Shown here in pieces: positions 1 to 64,000 of a stretch of 64,000 bases of DNA; the first letter of the stretch is position 1, and each line of letters begins with the position of its first letter. This DNA is from Phytoseiulus persimilis (Eukaryota > Arthropoda > Arachnida > Mesostigmata > Phytoseiidae), in NCBI GenBank assembly GCA_037576195.1, contig CM075101.1, positions 13,144,001 through 13,208,000 of the forward strand, given 5' to 3'. The notes under the pieces were generated by a model, which was not told the DNA's origin, did not search any database, and was given only the letters and a program-made list of their open reading frames with translations. Both the position numbers and the translations under genes were made by a program.

Positions 1-3000
1 CTGCGTTGCAACCTGGAGTATCGTCTCAACATTCATCCTCCTTTACGTATGTGGCTTCGTCGTTATAGTTTGAGTTTGGAGCATGTGTCTCGAGCGCTCC
101 AGATGAAAGCCTCCCTCGCTAAATACTCGGTATCTCAGGTTATAAACCGAATCATTCCCCTGCGTATGAGTCCTGAGCATGAGATCTTGGGTGCCGACTA
201 CGTGGAACACGGTATTCGGTATGGAAGGGAAGACGGTGGTCTGCCACTGCTGAAATTCGATGAGTGTCCGAAGATCCCCGTCCCTCCTGTGAAGGATTCC
301 AACTTTACTCGCCGCGGAGCCAGAATTCATCCCCAACAAGGAGAGGATGTAAGGCCGCTGAGGCAATCCTACTATTTTTATCACATGCTCGTGCCCGGTA
401 CGTTTTGGGCCAGCTGTCCGGGAGAGAGAACCGTTTTGCGGAATGTGAGGCGGGAGTAGGAATACCGATAGACGACAACTGTAGTGCGTCGAGTCTTTCG
501 GGAATGCCTCGCGGTTGCCCTCGGACTTCAATACTCGTCGCCGGAACCAGTTCTGGCTCATTCGAAATCACGAGCTCGCAGTCTATTAGGTTTTCACGCA
601 TTGTGACTCGAGCACCCCTGTCTCCTTCGCTCGAATACCTCGCAGGCGAGATCTTGCTTGCGCGGTAACTTCCGCAAAATACTCAGATGTTTTCCTTCCC
701 CTGAAGCCTTTCGGTGGCGCGCAAAACGCTTGGAGCAAACCGGCTCGCACAACGACAACCAGGGTAAATCCTCGAGATTTTTTCCCGTGCTGCTCCAATT
801 GGTCATGCCGACGTTATTCCCAAGCTAAATCTCGCCGTGCCGTCTTTCCACAGAGTTCGGGAAATTCGGCAGCGATGAGATCGATCAATCCGTGGGTCCG
901 CCTCTTTGATACAATGGGGACATCTTTGAATAAACTGACGAATTATCAATGATTCGATGACCCCATCCTACGGGCGGCCACGGTCCTCGATGAGTTTGGT
1001 AATATCTTCCGGGAAGTGGCGAGTTTTTTGGAAGTATACCCGGGTGTTCAGGTGTCCTGACGAATGCTTTACGATTACTGACTACCACCCTGCATCCCTC
1101 CGCCTTTACCATCCTCTCGTTCATGGAAGGCTTCACCATTGAATGGCGGGGAATATGCAGTAGATAAAGTCGAATTTCTGTGAATTGCGTTGGCTTCCAA
1201 CGACACATAGTTGATCTCCAAACTGATAGGAGCTGAGCCTCGCAGCGGCGCCCCAGCCGCGGCCGACCAACCGAGATTTTCGCGAGGTTTGTTGTGAAAT
1301 AACTACATCTCTGCGATTTGCGGATAATGCGAGCTGTGTACAGAATGCCTCGCCACTCAAGAGAAACCTGGATCTAGTGATGTTTGAACTGTTCTCCGTC
1401 GGCCATAAAGTCTAGTCCTGTCTCATACAGGATATTATCGACCTGTTCCAGACCACCGTTGTGCTCCTGGGAGCGAGGCTCTCAAAGGTAACAACCCGGC
1501 AAATTCACTTATTTGAGTCTTGATTCAGAATCCGAGGCACCCTCCTCCTCCTCCTCCTCCTCGATTCCAGTGATGTTGAAGAACGCTTTCTTGGCCGAAA
1601 AACAGATTTCTCGCACTCGAAATCCTGCAAAGGGGTCGACGCGGACTCGATGGGAGAGGGGCCGAGTATTCCTCAGTTGCCAATGGAGCGGTATTATTCG
1701 GGGTCAAGCCACACGAACGACGCACCTCAAGGAACGGAATTCCAGCATCTGAGGAACGAGATTACGGTTTGGAATTTACCCAGTCAATCGTGTGATGTAT
1801 TGCACAGCTGAGGCTCATCTTAGCAGTTTTCAAGGGGAATTCGGCAGCCTACCCCGCCGAGAGTCCGGCTCCCGCTCGCCATCTGAAGCTTGGGCCTGAC
1901 TTGGCGGCTTATGTATGTTATTCGCGGATCCGGGGAAACGGGGATTGCAATTTGCCATGCGGCATCTTGAAACATCGGATGTATCGCCGGAACCGCCTCG
2001 CTCGTTAAGCTTATAGAAACTCGAACGCGGAACCCATGTCCTTGAACTCGGCTGTCATCGAGGCTTCATATTCCAGAAATATTTTGAGATCAATGTTGTT
2101 CTTTCTCCGGAGGCGAGAAGGAGAATAAATCCATTCCGCGAGACCAGTTTCTACAGAGGATGCTTCCGCGGTCCCTGTATTCTGAAAGTGTTTTCAACTC
2201 GATGATCGACAACTCAAGAGCCTGAATGACCTCTTCTCCTCGGAATCGCGGGAGAAAAAGCCCGGAAACTCAGAATCCACATCAAAATTCGAGATCTCCG
2301 ACATGGAGCGCGTCCGTAATCTGCTCCGTATTTTGCTGAAGTCCGCGGAGCTGGAGGAGGGTTGGTTCTGAATGCTTGTGAGTCAACTGGAGCAGGCTTG
2401 AAATGAAGGAAACTCTACGAACGCCCCGTCGGCTTTGCTCGCTCTCATAACCATGAAGAAAAGGAGGGTACACAGCAGATCACGTGCTTAATTTTATGGT
2501 TTCCAATTAAAATTCCTCACGACGGCCAGCGAGGCCTCACCCTGTTTTTCTCTATAGTTCTCCTCTGCTCGCTCTCGCACTCATCTTTACGTCCGCCCGT
2601 TGGTCCACTCACCCGCACTAGAGACCGAACGGAGCCGACAACAGAGGATACGGAATAGTTCCCTGCCTTGAACCCTCCCAAGGCCGCAAACAGGTCTCCC
2701 TATGCTCCCCTCTTTGACTCTCTCTCCTTCCTATCTCTCTCTCCCCGAATACATCCCGTTATTTACGAAAATTCGCTCACATCCCTTCCTCTAATCCGTT
2801 GGGTGAGTTCTCGCCAGACACGCGTATCCGTCGCAGCGCGAACCTTCGAGCGCTATGTAAAACTTCGCTATTTTCACTGCCAGCTGGACAAGTGGGCGCA
2901 TTCGGCGCATAATAAGAATTTCTCTGAGGCGGCGTTTCGTCGAAACAACGAAACCTTGGGAAATATTCGTCGAAATTGTTATGCAAGCCCGGTAAGGAAC

Positions 3001-5699
3001 GGACTCTATGCTGTTGGTGAATTGGAGATTCGGAAATCTAAAGCGGATTAAATAACTCTAGGTTCTCGCCGAATACGACGAAACGAGCAAACGTAGCTCC
3101 GCTGGGGTTCGCTTCTCGCGTTCTCTTCCATAGGGACCTTACCTATATTGCGGGCTTACGCATGAAATCCGAAGCCTTCTTCAGGCTCGGGGCAACGGAA
3201 GGCAGCAATGTTGTGATGCCGATGAAACGAGATGAGAATTGGAAGGCTGTGGGCCACGGAAGACCCTGCCCGAAGAAGCCAAAGAAAAAGAAAAAACTTG
3301 AAAAACCCCCAGAGAAGAACTGTGGCGATACGTTATCCGCAGTTTTGAGTATGGATAAATGGACACCGGCTATCGATTTCCATTCTGTGTCCTAATTGGC
3401 TTGCATGCTTCACCCTACAGTAGTACACTGCATTTCAAGACGTGTTCAATAAAGGATCGCCGACGATACTGTAACAAAGAACGACGAGAAGATGAAGTCA
3501 TTCATCGCAGACGCGGGATCGCTCTCACCTTGTTCGAAATCTAGTTCAGCTCCCGAACAAATCAAAACGAGAGAACAATCGCTTGCAGAGGACTGCGGAA
3601 AGTCTTGAAAACGCTCCTGCCCAATGGAGCGGGCTGAACGAAAGTTTCCAGACGGAACGGTGACTCTCCCGATCGAAACCGAGAGCGGAATCGCAGTCGC
3701 TTTGTTTCTGCTTGCGCACACTCCATGGTTAGAGTTCGCGGGACATCTGTCAGAGCCAGTGAGGCATGGCGGGAACGATCGCCCACTTCCCGCCAGCTCC
3801 CGTTCTCTTCTGAAAACTCAGATTGAGGGAAACGAGCCACCCGTTGGCCCTCCCGACGCCTATCGGATCTCCCAGTGGCAGCCCGACTCGGTCTTGCGTA
3901 TCGCAATGAGAATTCGAAATCTCGGGCAAATCCGTTCGCTCGACCAAGCCCGGATTCCATTCTGGATTCTGAACACTCATGATGCAGCCACTTGAGTATT
4001 CCAAGCCGCCCGAGCCGCACCTGCCGGGAATATCCATGGGATTAAAGGATCCGCAGGATCAGGCCTATGCAGGGCAAGCGATGAGTAACGTTTGATTGGA
4101 TCTTTCGTTCTGGGCCAGCCGCTGGGAAGACGGAAGTTTGTTTGTTTCTGCAATATTTCTTCAGGCGTGGACTTCAGAGTGCTCCTACTCTCGGGAAGGT
4201 CGAGGTCACAGGACGCGAGAGAAAGCTGCTTCCAAGGGAGCAGGATTGCCCGTCAGCCGAATGTTGCTTCCCCATTAATCACAGAGCCACACACCTCTCT
4301 GTGCCAGGAAGAAACAGAGCGAGGACAAACAGTTCAATCTTGGAAGCTCGCTCAACGAGTCGCACGGGTGTCCATTCCCGATAAAAGCGCTCACGAGCGG
4401 GCACAGCAATCGTCTCCTCCTTTACTCCGCTTCGTGAGGCTTGTTGGAGCTTGGGAGTCGGTCGCAAGGTTCGGTCAATTTTCCTGAGAGGATCGATAGT
4501 TCTGGCTGGAGCTGAGGGCCGTGGCTGTGAGACCCGTGTTATCTGAGGTGTCGAACCCTGCTCGACGGAGCGACCTCGAAAGGAACTCCCAACGGCGGCA
4601 GGCCCTCTTATCGAGAGAGCAGAAACGATATTGGCATCCTTCGACGCTACTACGCCGCGTGATCTGACGCATTTTTGATTTACTGAGCTCACTCTACTAA
4701 GCGACCGAGATGAAGATCTCTGCGAATCCGTGAAAGAGACATTCTACATTTTCGATTTCGGATCCTCTCGATTCCTCGGGGGTATCGCGGGCACGGCTGA
4801 TGAGAGGTGGATGGATGTCGTACAATTTACGCTCTCTGCCTCAGCCCGTTCTTCATGGACGTCGTCTGGGATCCGCATCCCCCCGTGGGATCTGCATCTT
4901 ACGACGCAACAGGTCACGCAGTTTATCATGGCGTCATCACGAAATTCTTGTGCGGAGAAGGCGGCTTCCGATCTCGAAGCTTCGTTCTAGACTCTTCGCT
5001 ACTTCACACGAATCGACAACCAGCTGTGTGCCATGAGTTATCCTATCCTCCTATGGGCAGGACGTTCCGCGATGAGCTTGGTTTATGTCCCCCGAAGAAT
5101 TTCCTTCATTCAGGGGCTGCTTAGCTTGGAATACAATTTCCTGAAAGCTCCTTCCGATTCGGGCTGCAAACGGGCTGCGGCAGCCAGAATTTTTTCAGGG
5201 AAGGAGCCGAATCCCGGGACCGGGAATCCCCGCCGGCTGTTCCATGTAGGCTTTTCCCTGGTGAGCGCTGCGATGACCTGACCATGCTTGGAAGACCCGC
5301 AGCGTGGTATCAAATTCTGGTGTCTGGAAATGCTTCTCCCGGGATCTCAGGCGGGAAAGGGCTCTCAAAATAAGTGTCCTTCAGAGTTCGTGGTCATCCA
5401 GGATTCTCGACAACCCCGGTTCCTAGCTGGCGAGGTCAATCTCTGGAACCAGGGTTCTGCATGACTTGAAACCCGGTTCCTGAAGACCACCGGATCCAAC
5501 GACGTTCGGTTCCGTAATTCCGCGGAGCCGGCTCCAGACCCGGATTTGGAATCACGGAGGTGGTTTCAGGATTATCAGCAGTCGGCTCTTCGCTGGCCCT
5601 GTTCGGGACCGAGGTCTTACGAGAAACCACAAAAAAGCCATATTGAGCGCGACAACCCGAACGAGCGGCCGCCATATCCTCTACGAGATATGGGGCACC
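1..5699. other. No recognisable gene
   Basis: Open frames up to about 150 codons occur on both strands, but none has a known domain, a splice-consistent partner or low-complexity coding bias. Apart from the (CTC)n run, nothing was identified. Confidence 0.6.
1541..1562 (+). repeat. (CTC)n microsatellite
   Basis: About seven perfect CTC/CCT triplets. Confidence 0.9.
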
Positions 5700-6740
5700 G
5701 CCACGGTTAGGGTCCGACAAGCCGAAAATTCGAACCCGAAACGCATGAAGCCGAAAAATCGAGCCCGAAAAGCATGGAGCCGGAAACCCCCCTCTCCCAA
5801 CGGCGGAGTGTTCGGGACTGGTATGACGGGATGGGATTTCTGTATCGTTTCGTCGATTTGTACCTTTGTGAGACTCGTTCGGAACGACTGGGAGACGTTC
5901 TCGGATGAGATGGTGACAACGGCTCAATCTGACTCCAGAGTACGGCGAAACGATGAAAGAACCTTTTTCCCGATTCGCTCCCTGATATAGGACCTTTCGC
6001 ACGAGCGCTTTTCATCAGCGTGTGTATTTACGGGAATGGGTCAATCTTCTAGGCACGCAAAGCGCCTCTGCGCGCTCATACTGGGTCAGGGGCGCCTCCA
6101 ACTCATCATCGTGAAATCATTGACGCCATAGGAACTGATCGTTCGGGTCCAATAGGAACGTATGACTCGTCTGCCGGAGTGCGGGCGATCCTCGTAGTTG
6201 CTCTAGGGACTGATCGCACTACTGCGAGTGGAGCTGGCAAACGCGGATTCCGGTTCAGTCGAGTTCATCTGAGCCTTCAACAGGCAGCAGATGTACTGTG
6301 ACTGCGGAAGAGGGTTTCCATGCCGGTTTTCCCTTTTCGGTTGGAAAGAACAAGGTGTTGTAACAGCGTATTCTGCGAATAGTACCAGAACTGGAGGTGA
6401 AGATTCCTCTTCAGTTCTAGCGGGTTGACCTCGGAGACTTCAAGATTCGCGTTCAGCAGATTGCTTCCTGTAGCAGCTACACCTTTGGTCAGTTCGAACT
6501 AGGGACCGTGGAGGCGGAACAGCGAGGACGTAAGCGAGACAGAAGAAGTAAGCAGGCTGAGCATAACGAAGGTGCAATTCCCCGCTAAACCAGTCCCGAC
6601 CGCTCCGCTGTTGGGAGAGGAGGTTTTCGACTTCACGCTCTTCAACTTCATGCCTTTCAGCTTCATGCTTTTCGGGCTCGATTTTTCGGCTTCATGCATT
6701 TCTGGCTCGATTTTTCGGCATCCAGGGTATACACCACCGC
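5700..6740. repeat. Inverted repeat pair with internal short tandem units (arms about 5700-5860 and 6530-6740)
   Basis: The left arm reads ...CCGAAAAATCGAGCCCGAAA AGCATGGAGC, then CCTCTCCCAACGGCGGAGTG, then CGGGACTGG; the right arm carries the same series in reverse complement. The CCGAAAAATCGAGCCCG unit is itself repeated two to three times (about 29 bp) in each arm. The 670-bp spacer has no recognised gene. It is likely the two ends of an old non-autonomous transposon, or two oppositely inserted copies of a dispersed repeat. Confidence 0.75.
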
Positions 6741-9700
6741 CACGGCACTCTCCATCAACCGACCAGTGAGTTTGAGGGGGTCGCGGGTTTTTTTCACCGA
6801 AAGCGGGAATTTCCGCGATTGTCGCGAATTCCAAGAAAAGCTAGTCTTCGGATTTCTCGGGAATCTCTCAGCCCTATTCCCGATCGATCTCCTGCATCAA
6901 CTCTGAATCACTCCACGTGGGTGGATTTGGGTTCGTGCCCTCTCGGTCAATGCGCACGTAGATCAGAACTACCAGGACCGCTCCAGTATCAACATTAGAT
7001 CAGCATATGATCGATCGACGACAGTTTCTCCGTCCGTCGACTTACCGTCCGGAGAGAGGTAGACGGGAGTTTCGACTCGGAGTCGAGAACTTCTATCGAG
7101 CTCCTCTCCGGTGAAAATTTGGATATATTTGGGGGTACGGCGGAGCGAAGACCGCAACCGGAGAATCGATTCCGACGAATGGTCAACGCGGTCCGCAGCA
7201 ACCTGATTTCCCCCGATCCCTCCTGACCCCGTGGGAGTACCTAACATCACTCCCATTCTGTCCGGATGGCTCTAGAGGTAGAACTCCACAGTACCCAAAT
7301 TGGAACGGAACGATCGCTACGATTTCAGTGGATCAGCGGAAAATTCCATCATCGCTCGAGGATTCAACAGCCAGCTGTAAAGAAAGTGATTCTGGGAAGT
7401 CAACCTATTGCCCTCGATATTTTCGCTGTGGTCATCGTTCGATCAAAGTTGTGTGGTCCAAATCTTGGCAACAATGGAAAGTGTCGGTGCACGGTCTTCT
7501 TCCATCGCATCGTTCGCGGTCAGACGAGAGATCCGCGAGAACCAATCGAATGGTCAAGAATCTTCCGTCTCACGGCTCTGATCATCGAACCCCCGCCAAC
7601 AAGTGGATAGCAGACAGAGAGCATCGTTCCGGGCAGAATATGGCTTGGTGATGTCGTGAAAACTTTGAGACGCGCTTCAGGGAATCGTCCGCTCAAAATT
7701 GACCCACTGTTTCTCCGATTCCATCAGCAGTCCGCGCGTGGGCGTTCTGTGAAAATCCATCCGCTAAGCCATCCAAGAATCAAAGCTACTTGAGGCCTTA
7801 AAAATCGCCCGATCCATCCAAAACGAATCCTCTGATGGCCTATTCGGGCCGCGTATTTGCCTCGGATCGAGCGTTGCACGGTCAATGTGCGGTCAACCTC
7901 CGCATTCTCGCTTCTTCCAGGAGCCCTCTCTGAGTTCCCGGTACTGCTCATCTGACCAAGAGGAACCGACGCCGATTCGCTGGCAAGGACCCCGTTCGAC
8001 ACGCACCTACAGCCCAACAAAGCGGCACTCAAAAGCGCGGACACCACTGTTTCCGCTTTTCTTTCTGCCGCAGTTGTTTGACCCCTGCGCTACAGTCGGA
8101 GTTCGCGGACCTTTCCAGGAATCGAGCGAAGAAACGTTTCGGTACTGCTTCAATCCATTCCCATTGACCTCCACTGATCGGATTTTCCCAATCCATTCCC
8201 TGGTCCGTCGACGAACGCTTTCCTGGTCCGATTCCAGATTCCTGCTGGCCAAGTCTCCCATCCCGAAATCCTCTGCTGACTGTGGCTTTGCCCACTGTCG
8301 CTCTGACTCGTTCGATTGTGTGCCCGCTCGCTAAGCAAGCCGTGACTCTAACGCGGGGACAAGTGCTGCGGAAAAATCTGCTCAGAAGCGGTTAAGTCAA
8401 ACAAATCCGTACCGCCGACGGGAGCAGCAAAAGCCGCGAGAGTCACCCATTGTTTCTCCTGCCGGAATATTGTCACCAACTCCAGAAGATTTGTCTCCCG
8501 TGACTACCGGAGCGAACTGATTACGGAACAATGGCTCGCGGGATGGGGTTCTTCCCGCTGCACATTGAATAACTCACTCAGTTTGCTCATGAGCCATTGT
8601 GACTGCGAGAGTCTGGATCCTAGAGTCACTCTCCGGTGACTCCTCTCGGAAGTCGCCTTCAGAGACAAACAAGCGGATTCAGGGAGTCATCTGTGACTTT
8701 CCGAGTGGAGCCTGGATTAGCGATCCTGGAAGATCAATCAATGACGAACCTGAGGGAATCCCCAGGGATGAGTTTATCCGGGTGCAAGCAATCCCTGACG
8801 AGCAAAAAGGTGGGGCAGATTTCTTGAGGTTTCGTACCAGGATCTCTTTTCCGGGCAATACTCGGCTGTTTCCCAAGTGAGACTGGGAAACCGACGGAAA
8901 CTGGATCACCAACGGGAGGAGCGAAACCTGCAGCAAGTGTTTGACAGGCGCAGGATCTCATTCCGTCGAGAAATATTCAAAAGAGGGGACAGCATGGAAA
9001 CGAGGCTGATACGATCGAAAGACTCGATTGGACAGGTTTCACGATTAGTCATCATCCTTTTACTCATCCCCTCGGCTGGTTCACTGAACTCGTGGACCGA
9101 GTGCTACAAGTAATAAAAAACGCGGAATACCGAAAGGTTCATCATTCTCACTATCTCGCTTGAGGAAACTCGAAGTCTGGTGACTCGATAAGTCGGAAAC
9201 TATCCGGATTTCCGCTCGAAGAGGGAAGGTGTTCGATGGGCCATCTCTTAAGAAATCGAGACTGGTTCCCTCCGGAGAACCCAATTAATACGTCACCAGC
9301 TTTTCATGCTTATACCGCGCGGAATCGCATATCGAGCTATGCTCACATGCACATCCGGCTCCTCTCTGAATTTTGTGATAACGAGGGACAAGTGGTTGGA
9401 GTTTGTATTTGGCCTCGTGGGGAGCACGCGATTGATCGTGGCTCAGGTCGGAAGGCACTGGCTCTGAATTCATTCGATCGCTGTGTTATCGGATGTTGAC
9501 TGCACGGCGTTCTCCGTTTCTGAAGAATCGAGCCGAGGAGAACTCCTCCGGGCCACTGAAAGGCATGTAATGATCCTACCAGTTCGTGAGTCAGGCTTTA
9601 ACGCTGCCGTTCCATTCGGGCCAGTTGGGTTGGCCGCGCGCTATTCAGACCGTGGGTCGGTTTCAGTTGAAAATGACTAACTCACTTGGACGACGGCTAC

Positions 9701-12700
9701 CCTGGGACATTTCTCGGGAGATATCAGGAGGATGCGAAGAAATGGTTCCACATCTGCGCGTACACAGCTCTCATCGCTCGGATACACGCACTGTTCTTGA
9801 GGACTCTCTGCTCTTTAGCGTTTGAGACAGGAGATATTCGTCCCGATGGTGAGCCACGTCCGCCGGGAGGTTCTCTTTTCTGAACTTGGATCGGTCTCAA
9901 TCTTGGAAAACCCTTGGGTCTCCGTAGAAAGTCCTGATAGACTTATTGCCTCCCGAGATCCCATCACCCCTCCCCCCGAGAGCCGGCGCCCCCGAAAACA
10001 GATTACGTAAGTCGGATAACATCAAGTGCCACTGCAAAAACCAGCGGAGGGTGGAATCTGTTAGCGGAGATTTTTGCCTGGGATGCTCGTTGAATCATTC
10101 GATAGTGACTCTACAAGATGGGTCATTGACGAAATCGAATTTGGAAGAGGAATCTCGGTCAGCTAACGGCACTTTGCTGTTCGCCCACGCGAACCAGCGG
10201 CTCGTCGTGGTCTTGGTGGCGGCTGCACGTTGACATTCCGAGAATGGTCAGGCAAATCAATAGCGTGATATGAATACCCGGGTGCGGCTTCCCTCAGCCC
10301 AGTGAAATACCCCAGCCGACTCATTTCCTTTGACGTCCGATGAGTCATTTCTACGAGCGTATGAACCAAACTTGTGCTGTCGCACGGTGTATCGCTGTGT
10401 CGCGCGTGGACTGATCTACCTTCCGAAATTCCCTCCAGATTTGTATCAGAGTGTCGCGGCGAATCCAGGAAGCGGTTTTCTTGATTTCTGAAAACAATGT
10501 CCTCCCTCAACGAGAGAGACAGACTCCCAGATGCGGGTTGATAGTCGATTTGTCGAGTCCCAGCAATCGATTACGCGAGTTGCCAACGAGACGAACACGA
10601 AGAAGAGAAACGCCGACAGAATTCTGAAGTTTAATGCTGCTTTTGAAACGAGATGAAAGTCGTTGTCATCAAGTCAGCAATCGAAGAAGAACGGCGCGCT
10701 CCCCGAAGAGCACGGCTTCAGATGGAAGAATGGGAATGAGTGGCTGCTGGAAAGTGGAGAACGGTGTCAGAGCGACGGCGGCGCTTGTAGCGGCAACTAC
10801 AACGTCAACGGTCATCAAAAGAAAAGAAAACGGTTCGCTTGACGTCTGATCGCGGGGCGGCGTTCGGGATTAGAAAGAACGAGTGTTCTGGACTACTGAC
10901 CCTTCTCTGATAAGGTCACCGATTGAGGGATTGGGAGCGACTGGACGATCCACTAGGACTGGAACACCGTGTCTAGGCTTTGCAGCTGCGCAACGCCGTG
11001 TCCGGAACTCGAAGTCCTGGCACTCGGTAGAGATGTTTCCGAATGGGGTTGATGTATAACTTTCGTCGATTCCTCCTTCTTCGCCGTGAAGGTCAAGTCA
11101 GGCACAGAGTGACTTGAAAGGCCGCCAACGACTTGTTTATTTCCCTTTGCGGACTTTCATTCTTCCGTCCTCGACTCAGGACGTAATTCAGGACAGAGCG
11201 GGACAGGGGCACGAGAGTGCTCCACACTATATTAGAGGGCCTCTCTCGCTATGCCATCTTCCAGACAGAACTTTTGGCAAGTCAGCAGACACGTAGAACA
11301 TTCAACGTATATGAACGCCTTGCACTTCCTTGTTGATAAGTCGTCTCCGCGCAAACCCGTGTTCTGGGACGGAGTTGTGAACACGTGCATTTCCCGCGGA
11401 ACCCGCTAAGGATCACGATCACATGTGGCATGTGCCCTTGCGCCACATAGTGCCAGAACCCGTTTCGAAATTCATATAAGTTTTGGGAACCCATGGATGA
11501 GTTCCCATCATAAATGATGACTGGTCTCGGGGCATTCCCGTTTTTGGAGCCCGATCGTCTCGAAAATCAATGACCTCCTCCGTAATCCGACTCTCCTGAA
11601 AGCTCATCCCGCCGACCCTGCTCTCGGTACGGAGCGCGTTCCCGAGCTGAGAGGTGGCAGGGGATTTTCAAACAAGAACATTTCTCCCTCCAGAGTGTCC
11701 GCCCCTTTGTCGCGCTGATGATGCTTCAGCCAGTTCGCCAGAATGACTCAGTTTCCGTCCGTGGTGGATGTTCCAGCAATGACTTACGCACAGTTTCTCC
11801 GCGGACGTCTCTTCATCGGCGAGGGCTTCACGCGTCATTCTCGCAGCTCCTACAAAATCGACCACTGCTATCACGGTGAAACAGAAAAAAGAAACAACAA
11901 TACGCCAAGCGTACTTGATCGCGGGCGACAACTAAACCGATCTACGGCTGTTATTTCTCGTTCGTTCGTTCGTGTTCGAAGCGATCCCGCAGCTTGGCAG
12001 CAGCCATGTGCTGAGAAGGTGCGGCTTCTCAGGATACTTCGGGCGCGGTGGTTTCATTGTGGTCATCTCGACACTCTGCTCGCCAGTGCGTGAAGCACAA
12101 AAACCTGATCTCATAATGTGGATGTTCTACGTGCTGGGGGCTTTAGGGAGCCCGGGCTCAATCGCCGCTGTGTCCGCTGAGGTGAACCGTTTCTCGTCGG
12201 AGTCAAATGCTCTGGTGAGTACCGTATCGAGGAGCTCGTGGAACCGTTAGACTGTGGACGATGCAGCAGTTGTCTGGAAAAGGGCTCAACCGTGTCGATG
12301 AGGAGCGTGCCGTCGGGCGGCTCGATCCCGGAATCGTTCAACTCCCGGCCAACAAAAATCATCCGGAGCTCCGGGGAGCTACCGGCCGCCTCGAACTCTT
12401 GGATTCGTCGAACCGACCCAATAGCTCAATTGACCAGTTCGAAAAAGAAGAAGTGATCCGGCAGAAGATCCGAGTCGATGCTCATGATCAACGCTTCCAT
12501 CAATTCCGAGAGTCGGGGCGACCCGCACGCTAGCGAGCGGGCGGGCGGGCGTACGAGGGTACATGGTTTTTGTCAGTTCTCCTCCTAGATTAATTCCTCC
12601 GCCGGGACATTCCGTGAACGCAGCCAATGACCCGAAGGGCTGTTTCAAAATTTGGAATAAATTTCCGAATTCGACGAACGTCAGTTCTGCTGTTCATTGC

Positions 12701-15700
12701 TCGAGCGCGGCTGTTCGTTCCGTACGTTTCAGCGGTAACCCGAAGCCTGCTGCAACAAGTGTTCTTGAGACCCAAGAGAGCTGATCGAGGTCTCAGAACA
12801 CGAGGTGCGCGACAAGTGGAGTTGTGATCCGCCGCGTCGCGAGCGGGGGAAAAGTGCCCACTTGCAATATCCATCCGAGGACGGCCGCTCTTGAAGTGCC
12901 GGTTGACTGCCAAATCATTCGTCTTGTCTGGAATCGAACCAACTATGTTGCCTCATTCGCAACCAGAGACACCGGATAGTGTTTCGCGTGAGCATTGAGT
13001 ACTCGCCTTGATTTTTCGATCGTGACTCTCCCTTCCTCCGCGAGGCGCACAAGGGCCACTTTGTAGAACAAAAAGCGTCTGAAGTTCTAATTTCCCTAAT
13101 GATGGTGAATCATTGCTAACCATTGCGTTGAAAACTGGAGGGAATTCCATGGATCTCCAGGAGAACGGAGGTAGTCGATTGTTCCGTCGGATAATCGTTT
13201 GAAGTAATCGCCTGGAAATCTAGATGAAGCGCACCTGCTCGTATTTCAATTCGATTGACGACGGATTTTCCCTGAGTTTCACAACGCCAGGCTGGTGAGT
13301 CAGTTGAAGCAGGCGAAACCGAAGTTGAAATCGCACGCATCGATGCCTCCCCGAGGAAAGCTTCTGGAGTACTTAGCTTCCTCTTCGTTATTATCATCAC
13401 TCGCGCAAACTCCACGCGCGCTGCTTCATGAGAGATGAAGGTGATTGCGAGACCGTCGAGCGTTCACTCTTCCAGCTGGTCATGCTACGCTTGTTCATTT
13501 TCTGTTGGGAGAAAAACAAGCGTGATTAAAGGAGCATCCGAAGATCCGCGAACCCACCGATGCGATAACTTTGCATCCATCAAATTTTAATTTCTGACTC
13601 CGACTCCTAATCCGATTTTTCCGTTCGGAATGGACGGAACTTCCCGTCGGGAGCTTCCGTCGTGAGTTTTGCTATGAGCCGACGATGAAGGTGACTGCAT
13701 CGGAGCCGGTTCACCGCGCGCTGCCGTTATGTAAACAGGCCGTAGAGAATTTCAAGTACCACTCATCATCGATGTTGACAAGTTTGAGGTCTCGTGAAAC
13801 GTTTCCCAGACCTGACGCCACCGCGCACAGGCAAAACCAATTTTCCCAGCCCCACGATGATTCCAAGGTGATTTTTGATGGCGTTTATTCTATGAGTGGA
13901 CACAGCTGGCTCACGATAAACTACAATTCCGCTGTTTGAGCAGTGGCCGCTCGCCCGCTCGCTCGCAACAAGAACCTGGTGACGTGATGCGACGGGGCGA
14001 GCTGTCGACAGAATCATATTGCTCTTGGCAGTGAAAACTCAAACGACACACAAACAGAAAAGGAAAGCTCGTATCGGATCGGAGCGAGATCTGAGGCCGT
14101 CACGGTTGACCCGCAGCGCCGTTAGAAACACCAGAGAGACCCTGCGACATCCTACGGTCGGGTCGTATCGAGAGTACTTTTCTCGTATCGCGCACAATCA
14201 GTTGCTCCGTCGGTCGGCCAGCGGTCGCTTGTTACTCAACAAGACCTTCAGATACGCAATGCTTGGTTTGTGATGCGCTTTGTCGACATTGTCGGACACA
14301 CGTTCAGTTCCGCCTTCCGCCAACAGAAGCCCGAAAGCGCTTGAGATCAGCGCTCACCCGTAACAAGCAACCGAAATCGGCCTTCTTGCCGTACAGTTCG
14401 CATTTCGTTCGTTCGTTCGTTTGTTTCGCATTTGATTTCCTCAAAAATTCACGTCGCCAGTTGGCGGTATTTTCTCATGATCGACTCAAGCAGCGAGGAG
14501 GAATATCGGTCTGGAATATTTTCTGTGTCGGATGTTGGGAGAACGGCACTGTACCGAAATGTTCAGGGCGGCGAAAAAAAAAAACGAGATATCCCGCACA
14601 GGAATCGACCGCAGCGAAGACGAGCGACACTTTCCCTGACGATCGGGAGCGATACTCGGAATATTTTTCTTCCAGGACTGGAGGAAGGAGACGTTCTCCT
14701 TTCAGCGGTTCTCGCCGAGCGTGGAGGAACTCCGTAACGAGTGAGGCAGAGCGGTCCTGCCATCGAATTTCACTCAGAGCGGAGCGTCACTTGACCTAAA
14801 TCGAAGACCATAGCGAGCGAATTTCAAAGCTTCCGCACCGAATCCGCTTCTTTTTCACTTTGGAGGCGTCTCGGGAGCTCGAGTCGGGATTCCCCCTGGT
14901 GGTCGAAGTCTGATGATGCCATTAGGAGGCGGATAATCGTCCGAGCCGCAAGGGGAAATTTCGATCTCAAGCTGGACGTAGAAGCTCTGAGCTCGTCCGG
15001 CATGTCTTCTCTCGCGGCAACAAGGCAACCGTCCAATAAAAAACTGTCTTGAACTTCCCAACGCGAAGCAGTTTTTGCACGGACGAATTGTTCTTTCAGC
15101 TGTCCTATCCGGACTCGGCCTCTGCGTTGTGTTTCGGAGCGCATGGCAGCGCTTCAAGTTTCGAGCTTGAGCAATACGCTCAATCGATTTCCGGCACCTC
15201 CCAAAGTTTTGAGTGCGTCCCACTCAACAGGCTCTTCCTCAAAAAGTGGATGAGCGACGAAAATCAAAAATTTTTCTTTCTAAAACCTTTTTCAAAAACC
15301 GCGAGAGTTGATTCCCTCATGACGATCGCTTCAACATGATACGCACGGAATCTGAACAGAATCCCAGGATCGCTTGAGTCGGTAGTCTGCTATGGATGTG
15401 AGCGGCAGGAACGCGCAAACGCCCGCCAGAAAATTTCATCGGACTACCCTAACGATATGTACGTTCAGAAATCGACGCACTGGATGTCTCATTCAAGCAC
15501 GTTGTCACCAGCGCTCCATTAGGGATCTGGGCTCAGCTCAAGGCATCGGGCAGACCACCTAAATAGCAGATCAATCGACCTCACACACAATGAGGCGTGA
15601 TCAAGGCGTTCAACGCTGCAGGCTCCATCCCTTCGATGGGGTTGCGTGTTCTGCAGACATTCTATATTTGCTCGCTGGCGAGGGAGTAGTTATCGAACGT

Positions 15701-16068
15701 GAAAGGTTTTCAGCTTGGAAGACTCGAATCCTCAGAATTCCTTTGTTTCTTTCTTTTAACACCGAGCTCGAGAGGACTCTCAGATGTTGAGAGCTCGAAG
15801 ATTGGGCGAGATCTCATCAGACTTCATTCCGAGCTCCGAGGCTGGGAGAAGTCGTTCAATCGCCATCAGTGGCAGGGATTCGGATTTTCCTCGCCTCCTT
15901 CCTTCTCCAAAGCTGTGACACATTCCCATTTTCTCCAGCACTGGCCGCCGCTGCAGCGGCAGCAGCGATCTTTCCGTTAGCGGCAGGGCGTTTGCTTCTG
16001 CTAAAAAACTGACCCAGAATTCTTGCGGACAGGGGGTCGACAATGGGTAGAGTGACGTTTGCCAGTCT
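6741..16068. other. No recognisable gene; scattered simple repeats
   Basis: Contains (GTTC)n runs at about 11958-11977 and 14405-14425, GC-rich CGGG/GCGA runs near 12530-12555 and 13945-13965, and an A-run near 14574-14584. Open frames of up to 178 codons (14263-14799) show no known motif. The right part may include the promoter and 5'UTR of the metalloproteinase. Confidence 0.55.
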
Positions 16069-16175
16069 GCAAGCCAGCCAGCCAGCCTGGCATCCAGTAG
16101 AACAGCCGGCAAACCAGCCAAGCCGGCCCGACCGAGCGGTCGCCGGCCCGCCCGCCCGCTCGTCCGTTCGGCCAG
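16069..16175. repeat. Imperfect CCAG/GCC/CCCG low-complexity tract 5' of the metalloproteinase
   Basis: Imperfect repeats of gccagcca, then gccggcccg and cgcccgcc units, ending about 85 bp before the metalloproteinase start codon. It probably lies in the 5' flank or 5'UTR. It could be a GC-rich promoter element or simple repeat slippage; no TATA box is evident beside it. Confidence 0.6.
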
Positions 16176-16259
16176 TATGGTGCGCGGGAGGTGAATCCGG
16201 GAGGCCATCACGTGTTCCAGATCACACAAACACGCATTTCACGCATTAGATCGCCATTG

Positions 16260-19200
16260 ATGCAAATTGGGTTCTCGGTCGTCGCCTTGGTCGGCGTTTT
16301 TAGCTTCCAAGGGGACGCGCTGGGAGCCATTCCTCGACCTCAGGAAGGAAACGCTCAGAACTCGTCCATTTCGGCAAGGGCTCGTTTCGATGATCGTTGA
16401 AGTTTTTTTTTTGTTGCTTCCAGCTGTATTTGCAACAGTTCGGATACATGGCTCCGATGATCCACGATTCCAATCGCTCCACCGCAGCGCTCATCGACGG
16501 ACGCGCCATGAGACACGCCGTTGAAAATTTCCAGAGAATGGCCGGCGTCAACGTCACGGGTAAGTGAATTCCATACGCCGTCACGAAACGCGATTTCTAC
16601 AAACGATATTTCTCCCGCGATTCTAGGAATCGACTCAAAATTAACCGAACAAAGTAGGCGGCCTTCGATTTGTGGCTTCCCAAACAAACGCACCTCGACA
16701 AGCACTGCGACGACCAGAATCGGTCAATGAAGCGATACTTCACTGGGAAACGCAGAACACAACAGCTCGTAACTGACGCATCCGGATGAAGGATCAAGGA
16801 CATGAACCTGTGGATTCGAGCGAAATTCCGGAGCACAACAACAAAGTTCTTGGCTTCCGTTTCATTAAATGACTTGGGCGGGACTTGGTTAGGGCGACTT
16901 GAGAACAAATTTCAATCTCACGCAGCCCGGAAGCCTTCCTCCGAAGGAAAGAGCTTTTTGACGCTCCAATCTCGGTAATGTTCCCTGCACACCTGAAAGT
17001 TGGGCACTGACAATTATTGCCCTAGGGACCACAAGTTCTCGTTACGTAAGCCTAATTCAATAGAGCTGACGAGAATAAATGACTTGTCAGCCTCCATTCC
17101 CGAAACTCAACTTGAAAACGCGTCGAACAACGGAGAACAGGTCACGGCATGCTTCACGTCTTCGACGTTCGGGAAGCGTGCGACAAAATCAGTTTTTGTT
17201 CGGTTATCAGAAGACGCATTAAAACGGATGGAGAAGCAGAAGATAAAGAGGAACAGAAATCTGTATCAGAAGGGAAAGTTTCATATGAATCATTCCAAAA
17301 GATGTGTTGCAGACGACGATTGGAGCGATCCAACCGTTCGCTGCAATTATTCCGTCGAAAAGTTCCCGCGGATAAAAACAAAAACCGCCTGGATTTTCCA
17401 CGGAACTTCCCTGCGTCGTCGGAATATCCACCGAAATATCAGGGCGTTTGTGATTTCTGCAACGCGTGAAGTCCTAGGGGGTTGTTGCCGATTTAACACG
17501 CACGGCTTCGTCTGTTCCGCAGGTGAAATAGATGATGACACTGCCAAGATGATGAATATGCCTCGCTGCGGCGTGAAAGACGTGGTCGGCAACGGATTTC
17601 GAGCCAAACGATACGTGCTCCAGGGAACGAAATGGGTCAACAAGGATCTCACCTATACGATATCTAAATACCCGAGGAGCGTCTCCAATAAGGTGCGAAC
17701 TCGCAATTCATCAGTTCCCAATCGATCCTCGTCAATTCTCAGACGGAATCCGACCGAAACTTTGACGAAACAGAGAATTTTCTCGCGAACGCTGTTTCAA
17801 GCGGCAGCCGACGGGAAAATATGAATTATGGAGCCCTTGAGGATAACGAGCGAGAAGATCGTGATGGCATCGTCCGCTGCTCAATTAGCTCATTGATGGG
17901 CGCAAACAATGGGAAATGATCGTTGCGGGGACTCTCCGAAACCTCTCGGGCTCTGAGTTGTGCGCTTCGCGTGAGTAGGAACTCCTTGAGTTTTCCAGAG
18001 AGCTCTCGACCGACTCGGACCGCCCACCGCACCTATCATTACAGCCCCACATTTTTTCAATGATTCCGACCGATTCGCTCGCGCTGGGAAGAGAGAGGAA
18101 CTATCTTCGGTGGAAGTTTTGGAGAATCGTGCTCTCGGCGACGAGTTTGCTCCTCTGGAACTATTTGTCGATCCCAAGCTAATTCTCCGCGTTTTCTTCG
18201 CCAGGCGAAGGTCGAGGCGGAATTAGCGAAAGCGTTCAAAGTTTGGAGCGATCACACACCACTGACGTTCACGCTGAAGAAGACGGGGCGGGTCAACATC
18301 GATATCTCCTTTGTTACCGGCGAGCACGGCGACGGTGATCCTTTCAGCGGACCTGGTGAGTGAATCACTCTGCTCCGTTCGCGGTGCAGGCTCCCTGTCT
18401 ACATGCGCTCCAGATGAGGCGCCAAGAAGGAGATCGGAGTGTCTGCTGGAATTTCACACGAAATCAACGATGGACTTTCAGGTGGAACCCTTGCGCACGC
18501 TTTCTTCCCTCGTTATGGAGGGGACATTCATTTCGACGACTCGGAGAAATGGACCATCGAAGAGTACGGCGGCATCAACTTGTTCCAGGTTAGTTTGGGT
18601 GATCAATAAGGAGCTGAAACTTGGTCCGTCAGTCCTCCCGAGAAAATCGTCGGAGGAGCGATCCAAGAACAGCTCAATTCTTCAGAAGCATGTTGGGTTC
18701 CTCCAGCGATTAACCAGTTCGTTGACCGCGCACTTGACACCACAGGTCGCGGCTCATGAAATTGGTCACTCTCTGGGTTTATCACACAGTGATGTGCGGA
18801 GTGCGTTGATGGCTCCGTTCTACAGAGGTTACGATCCTTACGCCAAATTGGACGAAGACGACATCGAAGGTGAGAACTTCGTTCCGCAAAATTTGAATGC
18901 TAGCTCGTTGGAGTCGGAATTGGCCGAGATGGGATAAATCGCCCCCTGTATCCGATCGCAGCGATTCAGAAAGTCTACGGTAAGAAGAGTTCGGAAAAGA
19001 CGACGGACAAACCCAAGCGGAGAAGACCGGTGACCACGAAACCACAGTTCGCGGAACCCGACATGTGCTCCGACTCTCGCATCGACGCCATCACCCGGAC
19101 CGAAGATAAATCTACCTACGTTTTCCGTGGGCAGTGGTACTGGAAATTAGAGGCGGAGGGCATCGCTTCTGGATACCCTCGGAAGATCAGCGATGATTGG

Positions 19201-20183
19201 ACCGGCTTACCAAACAACATCGACGCCGCTCTGACGTGGTCCGACGGAAAGACGTTCTTCTTCAAAGGTGGTCTCTATTGGCGCTTCAAGAATAAAGTCG
19301 CGGCGGCCGGATACCCGCAAAAAATATCCGTCGGATTCGCCGGTATCCCCAACGATATCGATGCCGCTTTCGTATGGAGTGGCAACGGCAAAACCTACTT
19401 CTTCAAGGTATAAAAATAACAATACCCGCCAAGCACAGCGATTCTTATCGGAAACTGGAGGAGCTCGATCGTTGCAGAACTTGTGATACCGAATATAGCG
19501 AAGTTCGTTTTTGGGTTCGCAGGGCGACAAGTATTGGAGATACGACTCCCGGGCCGAAGTGCCGGTTAGCAGTCGTTACCCCCAAGAAATATCCGTGGTC
19601 TGGGAAGGAATCCCATCGAATATCCACGCCGCATTCCAATGGCAGAACGGATACACCTACTTCTTCAAAGATCAAAGTTACTATCGCTTCAACGACAAGG
19701 ATTTCACTGTGAGTAGCCGATGCTCTGGATGTGGGAGCCGCATTCATTGTCTTTCTAGGGTTGACCGTCTAGAGAATCCGTGGGTTGCGGAATCTCTCAG
19801 CAAGACACCCCGAAGTTCGAGCCCTCTGAATTCCTTGGAATAAAGTTTGAGCGCCTCCCTCGCAGGTCGATCAAGGCTCGCCAGCGTATCCTCGCAGCAC
19901 AGCAGAGTGGTGGTTCGACTGCAAAGAGCTGAACAAGGGCTATCTCAGAGCTGTCAACGAAAGCCGCAGCAGCAGTCAAACGCATCCAGGGGAGAAAAGT
20001 CGCCGCGATGTCGACAAAGTCACCGAGCATGCGGACAAAGTCGCGGACGTTCAGTCGGGAGCGCTGTTAGAAGGGGCTCACTGGAAGGTTCACGAGGAAG
20101 CTCTCACGAGCTCTGCAGCCTCGCCTGCGTTCAGTCTTGCTCTGGTCATCTCGGCGTTGATAGTTATGTTAGTTGTAGTCTAG
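16260..20183 (+). CDS. GPI-anchored-type matrix metalloproteinase, complete, 9 exons, 583 aa
   Basis: Secreted zinc endopeptidase that cleaves extracellular matrix and surface proteins. Exons: 16260-16373, 16424-16559, 17523-17692, 18205-18355, 18482-18588, 18746-18869, 18962-19407, 19523-19708, 19866-20183; phases agree at all junctions. The start at 16260 is preferred over the in-frame ATG at 16191 because it opens directly with a signal peptide (residues 1 to about 22). Propeptide with cysteine switch PRCGVKD (97-103; the family usually has PRCGVPD), then furin site RAKR (110-113), then catalytic domain with [11 protein letters not shown] (zinc ligands H230, H234, H240; catalytic E231) and Met-turn M248. 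A basic, Thr-rich linker leads to a hemopexin domain (about 296-500, with YVFRGQWYW-type blades and two bounding cysteines). The chain ends in a hydrophobic stretch (about 566-583) with no cytoplasmic tail, preceded by small residues, as in GPI-anchored MMPs (vertebrate MT4/MT6-MMP, Drosophila Mmp2). Intron 1 is GC-AG. Orthology to a particular insect MMP is not proven. Confidence 0.96.
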
Positions 20184-20418
20184 AACTATAGCGAATTGTG
20201 AGTCAACAAATTCATGGTGATGTTGGGAGCGCCGTAGAGACCAGTGAAAGGATCTCATCGCGTTTCCAATCTGTACAAAAGCGTCCAAGCTCCTGGAGAG
20301 TGGACGATGCGCGCAGGCGCACTGCGCGGCTTGAAAACACATTGCCTGTGCTCTGTTCCGATATTTAAGATGTGATTTATTTTTGTAAACAGCTTCGAAT
20401 GAACAAATGCCCTGGAGG

Positions 20419-20424
20419 AATAAA
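20419..20424 (+). promoter_or_regulatory. Candidate poly(A) signal of the metalloproteinase gene
   Basis: AATAAA about 235 bp downstream of the metalloproteinase stop codon, on the coding strand. The spacing suits a short 3'UTR. The cleavage site itself cannot be read from sequence. Confidence 0.5.
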
Positions 20425-22570
20425 TCCAGTTGAGTTGTCTGGACGGTCTGGCTCCTCACTCCAACGTAGCCGACCACGAACGCGCGCGAAAAGCAACCGA
20501 ATTTAATAACTTCCGGGCACGGAGTTTTCACGAGAATTCACTCGGATCTGCATCCGATGGCGAACGGGCGGAGATATAGCAAGAAGGCCGTGAACGGAAT
20601 CTTGAGCCCAACACATAATAGACTAGGTTCCGCCCCCACTCCGCCGCATTGGCCTGAGATGAGCACGCAGCATCAGTAAGAGGGAAACCAATTTTTCTAG
20701 TGGGGGAACATTTTTCTCGGCCTAAGCCATCAATTGCTTTTCCTGGGCGAGCCTTCAAGCTGTTGTGTTCTTCGCTCGCCTTTGAAAAATTACGCGAACG
20801 GAAGAGAAGAGGAAGGAAATTGCTGATGCCGCCGCGCTCCCGCAACATGCTTCCTCGCCATCGAAACGGCAACGAAATGAGATGAAAGCCTTTCCCGTGC
20901 CGAAGTCCCCTTATTCGCTCAAAAGGCGTTGAATCACAGCCCAGAACAATGTGGATTTCTCCAACCGTTACTCTCGCACGGATTTGCTAGATTTTCGATG
21001 ACGTCGAAAACCTGCTCCAGATGAGCAAGGGACAGCATTCTGTTCCAAGATATCGTCTCGTTTCTGCTATTGTCACGTCTTCCTGCAATCTGTACACTCG
21101 TCGATCCACTCGGTAACTATGTTCCCTGAGAATGGCCGGGCTCTTGCTGCTTCCAATCAACAGGGTCTGTCTATCTATGCCTCGGAGCTGGCGAAGCGGT
21201 GAGCGCTCTCGCTTTAGTCGATTGTCCCCTTGGGAGCAGAAAGAGAGCAGGAAAAAGAGACCACGAGCAGCTACGCTTGACTATCGAGGACGGAGTGTTG
21301 TCCGAGGGCTATCGTTGCCACTCTCCAAATGTGTCTCGGCGGGTATCACAGCTTTCCCGAGCCCGTCGCAGGTTTCGCATTTCGTATGAGTCCGTGTCGG
21401 GAATCGTCGAGACCCTCCGCTCGTCGGGCCTCTCTCGGGAAGAGGACACTATCGAATGGAGAAGCGAGACTCTGATCGTTCCCGCTAAAAGTTTATCATA
21501 AACTTGTAGCTGAAGACAAGCGACCCCATCTTGCGCGCGCTGAGAAAACAACATCTCCTCTGTAACAACAACTGTGCAAGGGAGCACTGCAGAACAATCC
21601 CATCATCTAACCAAGGAAAACAATAATCGAGAACCATGAACGCGGTCCAGCGCTGTTTCGGTGCGACTGGAATGCGGCTTGGTCTCGCCAATACACAAAA
21701 ATGGCTTCGGATGGGATGAGCGGGCGTGACAACAATGGAACGAATTTTCCACAACATTACCCTGAAGGCGGCGGCTGGAGAAAGAGCACGAGAGGGAGGA
21801 TATTGTTGTGGGGAACGCATTCCTGCCGGCTTTCGAGAATCACATTCCGACAGGGAAGAAGGCTCCGATAAAAATCTGTAGCGGTCCCGAATCCCTCTCC
21901 TCCCGCCCCCAGTGGAAACAATTAGAGCTATCACGAGGTCGGAACAATAACAGCTGAAACAGGGAAGAGAGACGCGCGACTCGGAAGCCCAAATCATGGG
22001 CTCTGCGTTCCACGAGTGCGTGGCTCGGCCGGTCGGAATAGCCGAAACCCAGACGCAGCATCCCTGGGTGACAGGTTTTGATTCGATGGACCACTGACTT
22101 CTGAAACAGTTCCCTCACACGTCCGATCGAGTGTCGCGACATTGTCCCCGCGCCCCCAGAAGAACACATTTTGGTTCAGTGAGCGACCACATCCGCTCCA
22201 AGATCTCGCTGGTACGCCCTGAGTTCTCTACCAGAAATCGAGCCTTACAGCCAGAGCTGCCAAGAAGAGCTCGATGCTCAAATTGGATCGTCGGTTGGAG
22301 CTCCGCGTCCTGAACCAATCAGGAGATTTGAGCTCGGAACCACGTGTGGGACCGTGGAGACCATTCAGGTAAAGCCAAGATGACAAAGAAATTCGCAAAG
22401 CAAATGATGGTTCAAGTTGCACCAAAACTTATTTTGCATTGTGACGAATTTTTTTTAACACAGTTATCTCTTTCCTCATGTGGGTGTTTCCACAGGTGTG
22501 TTCCTGTATCGAGTGATTAGTTATTTCTCTCATTCCCATGTCGATGCGGAGCTCCTCATGATTCGCCGAG
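20425..22570. other. Convergent intergenic space between metalloproteinase and hydroxylysine-kinase genes
   Basis: No gene was recognised. A perfect 8-bp-arm hairpin (AAGTTTAT-C-ATAAACTT) lies at about 21489-21505. This interval also holds the 3'UTR of the minus-strand kinase gene, for which no canonical AATAAA was found. Confidence 0.55.
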
Positions 22571-24308
22571 CTAGGCGGAAATCCGGAAAGCATTCCCGAA
22601 AACGTGCTCGAATTTCTTTCTCTGGCTGAAAATACGACGCGTAGCTCCCCATCCTGTCAGCTGAGTGTTGATGCAGTAACGGTCTCCGGTATCCTTGTAA
22701 GCCGCCAAGCCGAGAACTAGAGACTGTGCCAAACGTCCGCAAATCATCACCTAAAATGCGGGCACGTCTCCGTGATACTTGCTACGGAAAAGATCATGGC
22801 AACGTAACGTTACGTTATGCAATGTTTCAAAGTATCTGGTATTCAGACGAAGAAATAGTCAGTCTTGGAACCCAAGACTGCAAACCAACTCAAAATGAAC
22901 CAGTCCTCTGGAATCGTTGCATTTACCTCACGTCTTTGCGATTTTCATCTTTGCGTGTTCAACTTACCACGAAAACTTCAATGTCTCCGAAGTCCGACAA
23001 GACGCTGGGCATGCGCTGGGTGTACGCGTCCGCTGCTACTCTGAAGTAATCATCCAGATCGTTCTCCAAGTCTGGCACTGCCGTGGCCAAGTACGCCAAT
23101 GCCACGGCCAGGTCGCAGACGAAGGGCCCACCCTGACACTCGAACAGATCCAAAACGGCTTTCACATGACCATCTTCACCGGTTAAAATGTTTGCGTCGT
23201 TCATGTCTCCGTGTAGAATCTCTGCTTAAATCATGATGCCTTAGCGCGAGCTCAAACTCGAATCCCTATCTTGCTCAGATTTCGGGGTTTGCTGCCATAG
23301 AAGGAATGAAATTTCTCCAAGATACTCACGCCTCTTGCACTTGAGTAGTTTTGGGAGGACTCTTTCCTCGTATTCCGTCGCGATATCCTGAATCAGAGCT
23401 CTATCTTCGGCGTTTTCCAACAGGTCGAGGTATTCAGCAACCCGATGAGTGTTGATCCAGGAGAACAGCGTGTTGCGGCCGCGAACGAGCGGATATTCCG
23501 TTTGTCGTTGGAACACGTCGTGAATTTTCCCAACCAGCTCGCCCCACTCAGAGCTTTGCTGACTTGTCAATTTTCCTTTCTCTAGGACTCTCCCTGAATA
23601 TGGTCACAGCCGCCTTTGAGATTCCGAACGCTGAGCTCTCGGTGCTCGCTTTGAACATCGCCATTTGCTCTTCGGCAGAATTTCAAAGCCGATTCAGCTC
23701 AGGTTCCGGAGAGCGAGTCCACTTGCTCTTGCGAGGATGCATTAGTGAGCTTCGCGCATAAAAGGTCCCCGTGTTGGAAAATTTGAGGCACTCACCGGGA
23801 ATGTAATCGAACAATCTCACGAAACAAGTTTTCTTTCGGTTGCCGACCTGCATTCTGAAATCTGCCATTCGAGCTCCAAATACTGTGTTCAACGGAACCG
23901 GGCAGCAGACCGAACGAGATAAAACGCTCATGAGCTCGTTCATCTCATCTGTAACATTCTGAGAGATATTGAGCGATTCGAGATTCGCGGAATCGTCATT
24001 GAACCACCCAACTTGCCGTGCAATTCTCTGTTCTCGCTACTTTTCCAATTCATGATTTTCAGGAGCAGTTCACGGCCGTCAGCTTTTGTCTGGAAAGAAT
24101 GAGAAGATGTTGCTCTGACTGAATCTATCCGACTTTGGAATCATCCACATAGGATGCAAAAAGTTTTCTGGCCTACCCTGACAAGGAAGTTCTGGTCGGA
24201 GAAGCTCACCAGAGCTTTGATGCTCTCTACCTCTTCAATTTCATAGTTCTTTCTCAGGACTCTTCCGATTTCATCCAGAGATAGCGAGGGTCTTTCAACG
24301 CTGACCAT
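22571..24308 (-). CDS. Hydroxylysine kinase-like protein (HYKK/AGPHD1 family), complete, 6 exons, 351 aa
   Basis: Family members (APH/choline-kinase fold) phosphorylate 5-hydroxy-L-lysine with GTP in lysine/collagen breakdown. Exons on the minus strand: 24308-24177, 24089-24017, 23948-23796, 23593-23330, 23221-22968, 22750-22571; phases agree throughout. The N-terminal part matches the family pattern of a Y-x-(9)-LVSFSDQNFLVR strand; next come LLLKIMNWKSS, the VRLFDYIPG segment, YPLVRGRN, and the Brenner-type catalytic motif HGDMNDAN (211-218; D213 the expected base, N218 a metal ligand). The second metal-binding loop reads LDLFECQGG (D232), where the family normally has IDFGD. The C-terminus (AQSLVLGLAAY ... 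TGW) also fits the family. Intron 2 has a GC donor (GCAAGT). The human protein is about 373 aa, so the length is normal. The altered D232 loop leaves activity uncertain. Confidence 0.9.
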
Positions 24309-25141
24309 GGTGTATTGCGCCCTCTGGAGCCTGAGCTGGCACGTAATCAACACCTCCAAGATCCTGTTCAAACGAACAAACAATGTCACACCACTCCTCG
24401 TAAAATCACTACTCGATTCACGATCGTTCACGAAACCAGCTAACGCTGACTAAGAAAACCGACAGGTGGGACGAAACGCCTTGCAGGCCGCCCGTTAGCA
24501 ATGCTGCAATTAAAGAACTCTTTGATTGCAGTCGACAGCGAGATATATCCAGGCTCAGAGGTTGCAAATCTCTGGAAGGGGGCAGAAGCGTCATAAAATG
24601 TAACAAGCTCTTCCATATTTTACCACTCAAGTACATAGATACGGCGGATATATTGAACACGAACCGTCAGGCAATTTCGATGGTGACAGAACCTAGTTAT
24701 GAACTATCTGTCGACGATAGAAACAGCGCCATCGCGATAGCGGCTTCCAAAGTCTCCTAGGACAGGCGAATCGATGGATTCCGGACTCGACCGGAGCCCT
24801 CAGTGAGCTTCCTGAGAGGAGTATATCTCGTTAATGATCTCCTTGTGTCCTGATAGATCTCAGAGAATTTGCCGCTGGAGGTGCGCCGGTATGCCAGAAA
24901 TCCGTCCGTCGTGTATGATCACCAAGACGCGAATCTTCTAACTATACCTCTGGTTGTGAGAGTGGTTCGATGCATCGGGAAGACTGTAGTGACGATTCCC
25001 GCGAGATTCCGTTGTAGAAGCAACTTTAAAGTTTGTACCGTTGGCCACAGAGTGCTAGTCCTGAGAGGAGGACTCAGGCGGGACTTGCATCCCTTTAAAA
25101 ACAGATGAGCAATACAGGGTGGCTTTTTCGAGGCTCGGGAG
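24309..25141. other. 5' flank of the hydroxylysine-kinase gene; nothing recognised
   Basis: Intergenic DNA between the kinase start codon and the palindromic element. It should contain the kinase promoter, but no TATA box or initiator stands out. Confidence 0.5.
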
Positions 25142-26395
25142 AGTTTTGGCCGCGACTTCGTTAACTCTTGGATTATTTCCTCACAAATCGAAGAGTGGTA
25201 GCTCGAGGAACCCGTAATCATTTCGACTGTTCGTTGCAGTGAATATGATGGAAGCTCAGGCCAGGAGGTCATATCGAAAAATGACCCATTTCTTTCGAGG
25301 TCTTCCGGGAAGTGATCGAAGAGATTTCAAATTGCATCGGATCGGACGCGCCGGGGTCGCGTTATAAAAAAATCGGAGGGATGGGGAGCCTACTGAGAAC
25401 GACGAAGGGTTGTCACGGACTAAGAATTGAGGAGGAACTCCATGAAATTGGGAACAGGTTCAGGAAATTAGGGAGTCCTCCGTAATGAATGCTCCGGAAT
25501 CTACGCGCGAAAGCAAGCCGGCCACTGGTCAGAGAACCCATTGTAGTTATTTAGACGACTCGAAAAAGTGCGAGCGATCGTATCCACACCTTTTTCATGG
25601 CCCCGCCAATCTCGTTTCCCTCGCATTTCCTCCCGTTCTCAACGAGGCGGGATTGAAGGTATTCCTCCCCGATTAAAATTGCTCGGAAGTGGCCGAATTA
25701 TCTGAATATTGAGTTTCCGGGTCCAGGCGACGATTTTCAAATCTCACCGAGAATCAGCCTCATCCAGCTTTCCACCGTGGGCTCCCAGAAAGTGCCCCTA
25801 ACACCAAGGAAAGGGTCTCGGTACTTTTGGCCTTGGGTCGGGGATTCGAATGAGATATATTGTGGCGGATACCCCATCCCTGGAGAAGACTCTCTGTCCA
25901 GTCGGCGGGGTCTTAGCTGCCTTGGTTTCTTTTTTTATAGCATGAAACATTTTCTGGACCGATGAAAGCCGAGCGAGATTTGGAAACTCAAAATGCTCAT
26001 ATCTCCGTTATCTGAAGGGGTTCAGAGCTCATAAAGTGGGTTCTGGAAAGCTCGTGAATCCAGCTTTCCGATGCGTCTTCCAAGTTCTCCAACGATCAGT
26101 TTGAATACTCTCAAAATGATCAACTTCAAAGTGAATGTCTCTAACCCACTTCCTGGAGATTGACCATTTTCTAGTTTGTGTCATATTATGCTCCCCTTCA
26201 GTGCGATAGACAGATCGAAAAAAAATATTTCGGGGGTCAAAGTTAAAAAACCAAAAAAAAACGGTCGATGGTCACCCTGAATTCATCGAATGCATGTCGA
26301 ACTTATGCTTGAACTCCATAATATTCGATGGCGGAAGGCCCCGAGCCAGAGAAAATCATATTCTGAGCCGTGTAACACACGGAATCAGCCGCTCC

Positions 26396-26866
26396 CGGAA
26401 TTACCCGCCCAGACCGTCAAAAGTATGGTCAGGCTGGTTCCGGAATAACCCCTCCAGCTTTTAAAAAGTACGGTCAGATTGTTTTGGGGTTTGTACATGA
26501 TCGACCAATCTGACCTTACTTTTTACAAGTCTGGAGGGGTGATTCCGTGACCAAACTCACCATTACTTTCCAAGTCTGGAGAGGTGATCCCGAGACCCAT
26601 CTGACCATTACTTTCCAAGTCTGTAGGGGTGATTCCGGGCCTAATCTGACCATACTTTTTAAAAGCTGGATGGGGTGATTCTGGAACCAGTCTGGCCATA
26701 CTTATCAAGAGCTGGAGGGGTGATTCTGGAACCAGTCTGGCCATACTTATCAAGAGCTGGAGGGGTGATTCTGGAACCAGTCTGGCCATACATTTGGGGG
26801 TCTGGGTGGGCGATTCCGGAATCGATCTGACCAAACTTCTGGGGGTCTGAGCGGCTGAGTCCGTGT
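26396..26866. repeat. 45-bp minisatellite, about 8 copies on one side and 2 inverted copies on the other side of the palindrome centre
   Basis: The right part (about 26499-26860) has about eight units of 45-46 bp, each with the pattern GATTCTGG..CCAGTCTGGCCATAC..AGCTGGAGGGGT. Two neighbouring units (26681-26770) are nearly identical, which indicates recent expansion. The left part (26396-26490) holds two units in the opposite orientation. The unit is divisible by three, so the minus strand stays open for about 130 codons as a 15-residue peptide repeat (MARLVPESP...). This is likely a by-product rather than a gene. Confidence 0.9.
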
Positions 26867-27795
26867 CTTCCACGGCTAAGAATATGATTTGCTCTGGCTC
26901 GGCGCCTTCCACCATCAAATATTCTGGAGTTTGATATTTGGAGCATGAAGTTCGATGAATTCAGGGTGAGCAACGACAGTTTCCTAGTTTTTCAGCCTCG
27001 ACCCCCTCGTTCTGTTTATGGCATTGTGCTCGCACTGAAGGGGAGCATGATATGGCACAAACTAGAAGGTGGTCAACCTCCAGGAAGTGGGCTAGATATA
27101 TTTACTTTGGAGTTGGTCATTTTGAAGGTATTCAAATTGATCGTAGAAAAACTCTGGAGAACGCATCGGGAAGCTGGATTCACGAGCTTTCCAAAACCCA
27201 CTTTACGAGCTCTGAACCTCTTCAGATAGCGGAGATATGAGCATTTCGAGTCTCCAAATCTCGCTCGGTTCTCATTGGTCCAGAAGATGTTTCATGCTAT
27301 AAAAAAAAACAGGGCAGCTAGGAGCCCGCCGACTGGACAGAGAGTGTTCTCTTGAAATGGGGTATCCGCCACAATATATCTTATTCGAATCCCCGACCCG
27401 AAGCCGAAAGTGGCTAGGAACTGCCGAGATCCTTTTCGATAAGAACGATTGCCATTATCCGAGGAGTCGAGATAACTTCAATCGGTTTTCGGACTAGTGT
27501 CCGGCTTCGTTTTAAACGTCGAACGCGACCCCCGCGAATTCGATTCGATGAAATCTGACGTTTCCATGATCACTTTGAAGAGGACCGCGAAAAAAATGTC
27601 ATTTCCGGAACCACCTCCTGGCCGCAAGTTCATCATATCCGCTCCGAGTGAATAAATGCAAAATGACCTCGGAATCCCCTGACGACCACTTTCTGATTCT
27701 TGGAGAAAAAAATCAGAGAATTGACAAAGGGTCTAGCCGGTTAGGTGCCCCACCTCGACGGATCTTCTTGAAAACGACAGGATCGTGTTCTCTAT

Positions 27796-28002
27796 GTGGA
27801 AGAACGTATTCCTGAAGTTTTCAGCCTTTTCCGTTACCTAGATCCAAATCTATTAACAGTAATTAAAAATAGTTCAATTAAATCCGCATGGTCAAGAGCA
27901 AACTTAAAATCGTTATATCTCGAGAACCGCTGGGCGTACAGCGTCGAACGACAACTTTTTGGAAAGCTCTCATCGAGGCCTATCCTCTCATATAGCCAGT
28001 GA
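27796..28002 (+). other. Open frame inside the left terminal inverted repeat, mirrored in the right arm (29043-29315, minus)
   Basis: Both arms contain the same reading frame in opposite directions (starts MEERIPEVFSLFRYLDPN), 68 codons on the left and 90 on the right. Most differences between the two are few and scattered. It may be no more than an open stretch of repeat DNA, since conservation here is explained by arm similarity. No domain is recognised. Confidence 0.3.
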
Positions 28003-28244
28003 TCAGATCGCATGATTTCGAAGGCATCAAAAATCGAGGGTTTCCCAATTAAGACGGTTGATACCCTTCCCGTGGCCGGCCAAGAATCGGCGAAAACCAG
28101 AATGTAGCCCCAAGTACCCTCTTCCTACTCAAGAATTTTCATCCAAATCGAAGCTTAGGCTTCGGAGTTATCGCTCCGAGTAGGTAACCGATCAGACCCC
28201 TCTCTCACTTTGGAGTCCGGAAATTCGTCTCAAACGCGCTTGAA

Positions 28245-28781
28245 ATGTTCGAAATATTGCAAAAATCTCTGAGCCACATCCTGGAGGATCAAACGGAAGA
28301 GTTATCGGGTGTGTGGGCTTCACCATTTCGTTTCCCTCAGAACCAGGTTGACTCATTGTCAGAGAAAAGTGAACATAGATTCCACTCGGATCGTCTGAGT
28401 GGTTTCGATTCTGTCGACACATCATTTCACTTCGCCGTCTGTCAGCTCGGAATGCCCTCTACTGGTCACCGTATGAGATTCCAGCTGTTGTCTAAACGGC
28501 GAACCGTCTTCGTCAATCCCTTGCAGGTGTTCATCCGATACGTGCCTTGCCAGAACGATCTCCGAGAGATTTTGGCCTTCTGGTGCGAATGCCCAAATGG
28601 TAATCGGACCGTAGGATGCTGTGCCCACGTGGCTGCTGCCGTGTACTACCTAGCTCTGGCTAGGTACCAGCTCCCGATTCAGCGACCAGCGGCCGAACTC
28701 TCGAATCTATTTCTCGTTTCGGAGGCCGAGACAGGAATCTACGCCCCCAAGAAATCGGAAGAAAGCGATCTCGAGGGTTGA
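28245..28781 (+). CDS. SWIM-type zinc-finger protein encoded by the transposon, 178 aa
   Basis: Open frame beginning at the inner edge of the left inverted repeat and ending about 50 bp before the right one. Residues 114-128 form a SWIM pattern, C-x-C-x(8)-CC-x-H (WCECPNGNRTVGCCAH), followed by the helix VAAAVYYLALARY; this motif is common in transposon-derived arthropod proteins and MULE transposases. The first 60 residues show no known domain. The start may be internal: the ATG lies in the repeat arm and could be an exon fragment of a longer ancestral transposase whose catalytic part has been lost. Function now is unknown. Confidence 0.65.
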   Translation: MFEILQKSLSHILEDQTEELSGVWASPFRFPQNQVDSLSEKSEHRFHSDRLSGFDSVDTSFHFAVCQLGMPSTGHRMRFQLLSKRRTVFVNPLQVFIRYVPCQNDLREILAFWCECPNGNRTVGCCAHVAAAVYYLALARYQLPIQRPAAELSNLFLVSEAETGIYAPKKSEESDLEG

Positions 28782-29480
28782 GGATCGCTCAGGAGAGAAA
28801 ATAAAGCAGGAAAATACCTCCTGGATGTGGCACAGCGATTTTTGCAAAATTTTGAACGTTTCAAGCGCGTTTGAGACGAATCTCCGGACTCCAAAGTGAG
28901 AGAGGGGTCTGATCGGTTACCTACTCGAAGCGATAACTCCGAAGGCTAAGCTTCGATTTGGATGAAACTTCTTGAGTAGGAAGAGGGTACTCGGGGCTAC
29001 ATTCTGGTTTTCGCCGATTCTTGGCCGGCCACGGGAAGGGTATCAACCGTCTAAATTGGTAAACCCTCGATTTTTGATGCCTTCGAAATCATGCGATCTG
29101 CTCACTGAGTATTGGATATATGAGAAGATAGCCCTCGATGAGAGCTTTCCAAAAAGTTGTAATTCGACGCTGTACGCCCAGCGGTTCTCGAGATATAACG
29201 ATTTTAAGTTTGCTCTTGACCATGCGGATTTAATTGAACTATTTTCAATTAATGTTAATAGATTTGGATCTAGGTAACGGAAAAGGCTGAAAACTTCAGG
29301 AATACGTTCTTCCACATAGAGAACACGATCCTGTCATTTTCAAGAAGATCGGTGGAGGTGGGGCACCTAACCCTACCTTATCCGGCTAGACCCTTTGCGG
29401 CCAAAACACGTTCGGACTCGGGAATTCCCAACTTAGAAATGCCACAAACCAAGTTCTCGAGGAACCTGCTCTAACATCAT

Positions 29481-29621
29481 TCCGCTGATTGATCAAAGCG
29501 CAGTAACGACGAGACGTCATCAGAGTTATATCCCCGGCGTCTCTGACACGCTTCCGCTGATTGATCAAAGCTCAGTAACGACCAGACGTCATCAGAGTTC
29601 TAACCCGGGTGTCTATGAAAT
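29481..29621. repeat. Tandem direct duplication, two 69-bp copies with 72-bp period
   Basis: Copy A is 29481-29549 and copy B is 29553-29621. Both start TTCCGCTGATTGATCAAAGC and contain AGACGTCATCAGAGTT, with roughly ten differences. Each copy carries a CRE-like core (GACGTC) and the palindrome TTGATCAA. It lies just outside the right end of the palindromic element. Confidence 0.85.
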
Positions 29622-32600
29622 CATGTGAAACAGACTGGACGACGGCGCGTCGGCGTCGGCGAAAAGCTGCGATGATGGATCTTAGGAGCAATTTAACGAA
29701 TCTCCGGAATAGGGTATCATCGATGGCGGAACTTCTTGATGCACAGCGAATATGGGCGCAACATGGGATTCGAAAATCTTGGGCTAGAGAGCGGCACCAG
29801 CGGCGAAACGATGTTCTTGCAAGATCCGAAACATTCGTGCTTGATGCCCTCGGATGACAAGAGGCGGAGGAGCGTGTGCTCGAATAATTGAAGCCTTTCA
29901 AACAGATCGGCTCAAACTTCATCGGTGGTTCACGATTGGATGCGACCCTCAATAGAGGGGCGCATTGTCGATGGGTCCGGACTGATGGGAATTCGAAACA
30001 GGGGGCTCATCGCGTTCCTTTCCTCCCTCAGGTCCCCAGGATTCTCGATTCGAATCTTTCGAGAAATTCATAACGAATTCCACTATCTGCAAACATACAA
30101 GGGAGGTACCCTCGAGCGTCATCCAGCACCTGAGAGCTTCTTCGATACGGCAGGAATAGTCATTAATGGGACCTCGAAGAGCGTTCCGAAACCCTTTCTT
30201 GAGAGCTTTGTCGTGTTTCTGATTCCATTAGCAAGAAAAAGCCCGAGAGAGGAGCATTGCTCCGAAGCCTCATCAATTCGAGACGGAGTTTGCTCGTCTC
30301 TCTTGCGCTCCCGTGTAGGTCGCGCGTCGAATGAAAACTTGGGCAGCTCAACGGCGACTCTCCGGGGACCTCGTCGGACGGAAAGTCCCCTCTGTTCCTT
30401 CGAACGTTTTCCGAGCAATCGGGATTAGTTGTGTCACCCATCCAAAGCTACAGACTATTCTAAGCTGAAATTGCAAGTTTTCCACCCAGTTTCCGCCGTG
30501 GAAGACTTCCGAGCAGCTCTGATTCAGATGGAAAATCAACCGCAAAGATCATCCGAAGCGAATCAACGGGTCGTGTCTGCTTGAAAGAACGTAACTGGTT
30601 GGCAGGATACCCCCGCTCGCGGGACAGCGCGAACCGACGTGTCGAATCGAAAACCGATCTCCGAATCTCGTGCGCGGAGGCGGATCGTAGGAAACCTGTC
30701 AGGCGCTTTCGGGGAAGGGAGTTCTACCGCCACCTCTACCAGCATATCTGCATATCGGTTCCCCAGGAGGGCCATGGGCCACGCCAACGGAGCCGAGGTA
30801 TACAATATTGGATATTACTTCCGGCCAAAGGTATAAAATACAATAGCCTCGAGAGGGTCGAGGTTGTGACATGGCACAGATAAGTCGCGGAAATCCGAGT
30901 TGCTCCGAATTGGACGGAATACCCAGCGATCTTGGGAGTCGAGTTAATCGGAAATAGACGGAAAAGGAAGGCGTGGAAGGGGGGGGGGCGATATTGCATT
31001 CGTGCACCGCTCGACGGATCAGACGCTCTCGAAAGTTGCCGCGAGCAAGGCGTACTTGACGAACCAGGGTCTCCAGATTCTCAGCACCATACAGGGGAGG
31101 AGGCTTCACAAGCACATTATAGGCTCTAGGATGGACTCTAGGAGCTTACAATGGAGAGCACGGATGGCGCAGTACGGTCAGCGCGCCAGAGAGCATCCTC
31201 AGGGCTGAGACCAGACTAGAGCAAGGATCCAAGATCAATTACATGATTGAGTTCTGGAATCTTCCCACGGAAGACAACTTAAAGACATGAGTCAGCATGA
31301 GGCGCAGGCAGGGTGGTGGTTATCGGGAAAATTGAGGGATGATCATTCCTCCCAAGAGTTACGAGGCTGCGGAAGCGAAGGTGACAGAAACCTGACACGA
31401 AACGTCAGCGGAAGGAACGCGCGGGGGATCTAAAGGAGAAGCCGAGGATGATCAGGGCCTCCATGATGCGAATTCGAGTGGGCATCGATCATGTGGAGGA
31501 ATCCACAGGCGTTCTCCAATAAACGGGCTCATCACAGCGAGGTAGGAAAGCGGATGAACGCTCCTCGAATATCAGCCAAGCTCTATTGGTCTGATTTGCT
31601 ATCAGACACCGCGCAAAGGAGTGGAGAGCTCCTCTCTGTGCGTGTTCGAAGTCTTGAGTGAAATCGACCCGCAGTCAATAGACGAGAACAAGCCTGGAAA
31701 CGGCTCCTCTGGAGCGGGGGCGCGCTCAAAACACAAAATGTTCGTATGTGTTGTCCCCTCTTTCTGAAACTCGTGATGAAAGTCATGCAAATGAACGACC
31801 CAGTGGCTCTTGGGTCAGGGCCTCCGGCAGGGTAAGTTCCTGGGTTTTGGTGGGTCACCGAACATAGACCTGACATCGAAACATAATCGAAATGAAGGGA
31901 GTGGGCTATGGAAATCCACCCACCGTACCGACATTCTACTTTCGAGCTTCTACGGTGATTGCCCGATTTGGAAAGATTCTCGTGGACTCCGATCATGCTA
32001 GCTAGGAAGTCATTTTCGGCTAATTCGGCTCCCAGTATCTAATAATACGAATATTACGCGGAATATGGGAAGATCGATTGATATAAGGTTGAGTGATGGA
32101 AAAACGGCCTCCCTTCAATGGACGGGCGATTTCTGACAGACGGGCGGGTCCGGGACATTCGGAAAAATAAGCGGGCTGCCCCAATGTTCGAGAGCGCGCG
32201 GTATATCAACGTCAGCCCAGATGGATCCGCATCGAGGACGGTGAGAACTTGTCGTAACGGGTTTGCTTTGAAGGAAGTATCCGTCCTAGGAACCGCCTCG
32301 GGTCGTCGACTTAGCACGTCCTCAGTCGCGAGCCTCTTTCATCGTGCCGGCAGGCTCCCCTTCCACATCAATGTTTTGGAGAGTTTTTCCTATCTGCCGG
32401 AATCATGCGTCGGAGGGAAGTTGTCAATTTTCGAACAGTACTCTCAGTGTGTTCGAATGTCCTTTAATCCAAAAAAATCCACTTTCGAAAAAATTGAAAA
32501 ACCTCGAACAGAGTCGGCAACACCTTTTTAATGACCCAAGGAAAGAGATTCCGCAAGAATCCATGGAGTACAATTCGAGAACCAACAGGAACGAACATTT

Positions 32601-32957
32601 TGTGACAACCGAAGTTTGACTCATTCCGATCGGAGCCTCGAATTGCCAATGAGAAGAACTTTTTTTTGGTGACTACTGGACTGCGAGCTCGACAGCAACA
32701 TTCTTCCGTTTGTTTTTGATCGACTATCCTATAGTAAATGTTAAAGGATCCCTATCACACTCTGGTTCGTTATCGCGATTCTGTACATCGTCTAGTCGGA
32801 CTTATCCTTTTACATGCCTTTCTTCAACGCACAAAAATTGTTTCTACAAACTGCATTCATGAACCTACGACGTGGCCATGCACGCAGAGGTTTCTGACAG
32901 CCAAGAGTTTTTTCTCGTCTCCTCCTTTAGTGACCGTTGCAGTGAAGGAATCTCCGA
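29622..32957. other. No recognisable gene; possible decayed repeat DNA
   Basis: Contains open frames of 60-140 codons on both strands without known domains. A G10 run lies near 30979-30988. The proximity to two transposons makes decayed element sequence likely, but no family was identified. Confidence 0.45.
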
Positions 32958-32963
32958 TTTATT
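32958..32963 (-). promoter_or_regulatory. Candidate poly(A) signal of the DnaJA gene
   Basis: AATAAA on the minus strand (TTTATT on plus), about 110 bp downstream of the DnaJA stop codon, which would give a short 3'UTR. Confidence 0.5.
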
Positions 32964-33072
32964 GGACATAGGGGGATGTTGTTTCAGAAGTCGATAAATA
33001 TTGTTCTCTCCAACTCCTCCGTCTCGTATCTAGATAACCTAAACCGTCATAGGTGGGGCTTTCAGATGTAGC

Positions 33073-35627
33073 TTATTGAGTAGCGCACTGCGGTTGACGA
33101 TGCTCCTCTTCCTCCTCGTCCTCGTAAGCCTCTCTGCGTTCACCGCTGGACTCGCCTCGTCCGTTAGGAACGTAGTCTTCCAGAGTGACATCCTCGAAAT
33201 CTTGCGGGAGTTTTTCCGGGGACGGACGGTCGTTCAACAATGCCTCGATTTGCTAGAAACAGGAAACCTATGTTCAGAGACTGCACTCATCTAGGGTATT
33301 TCGTATACACCCTTGCCGTTCCGAGCCGACCGCAGCTCAAGCTGTGTCGGGGAAACTGTGTGTCGGGAGATGTGTATTTGACGAACTTACCGCGAGATTC
33401 GCTTGCAGCATGAATTCCTTCTCGGGGAAAGCCACGGTGAATTTGATGTACATGTTTCCATTAGAGTCTCCTCTGTAGATAGGCATTCCTTCTCCTCTGA
33501 TCCCTTTGACGCTGCCAGGAGCTATAACTTCTCCCGCCGGCTGAGAGATCAGGAGGCTCCGACCGTCGAGTTGACGGATGTTCATTTGGAAGCCGCACAA
33601 AGCTTCCGTCAATGAAATCGTTTTCTCGACGAACAGATCGTTCTCTTGGCGAACAAAAATTTCGTGTTTCTCCAAGATTAGACGCACGACCACGTCACCG
33701 TGCTCGGCATCAGTGCTCTGATCGCCCTTTCCAGACAGCACGATGGGCTGTTGAGTGTTCATTCCCCGGTCGACATCCACGTCCAGGTTCGTCTTTTGCT
33801 TTATGGTTTTACGACCTGACCGAGTTGGAGAGAAGTGAATCAATGAGAACAATTGAAAATACTTGATCTGGATGCAGAGTGTAAGCAATATGTTTTCGAA
33901 GCTCCGCCGACCTCGGCGATGGAAAAAATAGAGGGAATCTTCAACGTTGAGTTCGAACCCCTTACCTTTGCAGGTGATGCAGGCATCCTTCTCATTGATC
34001 TTTTCTCCGGACCCATTGCAATCGTTACACTGCACAGAGACTTGTTGCATGACGTTTACTGCCAGAGGGCGCAGCATGACTTTGTGACCACGACCGTTAC
34101 AGGATGTACAGGTGGAAACCGCGCCAGGTTTGCCGCCCATTCCAGTGCATTTCGAACAGATCACGCTCCGTTCCACCTCAACTTGGAATGTCTTGCCCAT
34201 GTAGATGTCTTCAAGCGTGACTTTGAGGCTCATGAGTTGAGCTTCATTTTTCGGACGACGTCGTTGCCCGCCTCCGAAGCCACCAAACAAACCTCCGAAG
34301 CCCGGCATTCCACCGCCGAAAATGTGCGACAAGAAATCTTCACCATCCATCCCGGAACCGCCGCTTTCTTTAAGGCCTGAAAAGAAGATAGGAACAACTT
34401 GTTGAATCGCTGGAAATCAGACCTGGAACTGATTCCTACGGCACTCTATATTGAAAGCACATATCAACATCCAGATATTATATCAAACCTTGTATTCCAT
34501 ATCTGTCGTAAACTCCTCTCTTCTCCGGGTTCGAGAGGACCTCATAGGCAAAGGCGATTTCCTTGAATTTGTCACCGGCGTCGGGATTCTTATCAGGATG
34601 GAATTCTTTGGCTAATTTGCGATACGCCTGGAATGGGGAGAGGACAGTGGATGAGCCAGAGCCCCCGACTAATGTTCTTGAGTATCGCGTTTCGCAATTC
34701 AAGTGAAGCGATCCAGGAAGTCTGACTGAACTCGTTGGTCGCAACCGCGAAACTGACTAATGGCATCGAGATCAGATACGTCTGCTCCGAACTGATACTA
34801 CAAGAAAACATCTGAATCTCAGCGATCCAAAGACAGCTAGATCGTCCGCCGACGGATGCAGGGTTTCAGAGATATGAGCTCACTCCGATAGACCTCGAGT
34901 ACAGCCAGAAGAGTACTCAAGTGCTTGATGAGCTCCATTGGGTACTCATCTCATCAGGGGGAGGAGCGCATACGATGCGAGTCAAGATGAAGAGAGAAAG
35001 TGAGCTCTTGATGACAATGAAGCCGAGAGTCAAGAACCAAGGGCTAATAGCGATTCCCACGCTGAGGGAGATCTGAGGGAACACCAACAATTCTACACTC
35101 GAGTTTTGCACTCTGTGTACAGGGGAATCGATTCCTCATCATGGGAAGCGTGCGCTCAAGCTCGAAGAACAGCGCTACTGAATTCGAATAGACGCCATCG
35201 GGCTCTGAAACCGCTCGTCGGTTATATGAAGCGGCAGTAGAACTTGAAAAACAGGAGCTCATGGCGAAGTCACTAAATCAGCTGAATACGGCACAAGTAT
35301 GCAAAAGCCTTCTCATCGCTGCTCAGGGGAAGAAACGGCATCAGATGCAGCCAGTTCCCTCTCATGGTGGCATCGGATACACGCGATCCGAACAACTCAT
35401 CTGCAGGCTTCGCCATGAGTCGGCGTACCCGCACAACATCGCGAGCCGTACAGTAAGGGTTCCGTCGCGACAAAAACGAAGATATAAGGAGGTAAGATGG
35501 ATAAAGCCAACGTGCATCACATCGCACTATCATCGACTCTCGGCTGCGCACCCACCTTTTTCAGCTCGTTGTCAGACGCGTTCCGCTGTACGCCGAGCAG
35601 CTCATACAACGTATTGTCAGCCATCAT
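33073..35627 (-). CDS. DnaJ homolog subfamily A (DNAJA2-like, type I Hsp40), complete, 5 exons, 408 aa
   Basis: Co-chaperone that delivers unfolded clients to Hsp70 and stimulates its ATPase. Exons on the minus strand: 35627-35556, 34627-34489, 34376-33966, 33815-33391, 33252-33073, with consistent phases. Order: J domain (1-72) with HPD at 34-36; Gly/Phe-rich linker (about 85-110); four CxxC zinc repeats (C144/C147, C160/C163, C187/C190, C203/C206); substrate-binding C-terminal domains; acidic tail (EDEEEEE); C-terminal CATQ (405-408), a CaaX farnesylation box like the CAHQ of vertebrate DNAJA2. Two adjacent ATGs (35627 and 35624) give 408 or 407 aa. The fourth zinc repeat spans the exon 3/4 junction. 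Intron 1 is long (928 bp). The symbol is left blank because DNAJA1, A2 and A4 orthology was not tested. Confidence 0.96.
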
Positions 35628-38600
35628 ATACTACTCAAGATAAGTACAGCAACAAGAACCAAAAAGATGCTGACTGTTTCCTCCGAATTTCTAATTTCAA
35701 CTCCTAGGCCTACAACACACACTCACACACACAGTGGGTGAGTGAACAGACACCACCAAGAGAAGTAAGCAGGCAGCAGCAAACAGAACCCGTCGTCTGT
35801 TCACAGCCAGCAGCGCTACAGCCGCTATAAGAGAGATGGTGGTGCGAGTGGAGAGCTGCCTGCGAGTGAGATGAAGCACCACCGAACACACGGAGAGTGG
35901 CTGAATACTGAACTGAGAATCAACATTCGTCCAGGTCTCTCTCTAGAAGCGCAATCTCAAGCACGCATTTCGAAACCACGGATGGGACGCATCAGGAATT
36001 ATGACAAAAGGTATATCCAACTGGTGAGCGGAGGCTCCGAGAGCAGACGACTTGACCCGCAACGACAATGATTATCCCTGCTGAACGGACGCCGCACATG
36101 CGAATATTCTGACCCTTCCATCACGCTCAGCGGGATGGTGCAAGATTACGGAGGTGCCCCGGTGGAAAATGATAGCGCTCCTTTGGCGCTCGACGATTGC
36201 GGGAAAGTTCGTCATCGGCCTTATCAGGGCAGCTCTCGTAGTTCTCTGAGACATCGCAGAAACTTACGGGATTGCGCTGTACCGCGCCGCTAGCTGCCAT
36301 TGAGTTTTCTTACCAATCGTCGCCGCTGCAGTGGAAGCATCTTCTCCTCTCATGGGCCGCCAAGGGGAGAGGAATATTCCCCTCAAAAAAGAGTCGCACT
36401 TCCCGACCGATCCCGGGAACCGTGCGGGCGGGGGGAGAGATTCCGAGCCCAATCTTATCCAGCTTATCACCCGATGCCACCGAAGAAAATCAAGGAACAA
36501 TGTTATCTGATTTCTGAGACGAATCGGGAAGACCCAGAAGGCGCCTAGTTAATCGATACCGGAACAACTCAGGGTTCCAATGGTTGGAGGAGGAGAGCGG
36601 GACCAAGTTATATCGGTCCCATACCTCAGGCTGTCTGACCAAACAGGTCATTCTGGAGGGTACCCGGGGAACCAACCTCTGGTTTCACCACGTCTAAGCC
36701 TCATCGCTCCGTTCCGGGAACAGGGAGGGGAGAAGGAGCCGGAATAATCCGAGAGAAAGACCGATTTGACCCAGGTTCACCCTCTCGTAACCCAACATAG
36801 TTTCAAATGTCTCGTAGGAAATAATGAAGGGACTCCCTCGTCGTCATTCATGCTTGTACACGCTCCGGATTGTTGGCTGTGAGTGGATGCGTTTGAGGTG
36901 TCGAGTTTCTCCGTCGTCTTTTGTCTCGTCGCTCGCAATCGATCATCATGTTCACTTCGGCCCTTGTCTGGACTACCTAACTTGAGCTACCTCTCCATGG
37001 CGTTCATCGTCGGAGACGCAGGAAACGTCAAACACGACATTGGAAGACGTAGCTCGGAAAGCGGTGGAAGGGAATATGCAGTTCCAGTGTTCATTTGGGC
37101 AATGGTTTCGCTTCCGTTATTCAGGGCTCCCTATCGGAAGGTTCGGCTGAATCAGACTTAGAGGACGAAAAGATTGAGTCACCATCGAATACAGGGACAG
37201 TCGAGACACCGAAGCACCGGGCCGATGAGGGCTTACTCTTCTCTCCAGGTCCGATAAACTATCTTGATAGTAGTCGCCGACTCTGAGCATCTTCTAGCCG
37301 TGATTATCGAGATGGGAGAAAGTACAGCGATCAACAGAGACAGCGATTTCAGAGCCCGACTCGGTCCAAAGGTCCTCGAAGGAAAGGCCATTTTTTCTCC
37401 AAACTCTCCGATGGCGTGCCGAATCCGTGAAAAGTCTTAGCTCGCTCTTCTCAATTTCAGACGACTTCTGGGCCTCCCCTTGCTTCATGCGACGCTCATG
37501 CGTTGGAGAACCTTGATCGTATTCTCATTTCTCCAGGAAGCAGCCCTCACTCGGAGATTACTTCCATCGTGTACCTGATCGTTGCAGGGCCGTTTCATAA
37601 TTTGACGTGTTTTTGGTCGTTTTTGATCCTTCCGCGAAGCAATCTCGGAGCGGAACTCTCACAGCATCAGCAGCAGTCGGAGCACCCTCGATCAATTGAA
37701 TGGGATTAAGGCGGGTGGGCTCGTCCGCGCAAACGAAGTTCGTTGCCTCAAGGAATGCTATAGAGTTCTCGGAAAATCTGATGCTTGAGAAGTGAGGCCC
37801 AGGAGCGCCCTCCACAAATCCTGTGCATTAGAATAGCAAACAATCAGTGGCATATACAAGGTGAGGCGGAAGGGGTCGCGCGTTTCGGGTACAGAGCCGC
37901 TGAATTCCTCTTTCGATTTCATTCTGTCTCACTATGCAGGGAACGCAGTTCAACCAAGTTAGGCCACTGCGACACTCAATATGAGGTCGTGAGGGGAACT
38001 GCCCATATTTCTGAAGGGTGTCGGGGTTCACATTTCTCAAGGGCGTTCCTCGATTTCACATTGAACGTGGTATTCGACACAGTATGTGGCCGGGTCTCTT
38101 CATACGGTAGCCAAAATTCTTGTTGCTTGAATCCCGATCCGAGAGTGGGGTGACTTTTATCAAGGTTTTGGTTGCCGAATCTCGATTGTCGAAGTCGGGA
38201 ATCTCCTTCCTCTTGTAGAGAACAAGACTCTTAGATGTACATCATTCGCCATCGCGTCCACCGGAACGAAAGGGTCCGTCGATTTCAAGCCCGGGGTCGG
38301 TTCCATAATTGACTCCAAGTCTCATTTCAACGCCTCCATTCATTGGAGTGGTTCGAGATCGTTACCCACGCGCAACCGAATCGCTTCGTTGGTTCCGGTA
38401 CACTCGCTAGAATACGCTCCGACCCTGTGAGAGATTCTCTGAGACGCTGATACGGATGAAGTGAGGAAACTCGAGAGCCGCAGCATGGGTCGAGCCAAGA
38501 CGCCCCTGAGGAGAGGCGAATCCTGTACCATCAGAAGGAGCCGCTCAGAACCCACCTTAAACTATGTTTGGATTGCTCATCATTTACAGCTGCCCCAGTC

Positions 38601-38690
38601 AGGAACAAATCTAAGCAAGAACGAATCGAGCGGGGCAACTGCACAAACAGTACACGCAGTCGAATCAATTTGTTCAACGGAATATTTCTG
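35628..38690. other. 5' flank of the DnaJA gene and intergenic DNA
   Basis: A (CA)n-rich stretch lies at about 35713-35735, roughly 90 bp upstream of the DnaJA start, followed by DNA with no recognisable gene. No convincing heat-shock element (alternating GAA/TTC at 2-bp spacing) was found upstream of DnaJA. Confidence 0.5.
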
Positions 38691-38696
38691 TTTATT
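38691..38696 (-). promoter_or_regulatory. Candidate poly(A) signal of SLC25A44
   Basis: AATAAA on the minus strand, about 100 bp beyond the SLC25A44 stop codon, within AT-rich DNA. Confidence 0.55.
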
Positions 38697-38794
38697 TTTC
38701 GCACAGTGAGATTTCCTAGAAAGTGAGCACAATCAATGTGTCATTTTTACATACATTATAATACAATAACAATAATCCTACAACGCATGTTCAA

Positions 38795-40061
38795 CTACCA
38801 CCTTACTCGGTGTTTGTATTCTTCGTTCACGGACCATCTTTTCAATGATTCATAGCCAGAAACGAGCAGGAAAGAGGTTATCGAACTTTGTAGCATCCGG
38901 GCGGACAAACCTATCGTGAAGATGCGATAACCCTCAGTCTGCCACACATAACTGAAAGCTCTCCTCCAGGAGTTCAACCGCTGTACTTGGATCCGGGCCC
39001 TGACAATATCGGCAGGGTTCGTGAGCACGCAGGTAGTTATGCCGCTCAAGGGGCCCGCCATACACTGAACTGCGAGGAGCGGCGTCCATGGAGGCGACAA
39101 GGAAATTAAAGCTTCTTGATACACAGGGTAGAAAGCCCACCAAAAGGCACTTCCTGGCACATATGCGATCAACGAGGCGAAGTATCCTCTGTAGAACCCA
39201 AGTAAACCATCTCGCCGATACACCTCGGAACAAACTCGGCTGAAAGTCCGTAATCTAGACTGCAAAACTTCGGGTGGGAGGTTCAGCGGGTTGATACCGT
39301 TTCTCCCTAACACCATTATATGTTGAGACACAACATCGAATGGGGTGATCAGAGTTTGTCCGATTAGTGAGCTAACGCCTCCTCCAACCAGACCCTTAAG
39401 ACGCAAGTCGGAAACTCCACGCTGATGCAGCGAGTCCCGAACTTTTTCGTAAGTGACTATATACCTGTAAAGAAGATTTCATGAACTCTCGTGCCTCCAC
39501 GAGCGAATATCGACTGGTAACGGACCACTCGCGAGAAAATTCCCCCGATGATAGGGACCAAATACCACTTGACAGCTCACCCGATGCCCGATATGATTTG
39601 CATAGAGTTAATCCAAAAGCCTCGATATAGCGTTTTGAATCCTTCAACTTTGAGAATCTTTCTCAGAGCATCACTCGTTCCATTGTAGTTATACGCCGAC
39701 TGGACCTGAAACACACAATAGCTCAATGCCGTGTCGCAGCTCGGAGCACCAACAAGGCTATCTGTTCCGCCTGGGGGTTTTACAACGCGAATATTTTGGG
39801 ACATATCAGTGAGGAGTGAGTGCTCCCTTCGAGGGAGACGCCGATTGCAAGGAGCTTCCTGCCTCACAACAAGAAACAGGCGAAAAAGAGTCTCCAAGGG
39901 AGTGCATTCAAACTCACCTGTAGTCTGGTCTTCACGACTGTTAATGGGTAGACGAGGCATCTCAATATCAGCGAGTTGAAAACAGAGAACGTCACGAAGC
40001 GAGGTTTATCGAGCATCTCCCACTCGATCGTGATGACCCCGGGAGCCTCGAGGGGCTCCAT
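38795..40061 (-). CDS. SLC25A44: Mitochondrial carrier SLC25A44, complete, 3 exons, 312 aa
   Basis: Inner-membrane carrier; in mammals SLC25A44 imports branched-chain amino acids into mitochondria. Exons on the minus strand: 40061-39918, 39705-39581, 39464-38795, joined in phases 0 and 2. The N-terminal IEWEMLDKPRF is diagnostic for this subfamily. The three carrier repeats carry the signatures YPLTVVKTRLQ, TPFDVVSQH and NPADIVRARIQ; the first has T in place of the usual acidic residue, as in known SLC25A44. Other family features are YRGYFASL, the SAFWW segment, GLSARM and GYESLKRW, and the chain ends in RW. The ATG at 40061 follows AAAGAAA, a good initiation context. Length matches the vertebrate protein (about 314 aa). 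It lies head-to-head with the SR splicing factor gene. Confidence 0.95.
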
Positions 40062-41559
40062 TTTCTTTTGGACGCCTGAGTTCCCGGAACCGTCGTGTCC
40101 TCTGGAACGAAAGAAGTCCTCATTTTCAATAGAGATCCACTATAGATAGACTGAGAGGTGTTGTCCTTCAAGCAGACGTTTCGCACTGGTTCTTCCTTGG
40201 AACCCGAAGAGCAACACCGATTGTTAGTACTCCCTACTAAGGAAGTCCCCTCCCCTAGGTGTTCACAGTGATAGATAATTACCACTTATCTCAAGTTTTG
40301 GCGTTCTATCTCCATGAGAGAGTAGGAAATATGGGGGGTCAGAGCCATTTGTCGAAAGAAAAAAAGTGTGGATGTCCTGCGATGCGTTTTACAGCGGCGT
40401 TCACGCGCACAATTCGTTGCCTGAGAGTTTTCGTTCAAATTTCAATCGGCCCACGCCCCACACAGAATTTTCCCGCGATTCAGCCCAAGCGTGGTTGAAA
40501 TCTTGGTATCACGCGTGTCTTCGAAAATTGCATAAACGGAATCTTCCATTCGTCGAGAAGGGCTCAAGAAGGAGTCGGAGAACGCCGAGGAGGCGGAAGG
40601 ACTCCAAGTTTCGCCATAAGATTACTGGATCTCAGCTCTCCGACTCGAGTCCTTTACAAGCCATTGAAACTCGTCTCGGTCTCCAAAGAACCATTTCGCT
40701 CATCTCCGTTGCATGATCCATTCGCATCAATCCATGACCGGAGAGATAATCGAAAGATTGATTCAATTGTTCCAACTCTCAGATGAATCTGGGATTTCGC
40801 GACCCTCGGCATCAACTGCGAAAATGATCGGAGTTCTGCAGGGCTCTGATATTCTCGCACAGAACAGGCGGCGCGAGTCAATACTTCTTCAAGCTCTTCA
40901 TCACAGAGAGCCATAGAGAACTCATGAGTACTTGCTTAGAATATCGGGCAGTGCAGGGCATCCCAGCAACTCAACATCCGTTGACAGTCAGAGGGAGCCT
41001 AAAATCCGGGACACTGAGAAACACTGTCTGCACTGTCACCATTGTCAATAATCTTTTTCCACCATCACGCTCACAGTCCGACCATGTTGACCCCCTTGTT
41101 TTCGGAGATCTATTCGCCGCCCGAGAGCTCCGAGCACATGCCGGAGAGAGAGAACGAACCTTATAGATAGAACGCAGTCACCTTGGCATTTCAGGGGGCA
41201 GACATCTTTGTTATGCTTCCGTTCCCGATGAAGATAGAAACAAGCACAGGTCGGTGGCTGAGTTCAGGACCATACAACACTGAGTCGCTCCCTGCAGTCT
41301 TCAAGCGCCGAGGAGCACCAGTCGGTTTGTTTAATCAGAGCGCCTAGTCGGCCCCCTCGGCAACCCCTTCCCACCGTGATAAACTCGGTGGTTTGTCTGT
41401 GAGCGGTTCGAATTATTCCTGTGAACAGCTGTTTTAGAAATTGGCGCCACTGTAGCCGGCAGACATTCTCGCGGCCATGTTGGATTTTTCAACTACGAGC
41501 TCTCTAAGCACCAGCGGGTCGTTGTTCTTCATTCGTTGAAAGCGGGGAGCGTGCTACCG
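40062..41559. other. Divergent intergenic region between SLC25A44 and the SR gene
   Basis: This 1.5-kb head-to-head space must hold both promoters. No TATA box is evident on either side. No gene was recognised within it. Confidence 0.5.
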
Positions 41560-42000
41560 AAAAGAAGTTTTTGATTCGGTCCCGTATCTGTGCATCCACT
41601 TGACGTCTCCCTCAACCAAGCGTTTGTCAGTCCAATTTCGAGTCCAAGGTGAGTCCAGAGCAACGGTATGGAAGACGTCGCGGAGTTTTCGAGAGTCGAC
41701 GAAATCATTTCGCTCGGAGCCGGCGTCGGGAATCGTTGTCTCGGCGCTCAGAGTCAGCGACGAAGACAAGACGTTTTTCATACGCGATGACCCTGATAGT
41801 GGGCCATTCGACTTCTACTTTGCTCCTCCGAACTCGCAGAGCGGTCGCTGGGATTCGGATGGCGCGAAGCCGTTGTCGGGAATTGTGCGCCGTGATCGTG
41901 AAATTCTGAACGCCAGATGCCATTGGGCTCCTCTTTGAGAAACAGAGTTGGTCGCCGTCGTCAAAGACTCAGTCTAACATGATGTTGTGGATTTCAGAAA
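41560..42000 (+). promoter_or_regulatory. Predicted 5'UTR exon end and 5'UTR intron of the SR splicing factor gene
   Basis: A consensus donor (CCAAG|GTGAGT) has its GT at 41649-41650. A matching acceptor (GGATTTCAG) ends at 41997, three bases before the ATG at 42001. Together they predict a 349-bp intron in the 5'UTR. The transcription start is not determinable. GCGGCCATGTTGG near 41472-41484 resembles a YY1-type promoter site, which is weak evidence only. Confidence 0.5.
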
Positions 42001-44224
42001 ATGGGTCGGAGCAATGAAGGTCGATTGTACGTAGGCCGCCTATCGCATCGAACACGTGAGCGCGATCTGGAGCGCCTATTCTCACCCTTCGGAAGGATTC
42101 GCGAAGTGCTCTTAAAATCCGGCTTCGCGTTTGTTGTGAGTATGAAACCTCATTTGAGAACTTCGTCTGAGGACTCCCGGTCGACGAAGTTACTGAGGAG
42201 ATGCGTCCGTTTAGCGCATATTGTTGTAGGATGTTCTAAGCGTTTTCTGTTCGCAGGAATTCGAAGATACTCGAGATGCTGAAGACGCTTGCTACGAACT
42301 CAATGGTAAAGATCTTCTCGGCGACAGGATCGTGGTCGAAATGGCAAAAGGCACTGAGAGAGGACGTGGAGGATTACCCATGCGAGGGCAACGCGGTGAG
42401 AGTCTCCGCCTGGCCCCAGGCCATTTATCAGAGTCATATCGAAGTACCTACGGCGCAAGAGGAGAGATCTAGAAATCTGAGACGGGTTTTTCAGACAAGG
42501 GATGGATGGACAAGTACGGGCCCTTTAAGAGAACTGATTATCGGGTCATAGTCGGGAACCTTTCAACAAGAGTCAGCTGGCAGGTGAGCATTGAACATTT
42601 CGAGAATGAAATTTATAAGCAAGCTCTTGAACCCATCTCTGAGACAAAGTCTCGGATGCTTCCTGTTTCTTGCGCGACTCTTTGTTTGCGATCAGCTGGG
42701 AGTGATATTTAGAGATTTACTTCCCTAGACAGAGCACAAAGCATTGAATATTCATCAGATCCAACGAAACTTGAGTCAAGCTCAAGTGGAGTAAGACGTT
42801 GGAAATGTAGTTTTCCTACTCATGGTCGGTTGGTTAACAAAGGGTTTGTTTGCTTTCCGTCTCTGTCAACCGTCCGCGTCCCAATCACAACCTCGATCAC
42901 TGATGATGACGATGATGATGATGTCGCGTGGTCTCAATGAATCAATGATGATGATGACGATGATGAACATAGCATTTCCCCGATGAGCAGCAATGGCACC
43001 ATTGTAGCGATGAGGCGATGTATCAGGCAGACAAATCGTTCAGTAGCTTGTGACGAGGTGAAGAGCGCTTCGTTGAGTGATACAATCAAGCTAGCGAATT
43101 CGAGGGCTCGTCTCCAAACCTCGAATGTTGTGTCTTCCCACAAGGGAAAGGTAACTCTGAACTGGATGACTACAACCACCATCACAAAAGACTACACTCA
43201 CACACACTCTTCGCACACTTCAATATGGAGGCTTCAAGCGTCGATTTACAATGATCAAAGCAGAACGCTACACCATCCAACCGAAAGAAAACCTCGATGT
43301 CAGTGAAGACAAACCCGATACTCACTATCCATTCTCTCGCTACCAGGACCTGAAGGACATGATGCGCAAGGTCGGATGCGAAGTTTGCTATGCTGACGCT
43401 CACAAACACCGCAAGAACGAAGCGTAAGTTTTTTTTTGCTGTCCCCGCAGTTTTCCCTTGACCGATACAGTCATACTCTGCAATGTGGTCCATGTTTCAG
43501 GGTGATCGAGTTCGCTACCAGGTCGGACATGAAACGCGCCATACAGAAATACGATGGGCACGAAGTCAATGGCCGCAAGATGGAGGTACACGAGGATCGC
43601 AGAAGCCGCTCCCGATCCAAATCTAAAAGGAGCCGCAGTCGATCTGGGTTTGTAATCAGCAACGAATAGAGAAAATAGTCTACGTGTGTTATTGAGCTCG
43701 CCGGGCAGACATGGATCTTGATCTGTGATTGAGGAAAGCTCCCACTGGGTCGAGACCTCGCAGCTAGAGGACTCTTGAAGCTCCATTCCTCCTACTCGTA
43801 ATAACTCGCGGATGCTGATTGCAGGGGCCGTCGAACCGCGTCTCGATCCAGGTCAGCGTCCCCGCCTCGCAAAAGAGCGCGCTCAAACACTAGATCGAAG
43901 TCCCGTTCTCGATCGGGCTCCAGGCATCGTTCGGTGGAGAGAGCTCGTTCTGGTTCTCGAAGGAGCAGTCGCTCACCAGCCAGGACCTCAGTGGATCGCA
44001 ACAACGGAGCTCGTCGCAGCGCCAGCAAAGAGAAAGGCAGTCCTCGGCGCAGCGACCGCTCACGATCTCGGAGCGATTCACCGAGACGACGCGATGACAG
44101 CCGCAGCCCTCGAATCAGAAGTTCCTCCAAAGACGACCGCAGTGTTTCAAGAGACAGAAGCGCTTCGAGGGACCGAGATGGCTCTCGCGAGAGGGTGAAC
44201 GGAGACAGAGGTGACGATGATTAG
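42001..44224 (+). CDS. Serine/arginine-rich splicing factor, SRSF4/5/6 (B52/SRp55) type, complete, 6 exons, 328 aa
   Basis: Nuclear pre-mRNA splicing regulator that binds exonic enhancers and recruits the spliceosome through its RS tail. Exons: 42001-42135, 42257-42395, 42495-42583, 43347-43423, 43501-43647, 43825-44224; all phases agree. RRM1 has RNP2 LYVGRL (9-14) and an RNP1 region ending GFAFVEF, split by intron 1. A short Gly/Arg linker leads to the pseudo-RRM with the invariant SWQDLKD (119-125), split by intron 3. The tail from about residue 180 is rich in RS/SR dipeptides and ends in an acidic DDD. The exon 5 donor (GG|GTTTGT) is weak, so alternative splicing there is possible. A candidate AATAAA lies at 44664-44669. 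Its family autoregulates through poison exons; intron 3 (763 bp, by far the longest) is the place to look. Confidence 0.94.
42902..42970 (+). repeat. Interrupted (GAT)n/(GAC)n microsatellite in SR-gene intron 3
   Basis: Two blocks of gatgatgac-type triplets (about 42902-42923 and 42944-42967), separated by about 20 bp of unique sequence. GAT/GAC-rich tracts can act as splicing enhancers. The position, just upstream of a possible cassette exon, makes that plausible but not shown. Confidence 0.8.
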
Positions 44225-47200
44225 ATTGAAGACACTCGAGGGATTCGCTTCGGCTTCAACTGTCCATAAAATAGGAGAAAGCCATCCTACCAACAACAGG
44301 TTTCACCGTTTTCTCATGTAAGCTCGCTTCAAACAATTCATCATATGTGCGAGTGTGCAAATCTCGATCTGTTACTACGTGTATTGTATCAGGGCTATAT
44401 TACCTGTCATCCTCTCCGCGTCGCTTGATTAGTGATTAGAATTAGAGGGAACCTGACTTCAACAGTGTATATACCTCTCGGTGTCGAATCATTTTGTCAT
44501 TGAGGTAGTAAGTGAGCGTTCGACGTAAGCTGCGGACTTACGAGGAAAACATTGAGAACGGGTGTGGAACATACTTTAACGAGACATCGAAGTTCTGCTA
44601 CTATCTTTAAACATTGAAGCGATTGCCTCCTGATACGGACTGTATTCCAATCAGATTCGCACGAATAAACTTTGAAGTTCAATCTGCAAGGACAGTGGGA
44701 TCCAACTCCGGGTGGTTCATTCGATGAATTGGTGGTTGACTCGACCCGCTTCTCCGGCATTCGAAATCGAAATCCTGGCGGGGGGGCCGAAGACAAAGAA
44801 CAGCTCCTATGTCTCATCTCAGATCACGCAAGGGCTATTTTATCTCAAGAGAGGAATCTCCGTGAATACAAACCACATCCAATTGCAATCATACAAGTTT
44901 AAGGAGAAATGAGTGAGAACTGGAAGTAGCGTTGAACGCCGGGCTCCGATGTGAATCTGACGGAAGACGCTTGAGCCGTAATGACTTGAAGAGCTGCGGG
45001 CTCATGGTCCGAATTCGAGGTCAAAAAAACCTGCCTCTGGAGCCTGGGGGAAGCCGAATGGGGCACCGAAGACGTCAAAGTTCTGTGAAGCCCCGACTCT
45101 GAACCCAGAACTTGAGCGTGAACAAATGCTTTCACAACGGTTGGGCTTGCTCCGCTGTCTCTGCGTTGTCGGAGAATTCTTCCGACAGCGTCGAGTAGAT
45201 CCAGATGCACGTGGAAGGAGATTTGCCATTATTCGCGTGTGAAAACTCGGTTACGTCCTAGATAATCAGAGAGAACAGTCGGAAATCGTTTGCAAGGGAG
45301 CACTGGGTCTCTCTGGAAGTGTGGATTCCACTCCGCAAAAAATACTGCGCTCAGGGCGGGACGCGTCGCTCCAGTCTTGACAAGCGCCAGAGACGAACTA
45401 TCACCATGGAGTCACAAGGCTGAGGTGTTCGGTGCGAGACCTTGGCCCACATCGCTGCTCTCCCCGGGGAAAAGGCCTGTGGCTGACTTGGTCACGTTCC
45501 CTGCCTGCAAGGATGATATGAACAGCAATCCCTGGAGCGGATGCTACGAGCTCCCCTCCACTTTCAGACCAGAGCTTCTCGGGAATCATAGTCATGGACG
45601 CAGGTCGAGGGGCTCATGTTTCTGGAGCGAGTGCCAAGGAATAATTTTCCAGGAAGTTTGCCCGACTCGGATTGTTCGGAATAAATCAGGCAGTATTGGT
45701 AAGAGCCTGCATCTCGGCGGCTTCTGAGACGGATCCGAAATCGGGCTCTGTGTGCAGTGATGAGTAGTGACTCCTCAACGCTCTCGATGATAATAGCTGA
45801 TGCCGAATTGGAGAAAACCAGAGATCTGAAACAAGTATCCATTGATCCAGACGCTTTGATGATTGAGGAGGCTTCAAACAATAAATAATGCCTGCATAAT
45901 GATACGCGGACTCCATAGAACGTAAGAACCTCGCCTCATATTCCACCCGGGACCGATGAGACAAAGCGGGTAACAATGGGCACTGTAGCACTACCCTCGC
46001 CAGTCTCGCACCAGAAAAGATGGAGAAGTTCTGCGCGGAGTTTTCGATCGCACTTGACGGCCGGAGTTTGTCTTTCCCGAATTGGGAGGAACCGAGCACC
46101 AACTTCGCTCGCCCGCTCACCGGATAGTTTTTTCATTTCCGTGAGATGATGTCTTTCATGACATCAGGAGTAAAATTCTCGACCCCTCTTACTCAAGTTT
46201 CGGAAATAATGCTCGAAATCGGCCAAGTTGACAACGAGTCTAGCCGAATGGGGTACCGTTTCTGGTATGTTTTCGGCTCCTCGGTGGTCTGAGCCACAAG
46301 GACACAAGACTGGATCGATTTCGAAAGAATCTATTTTAAACCACAAAACGAACGAATCCATGGCGATTCTTCCATTTCTTGTTCCTCAGCTGTTTTGTGA
46401 GTATTTTTTTTCTCTCGAGAAGCCATCACCTGGGGTATCTGCTCTGGCATTAGATCTCCGCAATTAGAGGTTTGCACGAAGGTCTCGCAGATTTCCCGAG
46501 AGAAGTGCATCGGGGACCCGTCTGTGAAAGTGTTGGACGCATGAATCAAATGAAAAGCGTTCCGAACGAGTTGAGTGAAAAATTTCAGGCGAACGGAAGG
46601 AGCGGGGCTCAGAGACCATAGGCTTGCGGGATTTCTGACGCGATTCGAGATTCGCCGGAGCTGACTGAAAGTATTCACTGGGACGTTGCTGCTATCGCAA
46701 TCAGTGTCATATCTCAACAAAATTCTCGACGAAGACGACATCATCGACTTGAAGTTTAACTGCGACAACAATCGCTCTACCGCTGACTACAAAAGGAATG
46801 AGAATAAAAAAAATCGTCAGAAGTCAGAACGATCCGTATCCGAAAGAGATTCGTCGACCGTGAACAAATGACCAGCTCGAGGGTTATATTGATAACATAC
46901 CGGATTCAATCGCAGGAGGCCGACCCAATTTTTGCGAACCCGCGTCAATGGGGCTCGCACAGGGGATTGCTTTCCGCATATCGCTATCTGTCGCAAGCGC
47001 GAAACCTCTCCAGGATCATCAGACCAGCGGAAATCCTGAAGTCACACTTCCCCTATGCTGCAAGTGTTCCAACTGTCGGGTAAACCCGTGATGAAGAATG
47101 AATCCATGACATCAGTGATTGTGAATAAGCTTTACGAGGTGTGTGAATACTCGTGTACACTTGGCGGAGCCTTATCATTGCGGAGACCTATAACTACGGC

Positions 47201-48305
47201 TGTAATGCTGGGAAATAACTCCGAACAGGAGAATCCTCAATCCACACGCGCACTTCCAAACCGTTGGCACTATAAGTTGTTGCGGGGGTCCTTCCTCTAT
47301 TCCTGTGTGTAGCTCGAGAATCGAGAGCGATCGAGGCAAACTAACGGGGTGGGAAGATGTAACGTTTCTGAGGGAGACCCCACCATACTGTCGGATTTGA
47401 GGATCACGAGGGGCCTGAAACTGTCCCTCGGATGGACTCTTTGGGAGTCTGAGGTCATTCCTTGACAAGATCCCTTGGGACTTTCAGCAGCCGTAGCGAA
47501 TATCGAAGCAGTTCCACGACTCGATGTGTTGATCATAATAGAGAGTCACTTCCCGAGTATTCAATTTGAACATTCGACAAGGCTCACCAAAATCAAGCAA
47601 TTCATTGGTTTGATCGTGAGCGGGTGGTTTTCAGTCTCCGGAGTGAGCAGCTTCTTCGCGAAAGTGCACAACCGGGAACGTAGAATGGGTCGGGCAATGA
47701 CGCCAGTCGAGGAAGTTAAGGGAATTCCCAGTCGAGAAAACGTGTTCCCAGTGCCGGCTGAGTTCGTTACCATGCCGTTCCAGGTAGCATAAGGGCTGAT
47801 CGGGGATCAAATAACTGTTCGGTGTCACGAAATCAAACACAGTATGAAGTCAGAGGCGATTCAAGAAAGATCTGTCATTGGTGCGGAATCGGACGATTTA
47901 AGGGATGGAACGTGAATCCGGGAGATGTGACCCGGTCCTCCATGACATTTTGTCTACGGTGTCGGCGTTGCGGAGGAAGGAAGAGCTGTTGCGGACAGCT
48001 GGACGCTTCTTGCCCCGCACTCTCGAACAGCGTGCAACCCAGGGACATGGCCGGTTTATTGCGTCTCTTCTGATGCGTTGAGATGCCGCTTCCGGATCGG
48101 GTGTCGTTACAACCGTCCACATATGACGAGCCGGCTTGGGACAAATATTTTCACTGAAGCAGAAGTTTCGGGAAAAACGGCAGGAGCATAATGGTGAAGG
48201 TAAGGGAGCATCGATCTGGAAGCTTCCAGTCGGCGAAACGAAGTCGCTGACCACCCGAGCAATGGAGATGAATGCTGCATTTCCAAATGGAACGGTTCGA
48301 TTGAG

Positions 48306-48358
48306 AGCTCCTGGAAAGCTCCTTGAAAGCTCCTGGAAAGCTCCTTGAAAGCTCCTGG
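48306..48358 (+). repeat. 11-bp tandem repeat (AAGCTCCTGGA/AAGCTCCTTGA alternating)
   Basis: Five 11-bp units in which two variants alternate, so the true period is 22 bp. This shows that the last duplication copied two units at once. Confidence 0.85.
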
Positions 48359-51300
48359 CTCTCGTTGAAGTATCCATTCCACAAGTACAACGGTGAACAC
48401 TTGATCTCATCCTCTTTATCGAAAATTCAGTTTTCATTCGACGGAGAGCTCCAGTCGGCTGGGGAGACTGGCCGACTTACTGAATCCGAACGGCGCTGCG
48501 CAGAATCGAACCTTCGCGAGCAGAGCTTCCAAGAAGCCACAGTGATAACTGAGCTTTTCGACTCGTCGATTCTCCTGGTGAGTCCTCCGATACTTCCATT
48601 CTTGTTGAGGTAAGGTATAAGATCGTGAGGGCGCAACCAACGAGCCCCCGGCCGAAAACGATCGTGGCGACTCTTCAGCTTGACCGCCGAATTCCAAATC
48701 GATGACGTTTCAAGGATCATATTGAATCTGAGAGTTCCGATGATTCCTGATGTCAGCGTTACTCGAAATCAATCTCGACCCGAATTTGCGCAGGTTCAGC
48801 AAGCGACACCTCTCAGCCCAATGGATCGATTCTGCTGGCGAAGAAATGTTTAGTTCGCATAACAAACAATCTTGCTGTTTTCTGCTCACGAACTCTGCGA
48901 CGATCCGACTTGCGTCAGGATTTTCCAGGATTCTTCGTTTCACTGATAAGAAAGCGAGATTTCTCAATTCCGAGCACGTCATCTTCGATGCAGAGTGAGT
49001 TCGGAGGAGTGCGGAAGCAGAGAAGCTCATGCGACGATGCTTCACCAAAGGCGTAGCGCTTTGTTTACTGAGAAAAAAAAACGTTGAAAGGAAACTGGAG
49101 ATCCCCATTATGATTTGTTAACGCAACTGCTCTATTTTAGAGAGAATCACCGACCCTATTGGGTTGGAGTAATCTGAAGTTTATGTTCCGTTTGATGCCC
49201 GCTTCTTGGGTGTTCTCTGGTACGAAAATCTAAGATTCACAGCCCAAAAGCAAAGCCGCATATGGTGGCTCTGAATGCTCTTCCTTGATTGCTTCGTTGA
49301 TGGTGTTCCGAAATAATTTGTGCAGACTCAAACTCCTCCGATGTTTAGAGGCGCATTCTGACGGCTCCAGAGTCTTGTTTCCCGAAACCCCTCGTATAAG
49401 CTACGTTACGTCCTGCGTCGACCCGTTTAGCTCGAGGACGTGGACATTTTCGTTCACTCCCGGCGCATTCCATGATGGATTCACGAATTCTTATCATCGT
49501 GTTCTAATCTTGTTCCAGGGAATCGACCCCCACATTGTTGAGGCAACTTCGTCGTTGAGTTGGGCGCCGGAAGGGAGCTGACGTGATCGCCATTTGACGG
49601 ATCTCGCCATTGAGGCACTGCGGCTTGTGCCAGATGACACCCTTATCACTGACCGCCTGCAGGCGATGATGGTCTCTATGAATTTGATGTTCGAGAGGGA
49701 ATTCACAAGAAGACGGACGGCGTTAACCTGCTCCGGAACTCTGGAAAATTCTAGATGATTCCAGAGAGCAAGACTCCAGGGGAGCACGTTCGTTGCCCGC
49801 GCTCGAGGGGGGGAGGGGCTCTGCAATCATCGTAGGATTCTGAGTAAGATTCGAAATAGGCGAAAGAAAACGACCATGTGGACACCACGCGGAGTCCCTG
49901 GAGCAAGGAGGGACAAGGAGAAGAAACGGAGCCTTTATGACGACCAGGCATTCTCATGCAGTTCGGGCCCCTCAAAATACGCTGCTGATTTGACGACTCA
50001 TTGTCCGACAGGCGGAAGAGGCTGAGGGAGAAAAATTTTCGTCTCGTATGTCCGGGAATTTTTCCTAGCGTCGAGATGCGGGATTGAAAGTCGGGGGAAT
50101 GCCAGCGCACACTGAAGTTCTCAGGGATTACGAGGTTCAAGGATGCCCGAATCGATAACAAGGAAGGATCATATAGGAAGGAATCCAACGAAGTTCAAGG
50201 AGAATGGTGTGGCAGGAGAATCCTCCCGGGATCGAGATCTCTACAAACGTTTGTTGCAGAAGGGAAAGATGTGTCGCAGCCGCTGAAGAGAAGCTGTGCG
50301 ATTGCAAAGACGGTAAGCTCGCGATCGAGTTTATTGGTTTTGGAGGAAAAGCGGGAGCTGAAAGCCTATGCTGGCCTCTCCGGAGCATCCAAGGAAATCG
50401 AATCGACGGAAGGGATGGTTCTCGAATGAATCCCATGGACTGGTCCTGGAAATAATTTTTCTCTGGAAAAAAAGTCGTACTGGAATAGTTCCTCCGAAGA
50501 ATCAATATAATGCGCAGGAGACCTGCGTCGCGTCAAAATTATGCTCTCAATGGCGATGGAAAATACTTCCTCGCATCCGGAAACATCTTCGTTGAGAATC
50601 CCAGGATATCATCGGAACTCTCGACTTCAAAACCAGCCGTATCCGGCGGCGTTCGAGCAGAGAGTCCTGCGTTCCCCGGTGCTTAGGGGTCGACGCGGAG
50701 ATGAATTCCGAAGTGCGGGAATCAGTACAATTATTTCTGGACTGAGTTGGCGCAACAATATCCTGAATGACTCAATCATCTCTCTGTTTTTGAATCGAGC
50801 TTCATGGAAAACCCAGAATGCTCTTACGCGTTCGGATCGCAACCTACGATATGAGGATACAAGGACTCGAGTTCAGCATCCGAAGGACTTCGGCACAACA
50901 TGGGACACATGACGAACTCAAACGTTCCTGAACCGTAGCCATGAGAATTTGCGTCACTGATGCCCATCAGTTCCGGTCGATGGCAATCGACAGCTGCCTT
51001 GAATACTATCCCGAGCCTTGTGATCGAAATTCGCGCTCGCATATTCGGTCAGAATCGAAACCCAACTCCTGACCAGAATCATAACTCCTGAACGAAAATG
51101 TTGCGCGATCTCATTGGAGAATCCCGCTCTGGCAAAAGTGGACACATAGTTGCCATGGTCTCCAGAGACTCTCGAGTCTAGATTCTTAGACTTCCAGTGA
51201 TCATGGTGCGGGGTAACATTCGATGATCTTAGACGGATTTCCTGACTAAAAATCAATTTTCGATCGCCATAGAATCTCTTCGAACTCGATCACGGAACAT

Positions 51301-52431
51301 ATTTTCAGGGATACAATCACGATACGGCTCGGCTAATTTCGGATCCAACAGTTCGGCTCCGATCGCTGGATTGAGCGAGTTTGTTACAACATCTCTCCTC
51401 GATACGCGAGCGGAACTGCAATGCGAACTACTCTGGGCTATCCTAACAACGCAATCGCTACGGATCAGTTCCGAACCGACCGACGCAGGCACAAACTGAA
51501 CCGACAAGGATGTGGCCGACGGGGATCAAGTAGACTTTTCAAAGCATCGTCCTAAACTGGTCTGCTCCGGTATCAGAGAATCGCCTCTGATTCGTAACTC
51601 CGCTGAGTGCCTGATCCGTCGCACTGTGATCATAATTTAGGATCGCGATAGTGAATTATTCAAATACATGTGGTCTTGCTGGGGCGTTGTCTGTCTCTCA
51701 TGCAGCGGTAACAATCGGAACATTTTAACATGGCTGAATAGAATGTGAGACACATTGAGGAGCTTAGATACCACCGCGGCTCTTTCTTTCACATAGGCCT
51801 CTGGGCTCGCTCCGGTGCGAAGGGCGTCATGCCAACCGGTTACAATACTTCTTGACCTAGTATGAGCGGAGCGAGTTGCAACCCCATCGAGAACGAGCTG
51901 CACGTCAGGGCGTTCCCCGCTTCGGTCCGAAAAAATGACGGGTCCCTCATTCCTGGAGAGCTCTGAATCGATCCTGATGGGAATACAAACTTTGGATCGC
52001 CATTGATCACGGTTCGCAGGTCTGAAATCGTAAAATCGCACGCGGATTCACAGTTGAGGACCATGGCTTTTGATTCATTTCTCGTCTGACCAATCCGGGC
52101 ATGTGTAGCGGCAGCCAGGGCCCACATTCCCTAAGAACGCTCCGTCGACTTAGCCTAGGGATTCACGTTGGGACTTCCCACTGGATCGAAATAGGAACTG
52201 TTTCATCCGACCCCACTCCCAGATAGAACGGGAGGACTTCGAGAGGTCCGATCGGTAATCGACGGAAGAGGAAGGCCAAGTCGCAATGATGTGAACCTTC
52301 TAGGGGATCTAGCTCCTCTGCGTCACTTCGCAACCGAACGGAAAGTTTTCGGAGCAGAAATGCGCTTCACTCCGGGCCTGAATACTTGGATGTGATTGGG
52401 GGTGTAACGATAGTATAGGAACAGAAAAATC

Positions 52432-52447
52432 GGGGGGGGGGGGGGGG
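52432..52447 (+). repeat. Poly-G run, 16 bases
   Basis: Uninterrupted run of 16 G. It could form a G-quadruplex or could be partly a sequencing or assembly length error. Confidence 0.9.
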
Positions 52448-53928
52448 AATCAACGGCGACGTTCTCGCAGGCTCGAATGCAGGTCTGCACATCCGCGACG
52501 ACGCCGTTTTGTTCAGCACCTCAGCGAAAGCTTCGCTCTTCAGGCGAACTTCAGCTCAGATCTCCGAGTCGCGCTCGACCCACAACCGTACACCTACTGT
52601 CGTGCCTGAACCCAGCGAAAACCTCTGTTCCCAGGCCCGCGGGCAGCAGAGGAGGAGCTGCGCCTCGAAACGCTCGAACTGTGGCGCAACGTCCGGAAAT
52701 CAGATAATATTGGGCACGAGAAGATTGAGAGCCTCGAGCAGAATTATAGTTAATTCTCAGAAGCTACCAGGAATCGGAATCGTCCTCCTTCATCTCGACT
52801 CCTCGAACGTTCCGCTTCGCTTGACAGAACGCCTAGCCAATGATGCATCTCTTCCGACGTCAATATTCCGATCCCCGCGAAGCCACCGAAAAGCATCGCC
52901 CTGTGTCCTTTGGAACGACGCAGCCGTCAGAGTGTCACGCCCGCAGCCAAGGACCATCACGATTCCCTTCCTCAACACCCGTAGATAAGAGACTCGAATC
53001 CCTTCCGTCAATTCTCATTTGAACTTGAAAGGTCTCAGAGCTGGGCTGTAGAACAATAACAGCATCGCATGCTAGTTCAGGGGGTTACGACGCTCCCCGG
53101 CTCAGATGCCATAAGCGGAGTTGCGCACACTTTACTCCTGCACAGAGCACCAGCAGAGTTCGCACTCAAGTTCCAAAAGGATGTTCTCGTCCGACGACGC
53201 TTTGGAATATCGATGCAGATAGTACTTCTCTTGGGAAAGATGTCTCTATCAGCCCTCAGGGACTGCCATTCCCCGCGTGGACATTGTCAGAGACGTTGAG
53301 AACATTTCGTCGATTTCCACTGCTCTCAACCAGAGCAACCGCTCAAGAGAATTCCTATGGGGTCATATGTAGCGAGTGTCGTTCGTGACTCCTCCACATT
53401 TGAGAATATCTTCCGAAAAGCGATCATGCTGGAACAATGATTCGCGGGCGATTGAGCGCGAGAACCAGGGCTGGTGCCAGGTGCCACTCTAGGGCTATAC
53501 GAGTCGTCCGATCCCTGGTTTGAAGCTAACATCGCAGACTCGGGAAGAAATGGAAGCTTCGCTGTTCCCTACGCTATCTGAACGTCAACAACTGACACGG
53601 ATAGAGAGATGTGCCGCTTTGGATCCTCGCTGTGCTCATTGCGGAGCGAAAGGCGGCGGCCACAGGAGGCGCACAGCCTTCCTTCAGGAATGCTAGGGCT
53701 GCACATTTCAAAGAGCGCCACACATTCAGCTGATGACCAATTTTGAATAAGTGGCCGTGTGTGTATTGTCTGCGCTTGAGTCTTCGTATCATTTCGAGAA
53801 TGGCGCCTGTTGGCACTTGACTGATGATGGTTGCGGTTGACTTCAGCGACTGATGTCTCCTGCCCGGAAACTGACAACAGCTGTGTTGCCTCCTCGGTTG
53901 ATTTCGCCGTGGTTCGACCCCACGGATT

Positions 53929-53969
53929 TTCCGCTCTCTCTCCCCCCTCTCTCTTTTTCTCTTTCTCTG
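53929..53969 (+). repeat. Polypyrimidine (CT) tract
   Basis: Almost pure C/T over about 40 bases. It is embedded in a region where long open frames exist on both strands, none of them recognisable. Confidence 0.8.
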
Positions 53970-56699
53970 CATCTGTCCACATGTCTGACCATTCATTTGG
54001 GAACACTGAACTCCACTCTCGTGCCCTATTGTTACACGGGTCGAAGCCGGGCTCTCTTGTGACTGTTTTGTGTCCAGACTGCGCGTCATAATAGCGTCAT
54101 TCAACCACACCCTCACTAATGGCTGTAACGGTTGCAACTGGCATGCCTGCTCTAGGTCCTCTTTGCGCTTGCCATCCCCGCTGTCTGGGCCTCCCTTGCG
54201 TCTCCCTCTCCGCATTATTCTCACGTGTCGCACTAGTTGTATACACGCCGCTCCGTCAATTGCCAACGCACCCCGTCCATCGCTGAGGGGACGAACTCTG
54301 AGGCGTCTGGCACGTCGCGACGTCCGAGAGGGTGTCACCACAACAGGCGAGAAGCTTTCTTTGTTGGGAGAAAGAATGTGGAAATTTGCAATGGAGACGC
54401 GACGCAGACTTTTCCCGAAATATTGCGTCCCCAGATGGGCAAATCTGCATATCCTCTCTATAAACCGGATTTGCGTTCGTCGCTGCATTCAGATATCGCA
54501 GGAAAGAAAAACGAGAAGGATCTCAAAATTCCATCCAGCTTATTCCAATTTCGTCATGACTCGTCTAATACTCGGGAGGAATCTCTCATGCGGCGACTTC
54601 TCATACGCATCAACAACCCGGGACATCGCCCTTACCTGCGATGGCCCGAATCCAAGTTCAGCTCTTCCTGAGCTTTCGGCAGCAGAAATAATTTCCCTGA
54701 AACAGTTCGGTGATAAGTCGTCTGAATTCGATTAGACGGCTCAGAGAATGGGAGAAAAGTTTCCGATTTGAGACCACGTAGTGAAAGCGTGAGGAGCCAG
54801 TCGGCAGATTGAGGCCAGCAAAGCGCCGGGATCAATATTCCATCAAATCGGATTATGGCCGAACCGAGCAAAGAGTCAAGCAACGAACAAACGTCAGCCG
54901 CTGGCCTTGTGTGTGACGTCGAGGCCCGAGAAGGGTTTCGTTTCGGCTGCCGCTGTTCAGGTCTGACGAGTCAGAATACCGATTACGACAAGGGTGACGT
55001 CCAGATGGAAAGCTTATAATGAGGTAGGAGGCACCCAAAACACCTGGAGACGATGTCCGAAATCACTACGAGCAAAGTGGTATGAATTTCAGAGGTTGGG
55101 TCATGCTCCAGAGCAGATTCCAATAGCGAGCATTGAGGTTGCCTATTGAGCGAGTCTCCATTCCACGACTGAGCCTGTCGTTGGCCAGCGACAAGCTTTG
55201 AGATGGATCCCATTCTGGGGAAACGCTTCCTTGGTACCTTTTCCATCCAGGCAGAACTCAGATTGTGAAGGCTATAGGGATCCACCGGCGATCGCCGCTG
55301 GGAACGAAAGACGATCGTGATTTCTGGTAGCGACGCCAGCGGGAAACTGAGCCGCCACCCGTGAGTTTTGGTCGATGGCCGCAGATAAGCAGAGGCCGTA
55401 CTTCCGAGCATTATTCCTCAATATCTTCATTGATGCTTCGGGAGTGATATAGGAGGTGCTTTGAAGAAGACAGCACATGCCATACGATCGGAGGTGTCCT
55501 CGTCTGTCCGCTCCGTACGGTTTTCGTAAGTTTGAGAGAAGTGTTCCGGTTGTCAGAGATTCGGGGAAAAATACCCGGTTCCTGGAATACCGCGAAAGCT
55601 AACAATTCAATGCTGGGCTCGAATCGTCGTTCTCCATTCTTCACGAGGTACTCAAGGATCGCCGCCCTGACCTTCCCCGGTCGAATTCCAAACGATTCAC
55701 CCCTCTCCGATTTGAAGCCATGACTTTCGATTTCTTCGGTACGTCGGTAAGCGAGGTGCCTGCTGTTGTAAGCTTAGCGAAGTCGACGGGACCACTGAAT
55801 ACGCTCACGTTTGCACAACGACCACGTTAAAGTTGCACCGCTTGGAAGTCGTTGGGGAAGAACATTTTGAAAACACGCTCTTCCGAACCGGGTCCTCTCA
55901 AATGATTTATCAGCCATTAGCTCTCGAATGGAAGTTGCAATTTCCCCTTCGAGCGACTCCGAAGAGAAGAGCTTTGTGGTGATCAAGTTTTGAATACGCA
56001 CAGTAATGAGCGAAAATGATATGCGCGTCCGTTCTCATCGTGAGCGATGAATCGTGGGGAAGATCCTTGCTAGAAAAATAGGTCATCGAAAGTGAGAGCG
56101 AATGAAGGATCGCAATCAATGTTCCAGCCGTTTTTTCACCTGATCAATCACTGTCTCCGAGAGCAAGTCGCTTTTTTTCGATTTCAAAGATATATAGATT
56201 ACGGGCTATTCCAATCATTCGTCGACAACCCGCTGATTCGACAAAACTCTATTTTCGAAGCTCTCTCTGATCGAATGAACCGTCGGGAGGCTGGGAACAT
56301 CAAAACCCCGTATTGGCAGCCGCTGAGGCTGAGGCTTGCAAAATACTAGATCAAGATAGGTTGGGAGTTGCTTAGAAAGATACCTGATCGATCAGATATT
56401 CCGGCGGCTGACGCTTTTCGCTCGCGTGCTGGGTGACGTTGTCGAATGCTGTGTCGAGAAAGAGAGCTCAGATCATTCCGTTGGTCCCCATCCTTTACGT
56501 GCCGGATGGCGAGGGTCTCCCTGACCATGGTCGACCGTGGCCACGTGGCACCGAGCCCCACGGACCAGCCCCTAGCCTCGGAGATCTGAGGAATTTCTCA
56601 GGAGAGAACAGTTGACGCCGCTGCCGGACAACGGAGGACGTGAGGAATGTGATTGATTCTTCCCCACTCGAATCTACGGATTCTCGAATGAGAACAGCA

Positions 56700-59600
56700 A
56701 TGTTTTGATTTAATCGTTTATTATTTTAATTCGATAAGAGTAACAATATTCGTAGTATTAATAGTAGTAATTATGATCAGTATCATTCATAGTCTCCTTC
56801 ACCGCACTTGTGAGTCCGACCGAAAATGACAACAGTATTCTTCCAGTAGTCAGATGATCAAATGAACGATCCGGCGGTCAGTTGGGAGGCATGACCCGAC
56901 CGCGCTGCGGACCGTTTCCGGAAGAGCAATTTTCGTCCTCCTTCATCGCTTCTCCTTCGCATTCTCTATATCTATATACAATTCTGGACAGACGCCGACT
57001 TGCGACGTTGGGTTTCATTTCTCGTCACCGTCACCGTCGGGTGAAGCGTCATAGTTATTGTTTCCTTCATCAGAATTATATCAATCTGCTTTATCACGGT
57101 GATCTGCTTGTTTTTCTTCTTTGTCGTTTTGAAAGTTGAACAATCCTGCATCTCCAGTTCTTCTCCCACCTCTTTGTTGCTTCTCGATACTTGAAAAAAT
57201 TGCTGCTGGTCGGAATACATACTCTTATGAACACAGGTCGGGGATCAGATTCACAGGCCGAGGTGCAGGGAAACACTAACAATAGACGATGGGTATCGAT
57301 CGGGAAAACTCATCCATAATGTCTGCAGAACGTATCTTCCTAAACTTGCCCGAGATACTGGAGCATTTACCTCCTTTTTTGCGTCTGATCTTGGGTAGAG
57401 AACGATTCAATTTTCCACGAAACTCGAGGGATGCAAGGTCCAAGGACCTCTAAAGGACAACCGCGATCGAAACTGCGATGCTACAAACACAGAAATAATA
57501 ACAACGATTGCAGTATGGATCGGCGTAGCGACGATAACAATCGATCACCGGAGGAGGTGGTTTTCGGTGGCTTTGTAGGGTCATTGGTTGTTTGTCCGGT
57601 TGATTGGTTGGTCTTATACTTTCAGAAGAGAGAAAACGGAGCACAGGAGTTTGAGAAAACGTTTAGTCTTGGGTAATTGAAATCACCACGAACGGTATTG
57701 GGGCGGCGTCCTTGGTAGCTTGTAATTTCTTTGTTGGGTTGTTTCATCTTATTATTGGGCGACGCTATCGAACGACGAGGAGAGGAGCTCTTGATCTTTA
57801 GTCTTATCTTCATCCAAACCGCTTTTCAACTCCGTATTTATTATTGTTTTGGTAGCGGGTTTTTGGTTGGTGTGTTTGTTGGTTTGCTAGGTTCGTTAGT
57901 GAAATCAAAAACAACTGTCAGAAAAGTTCTAGACTATCATGAATATGATTCATCGTTGTCTCGATGCTATCAGCTATCGACGTTATTCCTCCAAGTTTTA
58001 TAGCTCCTACGATTCGGTCAATGATTCCATCACGGCTATAATTTGTCGCTGGTGCTGCGGCTGCTGTTGCTTTGGCGGCTGCATGTGGAAAGTTCAATAG
58101 CAATGGTGTCTGCGCTGATAGTTATCGGTAGATGTATCGGAGTAGGTATAGGAGTAGAAGTAATAGTGAATGTGTGGAGCAGCTGTTGCTAGACTGTTGT
58201 ACAGCAACACAGCCAGTTTTGATATTTTTGAAGAAGCGACCCTATCCATGTTAGTAATAGGCACTTGTCATCAGAGAACAGCCTACGGCCTCTTGATCTT
58301 TGATAGTTAATCGACTCCGAGGAAGTCGAAGTAGATATCCACCGTCATCATCGTCATTACCGTCATCATAACGCTTCATAGATTCGAAATTCAAATTCGG
58401 TGCCACTTGCAGGAAGAACCGCGAAGCGGATCATCGAACGGGTTTGTGAGTGAGGGAAGTGAAAATTTCTCTCTAGTCCACGAGGTATATCAAGTTGAGC
58501 GGAATTTCGAGGATATGATGACTCAAACAACGACGCTCACTCGTGAGGGTGTGAGTGCGCAACAGCCGATCAAATCCAAAAGATACCGTTAGCCACCTTC
58601 CATCTGTACGTATGTGTACGTGAAATTCGTCGGTCTTTTCGACCGAAAACCTCCAAGGCGTAGGGTATTGACGACGAGGAGCCATATACGGCTAACAAGG
58701 AATGACAAAAATCGACTGTGAGAACTCAAGCGAAGTTTGTGGATCACGATAAACACGGAAAAAGGCAGAGCATACAACCGTTTCTCAGGATATTAGGGTC
58801 ATGGTTGTGAAACGAACTTGAAACATTATTCGCAGGTAATCAACTGCACGGAACGATCAGGCACAAGTTTCGTAACTTGACCGGGAACGAAAGAACTCAG
58901 CAGAGCACTCTGAAGAATGACTCAGCGGATCCAACAAAGAGTCGCTTGCTAAGCAATTGCTTCACCATCTTTAATATTTGCACTCGATCCTCGTTTCTTC
59001 CACTTTATACAGCAAAGTATTTTATCACCAGCCCGCACAGAAATATGCAGTTTTGCGTCTAGTCTTCATCTCTCTCCCTGCTGTCAACAGAGCTTATAAA
59101 CGGCCTCTAGGGTTGCTCGTTGGTTCACAAAATTATCTAAACGGTGAAGGTTGCAGGCAGCAAAAAGTGAGGTCAGACATTACCACGACGGGGGGATGAT
59201 TCCGGGGGAAAATACGCATCAAAACTGCAAGTATCCGGAATGGAAATACTGCTGCTTCCATCGCAAGTATGCGTAACAGTGGTCTCGGCGGAGGAGCTAA
59301 ATGTATCTGTACGGAATGAGAACAATAATGGAACAATGAATGCATGAGAACGCATCAGATCAGTATGAACTTATGTGAACGGAGTTCTGACCGAAATTCT
59401 CCGGGTCCCTGGCGTGGGTCAGTTCCACAGCTCAAGAGCTCCTAGGTTGGTCGACACACGAGCCATGGGCGAATGCCCTCGGAAAGTTTTATCGGTTAGT
59501 TCAATCGGTCATTTGAGTGTCCTCTCGGATCGTCGATCACGCAAGGCTCAGCTCAAAGTCTCCAGGGAAGTCACGGATGATGCATAGAAATACGAAAGTG

Positions 59601-62600
59601 CATTTTGAGTTTCGAACTGCGGGATTCCAGAGCTCTGATTCTCGGGACCCTCATCCGAAGCCGCCTTCCAAACTGAACCAAGTTCATCAAGTCCACGATG
59701 AGAAATACTTCCCCAGTTGATCGATTGGGACCATGCAGATGTTGCAAGGATGAGCGATACGTCTCGGCCGTGCCTGGCTGCACAGCCTGATGACAGACAG
59801 CCGGGAACCCGAAGGTACTCTTCAAAAGTTACGTCACGTAATTCAATGATCGAGTTGGAAACTAGATGAGTGAATGCTTCAGTATTGGTCAGCTCGTGGA
59901 CACTCCGCTAGTTGGGAATCCTTTCGGTTAAGGAAGTCTTGAATCGTCAGAGAGGTTCTCTGACAAAAATTTCGCATGGTGCGAATGGCTACCTAAGCCG
60001 TGGCATAGTTATGAGGTTTTCGTTCGATCGCCAGATGAGGATCACGGGGCGAGATTTTCCGACCGTTTCCGAGCAATCATCTCCAAGTGGATGATGAGTT
60101 TCCGGGCTGAATTGGGGTCAGGCTAGATGCTCTGAGCTTTCCTTCCCGGGCCAGATAGCATAGATTTCTCTCTCGAACTTCAAATCATAGCAGAGGGAGA
60201 ACTTATGCCCTATGCCACGGATTCAAATATCAATGAGCCGCGTCGCCGCAACGGTGAATAGATGACATTCGATACATCGGCAAAACGTTCGTAAACTGAT
60301 CGTACGGTGCTTGAGCTGACTGTAGGCCACTGGAGGTCGGTACTCTCGCGGCATGACCTTGCAGGGTCAAAGTACAAAATCACAGTGATTGATGATTATG
60401 GTCGTAACAATGGTCTACACGGATGTCGGCGATGTGGGAGCGAATTGAGTAGAAACGAAGTAAAGTATTCCGGGAACTAATGAAGGAGAAACCAGGAAAG
60501 CCTTCCAGTGTCGAATATAGCAAAGGCTGAATCGATTGCTCTATAGAGTGATCTCAGGCCTGTTCATGACGTGGTCTTTTGGTCTCTGGTGAGCTGCGAC
60601 TTTCCGTGGGGTAAGGGATGATCCTCGAAAAATGTAATGCGGACTTAATGTGTTTTGCTTTGGTCGCTTGGCATGAGACGATATGTTCTCTCTGATGTTC
60701 CGACATGGGCAGAAATATTCATCCCTATGATCATTGCCTGCCAGTGCCCAGCTCAGCTTTCTAGGCCAAATGAGCAGTCTTGTCCGTCATCTGTCCAGCA
60801 TTACGGAACGACGCGCTGCGGCGATTTATACGTCCTCCCGTCGATGCCACAAAACTCCAAAACATGGAGAGCTGAAGACAGAAAAGACAATCACCGAAAG
60901 ATAGGTAGGTGGGTAGGTAGGTACTCGTCTCGTATAAAACCAACGGTGCTATAGTTTTCTCAAGTGTCTTGCGACCATACGTAACAATGATCAAATCGGC
61001 TTGCTTGGGATCAAACGTTTCCTTACATCAATCACTCGAAGTCAATCCTGTTCTGCTGGAAGAGATCGGGATTCGACGGCTTCAATGAGACGGCTAATCG
61101 ACAGGTGCTTCGACGATGCTCGACCCGTCTGAGACAGATGGAAAGCCTCAATTACGGACGTATTGTGCCCTCCGAGCTCAGGGTCCGTCAGTAAGGTCAG
61201 TATCCGTGAAATTCGTGTGACCAACAGTTTGGGCAGGCATATTTCTCTTGACAACGATGATTCCATTGGCGGTCTTGTTTAACAGGTGGTGTAGGAGGTG
61301 GCGACAGGGTTTTTTCAAGCGACACAGGAGGCACTCTGTTCCGAGGACCGTACTCATTACGGATGCAAGATGAGGTTGATGTAAACCATCCAGACTCTTG
61401 GCTCGGGATGCGCCGAAACCAATCGCAGGGAATCCGCCGCAAAATCACTGCCGTTTCGTTCGATCCTCTGACCGCGACCCATCTGTCTTTCCAACTTTTG
61501 CGGGGGGTACGTACCTAACGGATAATTTGATGAATCAGTCGATCGAGCTGCTCTCAAATGCCGCTTGGTGACTTCGATAGAACACAGTTTACGACTCGTG
61601 CGATCGGGAGAGGGACAACAAAAGGAGCCTGAGTGAGATTGAACCGTCCGGTTCAAGATCGGTTGCTGCTCGGTAAGCTCCGTTCCGGACTCTGGTCGGG
61701 TTCAGTGAGGGGTTTGAGAAACGGTTCGTCGATTTGGTTGGGTATTATTTCATTGTTAGAACGGGTTCAGTTTTGTTGTTTTGTACTCTTCTGTGTCTTA
61801 AAAAATGTGAACAACAAGCTTCCTCTCAGACGTATGGACGTATAATGTCAATGTTACCTCAAAGTGACGGCGTGATGAGCCGAACATGTACTATAATAAT
61901 TTCTTGAAATTACTGGTTCGCCGTCCGGCTCGGTCTTGCTACTCGCCCTAACTCTTCTTATACTTTATATCCAACTACTCTGTGGGCGAAGTGTCGTTGG
62001 TTTCGATGGGCTCCTATGCCGCTGATATTCATTGACTGAATGTTATTTCCTGTGTTTGGTGCTTTTGTTGGAGTTCTTCCTCGGAAAAAAACCCGTCGAT
62101 CCCATTCTTTGTTGTAACAGAGAAAATCCGCTCGAGGTTCCGTTTGTTACCTCCATCGCTCGACGAAGCATTGACGCGTACCGGAGAAATTTGTTCAATC
62201 GAATGAGCTTTTTGACTGTTCTTGGCGGTCGGAGGTCGATGTGCTGCTACTTGGTCTCTCAGTAAATTTATTACCAAGGCATATCCGCCGGTCAAAAGCT
62301 TGTTCTGCCTGTTCAAGTGGTTCGCGATCTGATACAAAAGTGGGCGCAGGCGGCGCCGTTTCCAATCTCAGCTCATGAATCACCACGATTTGATAACCAA
62401 CAACGACGGCGAGGCCTCCGCTTCATGATTTTTCGTTCAGAGGTCGTTCGCGTTCGATTTCCAGCGAACGAACCTCACACAGACAGCCTCCGAGGAGGTC
62501 ATCATGATCAGCACCCTCAGGTGGGACTCTCACGGACTTCCCGTTGCTTTCCGCTGCTGGTTGTTGGGAGAAGTGAGTGTTGTTTTGAGGTCGGGCATCT

Positions 62601-63008
62601 GGTTGACTTTCCTTCCAATCTGACAAACGGTCGAGTTGTGAGTTTCCTCAGTAGTTGCTAGCTCTAAGGCGCTTGTTGTGGCGTGAGCATGTATCAATTC
62701 TCTTTGCCTACGATAAGTTCCTCGAATCGTTTGGGTCTGGAGATTGAGTGGAATCCTCTTCGGTTCTTGCTCGGAGCTCTAGTCGATGCATGAATACATC
62801 CTAAACAAAGTACTCGGACTTCTACTTTCCTTCATCATCTAACCTCTCGGCGAACCCCGCTGAGGAGCGTGAGTTTCATCCAGGCGAGTCGAAATCCCTA
62901 AGATGTTTTGTGTGACAGTTCTGCATATTTATGAGTTATTCTTCTCAAAGCCAGGCTCAATAAGTTATCAGAATATATTCACTTGTTAACGATGTTGTGA
63001 CACTGGCC
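56700..63008 (-). other. Exon-free, AT-richer stretch; possible long 3'UTR of the NCKX gene
   Basis: No protein-like segment was recognised on either strand across 6.3 kb. It is visibly richer in A/T runs than the rest of the window, especially 56.7-58.4 kb and 61.7-62.3 kb. On the minus strand, AATAAA-type signals occur at 56717-56722 and near 57836 and 62268, all downstream of the NCKX stop at 63009. The simplest reading is a long, possibly alternatively polyadenylated 3'UTR followed by spacer; an untranslated RNA or plain intergenic DNA would look the same. A (TAGG)n microsatellite lies at 60902-60922. Confidence 0.3.
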
Positions 63009-63914
63009 TTAAGACTTTCTTCCCGTCACCGCGCTCACGATGTCTTGACAACGCACCACCTCATATTCAAGCAAAAGCGAACACGCGATGAAAACAAAGT
63101 ATAGAACAAACATAACGAGGGCCAGGCCGAAGTTCATCTTCCAGTTGAACACTGCGATTGTCACGATGACGAAGATCAGCATCATGAATAAGATGAAGAT
63201 CGAGCAGGCCATGCCCGAACTGCTCACGTGCACTGATCCGAAGAACAGGCTCGACAAGAACCATGGAAGAGGTAATCTGCAATTGGGGACATTTTTCAAT
63301 CCTCCATATGCAGTTTTTCTCATTTTCCTGCAATCGGGGAGAAAGAACCCTCTTTCCGGGATCTCCCCCCTCAGACGACCTCCGAATATCAACCGATTCC
63401 TCCCGGACGGCCAGCTAGCCACAAAGGGAACTCTCCGTGCGGGAGGCGGTGTACCGACGCACGCGCGAGCTAAAAGTAATTCTCGAGCGCGATCTCTCCC
63501 GACAATGATCACGTTGGAGAAAAAGCGTGGAGCCAACGATGAAGCCGAACTTTTTTTTTCTTCGTCATACGTACCCAACAGCGACATCGAAGATGTTAGA
63601 ACCGACAGAGCTGGACACTGCCATGTCGCCAAAACCTTTGCGGGCGACGAGAACCGACGTTATTAGGTCGGGAATACTCGTGCCGGCGGCAAGGAACGTC
63701 AGCCCCATAACCTGTAGATGAGATAATCTAATGTGAGCCACCGATGTTTGAGCGCCGCAGAGATGAACTACGAGGGATCCGTGCTTGAAGTCAACGGGGA
63801 GCGCTGATTCGATAACTGGGTAACTCACCTCTGAAGGAATGCCGAAGGTGTCTCCGACCACGGTAGCCCACCACACCATGAGATAGGAAAATATTGCGAT
63901 CCATGCAATCGACC
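63009..63914 (-). CDS. K+-dependent Na+/Ca2+ exchanger (NCKX, SLC24 family), last three exons; 5' part beyond window
   Basis: Plasma-membrane antiporter exchanging Na+ for Ca2+ plus K+. Visible exons on the minus strand: 63914-63829, 63711-63575 and about 63276-63009, with consistent phases (0 then 2). They encode the C-terminal half: a membrane segment with [20 protein letters not shown], then the alpha-2 repeat with [17 protein letters not shown] (its Asp is a known ion-binding position) and [21 protein letters not shown], then GLPLPWFL and three hydrophobic segments, ending TGRKS. The pattern matches the NCKX1/2 group and Drosophila Nckx30C. The acceptor of the first visible exon (CTTCAG) is at 63915-63916, and the upstream intron runs out of the window. 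The exact start of the last exon could be off by one base. Confidence 0.93.
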
Positions 63915-64000
63915 CTGAAGCATGGAAAGAACAGTGTTTGGAACATATCCGGGATCTGCATGACGACAAGGTCATCCGGAGATGAAGCTGAAGCTCGAGG

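Follow-up and report, generated by a model that had tools for sequence, protein, structure and literature searches.

A probable nest of three palindromic DNA transposon copies, the two inner ones with flanks like those of Spy

The locus considered here occupies 25143-29407 of a window of 64,000 nt (the whole stretch of DNA that was analysed, to which all coordinates refer) and is built of inverted repeats set within inverted repeats. The outermost palindrome, E1, spans this entire interval, with arms of about 300 bp. Its left arm (25143-25584, plus strand) is followed by a single-copy loop (25585-25809), which runs to the insertion site of a second, 1620-bp palindromic element, E2 (25813-27432). 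Beyond E2 lies the main part of the right arm of E1 (27436-27725, minus strand), which is broken, 11 bp from its outer end, by a third, ORF-bearing element of 1665 bp, E3 (27729-29393); the last 11 bp of the arm (GCGGCCAAAAC, 29397-29407, minus strand) follow three bases beyond E3. Each of the three elements is known from one copy, within the window.

The ends of E1 read GTTTTGGCCGC, which stands at 25143-25153 and, as its complement, at 29397-29407. The original prediction had this outer-end sequence resuming at 29398, immediately after the inner element; it does resume there, with its first base at 29397, and G29397 pairs with C27725 as well as starting the outer end of E1. With at most one mismatch the 11-mer is found only at these two places in the window. 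Since 35 of 100 shuffles also contained at least two such matches, it is the location of the sequence that constitutes evidence, and not its count. Further inward, the left arm aligns with 27438-27722 in three blocks, namely 25163-25223 (42 of 60 columns identical, 70%), 25243-25363 (88 of 117, 75%) and 25510-25584 against 27438-27512 (55 of 75, 73%, gapless); a self-comparison of the locus recovers the outer arms as weaker matches (25243-25363 with 27522-27638, and 25515-25561 with 27464-27507). Scored locally, three comparisons (outer end, middle and entire distal region) gave 43, 70 and 148, where the best shuffles gave 36, 42 and 66; in no case did any of 1000 dinucleotide shuffles come up to the observed score. 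The alignment that had been claimed for the outer arms is likewise borne out, as 25142-25800 matches 27446-27724 in three blocks and beats all 1000 of the 1000 shuffles. Two stretches on the left, 25364-25509 and 25585-25809, have no convincing counterpart on the right side; the unpaired left stretch holds no internal inverted repeat (score 18 against a best shuffle of 27), and 25100-25830 folded as DNA does no better than shuffled sequence, 18 of 20 shuffles being at least as stable. E1 is best read as an old palindromic, foldback-like element of unassigned superfamily, whose arms would have diverged over a long time. A candidate target-site duplication of E1, CTCGGGA, which lies 2 bases from one end and 9 from the other, was rejected as too weak, its like being found in 3.8% of random pairs.

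E2 has the end GGGTCTCGG on its left and GGATCTCGG on its right (given as the reverse complement), and self-comparison aligns its arms, 25823-26484 against 26730-27411, with 79.8% identity over 694 columns. Its centre is taken up by 7.4 copies of a 45-bp minisatellite (26503-26838), of whose unit inverted copies are present in the left arm (26395-26484). E3 has inverted repeats of 559 and 577 bp (27729-28287 and 28817-29393) with the ends GGGTCTAGCC; in keeping with the long-TIR element originally proposed here, 27725-28287 and 28817-29397 align with 92.8% identity over 581 columns (E=0). Beyond their ends, the arms of E2 and E3 show no convincing similarity to each other (local scores 27 and 19, best shuffles 28 and 27). 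The suggestion that such arms could form very long hairpins agrees with the predicted RNA folds of both elements, which lie far below those of four mononucleotide shuffles each: -1075.7 kcal/mol against -471 to -497 for E2, with 492 of 685 pairs bridging over 500 nt, and -1181.7 kcal/mol against -486 to -504 for E3, with 538 of 701 such pairs.

An ORF of 178 aa (28245-28781, plus strand) begins with an ATG within the left arm of E3 and stops 36 bp ahead of the right arm. It encodes a SWIM motif, C114-x-C116-x9-C126-x-H128, in which all four metal ligands of the C-x-C-x9-C-x-H pattern are present; its predicted structure is uninformative (mean pLDDT 34.1). Every stop-to-stop ORF of 45 aa or more in 25143-29407, 56 in total, was scanned against Pfam, which at E of 0.1 or below gave PHF12_MRG_bd (0.0022), SWIM (0.003), ATP-synt_J (0.016) and Orthoreo_P10 (0.051). 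PHF12_MRG_bd also matched an ORF over the E2 minisatellite. No DDE transposase domain, and specifically no MULE DDE transposase, was detected in these 56 ORFs, and the E2 and E3 copies would hence be non-autonomous.

The SWIM-type zinc finger protein of this ORF, if made, is probably either what is left of a transposase tail or an accessory protein that binds DNA. That the ORF is instead a fragment captured from a host gene, or has arisen by chance, and so is uninformative on the transposase of E3, is a reading that we doubt but count as a serious contender. It would accord with a match to Pfam PF04434 (E=0.0026, 17.7 bits) that lies under the curated cut-off of 19.6, with the unrelated PHF12_MRG_bd reaching a similar E-value in another piece of the region, and with the occurrence of an ATG ORF of at least this length in 3 of 300 dinucleotide shuffles of E3. 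It would also accord with the lack of relatives in the collections searched: tblastn yielded none in phages and the PDB none up to an E of 10, four pattern matches in viral contigs and 43 in genome contigs gave no confirmed case, two SWIM-like DNA patterns had no match in viral contigs, and a 24-mer from the E3 arms had none in viral or genome contigs, blanks of little meaning, since animals are scarce or missing in the collections concerned. Against a chance or captured origin stand the completeness of the four-ligand motif, on which our SWIM call leans more than on the E-value because of the similarly scoring PHF12_MRG_bd, the fit of the ORF between the E3 arms, and the existence in invertebrates of proteins that join a DDE_Tnp_4-like domain to a SWIM tail of such a type. 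In the literature searched, no paper was found to bring DDE_Tnp_4 and SWIM together, which is no proof of absence. One review covers both Spy transposons and SWIM, and in the portions of it drawn on here SWIM appears only for plant MULE-derived proteins (PMC8616336).

The three palindromes are clearly separated by the divergence of their arms. Measured as K2P, it is 0.044 +- 0.009 for E3 (559 columns), 0.144 +- 0.018 for E2 (558 columns; 25813-26394 against 26850-27432) and 0.342 +- 0.042 for E1 (291 columns), with ranges that do not overlap; other alignments of similar stretches gave 0.051, 0.144 and 0.306, respectively, and two blocks of E1 taken separately are mutually consistent (0.345 vs 0.33). 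In terms of mismatched columns, 69 of 261 outside E2 compare with 71 of 550 inside it (Fisher P 3.9e-6), and the contrast persists for the two best outer blocks alone (40 of 167, P 9e-4). This is the same relative order as in the original prediction, an older palindrome interrupted by a younger element with a SWIM ORF. That prediction nevertheless counted two layers where we find three, for it had merged E1 and E2 into one outer palindrome: arm divergence drops from the E1 level outside 25813-27432 to the E2 level within it, and the switch coincides with a transposon-like terminus.

The original two-layer arrangement can be restated as a single palindrome that fills 25143-29407, has E3 as its sole interruption and possesses arms of some 1.3 kb. 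The greater identity of the inner arms would then reflect gene conversion, or else constraint close to the loop, and the unpaired left stretches would be plain insertions or right-arm deletions. We regard this as improbable. The E1 and E2 arms are indeed collinear and nested, and along the combined outer arms divergence is described better by a linear trend than by a constant rate (log-likelihoods -386.5 and -392.8); a step model, however, outperforms the trend (-381.1), and divergence is flat along E2 (Spearman P 0.20) and alike in both blocks of E1. The best single change point, which falls at 25352/25353 inside E1 rather than at 25810, speaks for one palindrome; we give its position no weight because the alignment there has forced columns in unpaired stretches. 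The stronger argument, outweighing the change-point statistics, is structural. On the right side the E1 homology runs ungapped up to 27438, two bases short of the TTT that flanks E2, while on the left 225 bp without a convincing partner separate the E1 arm from the start of E2, so that a single palindrome would require a 225-bp indel exactly beside a terminus resembling both ends of E3. The simplest history that follows from this asymmetry is an insertion of E2 at the junction of the E1 loop and right arm. E2 is thus best taken for a separate insertion, with termini of the E3 type, and not for part of the E1 palindrome, and the nesting of three palindromic DNA transposon copies, taken by itself, appears very probable. 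A single locus would thereby provide three dated insertions, with the intact E1 arm as a proxy for the site that the youngest element came to occupy.

With their flanks, E2 reads AAA-GGGTCTCGG...CCGAGATCC-TTT and E3 reads AAA-GGGTCTAGCC...GGCTAGACCC-TTT. The AAA and TTT halves of the inferred target sites lie at 25810-25812 and 27433-27435 for E2 and at 27726-27728 and 29394-29396 for E3 (all plus strand). The 9-mer AAAGGGTCT occurs in exact form at three sites in the window, the left end of E2 and both ends of E3, and nowhere else, and the right end of E2, AAAGGATCT, departs from it by one difference. At least three copies of the 9-mer were seen in 7 of 100 shuffles; hence its count is not striking, and the evidence is its position at the element ends. 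A search for further inverted ends of the form AAAGGG...CCCTTT gave, apart from E3, a best match of 14/18, a value inside the spread of 60 control 6-mers.

Neither element shows a target-site duplication. A three-base duplication at the inferred ends matches at 0 of 3 positions (AAA vs TTT) for both E2 and E3. Direct repeats of 8-11 bp reach at best 3/8, 4/9, 4/10 and 5/11 for E3, all under half, at offsets of -8 to +8, and 4/8, 5/9, 4/10 and 6/11 for E2. When the flanks of E3 are rejoined and aligned to the opposite, left arm of E1 as a proxy for the empty site, the version with AAA/TTT runs ungapped across the junction (195.5 vs 167). Over a longer stretch, six retained junction bases score best (448), exactly AAATTT gives 439 and no retained base 421.5, with a split of 4+2 bases slightly above 3+3. 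The proxy therefore favours a length of six bases and hardly the letters AAATTT, which 352 of 2000 random 6-mers equal in score; moreover, as AAA is complementary to TTT, the two could just as well form the terminal three bases of the inverted repeat. The original prediction mentioned neither the AAA...TTT flanks nor the lack of a duplication, features that point to a Spy-like insertion.

Spy transposons, of the PHIS superfamily, were reportedly described by Han et al. in 2014. In the portions of two accounts drawn on here, they strongly prefer AAATTT, insert inside it without a target-site duplication and code for a single DDE transposase ORF with no accessory protein (PMC4482050), and they have AAA/TTT flanks and TIRs of 5-691 bp, again with one transposase ORF (PMC11304231); their published hosts belong to Arthropoda, Cnidaria and Mollusca. 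E2 and E3 resemble them in their AAA and TTT flanks and their lack of a target-site duplication, in having TIRs of several hundred bp, as do some Spy members (467 bp in cgSpy), and in total length, which falls within the 1165-5910 bp published for intact Spy elements. They differ in that autonomous Spy elements have a PHIS-type DDE transposase of more than 500 aa, which neither copy contains, in the minisatellite core of E2, and in the separate SWIM-type ORF of E3, which is undescribed for Spy in those portions of PMC4482050 and PMC11304231, the word SWIM being absent from the main text of both. The 2-3-bp duplications that PMC4482050 gives, in the part used, for PIF/Harbinger, ISL2EU, Pangu and Nuwa (TWA, AT, ANT, CWG, TNA) occur at neither element. 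From these comparisons of termini and flanks, the best reading is that E2 and E3 are long-TIR elements of the Spy type, a membership we keep provisional because the transposase that marks the type was sought in both copies and is lacking. We give a probability of roughly 0.65 to the full reading of three nested copies, E1 an old foldback-like element and E2 and E3 non-autonomous Spy-type elements, the Spy assignment being its weaker part.

That E2 and E3 are instead Mutator-like (MULE or Phantom) elements which have lost their 8-11-bp target-site duplications is also improbable. In its favour, long inverted repeats are well known in this superfamily, as are minisatellites and SWIM fingers; the MULE groups listed in the excerpts of PMC6446971 used here include some with SWIM fingers, Phantom, which has minisatellites and TIRs of 18-613 bp, and Rehavkus, which has a minisatellite. 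Tm1, a Mutator/foldback family from root-knot nematodes (Meloidogyne), is likewise foldback-like in shape, with composite TIRs, 9-bp duplications and a nested insertion in one member (PMC3169594, in part), and a foldback-like element elsewhere in the window has a flanking 11-bp direct repeat. Against it, E2 and E3 have neither the expected duplications nor the 14-bp repeat units of the Tm1 TIRs, a duplication should remain recognisable around E3, whose arms are merely 4% diverged, and its loss from both elements is the less likely as both keep common ends and AAA/TTT flanks.

Returning to the Spy-type reading, we infer that a Spy transposase encoded elsewhere in the genome would bind the long inverted repeats in trans, cut the element out and insert it in the middle of an AAATTT target, with AAA on one side and TTT on the other; joining without staggered repair would leave no target-site duplication. 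E2 would have entered E1 first, landing at the junction of loop and right arm, and E3 probably later still, entering the right arm 11 bp short of its outer end. If the Spy reading holds, these copies would represent a non-autonomous, long-arm form overlooked by transposase-based searches. The authors of PMC4482050 themselves state, in the part used here, that non-autonomous copies may have been missed. The zinc-finger ORF, in turn, might be a control protein of a gene-transfer element, Spy being already in use as such a tool according to the relevant part of PMC11304231. More tentatively, and with the odds well against it, the spreading unit of a Spy lineage could be a long hairpin together with a stand-alone SWIM regulator or repressor derived from the transposase tail, or with a second Spy gene. 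If true, such a stand-alone SWIM protein would break the published rule of one transposase and no accessory protein in Spy.

In the window as a whole, no Rfam family and no tRNA was matched. Four of seven window ORFs match Pfam families, namely matrixin, DnaJ, mitochondrial carrier and Na/Ca exchanger, the last weakly and under the cut-off. Frames are also interrupted in the manner of intron-containing genes, and the window looks like animal DNA. A separate element at 5707-6734 is closer to Tm1, with short tandem arm units and flanking 11-bp direct repeats.

Separate from the nest of three elements at 25143-29407, a foldback-like element lies at 5707-6734 of the window, with arms (5719-5830 and 6581-6719) that are built from 29- and 15-bp tandem units. 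The 11-bp sequence CACCGCCACGG borders it on both sides (5696-5706 and 6735-6745) as an exact direct repeat; when up to 2000 pairs of flanks were drawn at random, no pair had 11 bases in common. The element resembles the Mutator/foldback type, as exemplified by the Tm1 family of root-knot nematodes.

Within the left arm of E1, the oldest palindromic element of the nest, a stretch of ~146 bp (25364-25509) has no partner in the right arm, reflecting either an insertion on the left side or a deletion on the right. Beyond the right end of E1 by ~60 bp begins a tandem duplication (29469-29618) comprising two copies of a 72-bp unit with ~86% identity. On the other side, a weak match to an APH-like kinase (PF01636; E 8.6e-05; 22.8 bits, with the cut-off at 23.2) at 22959-23204 on the minus strand may mark an exon from a kinase gene of the host that adjoins the nest. 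Elsewhere, a short tandem array with the unit AGCTCCTGGAA, of 11 or 22 bp, occupies 48301-48358.
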